64,000 nucleotides of DNA from Heterodera schachtii (lineage: Eukaryota; Nematoda; Chromadorea; Rhabditida; Heteroderidae). The position numbers were made by a program, and so were the translations under genes. The stretch lies in assembly GCA_023374025.1 (NCBI GenBank), contig SIJG01000012.1:2338248-2402247 (forward strand). The letters are read 5' to 3'. Every line of letters starts with the position of its first letter. Position 1 is the first letter of the stretch. Below, in pieces: positions 1 through 64,000 of this stretch. The notes under the pieces were generated by a model. The model had not been told where the DNA came from. It worked only from the letters and a program-made list of their open reading frames with translations, and made no database searches.

Positions 1-690
1 GGAAAACAATTGAAAAATGAAAGAACCATTTTGGCATTCGCGCATATATGCATTTTCAGAAGATTATTTAGTATGAAAGTTGAATTTGTTCTTGAAAAAT
101 GCTATCTGATTGTAAATTTGTCATTAATTTCTTAAACAATCTTTTTATGTCATTAAAAAAACATAAATTAAGTTTATAAAATGTGGCGAAAAAAAAATAA
201 ATAAAAGCGCAAAGATAATAATTTAAAAATAGAAGAAAACATATATAGAATTGATAATCAAATATTTACAAAGAAGAAAAGTCAATTTATCACTGAGAAA
301 GAAAAGGAAAAAACGAAAATTTATTTGGGCAATAATTTCAATATTTATTTTAAAGAAAGGCAATAAAATTATGCAAAAATTTGAGAAACTCGTAGTAACT
401 TCGGAAATCGCAAAATTTTTGAAAATTAAAAAAATACCATTAAAATAGCAGAAAAAAATAGGCTCATTATTTTATAAAAAATTCTAAATAAAAAATAATT
501 TCTTCAGCACTAAGTTTTCGTCCATATTTTCTTTTATGGTTTTTCATATAATTGGTGCACAATAATTTGTAATTATTTATCAAATCATATTATTTTGTGA
601 TCCATATTTTTAAGAATTCTGCTTGCTTTCAATTTTTAATTAGAAAAAAATAATAATTTTGATCAGTAGTATAAAAATGTTTATTAATCG
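1..690 (+). pseudogene. Decayed HTH-family copy with flanks (arm of inverted duplication)
   Basis: This AT-rich stretch matches, in reverse orientation, 19490-20260 almost base for base (for example the segments around 1-110, 300-480 and 540-690). Scattered pieces of the secreted HTH family are visible: an ITEKEKEK-like linker near 285-320, an NYAKI-like piece near 370 and a third-HTH-like piece near 400-445. No frame stays open across them. It is a dead family copy shared by both arms of a roughly 700-bp inverted duplication. Which arm is older cannot be told from the sequence. Confidence 0.6.
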
Positions 691-837
691 TGGAATTATT
701 TTATTTAATAATTTATTTACAATCTTCTTAAAATTATTTAATTATTTATTCAGAAAAATATATCAATTGTATATGTATTTTCGATGAATAATATGCTGTT
801 AAATTAAATAATAAATTCATTTTTTAATGTTTTAAAT
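655..837 (+). promoter_or_regulatory. Family upstream region, interrupted by hAT insertion
   Basis: The run GATCAGTAGTATAAAAATG at about 661 and the AT-rich spacer after it match the region upstream of other family genes (31970-32160 before the copy at 32179). It continues after the insertion at 1779-1819, which includes a GTTTTTAG acceptor-like site about 20 bases before the ATG at 1820. It is therefore a family promoter split by the mobile element at 838-1778. Confidence 0.6.
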
Positions 838-1778
838 TAGAGTTGCACGAGACCGGGAATTTTGACAAAAACCGGGACCGGGACTTATCGGGACCAGAAA
901 AATCGGGACCGGGACCTCGATTTTTGTCCGGGATCGGGACCGGGACCGCAAGAAAAGCCGGGGCCGGGACCAACCGGGAATTTTCCCAAGAGAAAATTTT
1001 TTTGAAAAAAAATTTGAAAATTTGAGTGCACTTTGTTACGGAAATTGCCTATATTCAAAAATGTACCCATAAAATTTGGTATTTTCGTTTTGGGGGACGA
1101 ATTCGAGGAAAATTTTTAAAAATCTATTTCAGGGTGGGGAAATCTTGGAATTTTCTGATTCCCAAAATTCTGGATTTTTTAAAATAATTTGAAATCTCTT
1201 AAATTTTTGTTTTTAAATGGCTCTTTTTGTTGCGCTGTTTTTTCAAAAAACTTTTTGGGAACATTGGGGGCGGGGTATGGCGGTGCCGGTAGGTGCCGCC
1301 GGAAAATTTTTGAAATTTTGAGTGAAATATGTTAACAGAATCTGCCAAAAAATGACTAAATATTTGGTTAATTGTGGGTTTTAGGATGTTTAAAATTAAA
1401 GAAAAATAAAAGTTGGAATATTTATTAATTAAATTTCAATTATAATAATGTAAAGAAAACATGAAAAAAGTTTCTGTTTAGCTGGGTAACTGAACCCATG
1501 AGACAAACAGTGAAGGGCAAAAGGTTTAGCCACTAGACCACATTTGAATTTGAATAGATGCTCTAAATGAAATAAAAAATCAAAAATTTCTCCTTCACCA
1601 ATTCCCCTCTTTTCTCAGCTAGACCCCCATTCTTACCAGTGCTAATTTAGTCCCGCCGGGACCGGGACTGGCAAAACCGGGACGGGATTTCGTTTTTTTC
1701 AAAAACCGGGACCGGGATCGGACCGGGACCTGAAAACCCCGGGAATTCCCGACCCGGTCCCGGTCCCGTGCAACTCTA
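838..1778. mobile_element. hAT-type MITE, 941 bp, ACCGGG-rich ends
   Basis: Terminal inverted repeats begin TAGAGTTGCACG and end CGTGCAACTCTA, continuing into long ACCGGGA-rich subterminal arms. The element is flanked by a perfect 8-bp target duplication, TTTTAAAT (830-837 and 1779-1786), the length made by hAT transposases. The interior has a GC-rich hairpin near 1275-1300 and a tRNA-like segment on the minus strand, but no transposase, so it is non-autonomous. It sits in the promoter of a family gene. Related ends occur at 14523-14722 and 25054. Confidence 0.88.
1482..1547 (-). pseudogene. tRNA-like relic inside the hAT MITE
   Basis: On the minus strand the sequence has an A-box match (TGGTCTAGTGG at 1540-1530), a D-arm-like repeat GTCT...AAAC, and a T-arm-like GGGTTCAGTTACCC (1497-1484). 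The anticodon stem does not pair well and the T loop is off-consensus, so this is not a functional tRNA. A similarly placed tRNA-like segment occurs in the hAT element at 13079-14164. Confidence 0.45.
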
Positions 1779-1819
1779 TTTTAAATTTAATTTGTTTTTA
1801 GAAATATATCATTTAAAAA

Positions 1820-1860
1820 ATGAAACTATGCATAATTTTAATTTTGATCCTCCTAATTAA
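1820..1860 (+). pseudogene. HTH-family gene truncated after its signal peptide
   Basis: The ATG at 1820 opens a hydrophobic leader, MKLCIILILILLIN, the same as the first residues of intact family members. After codon 14 it runs into an unrelated repeat (from 1862) that also occurs at 15236-16139. The promoter is itself split by the MITE at 838-1778, so two independent insertions have destroyed this copy. Confidence 0.7.
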
Positions 1861-1861
1861 T

Positions 1862-2560
1862 CAAAAGAAGCCGAACCGGCAGGGATGGGAACCAACATGG
1901 ATGCTTGAGTCGATTGTACCACATTGACCCTTCCCGGCGTCCTATTCCTTGAATGTTCAAAAAGATTTAGTTAAAAAACCATTAAAGCTGCAGGGGTGCA
2001 GCGTTGGTGCCGATTGTATTGGTGATGGGTGCAGTGTTGGTGCCGGGTGTCCAGAGTAAGCAGCTTTGGTGACGAGATTTTATGTGTTTTTAGGCCAAAA
2101 TATGTGTAATTTGAGAGAATTATGGGCCCAGGGTACCGATAACCGCTGGGAGAAAAATAGGACTTTTAATAGTATTTGTTAAGAAAAGTTTAAAATTTTT
2201 GAATGCCATATTCCCTCCACATACCATTAACCTTAATTTGTTCGTCTGATAACCCGGTGGAATCAATCGTTTTTCTATGCCTTAATGAATAAAATTTTTT
2301 TTTTAAATTTTCGAGATCCAGACCCCTGATTCTTTCACCCCAGGGATGGCATTTCGAGGCCCCAAAATTTCGGAAATCGGAATTCCGACCCCAAAATCGA
2401 AAAAAATGACCAATTTAGCGATTTTAATAATTTTTGAAAAAAATTTCTGAAAATTTTGAAAATTTCGAGTTTTATAAGAAACTTCGGAATTTGATTTCCG
2501 AGAAAAAAAATACCGGAAATCCCTGTTTCAGATCATTGATCCCATAAAAGGGTAAAATAT
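1862..2560 (+). repeat. Dispersed repeat, copy 1 (second copy 15236-16139, reversed)
   Basis: It starts TCAAAAGAAGCCGAACCGGC and shares long near-identical blocks with the reverse complement of 15236-16139: the GTCGATTGTACCACATTGAC block, the GGTGCCGGGTGTCCAG block and the CAGGGATGGCATTTCGAGGC block. No open frame or recognisable protein is seen. The inner CAGGGATGGC...ATCCCTG segment (about 2343-2524) resembles a short hAT-like unit nested inside, but I found no flanking 8-bp duplication. Confidence 0.65.
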
Positions 2561-2850
2561 TAATTTACTTAAGGGTTTTTTAGTTAGCCGTTCACGAATG
2601 CAAATTAATTTAGACCAATTATTCAGACTTTTGTTCCTGATTGAACAAAAAAAAAGCTAAATTTAGTCAAACATGATTGCAACACCAAACATAGTAACAT
2701 TCTGTGCAGTTACATAAAAGTGAATTCTGAAATTTTTAATTTCTGACTTTTTGTTCGAAATTGGACTAAATAAATATCAATTTTTTCTAATTTTTGTTAT
2801 TTATCACAAAATCCTTAAGCACATGGCACAATAACTTAAAATGGACATTT

Positions 2851-3033
2851 TTACCCATTTTTGTTGGACCAATGATCCAGAGTTTTACTTGAAACATCTT
2901 TGTGGACATAGTTAATATGTTTTATTATAGAAGGTGTTGAGCCATTTTTATAGCTAATTTTCGAACCACAGATATTACATAAAACTGAGTCGCTCCCACT
3001 TTTAGAGAAATGTTGCCAAACTTTAGTTGGCAT
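2851..3033 (-). pseudogene. BED-type zinc finger, probable hAT transposase N terminus
   Basis: The 60-residue frame reads as a BED finger: an aromatic start (VWQHF), C-N-I-C, then a GST-containing spacer and H-x4-H (IIKHINYVH). BED fingers are DNA-binding modules typical of hAT transposases and of domesticated proteins derived from them. A stop follows the finger after about 18 residues and no DDE or dimerisation domain is found nearby. It is a fragment, possibly of the element family that mobilised the hAT-type MITEs in this window; that link is inference. Confidence 0.7.
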
Positions 3034-3164
3034 TTTTCTTAAATTTATTTAAAAAATTGTTATTTTACTAAAAGAAAATATTCCAATTATTGTGAAAACA
3101 TATAAATTTATATTTTAAAGTTTTTAAGAACCAAATAATCAAAAAGAAATGAATGACGAGAACA

Positions 3165-3345
3165 ATGATAAAAACACATTCCATGGATTGGATCTGTTCC
3201 ATCTCCTCACACAATTTCTCATGGTCAGCCTTCAGCCGCTGGTAGACATTGTACAACGCGTTGATGTTGCTCTACAGCGATTTGACCTCGGCGAGTGCCT
3301 TGTCACGGTCTCCAGACGACTGGCTGAGATTGGCTTGGAAAAGAA
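3165..3345 (-). pseudogene. Coiled-coil protein fragment with in-frame stop
   Basis: Read on the minus strand, about 55 codons give a heptad-like, charge-rich helix (DKALAEVKSL, a TAG stop, then SNINALYNVYQRLKADHEKL and CEEMEQIQ). Base composition is balanced, unlike its AT-rich surroundings, and TAG stands where CAG (Gln) would fit. I do not recognise the parent gene. It looks like a piece of a host coiled-coil gene captured next to the BED fragment. Confidence 0.45.
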
Positions 3346-3889
3346 TGCAAATTCAAAATATCGAACAAATACAATGTCGGAACTTTACGGTTCCGACTGC
3401 TGACCAAATTGTTCAGCAGTGAGGGAAGAAGTGGGAATTGATCGGGGTTGATGATCATTTTGCATTTCCACTCGTTCCACCCAATTTATCCCCCTCACTC
3501 ATTTGTTCATATGTTTTTTGCCCCAATTTCCCCCCTCTCCCGCCACACAACATGTTTTCCGCCCAAATTAGTAGTTTTTTACCGTAAAATAGAGGGCAGC
3601 AAAGAACACTCCAATGGCCCATCCCACTTTTTGTCCACTTTCGTCAGTTGTTTGTTTGTAATTTTGGCCCAAATGGCCCAATTTTCCTCACGACCCATCA
3701 AGTTTTGTAAATCGTCCCACCGCACGCCCCAGCCAATTTTCGATATAAATGGGGCCCCCAATTGCCACTTAAATCATCTGCCAAGCATTTCCAAAGGCGT
3801 TCCTGCCTGCCTTCAGCACCTGTCCTCCTCCAATCAATGTGCCTCTCTCCATTTGGCCCCAACTGACCAATGCCGCCCAAATTCATTCA

Positions 3890-4110
3890 TCTGACCACCC
3901 CCCCATTTGCTCTGTCTGTCCCTCCTTTGTCTGACCCTTTGTCTGACCCAATTCATATGTCCTTTTGGCTCTGTCCCCCCATTGTCTGTCACTTTGGCTC
4001 TGTCTGACCCTTTGTCTGGCCCAATTCATTTGTCCATTTCCCTTCATTGGCTCTGTCTGTCCCAATTCATCTGACCATTTCTCCCATTGGCTCTGTCTGC
4101 CTCAAATGTC
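3890..4110 (+). repeat. Imperfect tandem repeat, TGGCTCTGTCTGACC type
   Basis: Units mixing CTCTGTCTG, ACCCTTTGTCTG and CCCAATTCATTTGTCC recur five or six times, giving a pyrimidine-rich block within the LTR-like part of the BEL/Pao element. No protein is supported here. Confidence 0.6.
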
Positions 4111-4372
4111 TGTCCGGGTCCATGTTCAATTGACCCGGTCCCATTTTCCCCCCATTCGTAGGGCCACGATCCCGGTGGCACATTTTTGTTGTATTTCCTG
4201 GGTCTAGCCCAGGGTTTAATTACCCAAGTTTGAGGTCCCCGAATAAACATTATTTAATTGTGTGTGTTTGTGATCGTCCATTGCACCCCGACCCACCGAC
4301 CGAGCCCGAACATCCCCTGACCGGACCCCGTGGCACTACCTTGTGTAAATTTTGTGGATACTCTTCCACAAG

Positions 4373-4381
4373 TGGCGCTCC
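4373..4381 (+). other. Primer-binding site of the BEL/Pao element
   Basis: TGGCGCTCC lies two bases after a CA-ending LTR edge and about 500 bases before the gag start, the expected place for a tRNA 3'-end complement. The tRNA species cannot be assigned from nine bases. Confidence 0.5.
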
Positions 4382-4457
4382 TGGGTGGATACTTCTTCCG
4401 CCAGCAACAGCAACAGCAACCGGTGACAAAGGGGGGTGGGAAGCATTCGAAACTGGA

Positions 4458-4732
4458 TAAGTTCGTGCTCTTCGTGGCCGGACTTAGACACATAGAAAGG
4501 GAAGGGGGGAAGCAAAATTTGGGCTTTGTTGGGCACTGTTCGGTCTCCGTGCCAACAGTGACTCGACCAATTACAGTTCGGTCTCCGTGCCAACTGTAAT
4601 TTGACTTTGGGGGTTGTAAGCGTAGGTCTAGGAATAACTGCCTGGTCTCCGTGCCGGTAGTTGTTCAGTTACTGGGCGACCTCCGTGTCCCCAATGACAA
4701 AGTACTGCTTGCTCTCGGTGGCAGCAGTACTT
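4458..4732 (+). promoter_or_regulatory. Array of six covarying RNA stem-loops in the retroelement leader
   Basis: Six hairpins lie between the primer-binding site and the gag start: 4458-4486, 4534-4560, 4569-4601, 4632-4666, 4668-4698 and 4700-4732. Their outer stems are 7-11 bp with unrelated sequences. Each encloses a 13-nt insert that follows one plan: an unpaired pyrimidine, three pairs, and a six-base apical loop CUCCGU or a close variant. Inner pair 2 is G-C in three hairpins, A-U in one and C-G in two, which is true covariation. The non-Watson-Crick stem pairs are G-U on the plus strand, which favours a sense RNA. The location suggests packaging, translation or dimerisation control; this is inference. 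Confidence 0.85.
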
Positions 4733-4768
4733 CGTCGGCGCAGACAAGTCAAACGGCCGACAACGACA

Positions 4769-4791
4769 AACTGCTCGAACGAAAAGCAGTT
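4769..4791 (+). other. Further leader hairpin with a different loop
   Basis: AACTGCT (4769-4775) pairs with AGCAGTT (4785-4791) around a nine-base loop. It follows the six-hairpin array but lacks the CUCCGU loop, so it may be unrelated. Confidence 0.4.
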
Positions 4792-4874
4792 GCCAACAAA
4801 GCGCAGCGAAACGCAAACTGAACAGCAGCAGCAGAACAACTGAACAGCGCAAAGCCCACGGCAAACAACCCACA

Positions 4875-5726
4875 ATGGCAAGCCTGATCCAGAAATGCAT
4901 CACATTCACACTCAAGGCGCTGGATAGTGCCAGAACGACCACGGCACTTTCACTACATCCAGACGCCGACCTCTCAAACTGGGAAAATGCAGTCAAATTG
5001 GAGTCTCAATGCAGTCGCGTCATCAGAGAAGTCCAAACAATGGAGGCACAACTGGACAATCTGTGCGATCTCTCCAACAATTGGATTGACCTGCTAAACC
5101 GTCTTGAAGGAGCTGAAAAAGACAAAGGCGAGAAAGAATACGTCAAATTCGACACGCATGAGAAAATTGCCGAACGTCATGACGCAGCCACAACCAAACT
5201 CCGGGATCTGAGGGATCTCGAAGCAAAGCTCAGTGCCGATGCCAAACTGTGCCGAGGCAGAGCAGAGAGAGAAGCAAGGGCGGATCAGCAGGCAAATCCG
5301 CCACCACAAGCAGCAATGCCACAAATTGCAGCACCAACATTCACGGCACCGCTCTATCAATTCCAGCCAATCCAGCTGAACAAATTCTTCGGCCAAAAGC
5401 GAAAGTGGCCTGAATTCTACGAGACCTTCAAATCGGCCATCGGCAGCCAATCAATCAGCAAAGCACAGAAGCTGAACTTGCTCCGCAATCTTCTGGGCGG
5501 AGAAGCACGGGAACTCATTGCTGGGTTCCGCTTGGAGGACCAAAACTACGAGACGGTCCTCCAGCTGCTGAAAGACACTTACGGCGCCCCTGAAGAGCAC
5601 ATCAGGGCGCTACACTTTGAGCTCGCCAATCTCAAAACGTGCCGAAGTCTCCGAGACACAAAAGACTTCCTGCTTCAGCTCGAGGCGGCATCCCACAGAA
5701 CTTTGCAGAGATCAGTGCAAATCTGA
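4875..5726 (+). CDS. gag: BEL/Pao Gag (DUF1759-like), C-terminally truncated
   Basis: The 283-codon frame starts at the first ATG after the leader. Residues about 1-150 form a charged, helical N-terminal part, followed by a Pro/Ala/Gln linker. From about residue 165 comes a DUF1759 capsid-type region (LNKFFGQKRKWPEFYETFKS, then LLGGEARELIAGF and YGAPEEHI). Gag packages element RNA. The frame ends early at LQRSVQI, about where a deletion has joined it to the protease in another frame; no CCHC zinc knuckle is left. The deletion and frame change imply the copy is dead. Confidence 0.82.
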   Translation: MASLIQKCITFTLKALDSARTTTALSLHPDADLSNWENAVKLESQCSRVIREVQTMEAQLDNLCDLSNNWIDLLNRLEGAEKDKGEKEYVKFDTHEKIAERHDAATTKLRDLRDLEAKLSADAKLCRGRAEREARADQQANPPPQAAMPQIAAPTFTAPLYQFQPIQLNKFFGQKRKWPEFYETFKSAIGSQSISKAQKLNLLRNLLGGEARELIAGFRLEDQNYETVLQLLKDTYGAPEEHIRALHFELANLKTCRSLRDTKDFLLQLEAASHRTLQRSVQI

Positions 5727-6555
5727 GAATGGCATCAACATGCCTGGCACCTCTTACAGTGAAGAGAAGCCAAACGACCAAAACTGCAAGCGATCAACAG
5801 CGATCGAACCGCAGCAGATGTGCAATACCCTCAAAAGCAGGGACACCAGAGCATTGCTAATGACAACAAAGGCCACGATTTTCAATCCGGCACAACCAGG
5901 CCTCAGTATGATGGCAACGGTGTTCATTGACCCTGGGAGCCACCGCTCATTCATCTCAAACAGTGCAGCCAAGCAGTTGGAGCTGACCAACCTTGGAACA
6001 GAAGAATGCTTCCTCACAAGCTTTGGCGAAAGAGAGCCAAAGAGATACGTAAGCGACCGCGTCGCAATCGGCATTCATTGTCCTGACAAAGACAGATTCA
6101 TCTTCAACCTGAACGCGTTGAAGTTCCTACTCAACGAAATGCCGGTACTACAACTGAATGCGGAGGACCACGATGAACTTCAACAGAAGAAGCTTAACCT
6201 GCCAAACGAGCCACGGCAACCGGACATCTTGCTAGGAATGGACGTTTGGCACGAGCTGCATATTCAACCAATTAAACAGTTGCCAAGCGGCTTTACAATT
6301 TGCCAATCCAAAATTGGCAACATCATCAGCGGAAAAGGACGAATCGAACTCAGCCAACCATCCAACGTCTCTTTCGTGATGATGGTCACCATCGAAGAAT
6401 CGCCAAGCAGTAAACCGACACACAAGCAGAAATGCAAACAACATCGAGAGAGTAATGCATTGAGAAGGCACCAAATCAACAAGCTCTTGTCCAGCGCAGC
6501 AAATATAAATGTTAAAGAAAGGGTCCGGAATTTAAGAAATTCAAAATTCCAATAA
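5695..6555 (+). pseudogene. BEL/Pao aspartic protease (DUF1758-like), without the rest of pol
   Basis: In a different frame from gag, this stretch shows a retropepsin-like domain: the catalytic-site region ATVFIDPGSHRSFIS (D-P-G in place of the usual D-S/T-G) and downstream DILLGMD, which matches the conserved I-L-L/I-G-x-D block of BEL/Pao proteases. After about 6490 the frame reads into unrelated AT-rich DNA, so polymerase and integrase are missing. The D-P-G change may itself be inactivating. Confidence 0.75.
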
Positions 6556-6721
6556 TTGTGAGAATTTTTGAACGAAAAACCCTCAAAAATTGTGTCAGTC
6601 TCATGTTCGGTTTGTTTTTTTAATGACATTTTTTGAAAAAAATAGGGAAATTTATAATAATTAGCATAATTAATAAAAAAAACCGACAAAAAGAATATTT
6701 TAAATTGAAAATCACAATAAA

Positions 6722-7425
6722 TCATTCTTCTGCTGTTCTCTGAAACATTTCTTCTCCAAATTGTTTCTTCCAATAATGAATATTCTGTTTTGATATGTTC
6801 ACAATTTTGGCAATTGCATTATCATTCATTTTTGGATTTTCACTTTTAATTTGCCAATAAATTTTCATTTTTTCGCTTTTTTCTTTCTCCGTTATTCTTT
6901 TAGTGCAAATGCCAAATTGTTTCTTCCATTTGTAAATTATGTCTCGGCTTACTCCAATTTTCTTACAAATTTTGGCATAATTTTGTTGCCATTCATCATG
7001 TGAATATTTCCTTTTTTGCTTATATTCATTTATCATTTCAATGTATTTTTGTACAATTTCTAATTTTTCTTCATCAGTTTTTGATTTGTAACTTCTATTA
7101 TTTTTTGCTTATTCAAGCCCAATTCTTTAATCCATTTATAAATATATTGGCGATTTGTCCCCAATTTTTTTGCTATTTTCACTTCAATTTTACTCCATTC
7201 TTTTCTTGGATATTTTCTTCCTTTTTGTTTGATTTTTTCTTTTATTTTAAGATATTTTCTGATTATTCCTCTTTTATTCTCTTCATTTCGTTGATTTTCT
7301 TCTTTTTCTTCCCATTTTTCTCCAAATATTTCATCGAATGTTTTCTGTTGCAATTTTTTATCCACTGATCCAACATAATTAATACTAATTAGGACGATCA
7401 AAATTAAAATTAGGCATAATTTCAT
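6722..7425 (-). pseudogene. Secreted HTH-family gene with one frameshift
   Basis: The start at 7425 gives the leader MKLCLILILIVLISINYVGS, the DEIFGEKWEEKEE block and the first HTH (about residues 70-104). In a run of A residues near 7095-7105, a one-base difference from the paralogue at 11447-12148 shifts the frame and stops it soon after. The second and third HTH units continue in another frame to GEEMFQRTAEE at 6722. It may be a pseudogene, a null allele or an assembly error in the homopolymer. A TTTTAG acceptor lies about 20 bases before the ATG. Confidence 0.75.
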
Positions 7426-8110
7426 TTTAAAGATGAGATATTTCTAAAACAAATTAAATTTAAAACTTAAAAATTAAAATTAATTTATTATTTTAATATG
7501 ACAGAATATTTTCGGGGTTTTTCTACATATTACATATGTACATATTTTTTATACATATTTTGGACTTATTGGAATTTTTTTTGTACATATTTTCCAATTT
7601 TTGAGGGTTTTTAAGCAAATTTTTAGATACCCCCAAAAAAGTCCAAAATTTTGTAATTTTTTTTTCATATTTTGAAAATTTAGAAAAAAATTTTTTGAAA
7701 TATACTCCAAAATCGGTTTTTTTCCAAAAATGAGATATCAAAAATTAATATTTAAAATATTAAAATGTGATTCTAAGCCTATTTTGGTCATTTTTATGGC
7801 ATTTTGTGCCTATTTCACTTTTTACGAGGAATTTTTTTCCAAAAAATAACCATTTCAAAAATTTTTATTTACATATTTTAGTACATATTTGGTGATTTTT
7901 GTACATATTTGATATATATTTTAGCATTTTTTATACATATTTTATTTACATATTTCGCGATTTTTCTTAAATAAAAATGGAATCCCTGTAAATAAATGAA
8001 AAAGCAAAATGCTTCCACGATTAAATAAACATTTTTATCCCTACTGCTCAAAAAATATTTGTTTTTCCCTACTTTCATTGCAATTTTGATGTTCAGTAGA
8101 GTATAAATAT
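7426..8110 (-). promoter_or_regulatory. Type I family upstream region
   Basis: Reading toward the gene it contains CTACTGAACATCAAAATTGC and TTTTTGAGCAGTAG modules near 8025-8110, a variable AT-rich block with many TACATATTT motifs (7505-7965), and AATTTGTTTTAG just before the 5' UTR. The same order is found upstream of the copy at 11447-12148 (12149-12860). A second module copy lies farther out, near 8449-8530. Confidence 0.5.
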
Positions 8111-8769
8111 AATTAAAAACTTTAATTACCGCTTAATAATTTTATTTTACTTACAAAAAAAATTTAAAATTGGTAAATAAGATGAAATTATAATTAATTG
8201 GTATGATGCCCAGAAATGACATTTTAGCGCCCGAAGAATTGAGGACACGACATTTGAAGACAATTTCAAAAAAGCAAAATAAAACCGAAATTTTATTTTA
8301 TATTATTATAAAAAGAAAAAGCCTTCCCCAAGAGCAAATTTCATGACAATTACATATAAATAAATATATTTAATATATTTTCTCACTAATTATACAATAA
8401 AATTTTAATAAGATTGTAAATTAAAAAATAAAATTATTTTTACGATTTAATAAACATTTTTATTCTACTGATGAAAAAATATTTTTTTAATTCATTACTT
8501 TCATTGCATTTTGATGACAAAAGTAGAGTAGATCTTAAATCGTGCACTAAACCTTATATCATTTTCTTTTAAAAAAAGAAATAATTAAAAAAATTAGTTA
8601 ATTTTTGCATGATTTTTTCAATGCATTTTAATTTTTCTTTTTACTTATAAAATAAAGTAAGAAATAAACGAATTAATTGTTAATGAAATACCATAAAATA
8701 AAATTATACGATTTTATTTATGAATGAAGTTTTTGGAGTAAAAATAAGACTACAGAAAAATTGAAAAAC

Positions 8770-8866
8770 TCTCGCCTCTCGTCATCTCGCCAACTCTCGT
8801 GTTTTTGGGGACTCTCGCCGAACTCTCGCTCTCGTCTTTTCTGAGACAAGTCACACCCCTGGTCAG
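8770..8866. mobile_element. Fragment of a hAT-like repeat, TCTCGCC-rich
   Basis: A short patch rich in CTCTCGCC and CTCTCG ends CACACCCCTG. Its reverse complement, CAGGGGTGTG, resembles a hAT terminal repeat. The other end and a target duplication are not visible. Confidence 0.35.
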
Positions 8867-8869
8867 TAG

Positions 8870-9480
8870 TTATCTGGACAAAAATTCAAAATTAGAAAAG
8901 AATATGAAAATATGGAAAAATATAAGCTATGGGTAAAAAAAATATAGAATATAGATCACATACACAGACGATAGATGGACAAAAACAAATATATATACAA
9001 TCAAATATGGACCCAGATTTTGCCAAAATGTTATGTAATTTTTTTCGAAATAATAATAAATGCATTTAGTGAGGGATAATCTCAAAAATTCTTGATACAA
9101 CTTAATGTGGGTAAGATCGTCAATGAATATACTAACACCGACAAGTTAGCTGAAAGATTAGAAAAAGAATAATGCTGGATATAACAGTAGAAAAATTATA
9201 TATTTTTTTTGATGGATCAAATTATGGGAAAAAAAGATAAAAAAATTAATGATCACATAAAAATTAGGGCTAGCATTTTTAGGTTTTAACATATTATATA
9301 TTTTTGCGAATGTACTATCGCATCAAAAGACCAAGAAAGAATAACATATAAGTGTTTTCTTATTGAGAGTTTTTAGCAAATAAAAAAAATATATTTTTGA
9401 CTTTTCGCTCGCAAAATAATATTAGGAGTTTTTGTAGAAATTTGTGAATGCTAAATAAGTTCATCCTTTTTTCAATATTA
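8870..9480. other. AT-rich stretch, no gene seen
   Basis: No sustained frame is found. A tail of about 23 codons near 9098-9172 (QLNVGKIVNEYTNTDKLAER, then a few charged residues and a stop) looks coding-like but has no start or context. The stretch ATATATTTTTTTTGATGGATCAAATT near 9200 recurs at 20288-20313. Confidence 0.4.
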
Positions 9481-9484
9481 CAAA

Positions 9485-9600
9485 TTTCGGTATAATTTTG
9501 TTTTCAATCTCTTTCCTGATCCAATACAATTAATATTTATTAGGACGATCAAAAACCAAATTAAAGCGAATATTAGGCAAAATTTTTTGATTATATTTTA
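9485..9600 (-). pseudogene. HTH-family 5' remnant
   Basis: On the minus strand, degraded leader sequence (LILIVLININ-like, 9525-9600) is followed by a piece resembling the NYTEIC part of the second HTH. Everything between has been deleted. Confidence 0.45.
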
Positions 9601-10098
9601 TTTAAAAAAAATATAAACTTTCTTAGCGCCATAATTGGTCTTTTTTAGTTAAATACTTCAATTATTTGCATTTTTTAGTTTGCCAAGCTTCTTTAAAGAT
9701 CTAATTTAAATTTATTGATTTTTTTGTATCTTTTATTATTAATGGATGATTTTATATTTATATAAATTCCGAAATTTAATAAATAAATATTCAAAAAGCC
9801 TAAAATATTCTGAAATCATTAAAAAAGGAAAACATATTTATGATTACAATTAAAACGTTTTAATTTGTTATTTGCAAGGAAATTATATTTAAATCTAATC
9901 ATTATTTTACTGATTCTTGTCAATATTTGTTCAGTTAGATAAAATCTTAATATTAGTAATTTCCGATTAAGGAGGTATTTGTGATTTGTAAAAAATCTAT
10001 AGAATTTCAATTTTGTCATTTATCAAAAAATATATATTAATGTTAATATTATATTTTTCGAGGAAAACATATACATTTTTTTAGAATTTTTAAACAAA

Positions 10099-10348
10099 AT
10101 GAAACTTCACCTATTATTCGTTTTAATTAAGAAAAATATTATAAAATAAAAGAAAAAATAAAGCAAAAAGGAAAGAAATATTCATCAAAAGAATGGAATA
10201 AAATTGAAGGAAAATTAGAAAAAAAAAAAATAGGAACAAATCGTCTGAAAATTTATGAATGATTAAAGAATTTGGTCTTCAAAAAAATAAAAACCATAAA
10301 TCAAAAACTGATGAACAAAAGTTGAAAGTGTGCAAAAATTCATTATGA
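10099..10348 (+). pseudogene. HTH-family fragment, 5' half
   Basis: It starts ATGAAACTTCACCTATTATT (MKLHLLFVLI) and jumps over the DEIFGEKW block to YYKIKEKIKQKGKKYSSKEW and a first HTH with a poly-A expansion. TGA replaces the Trp codon (Y-E-stop where Y-E-W is usual). It stops matching near 10348, where an oppositely oriented fragment begins. Confidence 0.65.
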
Positions 10349-10510
10349 ATTTTTGTAAAATTTCTACTTTCACCATTAGTTTTTAATTTGTAATTTTTAT
10401 ATATTTGTTTATTTAATCGCAATTCTTTAATCAATATAAATATATTGGCGATTTGTCGCCAATTTTTTCGCTATTTTTCTTAAATTTTCCCCCATTCTTT
10501 GAAGTGAAAA
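10349..10510 (-). pseudogene. HTH-family fragment, tail-to-tail with the preceding one
   Basis: The minus strand reads KIVKKLATNRQYIY-like first-HTH sequence followed by LRLNKQIYKNYKLKTNGE. It is nearly the same as 22555-22725. It abuts the plus-strand fragment at 10348 without a spacer, which indicates an inversion junction. Confidence 0.6.
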
Positions 10511-10519
10511 TGGTGGAAA

Positions 10520-11210
10520 CTTAATAATAAAAAATTATTCAAAAATTTAATTTTTATTTACAAATGCCAAATATTATTATTTTTTTAAATGTTCCGATGT
10601 AAAGAAAATATTCAACAAAAAAGATAACTTTTTAATTTTGAATACAGCCCTAGTGACTGTTTGCATCTGTACAGTGTCTGTCGCTGATCAGAACTTTTAT
10701 TTTTATATCTTTGATTTTTTCTGCTTAAATTTTGAATACATTTTATTTTTTAATTATTTAATTTGAAATATAAATTATTTTTAAAATATTGATACAAATG
10801 TATAAATAATAATGAAAATTGTTAGCAAATTGTTAATTTTCCTTAGTGACTTTTTTATAAATTAAAAATTTAAAATTCCTGGCCGTTTTACTAAAAATTT
10901 AGTTCAAGGATTTTTAACATTTTGAGTTCATATCTCAGGAAAAGCCTAAAATAATTTTTTTTTTTTCAAAAAAATCAAAAAATAACGATTTGGACAGAAG
11001 CGGAAATTAGAAAAAGCACGGAATTATGGCAAAAAAAAAAAAAAAATTAAAAATTGGATCACAAAATAATACGAAAAGAAATAGAGACAATACGCCAAAA
11101 GATGGATAAAAAAACAAATTATGCACAAATGAGTTTTGATGGTCCATTTAGGTAAATTCGAGCAAAAAAAAAAGAAGAAGAAAAAAAAGGCGCAATAAAA
11201 ATCATTCTAC
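10520..11210. other. AT-rich stretch, no gene seen
   Basis: Long A and T runs and short unrelated frames only. I see no repeat ends, RNA gene or conserved coding sequence. Confidence 0.4.
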
Positions 11211-11446
11211 GAAATTTTTTTATATATAAATATTAAAGAAAGGGTTCGGAATTTAAGAAACTCAAAATTCCAATAATTGTGAGAATTTTTGAACGAAAAA
11301 CCCTCAAAAATTGTGTCAGTCTCATGTTCGGTTTGTTTTTTTTAATGACATTTTTTGAAAAAAAATAGGGAAATTTATAATAATTAGCATAATTAATAAA
11401 AAAAAAACCGACAAAAAGAATATTTTAAATTGAAAATCACAATAAA

Positions 11447-12148
11447 TCATTCTTCTGCTGTTCTCTGAAACATTTCTTCTCCAAATTGTTTCTTCCAATA
11501 ATGAATATTCTGTTTTGAAGTGTTCACAATTTTAGCAATTTCCGTGTCATTCATTTTTGGATTTTCACTTTTAATTTGCCAATAAATTTTCATTTTTTCG
11601 CTTTTTTCTTTCTCCGTTATTCTTTTAGTGCAAATGCCAAATTGTTTCTTCCATTTTGTAATTGTAGTTTTGCTAACTCCAATTTTCTTACAAATTTCGT
11701 CATAATTTTTTTGCCATTCTTTTAATGAATATTTCCTTTTTTGCTTATATTCATTTATCATTTCAATGTATTTTTGCACAATTTCAATTTTTTCTTCATC
11801 ACTTTTTGATTTATAGCGATTATTTATTTTTTGATTAAGCCCAAATTCTTTGATCCATTTATAAATTTTCTTTTGATTTGTCCCCAATTTTTTCGCTATT
11901 TTTATTTCAATTTTATTCCATTCTTTTGCTGAAAATTTTCTTCCTTTTTGCTTTATTTTCTCTTTGATTTTATAGAATTTGCCAATTATTTCTCTTCTTT
12001 TCTGTTCTTCATGAATTTGTTCTTCTTTTTCTTCCCATTTTTCTCCAAATATTTCATCGAATGTTTTCTGTTGCAATTTTTTATCAACTGATCCAACGTA
12101 ATTGATATTAATTAGGACGATCAAAATTAAAATTAGGCATAATTTCAT
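11447..12148 (-). CDS. Secreted triple-HTH family protein, intact
   Basis: A single-exon frame of 233 residues, the best complete example of the family. Residues 1-20 form a signal-peptide-like leader with a hydrophobic core at 3-13. Residues 25-43 hold the QQKTFDEIFGEKWEEKEE block. HTH1 spans about 72-104, HTH2 140-172 and HTH3 188-223; each has the pattern I-x-K-K/I-x-G/N-x-x-x-I-x-x-W-K-K. Lysine makes up a large share of the protein. The family looks homeodomain- or transposase-like in its HTH units, which normally bind DNA. The combination with a secretory leader is unusual. A TTTTAG acceptor about 20 bases upstream suggests trans-splicing. Function is unknown. Confidence 0.8.
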   Translation of the reverse strand: MKLCLILILIVLININYVGSVDKKLQQKTFDEIFGEKWEEKEEQIHEEQKRREIIGKFYKIKEKIKQKGRKFSAKEWNKIEIKIAKKLGTNQKKIYKWIKEFGLNQKINNRYKSKSDEEKIEIVQKYIEMINEYKQKRKYSLKEWQKNYDEICKKIGVSKTTITKWKKQFGICTKRITEKEKSEKMKIYWQIKSENPKMNDTEIAKIVNTSKQNIHYWKKQFGEEMFQRTAEE

Positions 12149-12860
12149 TTTAAAGATGAGTTATTTCTAAAACAAATTAAATTTAAAACAAAAATTAATT
12201 TATTATTTTAATATGACAGAATATTTTCGGTGTTTTTCTACATATTACATATGTACATATTTTTTATACATATTTTGGACTTATTGGAATTTTTTGTACA
12301 TATTTTCCAATTTTTGAGGGTTTTTTAAGCAATTTTTTTAGATACCCCAAAAAAAAGTCCAAAATTTTGCAATTTTTTTTTCATATTTTCAAAATTTAGA
12401 AAAACATCTTCTAAAAAATTTGAAAAAATTTTTTTGAAAATATACTCCAAAAAATCGGTTTTTTTTTTTCCAAAAATGAGATATCAAAAATTAATATTTA
12501 AAATATTAAAATGTGATTCTAAGCCTATTTTGGTCATTTTTATGGCATTTTGTGCCTATTTCACTTTTTACGAAGAATTTTTTTCCAAAAAATAACCATT
12601 TCAAAAATTTTTATTTACATATTTTAGTACATATTTGGTGATTTTTGTACATATTTGATATATATTTTAGCATTTTTTATACATATTTTATTTACATATT
12701 TCGCGATTTTTCTTAAATAAAAATGGAATCCCTGTAAATAAATGAAAAAGCAAAATGATTCCACGATTAAATAAACATTTTTATCCCTACTGCTCAAAAA
12801 ATATTTGTTTTTCCCTACTTTCATTGCAATTTTGATGTTCAGTAGAGTATAAATATAATT
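12149..12860 (-). promoter_or_regulatory. Type I family upstream region
   Basis: It has the same order as 7426-8110: an acceptor-like TTTTAG, a GACAGAATATT block, a TACATATTT-rich block, then AAACATTTTTATCCCTACTG and CTACTTTCATTGCAATTTTG around 12775-12840. The ATTGCAAT core is a perfect palindrome. Confidence 0.5.
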
Positions 12861-13078
12861 AAAAACTTTAATTACCGCTTAATAATTTTATATTACTTAC
12901 AAAAAAAATTTAAAATTGGTAAATAATGATGAAATTATAATTAATTGGTATGATGCCCAGAAATGACATTTTAGCGCCCGAAGAATTGAAGACACGACAT
13001 TTGAAGACAATTTCAAAAAAGCAAAATAAAATCGAATTTTTATTTTATATTATTATAAAAAGAAAAAGCCCTCCCCAA

Positions 13079-14164
13079 CAGGGCTGGACGAAATTTCGTG
13101 TCGTTTTCGTTTCGTCCTACATTTTCGGCACTTTTTTAGTTTCGTTTTCGTGTTTCGTTTTCGTCCGCTAAAGTTTTTTCGTTTCGTTTTCGGTTTCGGT
13201 TTTCAAAATTTTGTTTTTCGTTTCGTGTTTCGTTTTCGGTTTTTAAAATTTTGGATTTTCGTTTCGTTTTCGTTTTCGTCAGAGCAATATTTTACGAAAA
13301 AGACGAAAATATTTACACCCTTAAGAATGACTTTTTTGCTAAGAAATAATAAGTTTTATTATTTAAGTATTGTAGTTTAGTGGTGAAAACATCAGGTTTA
13401 TTTTATGCTGTGCATTAATGTTCGATCCCGCATGACCGCACTTTATTTTACCGATTTTTTAATCATGTTTTTACCGATTTTAATAGAAAATCTGCTATGA
13501 AATAGCACTCAAATTTTCAAAAATTTTCCCGGCGTCGCCTATCGGCGCCGCCGGACCCACTTCCCATTCACCAACTTGTAAAAAAAAAATACACCGCAAA
13601 AAAATGTTTGAAAATCTTTTTTTTCAGCACGGTTTCACCGAAATGGACGATTTGCTATTTCTTCCCCAAAAATTGTTAAAATCCATAATAGGATGTGAAA
13701 AACATAACATTTTAATACATTTTTTTATCGAAAAAATTATAAACTGATTCGAACCAATTTTGCAAGATTGCCTTTTTTGACCCTAAATCTTATTTTTTGT
13801 CATTGATGTCCTTTATTTAAAAATTTTTTGGTCGCGCCCCTGTCCTAGAGCCACATTAGCTTTTCCACCTACTAGGATCTTCATTCCTTCAGTTAGAGGA
13901 TACAATTTTAAAGTTTTATGTTTCTTAATTATGATTGAAATAAGTTCAAAAAATTTTCGGTTTTTTCGTTTCGTTTCGTACGAAAATGGTTATTTTTTCG
14001 TTTTCGTGTTTCGTTTTCGTCCGTCAAAATTTTTTCGTTTCGTGTTTCGTTTTCGGTTTTCAAAATATTTTTTTTCGTTTCGTGTTTCGTTTTCGTATCG
14101 AATTCACTTTTCCGTTTCGTTTTCGTATACGAAAAATTTTTTTTGTGATTTTCGCACAGCCCTG
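13079..14164. mobile_element. hAT-type MITE, 1086 bp, TTTCGTTTTCG-rich ends
   Basis: The ends are CAGGGCTGGACG and CGCACAGCCCTG. The element is flanked by a perfect 8-bp duplication CTCCCCAA (13071-13078 and 14165-14172). Subterminal arms are long TTTCGTTTTCG repeats in inverted orientation. The interior shares the GC hairpin (CGGCGCCGCCGG near 13530-13555) and a tRNA-like segment with the 838-1778 element. Copy A of the segmental duplication has an uninterrupted site near 8325-8340. No transposase frame is present; apparent Phe/Arg/Val-rich frames are repeat translations. Confidence 0.9.
13366..13437 (+). pseudogene. tRNA-like relic with perfect A and B boxes
   Basis: TAGTTTAGTGG (13373-13383) matches the A-box consensus and GTTCGATCC (13420-13428) matches the B-box consensus, 36 bases apart. 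The D arm pairs (GTTT with AAAC), but the T stem and anticodon stem do not. It keeps a pol III promoter layout without a functional cloverleaf, as in a tRNA-derived SINE or tRNA pseudogene within the MITE. Confidence 0.55.
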
Positions 14165-14522
14165 CTCCCCAAGCGCAAACTTCATGACAATTACATATAA
14201 ATAAATATATTTAATATATTTTCTCACTAATTATACAATAAAATTTAATAAGATTGTAAATTAAAAAATAAAATTATTTTTACGATTTAATAAACATTTT
14301 TATTCTACTGATGAAAAAATATTTTTTTAATTCATTACTTTCATAGGCAATTTTGATGACAAAAGTAGAGTAGAAATATAATTATTCAAAAATTAATTCT
14401 TAAATCGTGCACTAAACCTTATATCATTTTCTTTTAAAAAAAGAAATAATTAAAAAAATTAGTTAATTTTTGCATGATTTTTTCAATGCATTTTAATTTT
14501 ACTTTTTACTTATAAAATAAAG

Positions 14523-14722
14523 TAGAGTTGAGCGGGACCGGGAATTTTGACAAAAACCGGGACCGGGAATTTTCGGGCTGAAAAACCGGGACCTTTTGGC
14601 TGGGAAAACCGGGAAAAAACCCGGGAATTTCCCGGTCCCGGTCAAAATTGGTCAAAAACGGGACTGGGTACTCAGTTGTACCCGTTTTTTTTCAGTACCA
14701 GTCCCGGTCCCGCTCAACTCTA
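14523..14722. mobile_element. hAT-type MITE, 200 bp, ACCGGG-rich foldback
   Basis: The ends are TAGAGTTGAGCGGGACC and GGTCCCGCTCAACTCTA. It is flanked by perfect 8-bp duplications AAATAAAG (14515-14522 and 14723-14730). It is a miniature of the 838-1778 element, made almost wholly of the two ACCGGG-rich arms. The empty site is intact in copy A near 8645-8670. Confidence 0.9.
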
Positions 14723-14919
14723 AAATAAAGTAAGAAATAAACGAATTAATTGTTAATAAATCTTTGAATAAATTAATTTTTTTAAAATTTTTTATTATGA
14801 AATAGTGCCAAGTGCCAAATTACTGTTTATTAACTTGATCAATAATAGAAAAAAAAAATTTTTTTTATGCAAATATATATTAAATAAACATGGTTTATAT
14901 TTGAATTGTGATTTCTTAT

Positions 14920-15131
14920 AAGAAACAATTTGCAATTAGCAAGAAAAGAATTACTAAGAAAGAAAAAATGGAAAAGTGAAAATTTATTGGCAAATAAAAA
15001 GAGAAAATCCAAAAATGAATGATAATGAAATTACAAAAATTGTGAACACTTCAAGTGCGAATATTTGTAATTGGAAGAAACAATTTGTAGAAGAAATGTT
15101 TTAGAGAAGAACAGAAGAAGAAGAAGAGTGA
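14920..15131 (+). pseudogene. HTH-family 3' fragment
   Basis: The plus strand reads KIYWQIKRENPKMNDNEITK, then IVNTSSANICNWKKQF (third HTH) and an E/R-rich end to a TGA at 15129-15131. A premature TAG follows the third HTH (EEMF-stop). The first two-thirds of the gene is absent. Confidence 0.6.
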
Positions 15132-15235
15132 TTTGCTTGTGCTTTTTCAATTAACATATTATTTTGAGCTTTTTTCATTATTAATTATGCTAATTTATTT
15201 ATTCATTTATTTCTGATTTGTCCCCTGCTCCCCCC

Positions 15236-16139
15236 CCCAATAAGTTTTTGGTGTCGGAATTCCGATTTTCAAAAATTTGGGGCCTCGAAATGCCATCCCT
15301 GGGGTGAAAGAATCAGGAGTCGGGATCTCAAAAATTTAAAAAAACAAAATTTTATTCATTAAGGCATAGAAAAACGATTGATTCCACTGGGTTATCAGAC
15401 GAACAAATTAAGGTTAATGGTACGTGGAGGGAATATGGCACTCAAAAATTTTAAACTTTTCTTAACAAATACTATTAAAAGTCCTATTTTTCTCCCAGCG
15501 GCGGTTATCGGTACTCTGGGCCCATAATTTTCTCAAATTACACATATTCTGGCCTAAAAACACATAAAACCTCGTCACCAAAGCTGCTTACCTGGACACC
15601 CGGCACCAACACTGCACCCATCACCTTTACACTCGGCACCAATACAGCACCCATCACCTGGGCAGCCAACACGTCTTTACGGCACACCCAACGCACACCA
15701 GGTAAAAGAGGCGACACCGGGGAAATTTTTTGAGTATAATTTGTTAATATATTTTCAGCAAAAAATGACTACAAATTAAAATAATATTTTTAAGATAGTG
15801 CAGCTGACGAACCCGACGACGAATTTGACTTTAATTTATATATTTTAAATAATCGGCATAAGCCATTTGTTAAGGCGTAAGCCATTTGTTAAGACATAAG
15901 ACATTTGTTAAATTTAATTAAATTTTGCAGGAGTAAGCTTTAATGGTTTTTTAACTAAATCTTTTTGAACATTCAAGGAATAGGACGCCGGGAAGGGTCA
16001 ATGTGGTACAATCGACTCAAGCATCCATGTTGGTTCGGCTTCTTGTGAATATATTCAACGATTGAGACTATTGACTGGCGCGAAAGGAGCATCCAAACAC
16101 CCGATCCGGAACCCATCCTGCCGGTTCGGCTTCTTTTGA
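15236..16139 (-). repeat. Dispersed repeat, copy 2 (first copy 1862-2560)
   Basis: In reverse orientation it carries the same blocks as 1862-2560 and ends at the same TCAAAAGAAGCCGAACCGGC edge. This copy has extra internal sequence, including a run of GGCACCAACACTGCACCC-type units near 15600-15700 and a duplicated AAGAAGCCGAACC motif near 16030 and 16130. No protein is recognised. Confidence 0.65.
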
Positions 16140-16203
16140 GGTGCATGCAACTGACTAACCATAATTTATTATTAATCTGTTTATTTTTACAATATAGAAA
16201 CGC

Positions 16204-16479
16204 ACTAGTTTATAACTATTGTGAGAGGCTTCACAGAAATGTGTGCTCAAGTGAACGCGAGCATTTTTAGCTTCCTGTGATCACCCCTCCTCTCCTGATC
16301 AGTTGAATTATGACCTGATCGCCAGTGAACACATATTTGTTGTTTTAAATGTATGTTTTGTTGAAATAAATTTTATGTAACTCTTTTCTTTCCCGTATAT
16401 AATATCACACACATGAGCTCCGGTTGGTTCACAGGGCAACACACTTGTGTGTTGCCTCTCACAATAGTTACACACTAGT
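16204..16479. repeat. Foldback element with ACTAGT ends
   Basis: The left arm ACTAGTTTATAACTATTGTG (16204-) and the right arm (about 16454-16479) are inverted copies with few mismatches, and continue into GAGAGGC on both sides. The interior contains a GTTCACAGGGCAACACAC segment and no gene. Confidence 0.6.
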
Positions 16480-16599
16480 ACGTTCATATAGTCGATTAAA
16501 AATTTTAGGTCATTAAAATGCATTTAACCATATATTAATTGATATATTTGATAGGCCCTAAAATGGTTTAATTTTTGGAAATCACAGAAAATTATTTAC

Positions 16600-16680
16600 C
16601 TATTCCTTCCCAATTCTTTTCTTCCATCGAGAAATGGTCGATTTATCAACTTTTAAATTTCCGCAATTGACAGCTAATTC
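16600..16680 (-). pseudogene. Divergent HTH3-like fragment
   Basis: The minus strand gives ELAVNCGNLKVDKSTISRWK then KRIGKE and a TAG stop. It has the same I-S-x-W-K-K-x-x-G spacing as the family's third HTH and ends at the same place, but differs more in sequence and is less AT-rich. It may be an ancestral or related member rather than a decayed recent copy. Confidence 0.5.
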
Positions 16681-17177
16681 CTCTCAATTCAACACTTTCG
16701 TTACATCAAATTAACTAATTGGGTCACAAGCGGATTTATACAGATAAAAAATTCAAAATTTAAAACACAAAATATGGACTCAATTATGGGCAAAAAATTA
16801 AAAATATGGATCACATAATAATCAGTGCTAGGCTTTTAGGCAGGGAGGCTTATGGGCCGATTTCCAGCTTTATTCACTTTCTATTAATTCCAAACTTTAC
16901 ATGTATTTATTTATTTATTTTTTGCTTATTTTTACTAAAGAAAATTATCACATTTTTTGTCAAAAAATTATCTTTTAATTATTTAATTCTATTATACATT
17001 AATATGCATTTTCCGAGTTACAGTTCGCGAGGTTCGCCTTGTGAGACTATTTCCGGGTCGACCTAGCGTTTTCTTTTCTTAAGTCGAATTTCCATCAATC
17101 CTTTTTTTATCTTTTTTTGAGCCATGCCGATCTTGACTTACATATATTCGGAATTAACAAAGTAAAAAAAAAATTTC

Positions 17178-17384
17178 AAGGGCCGGCTGCAAGAATATGT
17201 AGGGTTTAGCCCTCGCGAGCAGGGGATGCTTGTCGATCTTTATCCAATCGAATTGGTCAACATCCGAAACCGTGTCCGAGTTGCCTGGAGAGCGCTTGCA
17301 GTGGCTGAGGAACCTCACCCTCCTCCACGTGACCGAGCACAGCTACCAGAGGTGGGCGTTTGGAGAATCATCCCCCGAGGGTGA
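17178..17384 (+). pseudogene. Orphan exon-like open segment, 68 codons, unknown
   Basis: A balanced-composition segment is open from KGRLQEYVGF through LVDLYPIELVNIRNRVRVAW and EEPHPPPRDRAQLPEVGVWR to a TGA. It sits in AT-rich, frame-poor DNA and has no start codon near its beginning; an AAG precedes it that could mark a weak acceptor. I do not recognise the protein. It could be a last exon or a captured gene piece. Confidence 0.4.
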
Positions 17385-17769
17385 CTAGTCGACTTCTGAT
17401 GGACCGATGATGAAAAAATTTTTTTTTGATCTTTTCGACGATCAATTTCTACTTTCGCTCGCTTCTTTGAATTATGACTGATCCCTTTTCCCTCCATTTT
17501 TGATAAAAATAACAATGAAAGAAATTTCATTAAAATGTATTTTATTTTTTATTCATAGAAGAAAATAGAAAATTGCTCGTGTTTTTATACATGAAAAACG
17601 GTAAAACTATATTTTTCTGAAAATGATTGCTCACATATAAGATCTTTTTTTCAATGAATGAAAATTTTTTGGACAAATAAATTCGATTTTTCCTTATTTC
17701 CGATTTTTTGTTGAAACAAAAAATTCCAATTTTGAAGGTGGTGATCGGGGAGGGGAACCAACGCAATTA

Positions 17770-18110
17770 CTTAAAATCATCCGTTTTTAATTCTCAAACA
17801 TTTCTTCCCCATATTTAAAAACAAATTAAATTAAAAACATTAAAAATGAATTTATTATTTTCTTTTGATCCAAATAATTTAAAATACTTTAATAATATGT
17901 TAAAGAAAAAGCACAAGCAAATCACTTTTCATCTTCTTCTGCTCTCTATAAATCAACTAGTAGGGTTTAATATAGCAATTAAAAGATAACAATTCACTGA
18001 ATTACTATAAATGTTGAAAAATCCTTGTGTGTGAATGCCAAATTAGTTCATCCATTTTTCAATAACTAAACGACTAACCTAATTTTCTTACCAACTTCGG
18101 CATTTGAAGA
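17770..18110 (-). pseudogene. HTH-family scraps
   Basis: Short matches include an EEMFEN-like C terminus near 17785-17815, an E-rich tail near 17925-17950, and a VKKLG...VIEKWMN-like second-HTH piece near 18030-18105. The block from about 17990 onward is repeated at 35075-35340. Confidence 0.5.
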
Positions 18111-18188
18111 AATTGAAAAAAATATGGAAATTTATAATTTGCATAATTAATAAAGAAAAAAAGCAACAAAAATAATATTTAAAACAAT

Positions 18189-18796
18189 TCATTCTTCTTT
18201 TTCGGCTGTTCTCTGAAACATTTGTTCAACAAATTGTTTCTTCCATTTTGAAATGCTCCTTAGATGAATTTTCAATATTTTTGCAATTTCCTTATCACTC
18301 ATTTTTGGATTTTCACGTTTTATTCTCCAATATTCTTTCATTTTTTCCATTTTTTTCTTTCTCCGTTAATCAGAATGTCAAATTGTTTCTTCCATTTGTT
18401 AATTGTTACATAGCCAACTCCAATTTTCTTACAAATTTCGGCATAATTTTTATTCCATTCTTTTGGCGAATATTTTCTTCCTTTTTGTTTAAATTCATTT
18501 GTCATTTCAATGAATTTTCGAACAATTTCAATTTTTTGTTCATCAGTTTTTGATTTATGACATTTATTTATTTTTTGATTAAGCCCCAATTCTTTAATTC
18601 ATTCATAAATTTTGATTCGATTTGTCCCCAATTTTTTCGCTATTTTTCGAATTAATTTTAGTTTTTCTTCCCGTTTTTCTCCAAATATTTCATCAAATGA
18701 TTTTTGTTGTAACATTTTCTTTTTTGGTTCAACATAATTAATATAAATTATGACGATCACAAATAAAAGAAAAGAAAAGATTAGGCATAATTTCAT
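18189..18796 (-). pseudogene. HTH-family gene with nonsense codon and internal deletion
   Basis: The leader MKLCLIFSFLLFVIVIIYIN and DEIFGEKREEK are followed directly by IAKKLGTNRIKIYE; about 35 residues of lysine-rich linker are deleted. TGA then replaces the Trp of the first HTH. The frame resumes as LGLNQKINKCHKSKTDEQK with HTH2 and shifts again before HTH3. The final residues run to a TGA at 18189. The copy is dead, though its upstream module is well preserved. Confidence 0.75.
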
Positions 18797-19075
18797 TTTA
18801 AAGATGAGATATTTCTAAAAACAAATTAAATTTAAATCATTAAAAAATGAATTAATTATTTAAATTAACAGTGATTATTCGTGGCAATTATATATTTAAT
18901 TAATATATTTTCTTAATAATTATTTATTAATATTTTTAATAAGATTCTAAATAAAAATAAAATAAGTAATTCGACGATTAAATATACATTTTTATTCTAC
19001 TGATGAAAAAATATAATTTTTATTCTCTATTTTCATTGCAATCTTGATAACAAAAGTAGAGTAGAAATATAATTA
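18797..19075 (-). promoter_or_regulatory. Type I family upstream region
   Basis: It shows the acceptor-like site near 18815, the AT-rich spacer and the paired modules TTTTTATTCTACTGATGAAA (near 18989) and TTTTCATTGCAATCTTGATA (near 19030) ending CAAAAGTAGAGTAGAAAT. It is a clean copy of the shared arrangement. Confidence 0.5.
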
Positions 19076-19224
19076 ACAAATTTATTCTTATTTAAAAATG
19101 CACTAATATGTATAATTTCCTGATTATGAAAAAACGTGCACTAAACCTTATACCATTTTCTTTTAAAAAAAGAAAACTCAATTAATTTTTGGATGATTTT
19201 TTTTAATGCATTTTAATTTTTCTT

Positions 19225-19395
19225 TTTACATGACGATCAAAAATAAAAGAAAAGAAAAGATTAGGCATAATTTCATTTTAAAGATGAGATATTTCTAAAA
19301 ACAAATTGAATTTAAATCATTAAAAAATGAATTAATTTTTAAATTAACAGTGATTATTCGTGACAATTATATATTTAATTAATATGTTTTAATAA
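19225..19395 (-). repeat. Second copy of a family 5' end
   Basis: It repeats 18750-18910 nearly exactly: leader codons, ATG context, acceptor-like site and AT-rich spacer. It is therefore a tandemly duplicated promoter-leader piece with no gene body. Confidence 0.65.
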
Positions 19396-19489
19396 TTGAT
19401 TTGTGCAGAAGCGGATTTATATAGACAGAAAATGCAAAATTAGAACAAAACACCAAAATATGGACCAATTATATGTAAAAACTAAATAT

Positions 19490-20260
19490 GGTTTTATCCT
19501 ACTGATCAAAATTATTATTTTTTTCTAATTAAAAATTGAAAGCAAGCATAATTCTTAAAAATATGGATCACATAATAATACGATTTGATAAATAATTACA
19601 AATTATTGTGCACCAATTATATTAACTAAAATTTTTTTTTTGAAAATCTAACAAAAAGAAGAAGAAAATATGGACGAAAACTTATTGCTGAAGAAATTTT
19701 TTTTTATTTAGAATTTTTTATAAAATAATGAGCCTATTTTTTTTTCTGCTATTTTAATGGTATTTTTTTAATTTTCAAAAATTTTGCGATTTCCGAAGTT
19801 ACTACGAGTTTCTCAAATTTTTGCATAATTTTTTTGCCTTTCTTTCAAATAAATATTGAAATTATTTCCCAAATAAATTTTCGTTTTTTCAATCTTTTCT
19901 TTCTCAGTCATAAATTGACTTTTCTTCTTTCTAAATATTTGATTATCAATTCTATATACGTTTTCTTCTATTTTAAATTATTATCTTTGTGCTTTTATTT
20001 ATTCATTTTTTCGCCACATTTTATAAACTTAATTTATGTTTTTTAATGACATAAAAAAGATTGTTTAAGAAAATTAATGACAAATTTACAATCAGATAGC
20101 ATTTTTCAAGAACAAATTCAACTTTCATACTAAATAATCTTCGGAAAATGCATATATGCGCGAATGCCAAAATGGCTCTTTCATTTTTCAATTGTTTTCC
20201 ATTTTTCAATAACTGAACGGTAAACTCCGACTTGCTTACCAGTTTCGGCATTTGAGTGCC
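19490..20260 (-). pseudogene. Decayed HTH-family copy (inverted partner of 1-690)
   Basis: Read on the minus strand it matches 1-690. A partial second-HTH reading (MPKLVSKSEFTVQLLKNGKQ then LKNERAILAF) spans 20175-20251. The copy has drifted beyond a continuous frame. Confidence 0.6.
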
Positions 20261-20308
20261 ATAATTTAAGAAAACAGTAGAAAAATTATATATTTTTTTG
20301 ATGGATCA

Positions 20309-20991
20309 AATTCAGGAGGCGATGCCAATGTGAGCGCGCTGTCCTTCACCAGCTGGATGGTCCTTAACTCCTCTTCAATTTGCTTGAGCGTGATTTTGCG
20401 TGCCATTTTTCTGTGCTTCTTCGAGCATTTTTAGGCACTTTGGCGCAAATCGTGGTGCTCGTCGCGAAGTGCAATCACAAGAATGATGCACTTTAGCTGC
20501 TCCTTCGTCAAGCTGAGGTTGGCATTTTCACAAGCGGCATTGATATGTGCCACGAAAGATGTGATGTCTTGGCTTTTGTCGAATTTGAAAACATTCGAAG
20601 CGGCGGACGAAAAGAGAGCGGGTTTCGGCGAACAAATCCTTGAACTTTGTAAGCGAGTCGCCCCATTTAACCTGGTCCGGTTGGGTCGGGCTGATGCTGT
20701 CTCTGTATTTGTTATACTCGGCGTCTCCCAACTTGCAAAGAAGAAGCCGAACTTTGGTCTGTTCGGGGAGTTCCTTTCCGTCCTCTTCAATTAGAACTCC
20801 AAATCTCTTGAACCACCGATCAAATGTGTTGCCGCATTCCGAATCGTAGTGGAATTGGTGATTCGGTTGTCCAAGGAGCTGGCCAGAGTCGCGTGTGCCA
20901 GTGAGGATGAGGCCGCCTTTGCAGGTGCCGCATTTCCGGCAAATCGTGCAAAAACTGCGTCAAGCACTTGCTGCAGTTGGGTGGCGTCCAT
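20309..20991 (-). pseudogene. Ty3/gypsy-type gag, frameshifted
   Basis: The start MDATQLQQVLDAVFARFAGN at 20991 is followed, across at least two frame changes, by a capsid-like stretch: WFKRFGVLIEEDGKELPEQT, VRLLLCKLGDAEYNKYRDSI, then FKFDKSQDITSFVAHINAAC and LTKEQLKCIILVIALRDEHH. This order (W-x-x-R-F, then L-L-L-x-x-L-G, then helical repeats) is typical of gypsy gag. The breaks show it is dead. Confidence 0.7.
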
Positions 20992-21224
20992 TGGCCTTGA
21001 CTCGTCCGACGATCAGCGATTAACCACGCAGATGGCTCCTCACACCACAGAGGTGCTATTGGATGATGAAATTGAAGAAAACCGCATCTTGCGGAACCTC
21101 ACCCGCCTAGGGACTTTTGGTTTTTTGTCGAATTTAACCGCTAAATTTAGCGGATGGGTCTATTGGTTTTGTTGAGGTTGAGTTGCAGTCCGGTGTGTCT
21201 TCGTTTGGGTGAAGAACGGCTGCT

Positions 21225-21234
21225 GACTGCGCCA
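21225..21234 (-). other. Primer-binding site of the gypsy-like element
   Basis: TGGCGCAGTC on the minus strand lies just after the LTR and about 230 bases before the gag start. It resembles primer sites used by many Ty3/gypsy elements. Confidence 0.5.
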
Positions 21235-21236
21235 GT

Positions 21237-21408
21237 TGTTGTGTCTCTACGCCGGACACACAATAAAATAATAAAACACAATTTATTGGTCGGAGGACAA
21301 TTGGAGACAAAATATAAAATAAGCAAATGACTGGGAGAAGGAACATAATGAGAAGGGAGAACTTAAATAACAAGTGAATGAGGGGGGAGTGGGGTTGGAC
21401 ACGTCACA
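21237..21408 (-). repeat. LTR of the Ty3/gypsy-like element
   Basis: It begins TGTGACGTGTCCAACC on the minus strand, contains AATAAA-like signals (CCAATAAATTG and TTTTATTG) and ends ..GACACAACA two bases before TGGCGCAGTC. It is about 172 bp, and only this LTR is present. Confidence 0.6.
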
Positions 21409-21519
21409 AACAATCGATAAATCAAAACGCGCCAAATTCAAATGTTGTCACTCCAACAAAAATAATTTCCAATATAAATATTTTTAATAAGATTGTAAAA
21501 TAAAAAATAAAATTAAAGA

Positions 21520-21841
21520 AAATATTGAAATAATTTCATTTTAAAGAAGAGATATTTCCTAAAAACAAATAAATTTAAAACATTTAAAAATGATTTATTA
21601 TTTAATTTGACAGAATATTTATCATAGCAAATACATATATATATAATTAATATATTTTCTAAATAATTATTTAATAAATATTTTTAATAAGAATGTAAAA
21701 TAAAAAATAAAATTATTTCTACGATTAAATAAACATTTTTATTCTACTGATCAAAAAAAATTTTCTTTATTTCCTACATTCATTGCAATTTTGATGACAA
21801 AAGTAGAGTAGAAATAAAAAATTCATTTTAATGCTTTAAAT
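21520..21841. promoter_or_regulatory. Family upstream region between head-to-head genes
   Basis: The left end (21541 down) is the first dozen codons of a minus-strand family copy (ATGAAATTATTTCAATATTT) and its acceptor-like site. The middle has the AAACATTTTTATTCTACTGA and CATTGCAATTTTGATGACAA modules (21730-21815). The right end leads into the plus-strand gene at 21874. The module therefore faces two divergent gene starts; the left gene is truncated. Confidence 0.5.
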
Positions 21842-21873
21842 TAAATTTGTTTTAGAAATATTTCGTATTTGAA

Positions 21874-22496
21874 ATGAAATTATGCCTAATTTTAATTTTG
21901 GTCACCCTAATGAATATTGAAGAAAAAGAACGAAATGAACAGAAAAAAAGAGAAATAATTGTAAAATTTTATAAATTAAAAGAAAAAATAAAAGGAAAAG
22001 GATGGAAACATTCAGAGAAAGAACGGAATAAAATTGAAATAAAAATAGCAAAAAATTGGGGACAAATCGCAAAAATATTTTTAAATGGATTAAAGAATTT
22101 GGTCTTCAAAAAGGCAAATCTTACAAATTAGCAACTGATAAAGAAAAAATTGAAATTTTACAAAAATCCATTGAAATGAAAAATGAATATAAGCAAAATG
22201 GAATAAAATATTCGACAAAAGAATGGGACCAAAATTATACCGAAATTGGCAACACAATTGGTGTTGGCTATGGAACAATTAAGAAATGGAAGAAACAATT
22301 TGCATTTGCTAGTAAAATAACGGAGAAAGAAAAATAAAAGAAAATGAACATTTATTGGAAAAGAAAAAAAGAAAACCCAAAAATGAGTGACAAAGAAATT
22401 GCTAAAATGACGAAAATTAACAAATATAGTCTCATAAAATGGAAGAAACAATTTGGAGAAGAAATCCATCAGAGAATAGCAGAAGAAGAAGAGTGA
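21874..22496 (+). pseudogene. HTH-family gene with deletion and frameshifts
   Basis: The leader MKLCLILILVTLMN runs straight into IEEKERNEQKKREI, so the DEIFGEKW block is deleted. A missing A in the IAKKLG codons shifts HTH1 out of frame. HTH2 (YTEIGNTIGVGYGTIKKWKK) reads well in another frame; a TAA follows ITEKEK, and HTH3 (MTKINKYSLIKWKKQF) precedes a TGA at 22494. Upstream signals remain intact. Confidence 0.7.
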
Positions 22497-22515
22497 TTTA
22501 TTTGTGATTTCAATT

Positions 22516-22965
22516 TTAAATATTAGAATGTTTTCTGTTTTCCTTATATTCTTTTGTCATTCTAATGAATTTTTGTAAAATTTCTATTTTTTCTCCATTA
22601 GTTTTTAATTTGTAATTTTTATATATTTGTTTATTTAATCGCAATTCTTTAATCCATTCATAAATATATTGGCGATTTGTCGCCAATTTTTTCACTATTT
22701 TTCTTAAATTTTCCCCCATTCTTTTGAGTTATTTTTATTCCATTTTTATTTGAGTATTTCTTTCTTTTTTCTTTAATTTTATAGAATTTTCCAATTATTT
22801 GTCTTTTCCTTCCAAATTTTCGTCTTCTTTTTCTTCCCATTTTTCTCCAAATATTTCATCAAATGTTTTTTGCTAGAGTTTTTTTTCTTCTCCGTTTTGG
22901 TTTGATTAATTATGGCAATTAAAATTAAAATTGAACAAAATAATAATAAAAATTTTTTTTCTTAA
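22516..22965 (-). pseudogene. HTH-family 5' two-thirds, no start codon
   Basis: Leader-like hydrophobic codons near 22915-22960 lack the ATG. They are followed by a DEIFGEKWEEKEDE-like block, RQIIGKFYKIKEKRKKYSNK, HTH1 (KKLATNRQYIYEWIKELRLN) and the start of the linker, broken by two frame changes. HTH2 and HTH3 are absent after 22516. Confidence 0.65.
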
Positions 22966-23242
22966 AATCTCCTATAATAAATTGGTTTATTTATTTTTCT
23001 CAAAAATATAATTTTGCATTAATAAATTCAAATTTTTTCCAATTATTTTAAAATCATAAGGGTTAATTTTTAAGTAATCCTTTTTTATGTTTGACAAAAC
23101 TTAGAACTGATTAGTGCGACAATTATTGCCAATTTTCGGAAGCGCTCGGATGTTTGTTATCTTGGCCAATGTGGGAATTTTCGAAGATTTGTTGTGCTTT
23201 TTTATTCAATTACTATAAAAAAATTGTATGTTATGTATTAAA

Positions 23243-23385
23243 TGGGTATGAAAAATTCTAAAATCATCCGTTTTTCAATTCTCAAACAATTCTTCCCTAA
23301 ATTGTTTCTTCCAATTAATAATTGTTCCATAACCAACTCCAATTTTCTTACAATTTCGGCATAATTTTGGTAAGTGCCAAGAACG
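23243..23385 (-). pseudogene. HTH-family fragment with HTH2 joined to the C terminus
   Basis: The minus strand has NYAEIVRKLELVMEQLLIGR-like sequence, which is HTH2 shifted out of frame (EICKKIGVGYGTIINWKKQF in the other frame), then a short end REELFEN. The linker and HTH3 are missing. It merges at its upstream side with the repeat from 23368. Confidence 0.6.
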
Positions 23386-23660
23386 CAGCCGAAAATTTCA
23401 GATTTCAATATTAAAAAACAGGTTGTAAATAAATTACTTTTTCCTAATTCTTTTATTAAATAATTTAATTTTATATAATTTTTATTTACACAAATTTTGG
23501 GTTGTCTCAATTTGCAAAAATTCACAAAAATTTAAAATTTCCCGTGGCTTAGCTTATGAAAAGGTCCCGTAAATCTAACACTATCATATTTTTTGTGTTA
23601 CTCGGTTTGTCTTTTTTTTTGAAAAAAGGGAAATTTATAATTAAAATAATTAATAAAGGA
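23368..23660. repeat. 290-bp direct repeat, copy 1 (copy 2 at 29607-29895)
   Basis: The two copies are nearly identical over about 290 bases, from AAGTGCCAAGAACGCAGCCG to GAAAAAAGGGAAATTTA. On the minus strand both hold the same small frame (MNFCKLRQPKICVNKNYIKL...), differing by an N/D change. In both places the far side is next to an HTH-family remnant. Conservation probably reflects recent duplication rather than coding. Confidence 0.7.
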
Positions 23661-23927
23661 AAAAACATCAAAAATAATTTTGTTGCAAAAAATTTTTTTA
23701 TCATTCCCGTTGAATTTTTTTCCTTTTTGCATTAGTCAGAAGTAGGGATTTAACTTTAACATAATTTAATATAATGATTTACGATTTTAATCATTTCCAG
23801 TGACCACTCCAATAAAATGTGAATTAATGGAAAATATTTAAAAATTAATCATTAAAGAAAATTGATAGTATTTGGTTAGTGAAAAGTGAACACAAAAATG
23901 GATGGTGTTTGCCAATTTCCGTGTCAC

Positions 23928-24506
23928 TCATTTTGGATTTTCACTTTTTATTTGCAAATAAATTTTCATTTTTTCTTTTTCGGTTATTCTTTTCTTGCTA
24001 ATTCCAAATTGTTTCTTCCAATTATCAATTGTTCCATAACCAACTCCAATTTTCTTGCAAATTTCGGCATAATTTTGGCGCCATTCTTTTCTTGAATATT
24101 TTCCTTTTTTCTTATATTCATTTGTCATTTTAATGAATTTTTGAACAATTTCGAACTTTTCTTCATCACTTTTTGATTTGTAAGATTTGATCCTTTGAAG
24201 ACCAAATTCTTTAATCCACTGGTAAATATATTTGCGATTTGTCCCCAATTTTTTTGCTATTTTTATTTCAATTTTACTCCTTTCTTTTGCTGAGTATTTT
24301 CTTTCTTTTTCCTTTATTTTTTCTTTTATTTTATAATATTTTCCAATTATTTCTCTTTTTTCTTCCAATTTTTCTTCTTTTTCTTCCCATTTTTCTCCAA
24401 ATATTTCGCCAAATGACTTTTGTTCCAATTTTTTCTTTTCTGTTCCGATTTGATTAATTTGTGTGATAAAAAATATAATAAAAACTAATAATAGGTGGGG
24501 TTTCAT
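23928..24506 (-). CDS. Secreted HTH-family protein, two-HTH form (192 aa)
   Basis: The leader MKPHLLLVFIIFFITQINQI is followed by QKSFGEIFGEKWEEKEEKLE, HTH1 (IAKKLGTNRKYIYQWIKEFG) and HTH2 (ICKKIGVGYGTIDNWKKQFG), ending at ENPK. The stop arises because an A is missing in the run before ATGAGTGA, at the point where HTH3 should begin; only a scrap of HTH3 (SDTEIG-like) follows. It is either a truncated but expressible protein or a recent pseudogene. No clear TTTTTAG acceptor precedes the ATG. Confidence 0.6.
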   Translation of the reverse strand: MKPHLLLVFIIFFITQINQIGTEKKKLEQKSFGEIFGEKWEEKEEKLEEKREIIGKYYKIKEKIKEKERKYSAKERSKIEIKIAKKLGTNRKYIYQWIKEFGLQRIKSYKSKSDEEKFEIVQKFIKMTNEYKKKGKYSRKEWRQNYAEICKKIGVGYGTIDNWKKQFGISKKRITEKEKMKIYLQIKSENPK

Positions 24507-24509
24507 TTT

Positions 24510-25050
24510 TTCATAAATTAAAAAAATAATTTGATATTTATTTTTATAAAAAAATTATGTTAACAATTTTTATTTTATAAATAATAAAAAATTAAATCTA
24601 ATGATTTCTTATAAATGAGAAAAACCTATTTAATTGAAATAAAAAATAATAATATTTTAATAAATTTTGTTCAACTGAATAAATTATTGGCAAGAATAAG
24701 TAAAATAATGATTAATTTTTATATATTTTTTCCATTAATTTACATTTTATTAAAGCGGTCACCGGAAATAATTAAAATCGTAAATTAATTCATCAAATGA
24801 TGTTACATTAAGGCTTTACTCCTGGCTAATGCAAAAAAGAAATCATATTTAAAAAAGCGATAAAATGTTTAAAGTTTTAATCATTTAAACATTCTTTGTC
24901 TATTTATTTGCCTAGGAATTCACCATTAGGAAAATCATATTCATAAATTCAAAAAACGATATTTCAGAATTTTATGGCAATAAAATTTTAAGATATTTTA
25001 TTAGCATCTTTTTAACGTTATTTTCTCTTAGCAAACATAGTTTTAATAAA
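24510..25050. other. AT-rich stretch, no gene seen
   Basis: Mostly A/T runs and short frames. This is upstream of the gene at 24506 but lacks the type I modules. A TTAATTTTTATATATTTTT-rich patch near 24715 is all that stands out. Confidence 0.4.
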
Positions 25051-25053
25051 TAT

Positions 25054-25540
25054 TAGAATTGAGCGGGACCGGGAATTTTGGGCAAAACCGGGACCGGGAC
25101 TTGCCGGGACCTGAGAAGCCGGGATCGGGACCGGGACCTCGGTTTTTGTCCGGGATCGGCAACCGGGACCAACCGGGAATTTTTAAAAATTCAAAAAATA
25201 AAAAAAATAAAAAAAATAAAAAATTTTAATTTATTTCAAGTGAAAATAATACAAAATTAAATTTTTGTTTTGTTTTTTATTTTATAAAAACCAAAAGTTA
25301 AAGCTAAACTAAATTAATGAAAATTTTCAAACAAATTTATTTCAATTATTTCAATCATTTTTTGACTAAATGATCGAATATAATTAGAAATTCAGATTTG
25401 CTTTTGGCATCAATTTTTTCGGCGCGCTTTTCGCAAAAGACTTTTGGTAAATTAAGGTGGTCCGGCGGTGCCGATAGTTTGCCGTCGGGATAAATTTTGA
25501 AAATTTGAGGGTAGTTTGTTAACAGATTTTCACAAAAAAA
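25054..25540. mobile_element. Truncated hAT-type element, ACCGGG family
   Basis: The left end TTAGAATTGAGCGGGACC and the ACCGGGACC subterminal arm match the 838-1778 and 14523-14722 elements. The interior reaches the GC hairpin (GGTCCGGCGGTGCCGATAG near 25458) and the GTTTGTTAACAGATTTTCAC motif. No right terminal repeat is found, so the element is 3'-truncated. Confidence 0.65.
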
Positions 25541-26050
25541 GGCTGGCTTTTGAGATTACTAGGCTCAATTTGTACTGCATTTTATTTAAAAATGATAAAA
25601 TATGTGTCAATTAAAAAAAACTATGAGGAATCATATTTTGTCGATAGGAAACCCATGAGTATACAAAAAGACAATCAAAATATTTTAATTTCTGTTTATG
25701 CCATTAACTTTAATACCAATGCTATTTTTAAAATTTAGATAATTTTTAAATTTTTAAAGCAATTTTTTTTCAAATGATTTTTGGCGGAAAATAAAATTAA
25801 ATCAGAAACAAAATAAAATTAATTAAAACTTTTTGAAAATTTAAAATTATTTGCATCATAATTGATTTTTTTTTACATGAATTAAATCTTAAAAAATGAG
25901 AAAGATCATTTTTAAAAATAAAACAAAATAATATACAAAAAAAATAGTAGTATTAAAATTAAAGTTTGCTTAAAGTCAGCAAGACAAATCAAAATTTTTT
26001 TACAGTATCAATCCACTTGAAAAGGTCATCCTTCCACACATGGAGGCAAA
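25540..26050. other. AT-rich stretch, no gene seen
   Basis: A 62-codon frame near 25550-25738 has no family resemblance and typical chance composition. Nothing else is supported. Confidence 0.35.
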
Positions 26051-26059
26051 TGTGATCAG

Positions 26060-26292
26060 TAGAGACCGACTAAAAAGGCACCAAAAATCCCGAAAAAGAC
26101 ACTTTAAGGCACGAAAAAATTAAAAAAAAGACATGAAAAAGCACGAAAATCCCGAAAAAGGCAAAAAAAAAAAAAAGGCTTAATAAAAGTCAACGTAGAA
26201 GCCTCAAACCAAGTGGAAAATGCGTTTTTTATGCTTAATATATCGGAACTAGTGCGCAGAAAAAAAGGCATATGCCTAAAAGTCGGTCTCTA
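26060..26292. mobile_element. hAT-type MITE, 233 bp, AGAGACCGAC ends
   Basis: The terminal repeats TAGAGACCGACTAAAAAGGC and GCCTAAAAGTCGGTCTCTA are inverted copies apart from small gaps. The flanks carry a perfect 8-bp duplication, GTGATCAG (26052-26059 and 26293-26300). The interior consists of AAAAAGGCA and GAAAAAGGC repeats. A larger relative begins at 59513. Confidence 0.88.
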
Positions 26293-26350
26293 GTGATCAG
26301 AAATGAAAATGTCAGGGGTATATTCGTGTGTTGGAATCGACTTGCAACAT

Positions 26351-26470
26351 AATTCCAAATTGGCTCCGGGAAGAGTAATGTGTGATTTTGAAGCCACCGA
26401 ACTCTCTGCTATCCGGCAAATATTCCCCCAGACAATCATTACAGGTTTCGGTAATCAACAAATCGTTTAA
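26351..26470 (+). pseudogene. MULE transposase fragment
   Basis: A 39-codon stretch reads NSKLAPGRVMCDFEATELSA then IRQIFPQTIITG. The D-F-E-x-A-x(n)-A-I-R-x-x-F-P spacing is the conserved second acidic-residue region of Mutator-like (MULE) transposases, where a G-C-x-F-H motif would normally follow; here it has decayed to GFGNQQ and a stop. Composition is balanced. It lies just downstream of the MITE at 26060-26292. Confidence 0.55.
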
Positions 26471-26524
26471 TAAACCAATTGTATAAGCGTGCTCCTTTCA
26501 CCTCGGAAATGAAATTCACAAACA

Positions 26525-27140
26525 CAACCATTTTGTCAAAGCAGCCAACCGAATTAAACATTTTTGGTATTATTTGATAGCCCTAACATTTCTCTATTAG
26601 CTCACCTAAATTTCAAAAAAATTGGCCAAGATTGATCAAAGTTATGGCCAAGAGTACCCAAGGAACCTGATTTTCAAACATTTTTGGCCATAACTTTTGA
26701 ATCCCCTATGAAATTTTTTAAAATTTTGCAGGCTAATAGAGGAAACATAGGGCTAGCGAATGGTATCAAAGCCACTTTATTTTGTTCGTTCTAAGAATGT
26801 GTTGATCAGAATTTTTGATCATCAAAATTTTTTTATGCCAAATGAAAAATTTACGTTATAAATTGTTAAGATTTTTTGGTTTCTTGATATCATTCTATAG
26901 CCCTAATTGTTCTCTATTAGCTTACCGAAGTTTCAAAAAATTTCGTCGTTTCAAAAAAGTTATGACCAAAAATGTCTGAAAAACTGGTTCCTTGACTACT
27001 TTTGCCATAACTTTGCTCAAACTTGGCCAAATTTTTTGAAATTTAGGCAAGCTAATAAGAAATTTTAGGGCTATCGAATAATACCAAGAATGTTTAATTC
27101 AGTTTGCTTTGACAAAAGTTATGGGCAATTTTTGGTTGGA
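26525..27140. repeat. Foldback repeat of the GCCATAACTTTTG family
   Basis: The left arm (26525-26785) and right arm (26860-27130) are inverted copies containing AATTAAACATTTTTGGTATT, ATAGCCCTAA, TCTCTATTAGC and GGCCATAACTTTTG-type motifs. Related sequence recurs at 40060-40200, 52980-53195, 57470-57715 and 63480-63740. No protein is seen. Confidence 0.65.
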
Positions 27141-27550
27141 AATTTTCATTTGATGTTTTTTTATATAACGACTCAGCACAAATATTTAAAAAATTCAAAG
27201 TAAACTGGTTAAATATTTTGTTTAATATTAATTAAATTTTAATTATTCTTTTATTCGAAATCCAACAACATTTTTAGAAGAATGTGTATTTAAGCATCAA
27301 TTTAATAATTTTAACATATTTATACTTGAAAAATTGACAAAAAATCAGAGAAAAAAAAAAATTAATTTTTTAATATTTTCACGTGAAATAAATCAAAAAT
27401 TTGAATTTTTTTCACGGTTCTTATTCAATCCCTACCTATAAAAAAGAATTAAGGATTTGTCGTAAAAACTCAAATTTTTAACAACATTAATATAAAAAAA
27501 AAACCCAAAGAATTTCTTTTATATCTATAAAAATTTGGATTTTCCTCTTA
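27140..27550. other. AT-rich stretch, no gene seen
   Basis: It contains AACGACTCAGCACAAA near 27170, matching the edge of the foldback at 52978-53196, then only A/T-rich spacer. Confidence 0.35.
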
Positions 27551-27551
27551 A

Positions 27552-28114
27552 TCATCCGTTTTCATCTCTCATTTATTTCTTCTCCAATTTTGTTCTTCCA
27601 TTTTTGAATTGCTCGTTAAATTGTTTCTTCCATTTTTCAATTGTTGTTTGACTTACTCCAATTTTCTTACAAATTTCGGCATAATTTTGGTTCCATTCTT
27701 TTTTCAATATTTTTTTTGTTTATATTTATTTGTCATTTCAATGAATTTTTGAACAATTTCAATTTTTTCTTCATCAGTTTTTGATTTGTAGCTTTTATTT
27801 GGTCTTTGATTTAGCTTCAATTCTTTAATCCATTCATAAATATAATTTCGATTTGTTCCCAATTTTTTGGCTATTTTCGAATTAATTTTATCCCATTCTT
27901 TTGTTGAATATTTTCTTCCTTTTTGCTTTATTTTTTCTTTTATTTTATAATATTTTTCAATTATTTCTCTTGTTTTCTTCTCATTTCGTTGTTTTTCTTC
28001 CCATTTTTCTCCAAATATTTCATCAAATGATTTCTGTTGCAATTTTTTAGTCACTGATCCAGCATAATTAATATTAATTAGGACGATCAAAATTAAAATT
28101 AGATATATTTTCAT
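27552..28114 (-). pseudogene. HTH-family gene with frameshift and shortened 3' end
   Basis: An excellent 5' part (leader MKIYLILILIVLININYAGS, DEIFGEKWEEKQ block, HTH1 IAKKLGTNRNYIYEWIKELK, linker to NKYKQK) ends by frameshift in a T/A-rich run near 27705. HTH2 (ICKKIGVSQTTIEKWKKQF) follows in another frame and is joined, with most of HTH3 deleted, to a final EEINER-like end near 27560. The type I upstream region is intact. Confidence 0.7.
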
Positions 28115-28360
28115 TTTAAAATGATATATTTCTAAACAAATTAAATTTAAAACATTAAAAAATTAATTTATTATTTTAATATGACAGAATATTTTTCATG
28201 GCAAATACATATATAATTGATGTATTTTCTCAGAATAAAAATTTTAAGAAGATTATAAATAAATGAAAAGTAAAATGATTCCTCGATTAAATAAACATTT
28301 TTCTCCTAATCCCTACTTTCATTGCAATTTTGATGACAAAAGTAGAGTAGAAATATCATT
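28115..28360 (-). promoter_or_regulatory. Type I family upstream region, shortened
   Basis: An acceptor-like TTTAG near 28130, a GACAGAATATTTTTCATGGC block and a compressed module pair (AAATAAACATTTTTCTCCTA and CTACTTTCATTGCAATTTTG, 28287-28340) with CAAAAGTAGAGTAGAAAT. The TACTGATCAAAAA spacer between the modules is mostly deleted here. Confidence 0.5.
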
Positions 28361-28364
28361 ATTC

Positions 28365-29100
28365 AAAAATTAATGTAATTACTAATTATCTTGATCAGTA
28401 TTAGAAAATTTATGATTATATTTGAATAGTGATTTCTCATAATAATTAGAATTCTGTAATATGAAAATTTACAAAAAAAAAACTTGCCACCTTCGCGGAT
28501 GACGAAAAATGCGGAAAAGTGAATTTCAATCAGACATCCAAATCCTCTTATTCTACAGTTTGGTTATGTTAAGATAACCCAAAGTTTTAGTGTAAAAGTT
28601 TTTTAAAAAGATTTGGGCAGAAGCAGATTTATCTAGAAAGAAAATACAAAATTAGAACAAAAACACAAAAAATTTTTGGGAAAGTTTTCCAAACCTTAGG
28701 GGTGTATTTTCAGAATTTTTTACGGGTTATTTCTTTTTATCAGCACCGGTGGTGTTTTGAAATTAAAAATAAATGCAAAATTAATTCAAACTTAATTTTC
28801 TTCTTATTGAAAGCCTAAAACTAATCCGACATGGATAATTAATTAACCATTATATAAACCACCGATAAGCCGATAACTTTAATAAAAATGTTTTATAGAT
28901 GAATTTTTTTTAATTAAAGTTTATGAAAAGCTTTTTAAAAACGAAAAACCTTCCAAAATAGTGGCAGTCTCACATTCTCATGTTACTCAGTTTGTATTAA
29001 TTCTCGTGGAGCTGGAATTGAAAAAAATATATAATTAATAAAATTAAACATTTTTTTAATTAAAAAAAAGCATTGGTGATTTAGTAGAAGAGATTTTTGG
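28365..29100. other. AT-rich stretch, no firm gene
   Basis: A 30-codon coding-like patch near 28483-28573 (LATFADDEKCGKVNFNQTSK...) has no start, no splice context and no recognised family. The rest is AT-rich spacer. Confidence 0.35.
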
Positions 29101-29460
29101 AAATTGAATAAAACCCGAAAATTTACATCTTAGCGACCGAAGAATGTTGTTGATATTTGCTAAATGATAGAAATTTTTAGAAATGTCGCCTGGATAAGAA
29201 ATGAATATTTGAATTTGTAAATAAATTAATATTTAATATACACTTTGCATATACAAAATTATAATTTACGTAAATGATAAAAACAAATTGTATGCTTATT
29301 TTTTACTGTCAGAACCAACACTGTCGAAATCGTGGTACGTTATTTGAGGATTAGATATTTGAGGACATACACAATTTAAAAAAATAAAACAAAATGAAAA
29401 TTTTATTTTATATCATTATAAAAAAGAAAAAGCCTTCCCCAAGGGTCAACAAATTGTCAA
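29100..29460. repeat. Degenerate copy of the 8190-8345 region
   Basis: The blocks TTAGCGACCGAAGAATG, AAAAATAAAACAAAATGAAA and AAAAGCCTTCCCCAAGGG align with 8215-8340 and 12960-13080. It is therefore a third, older copy of the distal upstream segment of the type I genes. Confidence 0.5.
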
Positions 29461-29606
29461 AAAGGCTATTAGGGCAATCGAATAATCATTATTTTTTTAC
29501 AGCACAAAAATGAATACAAAGTTCTAGTCAGGAGCTTAAAAAATGCCATTAATTGTGTTCAAAATGGCACACAAAAGGCGCGCCACACGAGGCACAACTG
29601 GACGAA

Positions 29607-29895
29607 AGTGCCAAGAACGCAGCCGAAAATTTCAGATTTTAATATTAAAAAACAGGTTGTAAATAAATCACTTTTTCCTAATTCTTTTATTAAATAATTT
29701 AATTTTATATAATTTTTATTTACACAAATTTTGGGTTGTCTCAATTTGCAAAAATTCACAAAAATTTAAAATTTCCCGTGGCTTAGCTTATGAAAAGGTC
29801 CCGTAAATCTAACACTATCATATTTTTTGTGTTACTCGGTTTGTCTTTTTTTTTTTTTGAAAAAAGGGAAATTTATTATTTAAAATAATTAATAA
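29607..29895. repeat. 290-bp direct repeat, copy 2 (copy 1 at 23368-23660)
   Basis: It is nearly identical to 23368-23660; the main differences are the length of a T run near 29850 and single substitutions. It lies between a short basic frame (MAHKRRATRGTTGRKCQER near 29562-29620, not recognised) and an HTH-family 3' fragment. Confidence 0.7.
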
Positions 29896-29938
29896 AGGAA
29901 AAACATCAAAAATAATATTTTAAATTGAAAATCAACAA

Positions 29939-30260
29939 ACAAATCACTCTTCTTCTTCTGCTGTTCTCTGAAAAATTTCTTCTCCAAATTGTTTCTTCCA
30001 TTTAGAAATATTCGATTGATAAATTTTCATCATTTTGCCAATTTCCGTTTTAAAGCATTAAAATGAATTTTTTATTTTAATTTGACAGCATATTATTCAT
30101 AGCAATACATATATACATACATATATATATATATATATAATGTGAATAAATTTTCTCACTAATTATTTAATAAATAATTTTAAATAAATTATTGAAATAA
30201 AAAATAAGGTAATTTCATTCACGATTAAATAAACATTTTTATCCCTACTGATCAAAAAAT
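29939..30260 (-). pseudogene. HTH-family C terminus fused to its own promoter by deletion
   Basis: The minus strand ends with HTH3 (IYQSNISKWKKQFGEEIFQR, then TAEEEE) and a stop at about 29940. At 30055 it jumps directly into the upstream spacer (GCATTAAAATG, GACAGCATATTATTC, then TAAATAAACATTTTTATCCC at 30225). The whole gene body between promoter and HTH3 is missing, and the upstream region is preserved. Confidence 0.6.
30112..30141. repeat. AT dinucleotide microsatellite
   Basis: An alternating ATATAC/ATATAT run within the family spacer. The same position holds a TATATATATA run upstream of 32179 (32068-32086). Confidence 0.7.
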
Positions 30261-30269
30261 ATTTATTTA

Positions 30270-30665
30270 AAATAATAAAAATGAATAATAGTAATAATTT
30301 AAATTGGCATTTATTTTTTTCGATAATATAATTTTAACATTAATATGTTTTTTTATACATAACAAAAATCACAACTCTACTGATTTCTTAGAAATAACAA
30401 ATACCTATTTAATCGGAAATAATAAATATTTGAGATTTTATTAAATGTTATTATACTGAACAAATAATGGCAAGAAAAATAAAATAATGAATAGATTTAA
30501 ATATAATTTCCTTCCTAAATAACAAAATATGCAAAATCATAATTTATATGGACATTCCAATAGGGAAGAGCCTCTCCTTTCCAATAACCATCCAATCCGC
30601 AGCCGAGACCCGAATCCCGGCTTGGCTTACACCTCCACCTCAGGGCTGTCAGGAAGCGTCCCCGG
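30270..30665. other. AT-rich stretch with a small GC-rich patch
   Basis: The patch near 30555-30665 (CATCCAATCCGCAGCCGAGA...GGAAGCGTCCCCGGTTCCCA) is unlike its surroundings. It has no frame or motif I can name and may be an inserted fragment. Confidence 0.35.
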
Positions 30666-30714
30666 TTCCCAATTTGTTTTTTTTAATAAAAAATTATAAA
30701 TAAATAATAAAATT

Positions 30715-31039
30715 TTGAAAAAAAATTTAAACAAAAAGGAAAATATTCGCCAAAAGAATGGCAGCAAAATTATGCCGAAATTTGCAAGAAAATTGGAGTA
30801 AGCCATTTCATAATTAACAAATGGAAGAAACAATTAAGCATTAGCAAGAAAAAGATAACGGAGAAAGAAAAATGGAAAAAATAAAAAATATTGGGGAAAT
30901 AAAAAAAAGAAAATCCAAAAATGAGTGATCCGAAAATTGCAAAAACATTGAAAATTCATCAAAATAGCATTTTAAGATGGAAGAAAAAATTTGGAGTGTA
31001 GAAATGTTTCAGAGAATAGCAGAAGAAGAAGAAGCATGA
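30715..31039 (+). pseudogene. HTH-family 3' half
   Basis: It opens inside the linker (FKQKGKYSPKEWQQNYAEIC), with a good HTH2 (KKIGVSHFIINKWKKQ), then a frame change after ITEKEK, HTH3 (IAKTLKIHQNSILRWKKKFG), a premature TAG and an E-rich tail to a TGA at about 31039. No 5' half is present. Confidence 0.65.
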
Positions 31040-31690
31040 TTTGCTTGGGATTTTCAAATTAAAATATTATTTTTCTGCTTTTTTATTATTAATTAAGCTA
31101 ATTATATTTTAATGAATTTAATTATGATTTGTCCCCAATTTTTTGCATAAATAAGTTCAATTGAAAATATGAAATCAGTTTTCAGTGTATTTAGTTTCAG
31201 GACTAATACCGAAAATGTCTTGTTTTATTTTATATGAAAATTATTTAAAAATAAGTTTTTGTTTGTGAAAAAGCAAGAGATCCAATAAATTCATTTAGAA
31301 ATTCTACATTTTTCCCCAGTCGGAGCTGACAAAAATCTTTAAACTTTCTTTTGAAAAAATTTACGACTTTTTTATGTACAATATTTTTTTTCCTATACTT
31401 TTTTTTAGCTGTGGAGCTAATTTTCAAAGTTTTCCAAAATTTATATATCTATTAACTTTTTGAAGATAGAAAATTATATAAAGTATTAAATTCTCTAGAT
31501 TTTCTCTATTTTTAGAGTTTTTTGCATTAGAATTGATCCACATTGAAGTAAGTTATGAATTTTCAAACACTTACGTAAATTTCCGAGGCTTAAAAAATCA
31601 ATTTTTTTTTAATAATGTATTTTTACTCTTTTTTATGAACCTAATGCAAAAAAAATTTGGAATTATTTTTGGGAATTTTTTTTTTGCGGG
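31040..31690. other. AT-rich stretch, no gene seen
   Basis: No sustained frame of recognisable composition and no repeat ends. It separates two HTH-family remnants. Confidence 0.35.
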
Positions 31691-31694
31691 GCTT

Positions 31695-31745
31695 TAATTC
31701 AGAGAACACAGAAGAAGATGAACAAGAGTGGTTGCTTATGCTTTT
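31695..31745 (+). pseudogene. HTH-family C-terminal scrap
   Basis: FREHRRR-like codons (TTCAGAGAACACAGAAGAAG) match the QRTAEEDE end of family genes and are followed by the usual downstream GCTTATGCTTTT sequence. Only about 40 bases remain. Confidence 0.4.
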
Positions 31746-31904
31746 AAGAGAAATGTGTAACATTTTTTGCACATTTGCATAATCAGGAAATTTTCCGGTT
31801 TTTTCTAAAAAAAGTTTCCTTTTTTACTTCGCGATTGTTATTTGAAAATTTTTAAAATAAATGTTAGGCATTTGTAAAATAAGAATGAATTTTTGAATAA
31901 TTAT

Positions 31905-32160
31905 ATTTCTACTCTACTTTTGCATCAAAATTGCAATGAAAGTAGGGAATAAAGAAAATGATCAGTAGAATAAAAATGTTTATTTAATCGTAGAAATAAT
32001 TTTATTTTTTATTTTACAATCTTATTAAAAATATTTATTAAATAATTATTTAGAAAATATATTAATTATATATATATATATATATGTATTTGCCATGATA
32101 AAAATTCTGTCAAATTAAATAATAAATCATTTAAATGTTTTAAATTTATTTGTTTTTAGG
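31905..32160 (+). promoter_or_regulatory. Type I family upstream region (plus-strand example)
   Basis: In gene orientation: ATTTCTACTCTACTTTTG, CATCAAAATTGCAATGAAAG, then GATCAGTAGAATAAAAATGT (to about 31980), an AT-rich spacer with a TATATATATA run, CTGTCAAATTAAATAATAAA, and GTTTTTAG ending at about 32159, 20 bases before the ATG. It is the clearest reference copy of the arrangement. Confidence 0.55.
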
Positions 32161-32178
32161 AAATATCTCTTCTTTAAA

Positions 32179-32887
32179 ATGAAATTATTTCAAATATTTT
32201 CTTTAATTTTATTTTTGAGCTTCTTAATAAAAGTTAAATATGTTGAACCAAACAAAGAAAAGCTGCAACAAAAAACATTTGAGGAAATATTTGGAGAAAA
32301 ATTGGAAGAAAAAGAAGAAGAAAAATTGGAAGAAAAAAGAGAAATAATTGGAAAATTCAACAAAATAAAAGAAAAAATAAAGGGAAAAGGAAGAAAATAC
32401 TCAAAAAAAGAATGGAACAAAATTGAACAGAAAATAGTTAAAAAATTGGGGACAAATCGGAAAATATATTTATGAATGGATCAAAGAATTGAGGCTTAAT
32501 CAAAAAATACAAAAAAGCTACAAATCAAAAACTGATGAACAAAAATTAGAAATTGTGCAAAAATGCATTGAAATGACAAATGAATATAAACAAAAAGGAA
32601 AATATTCGAAAAAAGAATGGAACCAAAATTATGCCGAAATCTGTAAGAAAATTGGAGTTAACCAATTCACAATTAACAAATGGAAAAAACAATTTAGCAT
32701 TAGTCGTAAAAGAATAACGGAAGAAGAAAAAATGGAAAAAAAGAAAATTTATTGGCAAATAAAAAGTGAAAATCCAAAAATGAATGATAATGCAATTGCA
32801 AAAATTGTGAACACTTCAAATGCGAATATTTCCAATTGGAAGAAACAATATGGGGAAGAATTGTTTGAGAGAACAGCAGAAGATTAA
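32179..32887 (+). pseudogene. HTH-family gene, one frameshift
   Basis: The leader MKLFQIFSLILFLSFLIKVK, EEIFGEKLEEKEEEKLEEKR, linker and the first part of HTH1 (IVKKLGTNRK) are in frame. An extra G in the ACAAATCGGAAAATA run ends the frame at 32475. The remainder (RLNQKIQKSYKSKTDEQK, HTH2 ICKKIGVNQFTINKWKKQF, HTH3 IAKIVNTSNANISNWKKQYG, end ERTAED) is open to 32887 in the next frame. Apart from the single indel the gene looks intact, so an assembly error or allele is plausible. Confidence 0.75.
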
Positions 32888-32889
32888 AA

Positions 32890-33320
32890 TTATTTGTTTG
32901 TGCTTTTTTAATTAACATATTATTTTTGGAGCTTTTTTCTTTTTTAATTATGCTAATTACATTATTCATATATTTTTGATTTGTCCACAATTTTTTGCAT
33001 AAAGTATTTTAAGTTAAAAATGTTTAATTTAACCTTCACTCATTTTTAAAGTTGTCGTAAATATTTTTTTGTTTTTTAATTTTTTCATAATATTTTGACT
33101 TTTCGAATATTTATTTAAATATTTCGAAAGTTAAAACAAATACAAAAACCTCCATTAATAATAAAAACAAATTTGACCCATTTACTTTTTTCGACGATAA
33201 ACGACCATTTTATGTATAAAAATATAATCGGGAAGAAAATAAAATTAAGGCATTTAAAATAATTTTTTTAAATAGAAATACAAAAATTTATTTAAAAAAA
33301 ACTAAGAATTGATCACTGTT
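32890..33320. other. AT-rich stretch downstream of the family gene
   Basis: The first 130 bases (GCTTTTTTAATTAACATATT, then a TTTGTCCACAATTTTTTGCA block) match the 3' flanks of other family copies at 15135 and 31050. Nothing else is recognised. Confidence 0.4.
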
Positions 33321-33322
33321 TT

Positions 33323-33600
33323 TTGGATAATTTTTTTGGCAAATTTATCCAATTTTCTTATAATCATCCATATAAATCCTCCAAAATTTCTTTTTGGGTG
33401 AATTTTCAATATTTTTGCAAAAATTCATCACTCATTTTTTGGGTTTCTTTTTTTATTTTCCAATACATTTTCATTTTTCCATTTTCTCTTTCGCTGTTAT
33501 TTTACAACCAATTCCAAATTGTTTCTTCCAATTAATAATTGTCCTATAGCTAACTCCGATTCTCGTAAAATTTATTCGTTTTTGATTTCTAGCTTTTTTG
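33323..33600 (-). pseudogene. HTH-family fragment with deletion
   Basis: The minus strand has the end of the linker (KNYKKARNQK), a deletion, then RIGVSYRTINWKKQFGIGCK, a YWKIKKETQKMSD-like stretch and a degraded HTH3. Several frame changes are present. A retroelement fragment begins just upstream, near 33690. Confidence 0.55.
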
Positions 33601-33689
33601 TAATTTTTGATTGAAGCCCAATAAAATATCTATTAAATTTTGAAAAATATAAGGATAAAAAAAACACTAGACTGATTACATATTGGCCG

Positions 33690-34683
33690 AAAAAAGAATC
33701 GGTACCGAACAGCTTCGCCCAACTCATCACAGAACTCGCGTGATTGACATAAACGGAAAAGCAGTTGAGTGTATTGGGCTTGTCTCTCTTCCAATTGTCA
33801 GGAAAGGCAAATGTGTGTGGATTCGTTTCCACGTTTCGCACGCGTCTTTTGGCTATGAATTTGTTTTTGGGACAAATGCATTGGCTCGGTCATTTATCAT
33901 GCGACCGTACCATCTCCCAAAGAAAAATTGGTTAAATCGGCCGAACAAAAGAAATTTGAGAGCAAAAAGACGGCAGTTTTTCCAAATTCGGGCACCAAAA
34001 GTGAAGTGACAAGCAAACGGACGTCGGAATTTTGTGCCACCAAAATCAGCCATCGGCCAAATTTTCATCAAAAGTGGAAGAAAGTTGAAAGGACACCAAA
34101 GAACATCGCGCCCAAAGTGGAGAATCGAATTATAAGAAATTATGGTGAGAAACAGCACAAAAAGTTCGGCCCAAAGGAAAAAGTGGGAAAGAACATTGAA
34201 GTGAAAAAAGGCGGTGGTGAAAATTCGGAAAAATGTGGACGAATTTTTCTGGGCAAAAATTCTGAAGTTCAATTAGGGACAATTGAAATTTTGGAAGGCC
34301 GGGAGGAGTTTGAGAGAAAAAGATTGAAGTTGGGCAGAAACTCTCAACGAGAAAAGGTTGGACGAAATGTCTCACTTGATGGAAATGGCCCACGAACGAA
34401 TTATGGAACAAATTTGAATTCGTTTCGACAAAAATGTGTTTTCTGGCCAAGGAGAGCGAATGCAGACCAGATGAGCCATGGAACTTTGCCATTTGATCGG
34501 GGTTGGGTCGAGTTGACCGCCTCGTGTCGAGGTTCAATTTCGCCTTCTGCTGATGGACAACAAAAGAGGCGCGGACTTCAACGCAATGGCAGTGAGCTGG
34601 ACCCAAACGGACATCACCTTTCGACAGCCGGATGCGGGATGTGCAGCTGATCGGCAGGGACGCCTCTCGTCAGCGGCCGGGGA
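33690..34683 (+). mobile_element. Retroelement fragment with protease-like and basic frames
   Basis: The first frame (to 34009) has VIDINGKAVECIGLVSLPIV, then IRFHVSHASFGYEFVFGTNA, which resembles the C-terminal half of a retropepsin ending in the hydrophobic-x-G-T-N-x-L block. A second frame (33928-34650) is Lys/Arg-rich with no recognised domain. It is followed directly by LTR-like sequence, so this is probably a deleted LTR element. Composition contrasts with the AT-rich flanks. The family (gypsy or BEL) is not settled. Confidence 0.5.
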
Positions 34684-34948
34684 TGTGTTAATATTTAAAT
34701 TAGTGCTTAATTGTTTGGCGTTTTGACCATTTATTGATATTTGTTTTATTCATTCTCATTTCATTTGTACTTTTCTCCCATCTTAAAGTTTTGTTATGTT
34801 TTGCCCTTCTCCGTAATTTTGGATTTGTGATTGTTTTGTTCCCCCTCGTCTTGATTTTGTTTTGTGTTGGATTTTAATAAAGTGAAAGCCTAATTGGTTG
34901 TATGTTCGCGAGTGTTCTTCGAGTGCGGTGGACCAAATAATTATTACG
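34684..34948 (+). repeat. LTR-like terminal sequence
   Basis: It begins TGTGTTAATATTTAAATTAG after a purine-rich GGCCGGGGA, has a polyadenylation-type AATAAAG near 34877 followed by a T/G-rich stretch, and ends ..AATAATTATTAC at the edge of an HTH-family remnant. No second copy is in the window. Confidence 0.5.
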
Positions 34949-35010
34949 GTTCTCTAAAACATTTCTTCTCCAAATTGTTTCTTCCAATTGGAAATAAAAA
35001 AATTTATGAA
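34949..35010 (-). pseudogene. HTH-family C-terminal scrap next to the LTR
   Basis: The minus strand gives ISNWKKQFGEEMF and then stops matching at the LTR edge. The retroelement either inserted here or recombined here. Confidence 0.5.
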
Positions 35011-35074
35011 ACACTTTTAAATTTTTTGAGATAAAATCATTTGTTTTTTTTAAAACATTTTTAAAATAGATAAA

Positions 35075-35499
35075 AATTCACTGAATGACTATAAATTTTG
35101 AAAAATCCATGTGTGTGAATGCCAAATTAGTTCATCCATTTTTCAATAACTGAACGACTAACTCCAATTTTCTTACCAACTTCGGCATTTGAAGAAATTG
35201 AAAAAAATATGGAAATTTATAATTTGCATAATTAATAAAGAAAAAAAGCAACAAAAATAATATTTAAAACAATTCATTCTTCTTTTTCGGCTGTTCTCTG
35301 AAACATTTGTTCTCCAAATTGTTTCTTCCATTTTGAAATGCTCCTTAGATGAATTTTCAATTTTTTGGAAATTTCTTTGTCACTCATTTTTGGATTTTCA
35401 CTTTTTATTTTCCAATAAATTTTCATTTTATTTTCTTTCTCGGTTATTTTACAGGTAATGTAAAATTGTTTCTTCCATATTTCATTTGTTCTATGGTTA
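35075..35499 (-). pseudogene. HTH-family copy running into the assembly gap
   Basis: 35075-35340 repeats 17990-18240, including a second-HTH scrap and the 3' flank. From 35276 upward the minus strand reads a family 3' end: RTAEKEE end, HTH3 (SIKWKKQFGE-like), KIYWKIKSENPKMSDKEISK and the start of HTH2. The rest is lost in the unknown bases. Confidence 0.6.
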
Positions 35500-35829
35500 N
35501 NNNNNNNNNNNNNNNNNNNNNNNNNNNNNNNNNNNNNNNNNNNNNNNNNNNNNNNNNNNNNNNNNNNNNNNNNNNNNNNNNNNNNNNNNNNNNNNNNNNN
35601 NNNNNNNNNNNNNNNNNNNNNNNNNNNNNNNNNNNNNNNNNNNNNNNNNNNNNNNNNNNNNNNNNNNNNNNNNNNNNNNNNNNNNNNNNNNNNNNNNNNN
35701 NNNNNNNNNNNNNNNNNNNNNNNNNNNNNNNNNNNNNNNNNNNNNNNNNNNNNNNNNNNNNNNNNNNNNNNNNNNNNNNNNNNNNNNNNNNNNNNNNNNN
35801 NNNNNNNNNNNNNNNNNNNNNNNNNNNNN
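35500..35829. other. Assembly gap (330 N)
   Basis: A run of N. Apparent frames through it are meaningless. Confidence 1.
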
Positions 35830-36140
35830 ACCTTGTTGATAATTTAATTAAAATAAAAAATGTAAAAAATTTAAAATAATTTTGATTTCATTATTAAGGA
35901 CAATAATTTTATTAGAGTCCAATATTTTGAAAAATTTTTCGTTCAAGTATTTGGGCCAAGACCAGGATAGAATTCGGGAGAGTGTTAATTACATAATTTT
36001 ATATTGGTGGTCTACATAGAACAGAAATGATAGAAAAAAGGAAAATATATTAGAAAATAAGTCCAAAAAATTTCGTTGAAAATGAATAGACAAATTAAAA
36101 TTCACAAATAAAAAATTTTATTTAGATGTCGATTTAAAAT
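35830..36140. repeat. Dispersed repeat found downstream of type II genes, copy 1
   Basis: CCTTGTTGATAATTTAATTA...TATTTGGGCCAAGACCAGGA recurs at 37255-37385 and 60244-60380, and TATATTAGAAAATAAGTCCA...AGATGTCGATTTAAAATT recurs at 37455-37565 and 62530-62635. The block lies 3' of the HTH-family genes in these places and was probably copied with them. Confidence 0.6.
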
Positions 36141-36257
36141 TCTTGTTTATAGATTTTTGCAATTTTCTTATCACTCATTTTAGGATTTTCTCTTGATTTT
36201 ATTCCAATAAACTTTCATTTTCTCAATTTTTTCATTCTTCGTTAATGTTTTATTAAT
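36137..36257 (-). pseudogene. Out-of-frame HTH3 remnant after the two-HTH gene
   Basis: Just after the stop of the 36258-36770 gene the minus strand reads INKTLTKNEKIEKMKVYWNK, a linker to a third HTH, broken by further stops. The same broken sequence follows the gene at 57999-58523 and ends the copy at 63001-63402. Confidence 0.55.
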
Positions 36258-36770
36258 TTAAAATTGTTTCTTCCATTTCATAATTGTTCCATGGCTTACT
36301 CCGATTTTCTTACAAATTTCTTTATAATTTTGTTTCCATTCTTTTGGCGAATATTTTCTTTTTTGCTTATATTCATTTTTCATTTCAATAAATTTTTGCA
36401 CAATTTCAATTTTTTGTTCATCAGTTTTTGATTTGTATGATTTGCGTTTTTGAAGACCAAATTGTTTAATCCATTCATAAATTTTCTTTCGATTTGTCCC
36501 CAATTTTTTCGCTATTTTCGAATTAATTTTATCCCATTCTTTTGATGGGTATTTTCTTCCTTTTTCTTTTATTTTCTCTTTTATTTTATAATATTTTTCA
36601 ATTATTTCTCTTTTTTCTTCCATATTTTCTTCTTCTTTTTCTTCCCATTTTTCTCCAAATATTTCATCAAATGATTCCTTCTGCAATTTTTTCTTTTCTG
36701 ATCCAATTTGTTCGGGTTCGATGATTAATAATAAAAACACATTCAAACAGAATAGTAGGAACAATTTCAT
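36258..36770 (-). CDS. Secreted HTH-family protein, two-HTH subfamily (170 aa)
   Basis: The leader MKLFLLFCLNVFLLLIIEPE has a hydrophobic core at about residues 3-16. The block SFDEIFGEKWEEKEEENMEE follows, then HTH1 (IAKKLGTNRKKIYEWIKQFG, about 86-105) and HTH2 (ICKKIGVSHGTIMKWKKQF, about 152-170). A TAA directly after KKQF ends the frame; HTH3 sequence downstream is out of use. The identical stop position in the paralogue at 57999-58523 suggests a stable subfamily rather than a private mutation. Confidence 0.65.
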   Translation of the reverse strand: MKLFLLFCLNVFLLLIIEPEQIGSEKKKLQKESFDEIFGEKWEEKEEENMEEKREIIEKYYKIKEKIKEKGRKYPSKEWDKINSKIAKKLGTNRKKIYEWIKQFGLQKRKSYKSKTDEQKIEIVQKFIEMKNEYKQKRKYSPKEWKQNYKEICKKIGVSHGTIMKWKKQF

Positions 36771-36774
36771 TTTA

Positions 36775-37240
36775 ATTTAATAAAAAATTTCTTTCTTTAA
36801 AATTTTTATATAAAAATTATTTCGTTAATAATATAAAATAAATAATGAAAAAGGCTTCAATTATTAATAAAATTCATTTTGTGAAAATATACTATGAAGA
36901 TAAATGTCTTTATTGGTTCATTGCATGGTCTAAAAAATTAAATGCATCGTTAATTGATTTTTTGAAAAATGAACCTCATTAGCGGGAAAATAATTGTTTT
37001 AGGAATGTAATTTTTTCTGTTGGTTAGAAAAAAAGAAATTAGTAATTTTAATTAATAAAACGGGAGAGAAAATTACTATTTTATTTATATACTGAAAAAC
37101 TAATCTCGGATATGGCTAATATAAATATAAGAAATCAAAAGTCAATGAAAGAATGCAAAAATATTAAAAGTGACAAGACGCCAAAATTGTGAATTTTAAC
37201 TATTTTAGTGACGTATGCGCAAAAATAATGATTTCACTGA
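36775..37240. other. AT-rich upstream stretch, no gene seen
   Basis: It lies upstream of the gene starting at 36770. It lacks the type I modules. No repeats with clear ends are visible. Confidence 0.35.
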
Positions 37241-37700
37241 CGGATAGAATTTTGTTGATAACTTAATTAAAATAAAATGTAAAAAATTTAAATTAATTTT
37301 GTTTCATTATTAGGGACAATAAGTTTATTAGAGCCCAGATATTTTTAAAATTCTCGACAAGTATTTGGGCCAAGACCAGGATAAGAATTCTGGAGAGTTA
37401 GAATTACATAATTTTATATTTGTGTTCTACATAGAACAGAAATCATAGAAAAAAGGGAAATATATTAGAAAATAAGCCCAAAAAATTTCGTGGAAAATGA
37501 ATAGACAAATTAAAACCAACAAATAAAAATTTTTTTTATTTAGATGCCGATTTAAAATTCTTCTTTTAACATATTCTCTCGGGACAGCATATCTGTAAAG
37601 GAAATAAAATTAAGGAAAACTTTTACATAAAATATATTTTTTTAAATAAATACAAATTTAGATAAAAGAATTGGTCACAATTTTTCAAATAAAATTTTAC
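37240..37700. repeat. Dispersed repeat downstream of type II genes, copy 2
   Basis: It shares the GATAACTTAATTAAAATAAA, GGGCCAAGACCAGGATAAGA and AGATGCCGATTTAAAATTCT blocks with 35830-36140, and adds ACATATTCTCTCGGGACAGC, which also occurs at 62640-62665. Confidence 0.6.
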
Positions 37701-37743
37701 GGCAAATTTATCCAATTTTTCTTTTAATTATCCATTTAAATTC

Positions 37744-38427
37744 TCAATTTTCTTCTCCAAATTGTTTCTTCCATTTTAGGAGACTATTTCGACTAATTTT
37801 CAATATTTTTGCAATATTTCTTTCACTTATTTTTGGGTTTTCTTTTTTTATTTGCCAATACATATTCATTTTTTCCATTTTTTCTTTCACGATTATTCCT
37901 TTGCAACTAATGCCAAATTGTTTCTTCCATTTTATAATCATTGCATAACTAACTCCAATTTTCTTAGAAATTTCTTTATAATTTTTTTGCCATTCTTTTG
38001 GTGAATATTTTCCTTTTTGTTTATATTTCTTTTTCATTTCAATGAATTTTTGCATAATTTCAATTTTTTCTTCATCAGTTGTTGATTTGTAAGAATTCTT
38101 TTGATTAAGCCCCAATTCTTTAATCCATTTATAAATATAATTTCGATTTGTCCCCAATTTTTTCGCTATTTTTGAATTAATTTTACTCCTTTCTTTCGCT
38201 GAATATTTCCTTCCTTTTTGCTTTATTTTTTCTTTTATTTTATAATATTTTTCAATTATTTCTCTATTTTTGAGTTCATTTCGTTTTTCTTCTTCTTTTT
38301 CTTCCCATTTTCTTCCAAATATTTCGTCAAATGATTTTTGATGAAGTTTTTTGTTCACAGAATCAATTTGGTCAACAATTATAATGACAAAAAATATAAT
38401 TGGAATTAATAATAGGCTGAGTTTCAT
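37744..38427 (-). CDS. Secreted triple-HTH family protein, intact (227 aa)
   Basis: The leader MKLSLLLIPIIFFVIIIVDQ is strongly hydrophobic to about residue 19. SFDEIFGRKWEEKEEEKRNE follows at about 29-48. HTH1 is near IAKKLGTNRNYIYKWIKELG, HTH2 near ISKKIGVSYAMIIKWKKQFG and HTH3 near IAKILKISRNSLLKWKKQFG, ending GEEN. An R replaces E in the FGEKW block. The frame is uninterrupted and no TTTTTAG acceptor is obvious. It is closest to the copy at 46326-47018, which shares its LLIPIIF leader. Confidence 0.8.
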   Translation of the reverse strand: MKLSLLLIPIIFFVIIIVDQIDSVNKKLHQKSFDEIFGRKWEEKEEEKRNELKNREIIEKYYKIKEKIKQKGRKYSAKERSKINSKIAKKLGTNRNYIYKWIKELGLNQKNSYKSTTDEEKIEIMQKFIEMKKKYKQKGKYSPKEWQKNYKEISKKIGVSYAMIIKWKKQFGISCKGIIVKEKMEKMNMYWQIKKENPKISERNIAKILKISRNSLLKWKKQFGEEN

Positions 38428-38429
38428 CT

Positions 38430-38960
38430 TCTTCGCTAATTTTCAAAAATAATTTCTTTTTTCTTGTAAAAATATAATTTTGATTATTAAATTTGCATTT
38501 TTATTGCTGTAAAAATCACCTTTCTACTGGTTTTTTGTAAATAAAAAATCCTACTTTATTGAAAATATATTTTCATTTTTATTAATTATATAATTTTTCT
38601 ACTAATCATGGAATAATATAATTTTTAATTTAAAATTTTATAAGTTGTTTTTGATCATAAGAATGGTTTGTTGTGGTTTTTTGAGAATATGTATATTTTC
38701 TCTTTTTGATTTTCTAATAAGTTTGGTCGGTCAAAATAATTTTAAAAATAGAAGAATTTTTTTTCATATTTTACACAATGTTATTTAGCAAAATGGAAAA
38801 TGAAAAAGTTTTAATGAAATTCATTTTATGTGGAAATGATTTTTGAAATAAATTTTTTAAATTTTTAAAACTTTTTTATGGAAATATAAATATGATGAAG
38901 GTATTTAACCAACATTTTTTCTGATAAAATATAATAAACACATCTGTTTTTTGAAGCATC
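38430..38960. other. AT-rich upstream stretch
   Basis: It resembles the flank upstream of 47018 (TTTCTACTGGTTTTTTGTAA near 38523 and TTTCTACTGGTTTCTTGTAA near 47115). No gene is seen. Confidence 0.4.
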
Positions 38961-38965
38961 GATAA

Positions 38966-39535
38966 TTGCAGCATGGCCTTTCCGTCGGTGACACATTTGT
39001 CGTCATCGGGTACTACTGGCGTGAGGCATTTGAACGAGTGGCCCCCGAGAGTCATCCGAATCTCCCAGGATGGCTTCACCAGGGCCAATTAATGACGCAA
39101 GCGGAAGCCGAAACAGTGTAAAGCATTGCGTTGGTGCCCTCGTTCGTCGTGCACGGAGTGATCGACAACATCAAAATGGGCAGACATGCGGGCCAACGGA
39201 GAATCGGCTCCGTCAATGTTCATATCCACGGGCGCGTCCACACCCTCACACTGAAATCGAAATACGGGTAGCCTTTTAAATAAAAATAGAAAAAATTCGT
39301 TTTATTAAAAATTATCTTACAAGAAATCATCTTGAAAAAATCCAAAAGCCCAGTTACGGATCAAAATTACGGAAAAACCCCAAAAATCCGTAAGCCGTAA
39401 TCTGTAACTCGAAAAAAGGCATAATTTCCGTAATCCGTAATTACGTCCAGCCCTGGTCCACACCCTCACACAGCGCAACATGTCCACCATATTCAACACC
39501 TACAAGAAGGGCAAAATGTGCAACTACATGTGAAG
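38966..39535 (+). pseudogene. Unrecognised gene fragment interrupted by a 204-bp insert
   Basis: A balanced-composition frame reads HGLSVGDTFVVIGYYWREAF, then APESHPNLPGWLHQGQLMTQ, a TAA, then SIALVPSFVVHGVIDNIKMG and GSVNVHIHGRVHTLT. After the insert at 39252-39455 it resumes HTLTQRNMSTIFNTYKKGKM to a stop. I cannot name the family. The internal TAA, the insert and the lack of introns suggest a retrocopy or captured fragment. Confidence 0.5.
39252..39455. mobile_element. 204-bp insert flanked by a 16-bp direct repeat
   Basis: GTCCACACCCTCACAC occurs at 39236-39251 and 39456-39471, so the insert looks like an insertion with a 16-bp target duplication. Inside are TTACGGATCAAAATTACGG and CCGTAATCCGTAATTACG repeats in inverted array, and the right edge CCAGCCCTG resembles a hAT end. 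A 16-bp duplication does not fit hAT, so the mechanism is unclear. Confidence 0.5.
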
Positions 39536-39756
39536 GAAGTTCCAGCTGGCTGCTGGTGGTGCGCGAGAAACTACATCCTCCCACCAAATGAACAAAGATG
39601 CATTTTCAAAATAAAATCAGTTGTTTTTATTTTAATAAAACAGAGAATTTTTGAATCTTTTTAAATTTATATAATTTTTTACTTTGTTTTAGTAATTTAT
39701 TTTTAAAAATTCAAAAATAGTAGAAAAAAATCAAATTGATAAGCTTCGAAACACTC

Positions 39757-39977
39757 TCTTCTTCTGTTCATAGAACAATGTTCTCGAATTTCTTTCTTTC
39801 ATCATTTTCATAATTTTAGCAATTTTTCGATCACTTATTTTGGATTTCTTTTTTTATTTTCCAATTAATTTTCATTTTTTGATTTTTTCTTTTTCTGTTA
39901 CTCTTTCAAGATAATGAACAAATTGGTTTTTTCATTTTTCAATTGTCCAATAACTCATTCAGATTTTCTTACAAATT
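39757..39977 (-). pseudogene. HTH-family 3' remnant
   Basis: The minus strand carries a decayed HTH2 (ICKKI-like, then LDNWKMKK), ITEKEKI, WKIKKEIQNK and a broken HTH3 with an E-rich end near 39760. It is more diverged than most copies. Confidence 0.5.
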
Positions 39978-39979
39978 AA

Positions 39980-40425
39980 GGGTTGACGTTCTGGAAATTT
40001 TAAACAATAGACTCCACAAAAATATAAAAATTTGTGTTTAGCCTCGTTTCGTAAAATCCGCCATTTTAGCTATTTTTCGACCAAAACATAGCATATAACT
40101 ATGCTTAAAAGCAACAAATTTTGCATTCTTGGTAATATTTTCGATAGCTCAGATTTTCTCTATTAGCCTGCAAATTTCATATAAAATTAAAAATTGGTTC
40201 TTGAATCAATTAAAATATTCTGTATAATTAATTATTAAGGTCCGGATTTTCAGTTTGGATTATTTTTAATGCCCCTACATTACTCCAAATATTTTTAAAA
40301 TTTTCGCTAACAAAATTATAGCATTTTTTCTATAGATATATGTTTTAAAAATAAATTTGTCCCATTAAAAAGAAATGCATTATAAAATGATTGTTTAATA
40401 CTCTCCCATTTCTTCCCCAAATATA

Positions 40426-40468
<43 letters not shown>

Positions 40469-40510
40469 CCATATAATTTACAACACTAATTATAATAAAA
40501 AGATTTATTG
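39980..40510. other. AT-rich stretch with GCCATAAC-family trace
   Basis: 40060-40200 shows a degraded piece of the foldback repeat family (AATTTTGCATTCTTGGTAAT...TTCTCTATTAGCC). No gene is seen. Confidence 0.4.
40428..40465. repeat. AT dinucleotide microsatellite
   Basis: About 18 consecutive TA units. Confidence 0.9.
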
Positions 40511-40780
40511 TTTCAAAAATGTTTTGATTAATAATCGGGTTATGCGCTGAATGCTTTTGCATATACTTTCATAAATTGGATTGGTCCATTTAAAAATTCC
40601 TTAAAAAAATTCGAAAAAAATATTTTGGCATTTAAATGTTTACTTTTCAATATAAAAACAAATATTTATTAATGAAGCAAAGTGTCCCTACTTTTTGATA
40701 ATGACTATACAATTCGAGATGGGCTAAGGAAAAAACAGAAAATTAAATCGAAAAATGCGAAAAAGTAAATTTCTTCCTTT

Positions 40781-41474
40781 TCATTCTTCCGTTCTTTCTT
40801 TTTCTAATTGATTTTTCCAAATAAAAATGCTATTACGACTAATTTTCAATGTTTTTCTAATTTCTTTGTCATCATTAACGGATTTTCTTTTTTTATGTGC
40901 CAATAAATTTTCATTTTTTCCATTTTTTCTTTTTCCGTTATTCCTTTACAACTAATGCCAAATTGTTTCTTCCATTTTTTAATCATTGCATAACTAACTC
41001 CAATTTTCTTACAAATTTCGGCATAATTTTGTTTCCATTCTTTTGGTGAATATTTTCTCTTTTGCTTATATTCATTTGTCATTTCAATAAAGCGTTGAAC
41101 AATTTCAAGTTTTTGTTCATCAGTTTTTGATTTGTAGCATTTCTTTTGATTAAGGCCAAATTCTTTAATCCATTTATAAATATATAAACGATTTGTCCCC
41201 AATTTTCTCGCTATTTTTGAATTAATTTTATCCCATTCTTTTGTCGGATATTTTTTTCCTTTTTGTTTATTTTTTCTTTTATTTTATAAAATTTTCCAAT
41301 TATTTCTCTTTTTTTGAGTTCATTTCGTTTTTCTTCTTCTTTTTCTTCCCATTTTTCTCCAAATATTACGCCAAATGACTTTTGTTTCAATTTTTCATTA
41401 GCTGATTCAATTTGATCAATTTTAGTGATCAAAAATAAAATAACATTCAAAAAGAATAATATGAATAAATTCAT
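40781..41474 (-). pseudogene. HTH-family gene, unit A, frameshifted
   Basis: The start at 41474 gives MNLFILFFLNVILFLITKID, then a GVIFGEKWEEKEEEKRNELK block. A missing T near 41270 (the codons for IKEKIKQK) shifts the frame. HTH1 (KLGTNRLYIYKWIKEFG) and HTH2 (ICKKIGVSYAMIKKWKKQFG) are open in another frame. A second indel near ENPLMM breaks HTH3, whose end ...EKERTEE reaches 40781. Unit B (43550-44243) lacks the first of these indels. Confidence 0.75.
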
Positions 41475-41725
41475 TTTTCAATTTTATATTTTAAAACTTA
41501 TTCCTTTAATAATATAGAAATAATATAAAATGGAAAATGAAAATGCTTTAATAAACCCAATTTTTGTTGAAATGATTATTAAATAATTTTTTTTTCTTAT
41601 TGATATTATGGCTTAACAAAATTATAAAAATCGTCTTTAATTGATTTTACAGTTTAAAAAAAAGATTTTATTTATCAAATCTATAGAAAAATTAAGAGAA
41701 CTGAAAAAGATGCTCCTTTTAAAAC
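41475..41725 (-). promoter_or_regulatory. Type II family upstream region
   Basis: It contains TTATTCCTTTAATAATATAG, TATTGATATTATGG, CATCTTTAATTGATTTTA-type and AAAGATGCTCCTTTTAAAAC blocks, also found upstream at 44244-44490, 58524-58800 and 61163-61460. It is distinct from the type I arrangement and lacks the ATTGCAAT module. Confidence 0.5.
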
Positions 41726-42907
41726 TTCCGAGAAAACAAATGCCAAAACATAATAAATTACTAATGACTCGGCTACTAATTGGTTTTAAAAGTTAAATTT
41801 GCAACAAAAGAAATTATGATTAATTTAAAAATTGTTAGGATTAATTGAATAAATATATTTATAAGTAGAACAGAAAAATTACTTAATTTATTGAAATAAT
41901 TACTTTTTTTTCTTTTATACAATTTATTTAATGTTCATTAGAAATTAATTTTCGAGCTTTTTGACATGGCGTCATTATTTTGTATTTGGTAACAATTTGA
42001 TAAAATTATGAGGAATAAAAAAATGAAAAAACGGAAATTTTTAAAAATTAATCGCTTAAATATGGGAATAATCGAATTAAAACCTAAAATAAAAATGCAT
42101 TCAAATTAGAATAATAGGATCAAACTCATTTTTAAAATAAAGAAAAAAATTTCTTGATATTTTTCTATAAAAATATTCTTTTCATAATATAAAATGACAA
42201 AATGAAAACGCATCAATTATAATGAAATTTAATTAATGGAAATGTATTATGAAGATACAAATTCAAATTACCTTCATAAACAATTCCAGTTTTGGGGTTT
42301 CCTTAAAAATTTTTGGGTTTTCCAATTTTCTATACTTTTTTCAATTTAAAAAAAACCCATATACTGAAAATATTTCCATGTTTATTGGTTTTAAAAATTT
42401 TTTTTCAAAATTCTGAATTTTTCGTTAATTAATAATTTAAGTATACTTTTTTATAATTATTTTTTTAATCAGTAGAGTAGGAATGATGTTTATTAAAAAG
42501 ATTGTGATTAGTAGAAATAAATTATAATTATTAATAAATATTGTTTATTTTAAAAAGCTATGGAGTAGCAATTTTGCAATAGAATTTGGTGGTTTTTTTT
42601 TTTTAAATTTGTTCGGTTTATAATGCTTTTGGCTAAAAAACAACAAAATTATTTTTGAACATCAACCTTTAAAGCACAAAATTAGAATAAATCCTCGGAT
42701 ATCGAAAAGCCAACAATTTTTAATTCCATTTTTGCTTTTTTTTTCATTTAAGAAAATATGATCAGTAGAACGAATTGGTTTTGTGATTTTTTGCGGAAAT
42801 CAGTAGAAAGCTATTTCTTTTTATGTGAATAAAAAGCAATTAATGGACAAAAAAATATTATTTGGATTTTATTGAAGAAAAAAATTTTTAAATAAAATCC
42901 CGGAAAA

Positions 42908-43254
42908 ATGAAATTATGCCTATTATTCATTTTGATTTTAATTTTAATTACCCTAATTATTCCAAATGAATCAGCTAATGACAAATTGCAGCAAAAGTCA
43001 TTTGGCGAAATATTTGGAGAAAAATGGGAAGAAAAAGAAGAAAACTAAATGAGAGAACAAAAGAGAAATAATTCAAAAATATGTATAAATAAGAGAAATT
43101 AAGCAAAAAGTAAGATAACAATCCACGAAGAATGGAAAAATTGAAGAAAAAATTGCAAAAAAAATAAAAAAAAATTGGGACAAATCGAAAAAATTTATAA
43201 TGGATCAAGAATTAGGACTTAATAAACAAAAATATCACAATCACAAAACGATAA
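42908..43254 (+). pseudogene. HTH-family 5' fragment, unit A
   Basis: MKLCLLFILILILITLIIPN and SFGEIFGEKWEEKEEN end at a TGA near 43051, followed by decayed linker and HTH1 codons (KIGTNRKNL-like) to about 43254. Base deletions are numerous. The unit B partner is at 45703. Confidence 0.65.
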
Positions 43255-43549
43255 AAAAATCGAATTTTAAAATTTTATTGTTAATCAAAAATGTTTTGAT
43301 TAATAATCGGGTTATGCGCTGAATGCTTTTGCATATACTTTCATAAATTGGATTGGTCCATTTAAAAATTCCTTAAAAAATTCGAAAAAAATATTTTGGC
43401 ATTTAAATGTTTACTTTTCAATATAAAACAAATATTTATTAATGAAGCAAAGTGTCCCTACTTTTGATAATGACTATACAATTCGAGATGGGCTAAGGAA
43501 AAAACAGAAAATTAAATCGAAAAATGCGAAAAAGTAAATTTCTTCCTTT

Positions 43550-44243
43550 TCATTCTTCCGTTTTTTCTTTTTCTAATTGATTTTTTCCAAATAAAAATGC
43601 TATTTCGACTAATTTTCAATGTTTTTCTAATTTCTTTGTCATCATTAACGGATTTTCTTTTTTTATGTGCCAATAAATTTTCATTTTTTCCATTTTTTCT
43701 TTTTCCGTTATTCCTTTACAACTAATGCCAAATTGTTTCTTCCATTTTTTAATCATTGCATAACTAACTCCAATTTTCTTACAAATTTCGGCATAATTTT
43801 GTTTCCATTCTTTTGGTGAATATTTTCTCTTTTGCTTATCTTCATTTGTCATTTCAATAAAGCGTTGAACAATTTCAAGTTTTTGTTCATCAGTTTTTGA
43901 TTTGTAGCATTTCTTTTGATTAAGGCCAAATTCTTTAATCCATTTATAAATATATAAACGATTTGTCCCCAATTTTCTCGCTATTTTTGAATTAATTTTA
44001 TCCCATTCTTTTGTCGGATATTTTTTTCCTTTTTGTTTTATTTTTTCTTTTATTTTATAAATTTTCCAATTATTTCTCTTTTTTGAGTTCATTTCGTTTT
44101 TCTTCTTCTTTTTCTTCCCATTTTTCTCCAAATATTTCGCCAAATGACTTTTGTTTCAATTTTTCATTAGCTGATTCAATTTGATCAATTTTAGTGATCA
44201 AAAATAAAATAACATTCAAAAAGAATAATATGAATAAATTCAT
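43550..44243 (-). pseudogene. HTH-family gene, unit B, frameshifted
   Basis: The ATG at 44243 opens the same MNLFILFF leader as unit A and a GEIFGEKWEEKEEE block. One T is missing in the run near 44080-44090, where unit A is intact, so the frame breaks after RNEL. From there HTH1 and HTH2 are continuous (frame open 44143-43616), with the same HTH3 indel as unit A. The two units thus carry one shared and at least one private frame break. Confidence 0.75.
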
Positions 44244-45702
44244 TTTTCAATTTTATATTTTAAAACTTATTCCTTTAATAATATAGAAATAATATAAAAT
44301 GGAAAATGAAAATGCTTTAATAAACCCAATTTTTGTTGAAATGATTATTAAATAATTTTTTTTTCTTATTGATATTATGGCTTAACAAAATTATAAAAAT
44401 CGTCTTTAATTGATTTTACAGTTTAAAAAAAAGATTTTATTTATCAAATCTATAGAAAAATTAAGAGAACTGAAAAAGATGCTCCTTTTAAAACTTCCGA
44501 GAAAACAAATGCCAAAACATAATAAATTACTAATGACTCGGCTACTAATTGGTTTTAAAAGTTAAATTTGCAACAAAAGAAATTATGATTAATTTAAAAA
44601 TTGTTAGGATTAATTGAATAAATATATTTATAAGTAGAACAGAAAAATTACTTAATTTATTGAAATAATTACTTTTTTTTTCTTTTATACAATTTATTTA
44701 ATGTTCATTAGAAATTAATTTTCGAGCTTTTTGACATGGCGTCATTATTTTGTATTTGGCAACAATTTTATAAAACTATGAGGAATAAAAAAATGAAAAA
44801 ACGGAAATTTTTTAAAAATTAATCGCTTAAATATGGGAATAATCGAATTAAAACCTAAAATAAAAATGCATTCAAATAGAATAATAGGATCAAACTCATT
44901 TTTAAAATAAAGAAAAAAATTTCTTGATATTTTTCTATAAAAATATTCTTTTAATAATATAAAATGACAAAATGAAAACGCATCAATTATAATGAAATTT
45001 AATTAATGGAAATGTATTATGAAGATACAAATTCAAATTACCTTCATAAACAATTCCAGTTTTGGGGTTTCCTTAAAAATTTTTGGGTTTTCCAATTTTC
45101 TATACTTTTTTCAATTTAAAAAAAGCCATATACTGAAAATATTTCAATGTTTATTGGTTTTAAAATTTTTTTTCAAAATTCTGAATTTTTCGTTAATTAA
45201 TAATTTAATTATACTTTTTTATAATTATTTTTTTAATCAGTAGAGTAGGAATGAAGTTTATTAAAAAGATTGTGATTAGTAGAAATAAATTATAATTATT
45301 AATAAATATTGTTTATTTTAAAAAGCTATGGAGTAGCAATTTTGCAATAGAATTTGGTGGTTTTTTTTTTTTAAATTTGTTCGGTTTATAATGCTTTTGG
45401 CTAAAAAACAATAAAAAAATTTTTGAACACCAACCTTTAAAAGCACAAAGTTAGAATAAATCCTTGAAAAGCGAAAACCCAACAATTTTTAATTCCATTT
45501 TTGCTCAATGATAGAAAAAAAAAATTATTTAAAAAAAATCTTTTTTTCATTTAAATAAATATGATCAGTAGAGCGAATTGTTTGCGGAAATCAGTAGAAA
45601 GCTGTTTCTTTTCATGTGAATAAAAAGGCCAATTAATGGATAAAAAAAATATTATTTTGGATTTTATTGAAGAAAAAAAAATTTAAATAAAGTCCCGGAA
45701 AA

Positions 45703-46036
45703 ATGAAATTATGCCTATTATTCATTTTGATTTTAATTTTAATTACCCTAATTATTCCAAATGAATCAGCTAATGGCAAATTGCAGCAAAAGTCATTTTG
45801 ATGAAATATTTGAGAAAAATGGGAAGAAAAAGAAGAAAATTTGGAAGAAAAAAGAGAAATAATTAAAAAATATTATAAAACAAAAGAGAAAATAAAGGAA
45901 AAAGAAGGAAAATATTCAAAAAAAGAATGGGAAAAAATTGTACAAAAAATAACGAAAAAATTGGGGACAAATCGAAAATATATTTATGAATGGATCAGAG
46001 AATTAGGACTTAATAAACGAAAATGTCACAAAAGCA
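45703..46036 (+). pseudogene. HTH-family 5' fragment, unit B
   Basis: MKLCLLFILILILITLIIPN and LQQKSF are followed by an extra T (TTTTGATGAAATATTT) and a loss of two bases in the FGEKW codons. The frame is then open through NLEEKREIIKKYYKTKEKIK, HTH1 (ITKKLGTNRKYIYEWIRELG) and LNKRKCHKS, where family similarity ends. Confidence 0.65.
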
Positions 46037-46325
46037 TGAGCTCAAACAAAAGTAACGATAAAAAAAAAAAGATTTTTATTTGTTTTAATTTATTTTCTAA
46101 TAAATGTAACATTTTGTGTATTCTCCTGAATAGTAAAAAGACTGTGTTCGATCAACAACAATTATATACATATTAAAAAAATATATGTAAATTCAAAAAA
46201 TTTTCTATTTGTGATTTTAATTTTTATTCAAAAATGGCTACAACATTAAATGGAAAAATCAATGAATAATTTGGCGTAATAAACAATTTAAAACAAAAAT
46301 TTTCATGCATATTTAATTCTTTATC

Positions 46326-47018
46326 TTATAATAATTCTTTTTCTAATTGATTTTTCCAAATAAAAATGCTATTTCGACTAATTTTCAATATTTTTGCAAT
46401 TTTTTGGTCACTCATTTTTGGATTTTCTTTTTTTATTTGCCAATAAATTTTTATTTTTTCCATTTTCTCTTTTTCCGTTATTCTTTTACAATGAATGCCA
46501 AATTGTTTCTTCCATTTCTTAATCATTGCATAACTAACTCCGATTTTCGTACAAATTTCTTTATAATTTTGATGCCATTCTTTTAAAGAATATTTTCTTT
46601 TTTGCTTATATTCATTTGTCATTTCAATGAATTTTTGCACAATTTCGAATTTTTCTTCAGCAGTTTTTGATTTGTAGCTTTTTTGTATTTTTTGATTAAG
46701 CCCTAATTCTTTAATCCATTCATAAATATATTGGCGATTTGTCCCCAATTTTCTTGCTATTTTTGAATTAATTTTACTCCTTTCTTTCGCTGAATATTTC
46801 CTTCCTTTTTGCTTAATTTTTTCTTTTATTTTATAATATTTTTCAATTATTTCTCGTTTTTTGAGTTCATTTCGTTTTTCTTCTTCTTTTTCTTCCCATT
46901 TTTCTCCAAATATTTCGTCAAATGATTTCTGTTGTAATTTTTTGTCGACTGTTTCAATTTGGTCAATTTTAATGACCCAATAAAATATAATTGGTATTAA
47001 TAATAGGCGAAGTTTCAT
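46326..47018 (-). CDS. Secreted triple-HTH family protein, intact (230 aa)
   Basis: I chose the start at 47018, which gives MKLRLLLIPIIFYWVIKIDQ; an upstream in-frame ATG at 47033 would put charged MEVKK before the leader. SFDEIFGEKWEEKEEEKRNE is at about 29-48. HTH1 is IARKLGTNRQYIYEWIKELG, HTH2 ICTKIGVSYAMIKKWKKQFG and HTH3 IAKILKISRNSIFIWKNQLE. The ending EKELL differs from the usual FGEE. The frame is uninterrupted. Confidence 0.8.
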   Translation of the reverse strand: MKLRLLLIPIIFYWVIKIDQIETVDKKLQQKSFDEIFGEKWEEKEEEKRNELKKREIIEKYYKIKEKIKQKGRKYSAKERSKINSKIARKLGTNRQYIYEWIKELGLNQKIQKSYKSKTAEEKFEIVQKFIEMTNEYKQKRKYSLKEWHQNYKEICTKIGVSYAMIKKWKKQFGIHCKRITEKEKMEKIKIYWQIKKENPKMSDQKIAKILKISRNSIFIWKNQLEKELL

Positions 47019-47289
47019 CTTCTTCACTTCCAAATAAATTTAATAGATAAATTTTTTTCTTGTAATAATGTAATTTTGATTATTCTTTTGCATTTTTATT
47101 TGTGTAAAAATCGCCTTTCTACTGGTTTCTTGTAAATAAAAATCCTACTTAATTGAAAATATATAATACTTTTGTTTAATTATATAATTCTTCTACTGAT
47201 CATGGAATAATATAATATAATTTAAATTAAAATTCGATTTTTATTTTTATTTTTTTTGAGAATATGAATAAATTTTCACTTTTTGATTC

Positions 47290-47545
47290 CAATGATTTTT
47301 GTTCCAACTTTTTCTTTTCTGATTCAATTGGAATAAATAGGGTAATTAAAATTAAAATTAAACAAAATAATAGTAATAATTTCATTTTCATTCGGAATGT
47401 TATGATAATTTTTCTTTATTATTTTCAAATAGATTAAATTTACTCATACAAAGCAATAATAAATTTCCATTTTCTCATTAAATAAATTCCAAATTGTTTC
47501 TTCCATCTCTATTTTTCTTTTATTTTATAATAATTTTCAATTATT
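47290..47545 (-). pseudogene. HTH-family 5' scraps
   Basis: 47295-47395 gives MKMKLLLLFCLILILITLFI then SEKKKLEQKS on the minus strand; 47475-47545 gives a QIIENYYKIKEK-like piece and a WKKQFG-like piece out of order. They are rearranged remnants. Confidence 0.5.
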
Positions 47546-47660
47546 TGTTTAGAAAATGAAAGATAAATAAATTTTTAATAATATTTTTTTATTTGTTTTA
47601 CATCCAATACAATTTATAAAATCGAATTTTAATTCGTCAAAATTCAAATTAAAAAAAAAA

Positions 47661-50600
47661 TTAAATTGCCGATTGGCCAAATTGGGTTCTCGACAAAAAT
47701 ATGGTGAGCAATAACGAGATGAACATTGTGCAGCCAATAATTGTAAAATGAATTTGAAAGCCAATAATGTTGAGTAGAAATTGTGAAAGCAATGCGTTGA
47801 GAACACCGGCAAAAAACTAAAAAAAATTAAAGTTAAATTTAAATTTTTTTTAATTAAATAATTTGCTATTTATATATAAATATAGAAAAATTTATTTTTT
47901 TTTTAATAATAATAATAATTATTTTTTTTTTTTATATAAATATAAATAATTAATTTTATGCGTTAAATAAATTTTAAAATGCAAAAATAATTATTCAAAT
48001 AAAATTTTTATTTTTATATTTTGTTTTTAAGTTGTTGACCATTGCCATCTGAAGGCAACCATATGAAAAGCCAAAATTATCACAACCAAAACAGCGATGT
48101 GTTGCATATGGAACAAGCGAAAAAGTGCCGCCAACGCTGCAAAACATGGCACAAATCTAATTAAAAATAAATTTTAAAATAACATTTATATTTTTTTTAC
48201 AACCCAAATAAAATATAATGCCGGCACTCCCGAAAGTTTGACCAGACCCAATGTCCACATCAGAACAGCACCGACAGTGCAAACAATACTCATTGAAAAT
48301 TGATAAGAAAACTGTAAAAAAGGGGAAAATAAATTTTTAATTTTTTTTAAAATTAATTTTAAATAAATAAAATAAAAATTTAATAATCCTCCAACTTTAT
48401 CCGCAATGGCACCCCACGAAATTCGGCTAAATGTGTTAAACACAGCAGCAAATGAATTTATTGTGGCCAGAAAGAAATCGTCATGGATAAATGTCTGTCC
48501 ATATTCCTTAAATCGAATAAAAACAATTTTTTAATAAATAAATTTAAATAAAATTATTTTTTTGCTAATTAAAATTTAAATACAATTAATTACCTTATAA
48601 AATCCACTAATTGTTTGTGTCCAAATATCGTTGAGTACAAGAGTAAAAAATAAGAAGAAAAATGTGTCAGAGCATAAAATCGCAGATTTTGAATGGGTTG
48701 GAGCCTATAAAAATTTAATTTAAAATTATTTTAATAAATTTTCATTTTAATAATCATTAGTGCCAAGAATTTAGTGTGGAAGTTGACAATTTTTTTCGCA
48801 TTGTAACAAATTTAAAAAAAATAGTAAATAGTTGCAGAATTTTAGTGAATTTTTTTTTTAATAAATCATTTTTTAATAAAAAAATATATTGATTAAAATA
48901 ATTTGCTAATTTCTTTGTTTTCCTATCATTTTAATGGTTAGTGCGCTATAAATTTTTTTTTTATAGATTTGTCGAAATTTCTCAAAATTTTAGCCCCGGA
49001 AAATACAAAATTTGTCATCAAAAGTCAGAAAAACTCTGAAATTCATGACCCTTTCGAACCCTGTGTATACATTATAATGTGTTGTTGTTGCATATGAAAT
49101 ACATGAAGCCACCGAATTGCGCGGTTCATGGACCATTCTTAGAGGCTGTTGTTCAAAATTATCGCTCTGATCAGATTGACATTTCAACAACATTTGATTT
49201 GGTTTCTAAATACAAAATACGACAGATTTTGGCTAAAATAATAATTACTTTTTTAATATCATTCTTAATTTTAATATTATTAAATTCATGTCAATAAATA
49301 TTAATTTCTTTAATTTGTTTTTTTTCTAAACTCTTTATTATATTTAGTGATCTTATTTTAATTTACAATATTAATGATCTCGTAAACTAAAATAATTAAT
49401 TAATGGAATTAATTGTTTCATAGAAAATTTATTTATTTATTATATATAATTTAAAAAATTTTGAGTATAATATTGCTTACTGGATCTGCAATAAAAAATA
49501 ATGCAACAAATTGCAATGTGCCAAAAATGGTGGCCAACAAAAGGAACATTTTTGGCACTCTCTCCAGCAATTCTGGTTGTGTAAAATAACTGCAAAAATA
49601 AATTTATTTAAAATTTCATTTTAATTTAAATACCCTGTAGAATCAATGTTTAGGTTGTCAGGGTTAATGTATTTGGTCTGAATTGGCGACATTATGAAGG
49701 CACCACTGCCAAAACCAGCAGTAATAAGGCCGCTGACGAGGCCAACACGGTGAGGTAGCCACTTAAAAAAACAAAATGAATAAATCAAATTAATGTTTTA
49801 TAAAAATAATTTTTCATTAATTTTTATTAAATAAATAGCATAAAATTTAAATTAAATTAAATTAAGTATGGTCTTATTACTCAAAAAATTAATAACTATT
49901 TATCTAATTATGCAGCCAATATTAAAAAAGATATTTTAATAATATTCCATTTTTTCAAATTTTTACATTTTGAATAAATATAAAAATTTTGATATTATTA
50001 AATAAGACCTTAATTATACATTTAAAAATTAGAATTAAGTGCCTCAATTTATTACAAAAAAATTATTATGTAACCAAAACATTATTACAAAAATAATGAC
50101 TTAATTTAAGTTGAACGTATAAAAATGAAAAAATAAATTCAAAATGAACACACCTTCTGGCATTGTGTCAACACACAATTGTATGCAACGCCATGGCCAA
50201 AAGCAGCAAAAAATCCCAGTGTAATGAACTGAATGAATGATAAAGTATTAGCCATTAAAAAATATAAATTAGGTGTTAATTAATGATAAAGAAATTAGCC
50301 AATAAAAGTATAAATTAGATTAGGTAATTAATTACCAATGAAAAATAAGATTTTTGTATGGCCAGGTAAGAAAGTGCCACTCCCAATGTGTACAGAAATG
50401 AGCCAAATGCTGCTCCCCATCGTGCGCCAATCACTTTCTCAAGATAACCACCGACAAGAAAAGCGAAAGGAAATCCAGCTAAATATTTAACATTTATTTA
50501 ATTTTAAATTTATAAAAGTTTTTTAATAAAATTTTTTCATAAATATTGAAGAAAATTTTATGAAATTTTCAAGCGGCGCTTATAATTTTATTTCCGATTG

Positions 50601-51025
50601 CATTTGGATTTCTCAAATTTTGTACATTCTTAGAAATGAATGCCTGTCAATTCAAACCATATTAAGACCAAAAAACTTGAACGCAAAATTACCGGTACGA
50701 AAAATTTTTAAAGAAAATTATTTTCCGATTAAATATTTAAATAAAATTTTTTGTAAAATTTTACCCAGTAAACTCTGAAACCATATTAATGTGCCATCAT
50801 TTAACTCAGGATCGACTTTCCAGCGTAAATATGATGCCAAATATGGGAGCAAATTCCCTATAAATTAATTTAAAATTTATTTAATTTCAAATTATATAAT
50901 TTAAATAAATTACCGAATGTGTACACGAGTCCGTAAGTGAATTGCAGAATAATTCCTGCAATTATAACAACATATGCACGTGAATTTGGTGAAATATGTT
51001 TCAGAATAGGATCATCGGTGTCCAT
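47661..51025 (-). CDS. Major facilitator superfamily transporter (OFA/monocarboxylate-like), 11 exons
   Basis: Exons, minus strand: 50914-51025, 50765-50857, 50336-50478, 50154-50228, 49634-49761, 49481-49589, 48594-48704, 48396-48506, 48201-48311, 48040-48156 and 47661-47816. All introns are GT-AG and phases agree, giving about 421 residues. The protein has a short polar N terminus, then about twelve hydrophobic segments. MFS signatures include GGYLEKVIGARW after the second segment, GLVSGLITAGFGSGAF in the fifth and FSRISWGAIADK in the central loop. These fit oxalate/formate-antiporter-like or monocarboxylate-type carriers in a membrane; the substrate is unknown. The donors of exon 8 (GTTGGA) and exon 10 (GTCAAC) are weak and least certain. 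Confidence 0.85.
48705..49480 (-). other. Longest intron of the transporter gene
   Basis: At 776 bases it is about twice the length of the next longest intron. It contains a coding-like, less AT-rich patch near 49010-49225 (plus frame KPPNCAVHGPFLEAVVQNYR...). No splice context or family supports a nested gene; it may be an inserted fragment. Confidence 0.5.
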
Positions 51026-51312
51026 TTCAATTGTTTAAAAACATTAAAAATTAGATTATTTAAATTTAGGATAAAAGGATTAATGAAAAAGGTATTTTTT
51101 TTAAACAAAACTGATAAAAATTTTGAATTAATATTATTAATTTAATGATTATGATTTTTAATAAAGACACTGAAAAATTCAATCAATTAATCAAAATGAA
51201 TTAATTCATTTTACTAATTAGGAAAATATAAATTCCGTAAAGTAAAATGAATTCAATTAAATTAATAATATATTTTGTTACCAAAAATTTAAAAAAAAGG
51301 GAAGACAAATTT

Positions 51313-51350
51313 ATCACAAAGTGATTGGAGTCATCAGACGGACTGATGAC
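51313..51350. promoter_or_regulatory. Two short palindromes upstream of the transporter gene
   Basis: ATCAC-AAA-GTGAT (51313-51325) and GTCATCAG-ACGGA-CTGATGAC (51330-51350) lie about 290-325 bases before the ATG. The TCATCA/TGATGA halves resemble bZIP-type half-sites, but this is only a sequence resemblance. Confidence 0.3.
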
Positions 51351-51430
51351 AGCAGAAACTGAGAATGAATGACTTGTCCTTATCTCCGCGAAAAGTTTCT
51401 AATTAATGAATTTTTTTATCCTTTTTAATT

Positions 51431-51817
51431 TTAAAATAAAAAATACGTTTTTAAATAATAAATTTTAAAATGAAAAAATAATAATTTGTGATTTTTTGTA
51501 GCATTAATTGACAAAACAATTTTTGCAATGATGCAATTTTTTGCTTCCATTACAACAATTTTGCCTGATAAAAAGTTCTTCTTTATGTTTTTGCCACCAT
51601 TTTTATCAGCAAAATGTTTTCTGCTCATCACAAATATTCTTCCATAATTGTTGAAGCAATTGGTAAAAAACTTTTTATGAGTAAACAAAAAATATAAAAT
51701 AAAATAATATAAATTTAAAATTAAAAAATGATGCTTCATAGGCTCATGCCATTCATGAAATGTGAAATGAATTAAAAAAAATAAGTATAAAAAGCAAATA
51801 AATTGCTGATTTTTCAA
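51431..51817 (-). CDS. Possible small gene or exon, unknown
   Basis: A 128-codon frame starts with MKNQQFICFLYLFFLIHFTF, which could act as a signal peptide, followed by a part less biased in composition (YGRIFVMSRKHFADKNGGKN, then IVVMEAKNCIIAKIVLSINA). I recognise no family. In such AT-rich DNA a frame of this length can occur by chance. Confidence 0.2.
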   Translation of the reverse strand: MKNQQFICFLYLFFLIHFTFHEWHEPMKHHFLILNLYYFILYFLFTHKKFFTNCFNNYGRIFVMSRKHFADKNGGKNIKKNFLSGKIVVMEAKNCIIAKIVLSINATKNHKLLFFHFKIYYLKTYFLF

Positions 51818-51819
51818 TA

Positions 51820-52400
51820 AATAAATGTATTTTTATGTAAAAAAAAATCAAATTCTTTCCTATTTTCTATCTTTAAATAAAAAGAAAAATTAATGAAATT
51901 AAAAAATCGAGAATTTAAAATCATCTTGGCGTGTCTGCTCTTGCTAATTAACTTGTCTTTGTCTCGCTTGGCAAACAAAAAAGCTTTTTATTGATTTTTG
52001 TTTTGGAAAATAATTTTATAAAAGCATGATTTTTGACCCCAAATGCTGATTTTTTGTAGGCCAATGCTGATTTTGAAAATGTTCAGTTGCCAGCCCTGGT
52101 TTTAGGCTTCTAAGTCAAACTTTTTCATGCTGATTTTTGACTTATGATTTTGACTATTAAAAAAGTTGTAGAAAAAATTTCGCAATTTCTTGGAATTTCG
52201 CGTTACGCATACGCCAAAATTTTTTCGGTTTCCAAACGGTTAGTTACCATCTGATCTGATCAGATCAAGATTAAAATTCTGAATTTTCCCGGCCCCGGTT
52301 TTGCCAAATATAGCCCCGATCAGTGACACTCTATCTAGTACTAGGCTATTCTCTGCACAGTGGAGCGAACTCTTCATGCTTCAGTGTTAGACAAATTGTT
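51820..52400. mobile_element. hAT-type end fragments
   Basis: TTGCCAGCCCTG near 52088 is, reversed, the common hAT terminus CAGGGCTGGCAA. It is preceded by AATGCTGATTTT repeats (52020-52080) and followed by a second less AT-rich patch (TTTCGCGTTACGCATACGCC near 52195; CCCGGCCCCGGTTTTGCC near 52290). Neither has a matching left end or target duplication. Confidence 0.35.
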
Positions 52401-53265
52401 AAAAGGCCAAAAAAAAATTTAGAACAATCGATGCAGAATTTTTTTTTTTTACCAGACTTTAAAATTTAGTGCATATATAATCATGGAAAAAAACAGATTA
52501 GAGAAAAGAAAACATTAATAAAATAATATGCGATATAAACGCCAGAGAGTGAGAGAAATATATAAAAATAGAAATGACCAGACATTACTAAACAAGGGGA
52601 CCTCGTGGGCTTTTATAAGTCGTAAAATGTACATGTTTTATATAAAACACAGTGTTACAGAATTTTCTCTAATTATATGCCTGTATCCATTAATTTACCC
52701 ATCTCCAATTATCTCCCCCTTTCTGAGGAGATTGGAAAATAATATGTCCGGGCATATAATTAGAAAAAATACGGAACGCCCTGTCCACAACAAAACGCCA
52801 AAAAAATAGAACAATCGATGCAGATTTTTTATCAGAATGTAAAATTTAGTGAAGATATAATTATAAAAAAACAGATTAGAGAAAAGAAAACATTATAATC
52901 AAGAAAATAGCACGCCAGAGTGAGAGAAATAGGGAGAAAAAGAAAAGCAGTCATTAATTACTAAACGGTTCCTATGAGGTTACTCAAAAACCATCAAAAT
53001 AAAAAATATTTTTTGTTATACTTTGCTCAAAACAACCAAATTTTTAATCCTTAATATCATGCGATAGATCAAAGTATTTTCTTTTATCCTGTAAGATTTC
53101 AAAAAATATTCATTAAGTTTTAAGAAAGTTGTAACCAAAAATGTTCAAGAAAACTTGCTTTTGAAGCCCATTTTGATGGTTTTTGAGTAACGACCCGGCA
53201 CATACTAGACAAGGGGAAATATAATTCGTAAAATGTATATATATTTTATATAAGGGTTAAGCCCT
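52400..53265. repeat. Degenerate direct repeats around a foldback insert
   Basis: The AAACAGATTAGAGAAAAGAA...GAGTGAGAGAAATA block occurs at 52488-52560 and 52868-52930. The ACTAGACAAGGGGAAATATA sequence at 53205 continues what 52587-52640 shows uninterrupted, so the second copy was split by the element at 52978-53196. Confidence 0.6.
52978..53196. mobile_element. Foldback element, GTTACTCAAAAACCATC ends
   Basis: GGTTACTCAAAAACCATCAA (52978-) is inverted at the right end, TTGATGGTTTTTGAGTAACG (to about 53192). The interior resembles the GCCATAAC family. The right edge AACGACCCGGCACA matches AACGACTCAGCACA at 27167. Confidence 0.65.
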
Positions 53266-53399
53266 GACATAGATTTATTCATTAAAATAAGGTTTTCTTT
53301 ATCAAAATTATAAAAAAAAAAAATTAAAGAGAATTGAAAAAGATGCTCCGTTTCAAATTCAATAGAAAACATAGTGCCAAAACACAAAAAATTTTGATG

Positions 53400-54115
53400 A
53401 TGATTATTTCTACAGTAAAAGGCACTAGCATAATTATTTTTTGTAAGAATTTTTCACAAACCCTTTGGATTTTTTGAAACCTTTAAATAATTTAAAATAA
53501 TTTTTCGTTTATTTCCGTTCACTAAATGTTTTTTTTGTTAAAAAAAATGTTGGCAAAATGGGCCAACAACCGAAAAAAAAAGATTCTGTGGCATTGCGCC
53601 TAGAAAATCCAAAAATTGAAAAAATAGCTTAATACCGGCACCTAAAAAAACAATATTTCCTACTTTTCAAGTCCCTAGCAGATCAGAAAAATAGCGAAAA
53701 AACTAAAAAAATCCGTCCTCATTTTCATGATTTTTAAATTTCAAGCGCTGTTATTTTTAAATAATAATTATAAATTAAAATTTATAAATTTAGAATTCTA
53801 TTTAATCAAATGTTAACTTTATAATATATTTATGTTGGATAATTTTTCAAAATTTTCTAGCATTTATTTAATGCATTTAATTATCTGAAAATCATATGTT
53901 CCGATTTTTCACGGTTGTCCTGATCATATGGAATTTATATCCATTTTTCTGTCCTGATTTTGGAATAATTAAGCCGAATGATGTCCTGTTTTTAGATTAA
54001 TCCATATTTATAATCAATCCAAAGCAATAAATTCTCATTTATAAGGTTTAAATACAATAATAAAAAATTCATAAAGCAGAAATAAATCCTAAATTTCACC
54101 ATAAAATTTTCTATA
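53400..54115. other. AT-rich stretch, no gene seen
   Basis: 53270-53420 resembles the type II upstream block (AAGATGCTCCGTTTCAAATT) without a gene. The rest, including TCCTGATTTTGGAATAATTA near 53955 (also at 58970), is spacer shared with 58800-59040. Confidence 0.4.
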
Positions 54116-54120
54116 AATTA

Positions 54121-54121
<1 letters not shown>

Positions 54122-54152
<31 letters not shown>
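54122..54152. repeat. ATT trinucleotide microsatellite
   Basis: About ten consecutive ATT units shortly upstream of the family gene at 54176. Confidence 0.9.
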
Positions 54153-54153
<1 letters not shown>

Positions 54154-54175
54154 ATTTAAAGTTATTACCAAAAAA

Positions 54176-54857
54176 ATGAAATTATTCCCGCAATTATTTT
54201 TAATTATTTTGTTAATCATCAAAAGTGACCAATTTGGAGCAGAAAAGAAAAAAATGGAACAAAAGTCATTTGATGAAATATTTGGAGAAAAATGGGAAGA
54301 AAAAGAAGAACAAAAAAGAAATGAACTCAAAAAAAGAGAAATAATTGGAAAATTTTATAAAATAAAAGAGAAAATTAAGCAAAAAGGAAGAAAATATTCA
54401 GCAAAAGAATGGGGAAAAATTGAACATAAAATTGCGAAAAAATTGGGACAAATCGAAACAACATTTATAAATGGATTAAAGAATTTGGTCTTCAAAAACA
54501 AATAAAGAAAAGCTACAAAAGAAAAACTGATGAAGAAAAAATAGAAATTGTGCAAAAATTCATTGAAATGTCAAATGAATTTAAACGAAAAAGAAAACAT
54601 TCAAGAAATGAATGGCAACAAAATATGCCAAAATTTGTAAGAAAATTGGTGTTAATCATGAAGTGATTAAGAAATGGATGAAACAATTTGGAATGAGTAA
54701 ATTTATAACGAAGAAAGAAAAAATGGAGAAAATAAAAATTTATTGGCAAATAAAAAGAGAAAATCCGAAAATGAGTGACAATAAAATTGCAAAAACATTA
54801 CAAATTGATAGAAAGAGCATTTCAAGATGGAAGAACCAATTTGGAGAAGAAATTTGA
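54176..54857 (+). pseudogene. HTH-family gene, two frameshifts
   Basis: The leader MKLFPQLFLIILLIIKSDQF, SFDEIFGEKWEEKEEQKRNE, linker and the start of HTH1 (IAKKLG) are in frame. A missing G in the TTGGGGAC codons shifts the frame. The linker KSYKRKTDEEKIEIVQKFIE follows in a second frame, and near 54617 another missing base shifts HTH2 (ICKKIGVNHEVIKKWMKQFG). HTH3 (IAKTLQIDRKSISRWKNQFG) runs to a TGA at 54857. Both breaks lie in conserved codons, as in other copies. Confidence 0.75.
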
Positions 54858-54964
54858 AGTATTAAAAACAGAAAAATATATGAAAAAAGGGATAAATTTT
54901 CCAACAAATAAATATTTCGATAGAAAATTGACCAATTCTTATATTTATAAAATCATTATCTTGG

Positions 54965-55209
54965 CTAATTAAATAAATTAATAGGTAGAATTAATAATGA
55001 CACTGATGACTGTCGTTGAAAACATAATGGTAAAAAATTAATTAAAACCCAATTAAAAAAATCAAATAGGAAAACTCCAATAATAATTAAATAAATTACA
55101 TGCAAAAAGTAATAGTATGCCAATGTAACAATGCCAAGCCATCGGTAATAGTAATCCCGGCACTTCCCGTTTTGGTAGGCCATACAAGTCAAAACGTTTG
55201 TGGCATTAC
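54965..55209 (-). pseudogene. Orphan membrane-protein exon
   Basis: On the minus strand an AG-preceded segment from 55209 reads ATNVLTCMAYQNGKCRDYYY then RWLGIVTLAYYYFLH, ending at a GTAATT donor at 55100. It joins a short Cys-containing loop to a hydrophobic segment and is less AT-rich than its surroundings. No partner exon is convincingly visible. It could be part of a membrane-protein gene or a captured piece. The read-through frame continues to 54965. Confidence 0.35.
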
Positions 55210-55229
55210 CTAAAATTAAAAATCAAAAA

Positions 55230-55795
55230 TTTTTTTCAAAAAAAAAGAAATTAAAAAAATTATGCCAAAAGTGGTGAAATAAAAAAAAATTTCTCGAGTG
55301 AAAATTAAATCAGACTTTTACCTTCCAAAAATTGTTTGATATTGAAAAATCTTATATTTTATTAACAAAGGTATTTATTATACTGTTGTTGCAAATAATC
55401 AAAAAAAAAACCAAAAAGCGCATTCATTTCTATTTTATAAAGAATTTTCATTCAAATAATTATTTTTTATTGATATTATGGTTTAACAAATTAGAAAAAG
55501 CATCTTTAATTGATTTTAGTTTAAAAATAAGATTTTTCCTTTTTTCATGCTTGTACTGATCCGTTTTTTCTTGAGTATCAAACCGAAATTTTCCCATTTT
55601 AACGCATTTTGGGGTGTACCGATGACCAGAATGGAATGATATGATCAAGTTGGCGTAAAAGACTCTTTGAACATCATTAAAAGTTAGCTCAGATTAGGTA
55701 TTCTATTCTTTTTCTATTTTCTGTTTTAGTTTTAGTTTTTTCTTTATTTTACATTTAGTATTTTTTCATCTTTCATTCACTCAAAATCGCCAATT
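55230..55795. other. AT-rich stretch with orphan type II flank
   Basis: 55455-55565 matches the type II upstream block (58676-58790), although no family gene begins next to it. The rest is unremarkable. Confidence 0.45.
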
Positions 55796-55799
55796 GTAT

Positions 55800-55935
55800 T
55801 TTTTTTCTCCATCTTAAACAGCTATTTCGACTAATTTCCAATATTTTAGCAATAATTGCATCATTAATTTGCGTATTCTTCACTTTTATTTGCCAATATT
55901 TTTTCGTTTTTTTTCCATTTTCTCTTCCACCGTTA
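55800..55935 (-). pseudogene. HTH-family HTH3 fragment
   Basis: The minus strand reads TVEEKMEKKRKNIGK-like linker, then YWQIKVKNTQINDAIIAKIL and EISRNSCLRW. It is cut on its upstream side by the mariner-like terminus at 55942. Confidence 0.55.
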
Positions 55936-55941
55936 TATATA

Positions 55942-55966
55942 TTGGGTTGGTAAGTAAGTCCGTGCG
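55942..55966 (+). mobile_element. mariner-like terminal repeat, otherwise decayed element
   Basis: TTGGGTTGGTAAGTAAGTCC and the following GTGCG, preceded by TA, resemble mariner terminal repeats. I found no matching inverted end and no intact transposase in the following kilobase, so at most a relic remains. Confidence 0.45.
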
Positions 55967-55969
55967 CTT

Positions 55970-56490
55970 TTTTCGGAGCATGTTATTTCTGCTGAAGCGT
56001 TATCGACCGACACTTGCGTTATGCTCATCTTGTAGCACATTCTTTACTCTATCGTTTGCACTGTGAATTAACGAAATTCGTCAATGTTTAGCAAAGTTAT
56101 TGAACTTTGAATATGGGCCCCCAAATTGATAAAAATGAGCACAGCGAGAACACTTTAAAAAACTTTTCTTTCAGTAAAAACGAAAATTATTCAGTATTTT
56201 ATTTATATCATTTTGAAGCCCTTTCTTTACTCTATCTAATGCGTTCTATTGAATAAAAATTTATCAATTTTTAACCAAGATATTGTTTGTTAAAAACACG
56301 TGCAAAAGTGAAGAAAAATGGCATTTTATGCACATTTTTTGGTCCGTGTTACAATTTGTCAAAAATGGCACTCCACGAGCTGGGTTTTGAAATTTTACCG
56401 CATCCACTTTTAGCACGGATGTGGCACCAAGAAAACCCCCAAAATAGGCTCTAAAAAATGGAAAATAGGCACTAAAAATCTCATTTTTAG
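55970..56490. other. Mixed repeat DNA, no gene seen
   Basis: It includes a TCTTTACTCTATC motif twice (56041 and 56223) and an AAAATAGGCTCTAAAAAATG block (56445) that recurs at 61568. No coding sequence is supported. Confidence 0.35.
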
Positions 56491-57185
56491 GCAGGGATGC
56501 GATCGAAAATTTTTCAAAATCAGAACATCGAGCCCAAAAAATCAGATTTTGGGGTCAAAAATCAGAACATTTTGCAAAATAGCTTTAAATTGCTTGTGTA
56601 ACAATTTTATCAATTAATATAGTTTCAAATTTCGTATTTTTCGCCTCCCATTATCATTTTTAACCATTTGGGGGAGGAAATAAGAAATCGTAAATTTCAG
56701 TGCATTTGGGATCAAAAAATCAGATTTTTAACAATTTTTTTCCGGCGCATTTTTCCAAAAACTTTTGGTGAACAGGCGAAGGGAGGGGGTCCGGCGGTGC
56801 CGAAAGGCGCCGCCGGAAATTTTTTTTGTAATTTCGTTCTGATTTGTTAACAGATTTTCACCAAAAAAGGCCAATTTTTGCAATTAAAAGCCAAGCGACG
56901 ACTTTTCCTTGCATGCACTTAAAAACGCTTTTTTTGCCGCAGATTTTTTCAGAAAATTTTGGGGTATGGACAGGGGAGGGGAGGGGCGTCCAGCCGCGCC
57001 GATAGGCGTCACCGGGAACAATTTTGCGATTTTTAGTGCAATTTTAACAGATTTTTGTCCAAAAAAGGACCAAATTTTGCCAAAAATCTTATATTTTTTT
57101 GATAAATTAGTAATTTTGGTTGCTACCCCAAAATCAGAACATTTCTGACAAATCAGAACATTTTTATTTATCAGATTTGGACCCT
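56491..57185. mobile_element. hAT-type element fragments with GC hairpin cores
   Basis: It begins CAGGGATGCGATCG near 56494, has AATCAGAACATTT repeats at both ends (56520-56570 and 57130-57175), and contains two GC-rich cores, GGTCCGGCGGTGCCGAAAGGC (56788-) and GCGCCGATAGGCGTCACCGG (56996-). These correspond to the core of the elements at 838-1778 and 13079-14164. No target duplication is seen. Confidence 0.5.
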
Positions 57186-57219
57186 CCAAAGTTATTTTTC
57201 ATTTTTATGCACCATTTCA

Positions 57220-58010
57220 TAAAAAAACTACATTTTTAAGAAAAATTTCAAATTTGAATATGGATTTATGAAATGAATTCGGCGGAATCTCTCCCTCAAA
57301 ATTAAAAATTTTGAATTTCAAATCTCCACAATGCAAAATTGGCTTTTTCCGATCCTTAATGTGACTCATTTAAAATTTTAACTTTAATAAATAATACCAA
57401 ATAAATTTTTATTTATAAATAACATTTTATTTTTGAGGAAATTGCGGGAAATTAGAGAGAATATCGATTGTGATGGAACAGATGAAAATTTCTAGCAAAA
57501 AACTACCCATAACTTTTGTCAAAGTCAAACCAAATTAAACATTCTTGGTATCATTCGGTAGCCCTAAGTCTTTCTAATAGCCTTAAAAAAAATTCAAAAA
57601 ATTCTTCAAGTTTGAAAAAAGTTATGGCCAAAAGTACTCAAGGAACCGGGTTTTCAGATATTATTTGGTTATAACTTTTTTGAAACTTAGCCAAATTTTT
57701 TGAAATTATGCAGTCTATAAATCACTTAATTAAATCAAAATTACATAATAAAACTAAGAAATATTTAATTTTTCAAGCAAAAAAAAAAATTCGGCAAATT
57801 TCTTTTTCTTATACCATCCATTTTCAATTCTCCGGTATTTCGTATCCAAATTGTTTCTTCCATTTTAAAACACTATTTATATTAATTTTATAGATTTTTG
57901 CAATTTTCTTATCACTCATTTTAGGATTTTCTCTTGATTTTATTCCAATAAACTTTCATTTTCTCAATTTTTTCATTCTTCGTTAATGTTTTATTAATTT
58001 AAAATTGTTT
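57220..58010. repeat. Left arm of a large inverted repeat (partner 63215-64000)
   Basis: From ATGGATTTATGAAATGAATT through GAGAGAATATCGATTGTGATG and the GCCATAAC-type block to the C-terminal remnant of the HTH gene at 57999, this is inverted at 63215-64000. The first part also recurs in direct orientation at 61790-61940. Confidence 0.75.
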
Positions 58011-58523
58011 CTTCCATTTAAAAATTGTTACATAGCCAACCCCGATTTTCTTACAAATTTCGGCATAATTTTGTTTCCATTCTTTTGGCGAATATTTTCT
58101 TTTTTCCTTATATTCCATTTTCATTCCAATAAATTTTTGCACAATTTCAATTTTTTGTTCATCAGTTTTTGATTTGTAACTTTTCTGTATTTGTTTATTA
58201 AGTCCCAATTCTTTAATCCATTTATAAATATAATTGCTATTTGTCCCCAATTTTTTCGCTATTTTTGAATTAATTTTACTCCATTCTTTTGCTGAATATT
58301 TTCTTCTTTTTTCCTTTATTTTTTCTTTTATTTTATAATATTTTCCAATTAATTCTCGTTTTTTGACTTCATTTCGTTTTTCTTCTTCATTTGCTTCCCA
58401 TTTTTCTCCAAATATTTCGTCAAATGATTTCTGTTGTAATTTTTCTATAGCTGATTCAATTTGATCAATTTTAGTGATCAAAAATAAAATAACATTCAAA
58501 AACAATAATATGAATAAATTCAT
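57999..58523 (-). CDS. Secreted HTH-family protein, two-HTH subfamily (174 aa)
   Basis: The leader MNLFILLFLNVILFLITKID is followed by SFDEIFGEKWEANEEEKRNE, HTH1 (IAKKLGTNSNYIYKWIKELG) and HTH2 (ICKKIGVGYVTIFKWKKQF), then TAA. The sequence after the stop (57840-57998) is the same broken third-HTH region seen after 36258. Its upstream region is type II (58524-58800). Confidence 0.65.
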   Translation of the reverse strand: MNLFILLFLNVILFLITKIDQIESAIEKLQQKSFDEIFGEKWEANEEEKRNEVKKRELIGKYYKIKEKIKEKRRKYSAKEWSKINSKIAKKLGTNSNYIYKWIKELGLNKQIQKSYKSKTDEQKIEIVQKFIGMKMEYKEKRKYSPKEWKQNYAEICKKIGVGYVTIFKWKKQF

Positions 58524-58800
58524 TTAGAATTTTAAATATTTTTCAAATGTTTTCTGTAATAAAAATTATTCCTTTAATAATATAGAAATAATATAAAGTG
58601 GAAAATGAAAAGCTTTAATGAAAAGGAAAAGCTTTAATGAAATTCATTTTTCGTTGGAATGATTTTCCAAATAATTATTTCTATTGATATTATGGTTTAA
58701 CAAATTAGAAAAAGCATCTTTAATTGATTTTATAGTTTAAAAAATAAGATTTTTCCTTTTTTTCATGCTTGTACTGATCCGTTTTTTCTTGAATATATAA
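58524..58800 (-). promoter_or_regulatory. Type II family upstream region
   Basis: It has a duplicated AAAAGCTTTAATGAAA (58608-58638), TATTGATATTATGGTTTAAC, AAAAGCATCTTTAATTGATT and TTTTTCATGCTTGTACTGAT blocks. The duplication is shared with 61163-61390, so the two promoters are close relatives. Confidence 0.5.
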
Positions 58801-59064
58801 AATTTTCTGCCTGTCCTGATTTATCACGAAAAAAGCGAATTTTTTCCCTTTTTTTATATTTGATTGGTTTCGAAAATAAAAGCTGAAATGCTTTTTATTT
58901 TATCAAATATGTCCTGCTGGTTTTTACGATTGTACTGATGATATGAAATTTTATCCGTTTTTCTGTCCTGATTTTGGAATAATTAAGCTGAATAATGTCC
59001 TGATTTTTATTATGTAATCAATCCAAAGCAATAAATCTCATTTATAACAGCTCAACCAAAAAAA

Positions 59065-59150
59065 AAAAAGTTACAAGTCGAAAAAATTTGGGCTTAATAA
59101 ACAAAAATGTCACAAAACAAAAACTGGTGAAGAAAAAATTGAAATTAAAA
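59065..59150 (+). pseudogene. HTH-family linker scrap
   Basis: The plus strand reads the KNLGLNKQKCHKTKTGEEKI-like linker between HTH1 and HTH2 only. Confidence 0.5.
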
Positions 59151-59512
59151 AGTTTTTCTTTGTTTAACCTTTTGATTTTGTTTTAATTTTGTGCATAAAA
59201 TGCTTATTTGAACTAAAAAACATTGCACAAGGGGTTAAATTTTTCGAAATTTTGAATAAAAAAGAAAAATAAGTGTCCCTTAAAAATTCGAATTTTTTAT
59301 ATTTTCATGGGAAGATTTTTCGCACAAGTTTGTCAGTATTTAAACCATAAAAAGCCGACAATAAGCCTATTTTTTCTTTTGAATCCAATTACTTTCGAAA
59401 CCAAATTTGCGTTCGAGCATATGAAAATCACGGTAATTGCAACTCGTACAACAGTTTAAAAAAATAATAATAAAATTAATAAATTGTTTTTGTTTTTATT
59501 CCAACCTAATAA

Positions 59513-60010
59513 ACAGAGACCGACTAAAAAGGCACCAAAAATCGCGAAAAAGGCATGAAAAAATGTTTTATTAAGGATTTTAGGGGGCGAAACACGTAAA
59601 TTTAATCAAAAACTAAATTTTGGTCATTTAAATGATTATTAAAAATTTTATAATTTTTCCGAATAAGGAAAATTTTTAAACTAAAATTTTTTTATCATGA
59701 AAAAAAAATTTTGACGATTAATTTTTGAGAAAATTTTTCAATTCTTAGGGTGTATTTTTTGAAAATTTTTCAGGTCATTTCTTATGGGTGTTTTTTCCCG
59801 ATTTTATTGCATTTTAATGTAATTTTTGGAAAAAAACGCCAAAAAGGCACCAAAACGGCAAAATGCCAAAAAAAGGCATTTAAGGCACGAAAATCTCGAA
59901 AAAGGCAAAAAAAGGCATAATAAAGGTCAACGTAGAAGCCCCAAACCAAGTGGAAAATGCGTTTTTTATGCTCAATATTTTGAAAAATTTTCGACGTAAG
60001 CCCTGGATTA
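59513..60010. mobile_element. Relative of the 26060-26292 hAT MITE, larger and degraded
   Basis: It begins CAGAGACCGACTAAAAAGGC and later carries AAAAAGGCATTTAAGGCACG, AGGTCAACGTAGAAGCCCCA and AAGTGGAAAATGCGTTTTTT, all present in the smaller element. The right terminus is not recognisable. Confidence 0.55.
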
Positions 60011-60480
60011 ATACCGCGGGATCCGCGTTCCTGCAAAAAAAAAAAAATTTTAGTTTCAATCAAAAAAAATTTTTTATTGCGATTCTTAGGGGGCTATTTT
60101 TTGAATTTTTTTTTGGTCGATTCTAATTTTTGTTGAGGAATTATCCAAAAAATGTCGAATAATGAAAAAATAGTGACAAAACGCCAAAACAGTGAATTTT
60201 AACTATTTTAATGACGAAGCGCAAAAATAGTGATTTCGAGTGACGGATAGAACCTTGTTGATAATTTAATTAAAATAAAATGTAAAAAATTTAAAATAAT
60301 TTTGATTTCATTATTAGAGACAATAATTTTATTAGAGCCCAATATTTAGAAAAATTTCTCGTTCAAATATTTGGGCCAAGAAAATACAAATTTAGGTAAA
60401 AGAATTGGTCACAATTTTCAAATAAAATTTTACGGCAAATTTATCCAATTTTTCTTTTAATCATTCATTTAAATCTTCCA
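60010..60480. repeat. Dispersed repeat, copy 3 of the 35830-36140 block
   Basis: 60235-60380 repeats the CCTTGTTGATAATTTAATTA to TTTGGGCCAAG block; 60380-60480 repeats the segment before the gene at 37744 (AAATTTATCCAATTTTTCTT). Confidence 0.6.
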
Positions 60481-60484
60481 ATAT

Positions 60485-61162
60485 TTATTCTCCAAATTGT
60501 TTCTTCCATTTTGAAATGCTCGTCCTATCAATTTTCAATATTTTTGCAATTTCCTTGTCAGTTATTTTTGGGTTTTGTCTTTTTATTTGCCAATAAATTT
60601 TCATTTTTTCCATTTTTTCTTTTTCAGTAATTGTACAGCAAATCCCAAATTGTTTCTTCCATTTTTCAATTGTTGTTTGACTTACTCCAATTTTCTTACA
60701 AATTTTTTTATAAATTTTCTCACATTTTTTTGGCGAATATTTTCTTTTTTGTTTAAATTCATTTTTCATTTCAATGAATTTTTGCACAATTTTAATTTTT
60801 TCTTCATCAGTTTTCGTTTTGTAACTTTTTTGAATTTTTTGATTAAGCCCCAATTCTTTAATCCATTTATAAATTTTGTTTCGATTTGTCCCAAATTTTC
60901 TCGCTATTTTTATTTCAATTTTATTCCATTCTTTTGTTGAATATTTTCTTCCTTTTTGTTTAATTTTCTCTTTTATTTTATAATATTTTCCAATTATTTC
61001 TCTTTTTGCTTCCAATTTTTCTTCTTCCTTTTCTTCCCATTTTTCTCCAAATATTTCGCCAAATGACTTTTGTTTCAATTTTTCATTAGCTGATTCAATT
61101 TGATCAATTTTGGTGATCAAAAATAAAATAATATTCAAAACGAATAATATGAATAAATTCAT
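60485..61162 (-). CDS. Secreted triple-HTH family protein, intact (225 aa)
   Basis: The leader MNLFILFVLNIILFLITKID is followed by SFGEIFGEKWEEKEEEKLEA (about 30-49). HTH1 is IARKFGTNRNKIYKWIKELG, HTH2 ICKKIGVSQTTIEKWKKQFG and HTH3 IAKILKIDRTSISKWKKQFG, ending GE. The frame is uninterrupted. A type II upstream region precedes it. It is the closest intact relative of the broken genes in the tandem units at 40514-46040. Confidence 0.8.
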   Translation of the reverse strand: MNLFILFVLNIILFLITKIDQIESANEKLKQKSFGEIFGEKWEEKEEEKLEAKREIIGKYYKIKEKIKQKGRKYSTKEWNKIEIKIARKFGTNRNKIYKWIKELGLNQKIQKSYKTKTDEEKIKIVQKFIEMKNEFKQKRKYSPKKCEKIYKKICKKIGVSQTTIEKWKKQFGICCTITEKEKMEKMKIYWQIKRQNPKITDKEIAKILKIDRTSISKWKKQFGE

Positions 61163-61460
61163 TTGGAATTTTAAAATTTTTCAAATGTTTTCTGTAATAA
61201 AAATTATTCTTTAAAAATATAGAAATAATATAAAGTGGGAAATGAAAAGCTTTAATGAAAAGGAAAAGCTTTAATGAAATTCATTTTTCGTTGAATGATT
61301 TTTCAAATAATTATTTTTTATTGATATTTTGGTTTAACAAATTAGAAAAAGCATCTTTAATTGATTTTATAGTTTAAAAAAAGATTTTATTTATCAAAAT
61401 TATTGAAAAAAAAATTTAAAGAGAATTGAAAAAAATGCTCCGGTTTCAAATTAATAGGAA
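61163..61460 (-). promoter_or_regulatory. Type II family upstream region
   Basis: AATATAGAAATAATATAAAG, the duplicated AAAAGCTTTAATGAAA, TTTAACAAATTAGAAAAAGC and AAAAATGCTCCGGTTTCAAA occur in the same order as at 58524-58800 and 41475-41725. Confidence 0.5.
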
Positions 61461-61469
61461 ATAAATTCC

Positions 61470-62090
61470 AAAACCCAAAAAAATTTCTATGGTGATTATT
61501 AGGCCATATATTTTTATGCACTAAAAATAGCCAAAATAGTTAGTTTTTTGATCATAAAAAACCCACAAAATAGGCTCTAAAAAATGGAAAATAGGCACGA
61601 AAAAAGGGGTGTAAAATGACCAAATTTTATTCAAAAAGGGTAACAAAAGTAAGCCAAATTAGTCTTGAGACGAATAATTTTTAAAATCAAAAATTCTTGT
61701 CAAGAAATGGAGATGAATTTTTGAGAGAATTTTTCATTTCTCAGGGTCTATTTTTGAAAAATTTATGGTCGATTCTTAGGAGGGTTATTTTTCATTTTTA
61801 TGCACCCTTTCATAAAAAACAGTACATTTTTAAATTCTTAAGAAAAAAAATTTGAAAATTAGAATATGGATTTATGAAATGAATCCGGCGGAATCTCTCC
61901 CTCAAAATAAATAAATTTTGAATTTCAAGTCTTTTGGACAAATTTTTTTTTAATCAATTATTTTTTGTGTTTAAAATATTAATTACAATTTACTTATCGG
62001 AAATTTAATACAGCGATAAATTTTTATTAATTTTTTACCGACCGATAGATGCTTCAAAAAACATATATTATTTGTTGGAAAATTAAATTT
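61470..62090. other. Repeat-derived AT-rich stretch, no gene seen
   Basis: 61790-61940 is a direct copy of part of 57195-57330. 61565-61610 matches 56440-56470. Nothing coding is supported. Confidence 0.45.
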
Positions 62091-62100
62091 TATTACGCAC

Positions 62101-62164
62101 CAGGGATGCGCTAAAATAGAAATAAAAAGCGAAATGCGAAAAGCGAAACCTAGGCCCATCCCTG
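62101..62164. mobile_element. Tiny hAT-type MITE, 64 bp
   Basis: The ends CAGGGATGCGC and GCCCATCCCTG are partly inverted (CAGGGATG/CATCCCTG), and the flanks carry a perfect 8-bp duplication TTACGCAC (62093-62100 and 62165-62172). The interior is GCGAAATGCGAAAAGCGAAA-like. Confidence 0.8.
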
Positions 62165-62257
62165 TTACGCACCTATTTCCTCACATTTTATACACACTAC
62201 TGGTGCTTCGACATAACAAATGTTGCCGTGGCGGGGAAGTTTTAAATATTAATCCAC

Positions 62258-62331
62258 CTACGCCAAGAGGAGTCGAACTCGAAATTCCCTTTTTGTTGTG
62301 ACTGAGTCGTAGACCATTTGGCTACCAAATG
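62258..62331 (-). pseudogene. tRNA-like relic with perfect A and B boxes
   Basis: On the minus strand TAGCCAAATGG (62324-62314) fits the A-box and GTTCGACTC (62278-62270) fits the B-box, 35 bases apart. The acceptor, anticodon and T stems do not pair properly, so no functional tRNA is claimed. Part of the sequence lies inside the palindrome at 62282-62364. Confidence 0.5.
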
Positions 62332-62364
62332 GTCTACGACTCAGTGACAACGAAAAGGTAACTT
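62282..62364. repeat. Near-perfect palindrome
   Basis: Arms CTGAGTCGTAGACCATTTGG (62302-62321) and its exact reverse complement (62325-62344) flank the three bases CTA. Beyond them the pairing continues with a few mismatches to about 62282 and 62364. Confidence 0.9.
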
Positions 62365-62735
62365 CAAGATTTATGTATGGAAATATGGACAAATAACTGA
62401 AAATTCGGAACGAGAAAACGGCCGCACGAATACGACTCCGACCGAACCTTTTAACGTTTTTGTCGTTTTGGCGTTTTGCAATAAATGTTGTAAAATATTT
62501 AAAATGACGAATAAAAAATAGAAAAAAGGAAAATATATTAGAAAATAAGTCCAAAAATTTTGTTTAAAATGAATAGACAAATTAAAACCCACAAATAAAA
62601 TTTTTTTTTTAATTTAGATGTCGATTTAAAATTTTTGTTTTAACATATTCTCTCAGGACAGCATATACTGTAACGAAAATAAAATTAAGGACTTTTACAT
62701 AAAATATATTTTTTTCAATATAAATACAAATTTTG
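62350..62735. other. No gene; repeat block
   Basis: 62395-62470 is a less AT-rich patch (CGGCCGCACGAATACGACTC) without a clear frame. 62515-62680 repeats the 36030-36140 and 37450-37600 block. Confidence 0.4.
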
Positions 62736-62739
62736 ATAA

Positions 62740-63000
62740 AAGAATTACAGCAAATTTATCCAATTTTTCTTTTAATCATTCATTTAAATCTTCCAAAATT
62801 TCTTCTCCAAATTATTTCTTCCATCTTAAAATGCAATTTCTATCAATTTTCAATGTTTTTGCAATATTTCTTTCACTTATTTTTGGGTTTTCTTTTTTTA
62901 TTTTTCAAATATTTTTTCATTTTTTCAATTTTTTCTTTCTCCATTATTTTTTTTACTGCTAATGCCAAATTTGCTCATCCATTTTTCAATTACTGAACGG
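62740..63000 (-). pseudogene. HTH-family 3' fragment (minus)
   Basis: The minus strand has a RSVIEKWMSKFGISS-like HTH2 end, a linker and HTH3 (IAKTLKIDRNCILRWKK) with an EEILED-like end near 62780. It meets the plus-strand fragment head to head at about 63001. Confidence 0.6.
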
Positions 63001-63402
63001 CTTGGGATAAAATTAATTCGAAAATAGCGAAAAAATTGGGGACAAATCGAAAGAAAATTTATAAATGGATTAAAGAATTAGGGCTTAATAAACAAAAATG
63101 TCACAAATCTAAAAATGATGAAGAAAAAATTGAAATTGTGCAAAAATTTATTGGAATGAAAAATGAATATAAGCAAAAAAGAAAATATTCGCCAAAAGAA
63201 TGGCAACAAAATTATGCCGAATTTTATATTAATAAAACATTAACGAAGAATGAAAAAATTGAGAAAATGAAAGTTTATTGGAATAAAATCAAGAGAAAAT
63301 CCTAAAATGAGTGGTAAGAAAATTGCAAAAATCTATAAAATTAATATAAATAGTGTTTTAAAATGGAAGAAACAATTTGGATACGAAATACCGGAGAATT
63401 GA
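63001..63402 (+). pseudogene. HTH-family fragment (plus), two-HTH subfamily
   Basis: The plus strand starts inside HTH1 (KINSKIAKKLGTNRKKIYKW), then LNKQKCHKSKNDEEKIEIVQ and KEWQQNYAEF, where HTH2 is deleted directly into YINKTLTKNEKIEKMKVYWN. The broken HTH3 follows to about 63402. It is the inverted partner of the 57999 gene's 3' region. Confidence 0.65.
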
Positions 63403-64000
63403 AAATGGATGGTATAAGAAAAAGAAATTTGCCGAATTTTTTTTTTTTTTGCTTGAAAAATTAAATATTTCTTAGTTTTATTATGTAATTTTGTTTAATT
63501 AAGTGATTTTTAGCCTGCATAATTTCAAAAAATTTGGCTAAGTTACAAAAAAGTTATATAACCAAATAATATCTGAAAACCCGGTTCCTTGAGTTCTTTT
63601 GGCCATAACTTTTTTCAAACTTGAAGAAATTTTTTGAATTTTTTTTAAGGCTATTAGAAAGACTTAGGGCTACCGAATGATACCAAGAATGTTTAATTTG
63701 GTTTGACTTTGACAAAAGTTATGGGTAGTTTTTTGCTAGAAATTTTCATCTGTTCCATCACAATCGATATTCTCTCTAATTTCCCGCAATTTCCTCAAAA
63801 ATAAAATGTTATTTATAAATAAAAATTTATTTGTGTATTATTTATTAAAGTTAAAATTTTAAATGAGTCACATTAAGGATCGGAAAAACCAATTTTGCAT
63901 TGTGGAGGTTTGAAATTCAAAATTTATTTATTTTGAGGGAGAGATTCCGCCGGATTCATTTCATAAATCCATATTCTAATTTTCAAATTTTTTTTCTTAA
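63215..64000. repeat. Right arm of the large inverted repeat (partner 57220-58010)
   Basis: It reads in reverse the whole block of 57220-58010, including ATCACAATCGATATTCTCTC and GATTCCGCCGGATTCATTTC. It runs to the window edge, so its true end is not seen. Confidence 0.75.

What the first reader, a model, noticed from the sequence alone, without database searches (positions are those of the whole stretch)
4458..4732. Six tandem stem-loops with covarying stems and a fixed CUCCGU-type loop in a BEL/Pao leader
Seen directly: six hairpins (4458-4486, 4534-4560, 4569-4601, 4632-4666, 4668-4698, 4700-4732) have outer stems of unrelated sequence but near-perfect pairing. Each encloses exactly 13 nt with the plan: bulged pyrimidine, 3 bp, six-base loop (CUCCGU in four; CUCGGU and CUUCGU in the others). 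Inner pair 2 changes G-C to A-U to C-G with pairing kept. The wobbles (for example 4640/4658 and 4463/4481) are G-U only when read as plus-strand RNA, the sense of gag. Such a repeated protein- or RNA-recognition array in a retrotransposon leader is unusual. Inference: it could bind Gag for packaging, promote dimerisation or guide translation. I know of no named motif that matches.
Basis: partly seen in the sequence, partly recalled or inferred. Interest (0 to 1): 0.87.

Follow-up and report, generated by a model that had tools for sequence, protein, structure and literature searches.

The report
Repeated RNA hairpins in retrotransposon leaders
A family of jumping genes in a cyst-nematode genome carries a row of look-alike RNA hairpins in front of its first gene, probably handles by which its own Gag protein picks out and packages the right RNA.

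Summary
The six hairpins are real. They lie in the RNA leader (primer-binding site to gag) of a BEL/Pao LTR retrotransposon in a Heterodera genome. Families A-G, related by gag, carry such arrays wherever a leader was readable, with 3 to 11 hairpins detected. Stems differ and covary: A-C pair in 98.8% of cells, with 44 two-sided changes against 9.9 in shuffles; F covaries too. In a loop-blind scan 45 of 50 hairpins of eight A-E leaders have an N-U-Y-Y-G-N loop. The literature read reports MoMuLV nucleocapsid binding UCUG, with NMR contacts to UUUUGCU and CCUCCGU. Family G has another loop (UUCAAG) and another second zinc knuckle, although its gag is the nearest relative of B/C. Best reading: a multivalent Gag (NC) recognition array for packaging; there are no binding data. 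Leaders lack upstream AUGs (33 of 35), so ribosomes probably scan through. Corrections: the bulge is not always a pyrimidine; outer stems are partly related; kissing is unsupported in A and B. Unexpected: the spliced leader SL1 stands exactly in 28 of 42 of these loci, inside the LTR, suggesting an RNA 5' end made by trans-splicing.

The parts
3375..4370 (+). 5' LTR (TGT...ACA)
   Evidence: Left edge at 3375 shared by most family A copies in the alignments; the 3' LTR match of L070 ends at 4370
4213..4234 (+). Exact nematode spliced leader SL1 sequence inside the LTR, probable start of R
   Evidence: three sampled SL1 places of the same genome hit RF00198
4242..4247 (+). AATAAA poly(A) signal just after SL1
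   Evidence: Read
4373..4390 (+). Primer-binding site (TGGCGCTCCTGGGTGGAT)
   Evidence: Two bases after the LTR end; the primer tRNA was not identified
4458..4486 (+). Hairpin 1, 8+3 bp, loop CUUCGU
   Evidence: mean pair probability 0.47 with R-U5 and 0.04 without
4534..4560 (+). Hairpin 2, 7+3 bp, loop CUCCGU
   Evidence: 0.97
4569..4601 (+). Hairpin 3, 10+3 bp, loop CUCCGU
   Evidence: 0.91
4632..4666 (+). Hairpin 4, 11+3 bp, loop CUCCGU
   Evidence: 0.97
4668..4698 (+). Hairpin 5, 8 of 9 outer pairs + 3 bp, loop CUCCGU; private C.A mismatch 4672/4694
   Evidence: 0.90 with R-U5 and 0.07 without
4700..4732 (+). Hairpin 6, 10+3 bp, loop CUCGGU (CUCCGU in 8 of 12 copies)
   Evidence: 0.91
4875..5726 (+). 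gag ORF of this copy (283 aa, DUF1759); relative to other copies about 0.63 kb is missing at 5683/5684
5617..6555 (+). ORF with the BEL/Pao protease domain DUF1758; other repeats follow from about 6503 on

Best explanation
A multivalent Gag-recognition (packaging, Psi-like) array in the genomic RNA of a clade of BEL/Pao retrotransposons. Each hairpin holds out one six-base loop with an unpaired guanosine after pyrimidines (U-Y-Y-G in families A-F, UUCAAG in G). Zinc knuckles of the element's own nucleocapsid (NC) would grip it. Several copies in one leader (6 in the window, up to 11 in F) give avidity and select the element's RNA from host mRNAs. Shown here: the RNA-level constraint, its presence in the gag-related families, the recurrent loop, the three-knuckle NC. 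Inferred: binding, packaging, and that knuckle 2 reads the loop.
For: Position between PBS and gag. Sense RNA: 29 G.U against 3 A.C cells in A-C units, 9 against 3 without the closing pair. Loop-blind scan between PBS and gag: 45 of 50 hairpins of eight A-E leaders are N-U-Y-Y-G-N and 47 of 50 have U2 and G5; in seven F leaders 12 of 16 and 15 of 16; in two G leaders all 8 are UU[CU][AC]AG (L044, whose leader could not be bounded there, gave 9 of 14). Covariation in A-C and F. All 7 leader regions of 22 that adjoin a clade gag have the array, none of the 15 others showed one; 11 of 12 further gag-chosen regions have it, 0 of 5 near outgroups. Three CCHC knuckles in the copies read of A, B, C, D, F and G. 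B/C and G share 73-74% of the gag N-terminus but only 7/14 of knuckle 2, and their loops differ; A and B share 61% of gag but 12/14 of knuckle 2 and the same loop. Literature: the MoMuLV NC knuckle binds UCUG; NOEs were seen with AACAGU, UUUUGCU and CCUCCGU.
Against: No binding, probing or packaging data. The knuckle-loop link rests on one contrast (B/C against one G copy), and it is not clean: A and F68 share 8 of 14 in knuckle 2, no more than A and G, though F loops are of the U-Y-Y-G type; E leaders with GUCCGW loops stand before D-like gags. Outgroup BELs also have three knuckles (6 of 6) but no array was seen. Hairpins 1 and 5 and four hairpins of the C copy L044 fold poorly in some contexts. 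MoMuLV NC does not bind its isolated hairpins, and one of its oligos (AACAGU) has no pyrimidine run. F has 6 A.C and 9 other mismatches against 11 G.U. Among 12 A copies loops vary no less than spacers.
Confidence: 0.6

Rival explanations
1. The array is a landing site for a host RNA-binding protein (export of unspliced RNA, localisation or translation control), reused by all families.
For: Repeated hairpins serve as export or control elements elsewhere (recalled). Leaders are AUG-free in 33 of 35 usable loci, so translation matters. The second core GCTCTCCGTGGC has 53 places against 14 for the reversed pattern, about 33 of them outside the loci of families A-C and not read, so use outside these elements is not excluded.
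Against: The loop changes between element families in one host (CUCCGU, GUCCGA, UUUUGU, UUCAAG), not expected for one host partner. All 76 exact matches of the longer unit pattern listed lie in loci of A-C (its list of 168 was cut). Two single hits of the first core that were read form no hairpin.
Confidence: 0.2
2. Loop-loop kissing for genome dimerisation or long-range folding.
For: Retroviral packaging signals often dimerise. C has one loop complement (ACGGAG) just before its PBS in 2 of 2 copies, D one (TCGGAG) in gag in 2 of 2.
Against: The loops are not self-complementary; no exact complement of the main loop in 3 of 3 A and 2 of 2 B copies searched from R to the end of the locus; the C and D places are single and lie in different parts of the element. 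E, F and G were not searched for complements.
Confidence: 0.09
3. Tandem-repeat by-product or DNA-level feature (palindromic protein-binding sites) without RNA function.
For: Units multiply by tandem duplication: C copies differ in unit number; much of the B and F arrays has a regular period, about 38 and 47-51 nt.
Against: Two-sided compensatory changes far above shuffles and slid controls; sense-strand wobble bias in A-C; loops recur while stems change.
Confidence: 0.04
4. The array regulates SL1 trans-splicing or strand transfer, since SL1 stands in the LTR.
For: Exact SL1 in 28 of 42 clade loci, 1-2 mismatches in 8 more.
Against: Family E has the array without SL1 (L083, L107); two other BELs (L071, L072) have SL1 and no array was seen.
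Confidence: 0.05

Closest known systems
Gammaretroviral packaging signal (MoMuLV Psi with UCUG NC sites; GACG hairpin pair)
   Same: Leader position; pyrimidine-pyrimidine-G elements read by a CCHC knuckle. The oligos UUUUGCU and CCUCCGU that contact MoMuLV NC nearly equal the F and A loops (PMC7599994: section 23 read whole; other passages). The GACG pair I know from the title of a reference shown and from recall.
   Different: In MoMuLV UCUG lies in linkers and is exposed after dimerisation; isolated hairpins do not bind. Here the element sits in the loops of many hairpins, in a different group of elements.
Ty1/Ty3 genomic RNA encapsidation signals
   Same: LTR-retrotransposon RNA packaged into particles (PMC4974528: listing and start of abstract only)
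   Different: No tandem array of equal-loop hairpins known to me there (recalled, not checked)
Cer1 of C. elegans (Gypsy/Ty3) with SL1 trans-splicing
   Same: A nematode LTR element whose RNA meets SL1 (PMC3315495, passages)
   Different: There the 2.4 kb spliced mRNA was found with and without SL1 and the 8 kb RNA was not trans-spliced; here SL1 is fixed in the LTR
Iron-responsive element and similar bulge-plus-hexaloop hairpins (recalled)
   Same: 5' bulge, short upper stem, six-base loop
   Different: Different loop and spacing; no Rfam match

Membership tests
BEL/Pao LTR retrotransposon | DUF1759 gag and DUF1758 protease | tested here: met
   PF03564 E 1.6e-19 and PF05585 E 1.1e-12 in the window copy
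BEL/Pao LTR retrotransposon | LTRs and a primer-binding site | tested here: met
   LTR 3375-4370, PBS from 4373; no 3' LTR of the window copy itself was found
BEL/Pao LTR retrotransposon | Reverse transcriptase, RNase H and integrase of the BEL type | not tested
   The window copy is cut off before them; other copies were not read that far
Retroviral-type packaging signal (Psi) | Structured RNA between PBS and gag | tested here: met
   (by prediction and covariation)
Retroviral-type packaging signal (Psi) | Exposed guanosines bound by NC of the same element | not testable with these tools
   Only the likeness to published NC sites and the knuckle/loop contrast
Retroviral-type packaging signal (Psi) | Needed for selective packaging | not testable with these tools
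   No expression or particle data
Retroviral-type packaging signal (Psi) | Dimerisation through palindromic or complementary loops | tested here: inconclusive
   No self-complementary loop; no complement in A and B copies searched, single ones in C and D; other dimer contacts not tested
Any Rfam family | Covariance-model match | tested here: not met
   0 matches at gathering over the window, 0 up to E 1 in 4200-4900
UNCG tetraloop hairpin | UNCG closed by C-G | tested here: not met
   UCCG and UUCG are flanked by C and U (or A), not C-G; UUUG, UCUG and UCGG occur too
Nematode SL1 leader (the LTR piece) | 22-nt exon identical to that of SL RNA genes of the genome | tested here: met
   the three genes sampled match RF00198 at 49-51 bits, below its gathering score of 75

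The most novel reading that the evidence does not exclude
These elements carry a modular loop code: a row of interchangeable hairpins whose one hexaloop is matched to the knuckle-2 surface of the family's own NC and switches when NC switches (U-Y-Y-G to UUCAAG). This lets many related elements in one nucleus package their own RNA. The same RNAs receive their 5' end from the host's SL1 by trans-splicing, so that R is SL1 itself, shared with host mRNAs. The array then supplies the specificity that R cannot.
Probability: 0.3. Interest if true: 0.9.

Novelty: new variant of a known kind. Interest (0 to 1): 0.8.

Why it matters
No title or start of an abstract listed by my literature searches on these leaders or on SL1 (several lists were cut, and the library lacks most subscription journals) describes how BEL/Pao elements choose their RNA or an SL1 inside an LTR. 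If right, one genome holds a natural series of matched NC-loop pairs, which makes the question of what a zinc knuckle reads directly testable with natural variants, without design. The SL1 in the LTR would be a route by which a retrotransposon takes its RNA 5' end from the host's splicing machinery.

Tried and rejected
Rfam search of the window and of the leader: nothing. Model R1 (built on A-C units) over 23 sources found the six window units, one D unit (L079, E 0.0017) and one E unit (L083, E 0.071) and no other D or E unit; it is too narrow, so folding and loop patterns were used. The unit finders demanded loop letters (C, U, G at positions 1, 2, 5 and U, or U, U, G, U), so the invariant loop columns are partly built in; one search was run without loop letters to test this. 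Kissing partner: see the rival. Substitution among the 12 A copies: too few changes; loops 5 minor cells in 36 sites, spacers 7 in 112, which does not favour loop constraint at that depth. IMG/VR: no exact unit, no gag relative. The loop-agnostic count finds 2-3 hairpins per D leader against null maxima of 1-2 (L085: 2 against 2), and L078 has 3 against 3; for F it finds 1-3 in sense but 4-6 in antisense, because C.A mismatches read as G.U there; the relaxed scan gives the two F leaders tested 7 and 11 against 4. In one search the rows L003, L016, L018, L044, L060 and L080 were unusable as printed (no gag start, no SL1 or a wrong start); L044 and L080 were recounted, the other four dropped. 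Of the 22 leader regions, drawn from 150 DUF1759 hits, most of the 15 without array reach no SL1 or PBS, so absence there is weak evidence; the same holds for the five outgroups. An origin of the LTR's SL1 from a captured SL RNA gene was set aside: the bases after the exon differ from the genes.

Full report
What is there. The window lies in a 178.5 Mb, 356-contig assembly. Gag proteins named Heterodera schachtii and H. trifolii match its element copies at 99.8% over 492 aa and 99.7% over 345 aa, so it is a Heterodera genome; the species was not settled. At 3375-4370 is a 5' LTR, from 4373 a primer-binding site, and from 4875 a gag ORF with DUF1759, followed by a DUF1758 protease piece: a BEL/Pao element. 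This copy lacks about 0.63 kb relative to other copies at 5683/5684, and other repeats follow from about 6503. The six hairpins stand between the PBS and gag exactly as described.

Other copies and families. A DNA search found 12 copies (the window's own included) at 95-100% identity over the leader, one partial copy (L013), a 107-base fragment (L017), and four relatives at 66-69%. The relatives (family B: L014, L015, L016, L018) have nine units each. A third family C has at least eight copies; the three listed show 7, 8 and 9 units under the plan, 10 in L044 under a looser rule, and they differ by whole tandem units. Of 150 listed DUF1759 hits, 22 leader regions were fetched. Six carry a family D array (loops CUCCGA, CUUUGA, CUUCGA) and one a family E array (loops GUCCGU, GUCCGA). 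These seven are exactly the regions that run into a clade gag start; in the other 15 no array was seen, but most of them reach no SL1 or PBS. The E leader also stands before gags that are 99% like the D gag (C66, C67, C99), so leaders have been exchanged between elements. Twelve further regions chosen by gag kinship gave seven family F leaders (7 to 11 hairpins, loops mostly UUUUGU or UUUCGU, 63 units in all), two family G leaders (3 and 5 hairpins with a 5' bulge, loops UUCAAG, UUCCAG, UUUAAG), one more D and one more E, and one region without array, SL1 or PBS (L098). Five near-outgroup leaders show no array above the null; no PBS-like match was seen in them either.

RNA structure. On 25 distinct A-C units, 98.8% of cells pair, 7 of 10 pairs change on both sides, and 44 cells are compensatory against 9.9 in shuffles; sliding the partner drops pairing to 11.5-70.3%. 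On 21 distinct F units, 92.1% pair, 7 of 9 pairs change on both sides, and 28 cells are compensatory against 9.2; the count of pair types there (12) is no higher than in shuffles (12.5). G.U cells outnumber A.C cells 29 to 3 in A-C (9 to 3 without the closing pair) and 11 to 6 in F, where 9 more cells are other mismatches: the sense RNA is the constrained molecule in A-C, less clearly in F. In the RNA from R to gag the window hairpins have mean pair probabilities of 0.90-0.97, except hairpin 1 (0.47); hairpins 1 and 5 fall to 0.04 and 0.07 if R-U5 is left out, and four hairpins of L044 have 0.11-0.14. The 12 A copies are too similar to show rate differences, and loops there are not slower than spacers.

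The loop. The unit finders demanded some loop letters, so I counted again without them: between PBS and gag, 45 of 50 six-base-loop hairpins of eight A-E leaders are N-U-Y-Y-G-N, and 47 of 50 have U at 2 and G at 5; in seven F leaders 12 of 16 and 15 of 16 (that rule finds only 16 of the F hairpins); in the two G leaders all 8 are UU[CU][AC]AG. L044 had no PBS match there and its whole upstream part was scanned (9 of 14). In the review PMC7599994 (section 23 read whole) the MoMuLV knuckle packs U, C and U of UCUG and anchors its G, and NOEs from the G and the three bases before it were described with the oligos AACAGU, UUUUGCU and CCUCCGU. The F and A loops are nearly those last two. Family C even has CUCUGU.

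Gag side. Three CCHC knuckles are found in one copy each of A, B, C, D and G and in two of F; in the E copy they are split over frames, and in the G copy of C6 none was found in the stretches read. B/C and G are nearest in the gag N-terminus (73-74%), in the linker (11-12 of 18) and in knuckle 3 (11 of 13), yet share only 7 of 14 in knuckle 2 and differ in loop. A and B share 61% of gag, 6 of 18 in the linker and 9 of 13 in knuckle 3, but 12 of 14 in knuckle 2 and the same loop. Knuckle 1 shows no such contrast (A-B 7, B-G 7, A-G 9 of 13). Against a clean rule: F knuckle 2 shares 8-10 of 14 with A-D and 6-7 with G, and A-F68 (8) is no higher than A-G (8) (all). The dissociation of B, A and G is what matched evolution of knuckle 2 and loop would leave, but it is a single contrast. 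Six outgroup BELs also have three knuckles, so the knuckles alone do not predict an array.

Translation. From SL1 (or the PBS) to the gag start, 33 of 35 usable leaders have no ATG, where 7.4 to 14.3 are expected from base composition in the rows computed (dropped rows are named under Tried and rejected). The two exceptions are the window copy (4694, the same change that breaks a pair of hairpin 5) and L083. Ribosomes thus probably scan the leader, and the hairpins must be compatible with scanning.

SL1 in the LTR. The LTR holds GGTTTAATTACCCAAGTTTGAG at 4213-4234, and AATAAA begins eight bases after its end. It is exact in 10 of 12 A, 4 of 4 B, 7 of 8 C, 0 of 7 D (all with one or two mismatches), 0 of 2 E, 5 of 7 F and 2 of 2 G loci, and in two BELs outside the clade. 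The genome has 204 exact copies against 0 of the reversed pattern; three sampled ones match the SL RNA family RF00198 at E 2e-7 to 5e-7, below the gathering score. What follows SL1 differs between copies in a telling way. L004, L010 and L016 read SL1 + TTTGAG + rest, as if an SL1 had been spliced to the AG inside an older SL1 (CCCAAG|TTTGAG); L011 lacks the AG that L005 has. Inference: the genomic RNA gets SL1 by trans-splicing and reverse transcription fixes it as R. A promoter that simply starts at an SL1-like sequence is not excluded. In Cer1 of C. elegans the spliced mRNA was found with and without SL1 and the 8 kb RNA was not trans-spliced (PMC3315495, passages). The listings showed no title or start of an abstract about SL1 inside an LTR; of those papers I read passages of two.

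Verdict. A real, shared and constrained RNA feature of one BEL/Pao clade, best read as a repeated Gag-recognition and packaging array (0.60). Its kind is known from retroviruses; the form, many equal loops with family-specific sequence, is a new variant.

Noticed in passing
window 4213-4234 and LTRs of families A-D, F, G; L071, L072: Exact or near-exact SL1 spliced leader in the LTR, with copy-specific junctions (extra TTTGAG in L004, L010, L016) that look like repeated trans-splicing followed by reverse transcription.
   Followed up: partly
L083, L107 and C66:416538, C67:169365: The E leader stands before D-type gags at C66, C67 and C99, while other D gags have the D leader: leader exchange between elements.
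   Followed up: partly
L037, L044, L049: Family C copies differ by whole tandem hairpin units, so the array grows and shrinks by duplication.
   Followed up: partly
window 4694: A copy-private base change both breaks a pair of hairpin 5 and creates the only upstream ATG of this leader.
   Followed up: yes
window 5683/5684: About 0.63 kb of gag present in other copies is missing here; described only.
   Followed up: no
G000 C4:401972 and C4:407696: Two family A leaders 5.7 kb apart in the same direction; in L003 an LTR start follows about 1.3 kb after the gag start.
   Followed up: no
G000 C9:407312-411730, C9:723958-758778, C30:302623-334628: Runs of SL1 copies, many with about 0.6 kb spacing; one place of each was read and matches RF00198.
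   Followed up: partly
A gag compared with B/C and D: The A gag N-terminus is nearer to D (72% over 170 aa) than to B (61% over 317 aa), while the A leader aligns with B at 66-69% DNA identity: possible mosaic ancestry.
   Followed up: partly
G000, pattern GCTCTCCGTGGC: About 33 of 53 places of this core lie outside the array loci of A-C and were not read (reversed control 14).
   Followed up: no
L050, L054 before the PBS; L078, L084 in gag: Single exact complements of the family's main loop (ACGGAG in C, TCGGAG in D), in 2 of 2 copies each.
   Followed up: no
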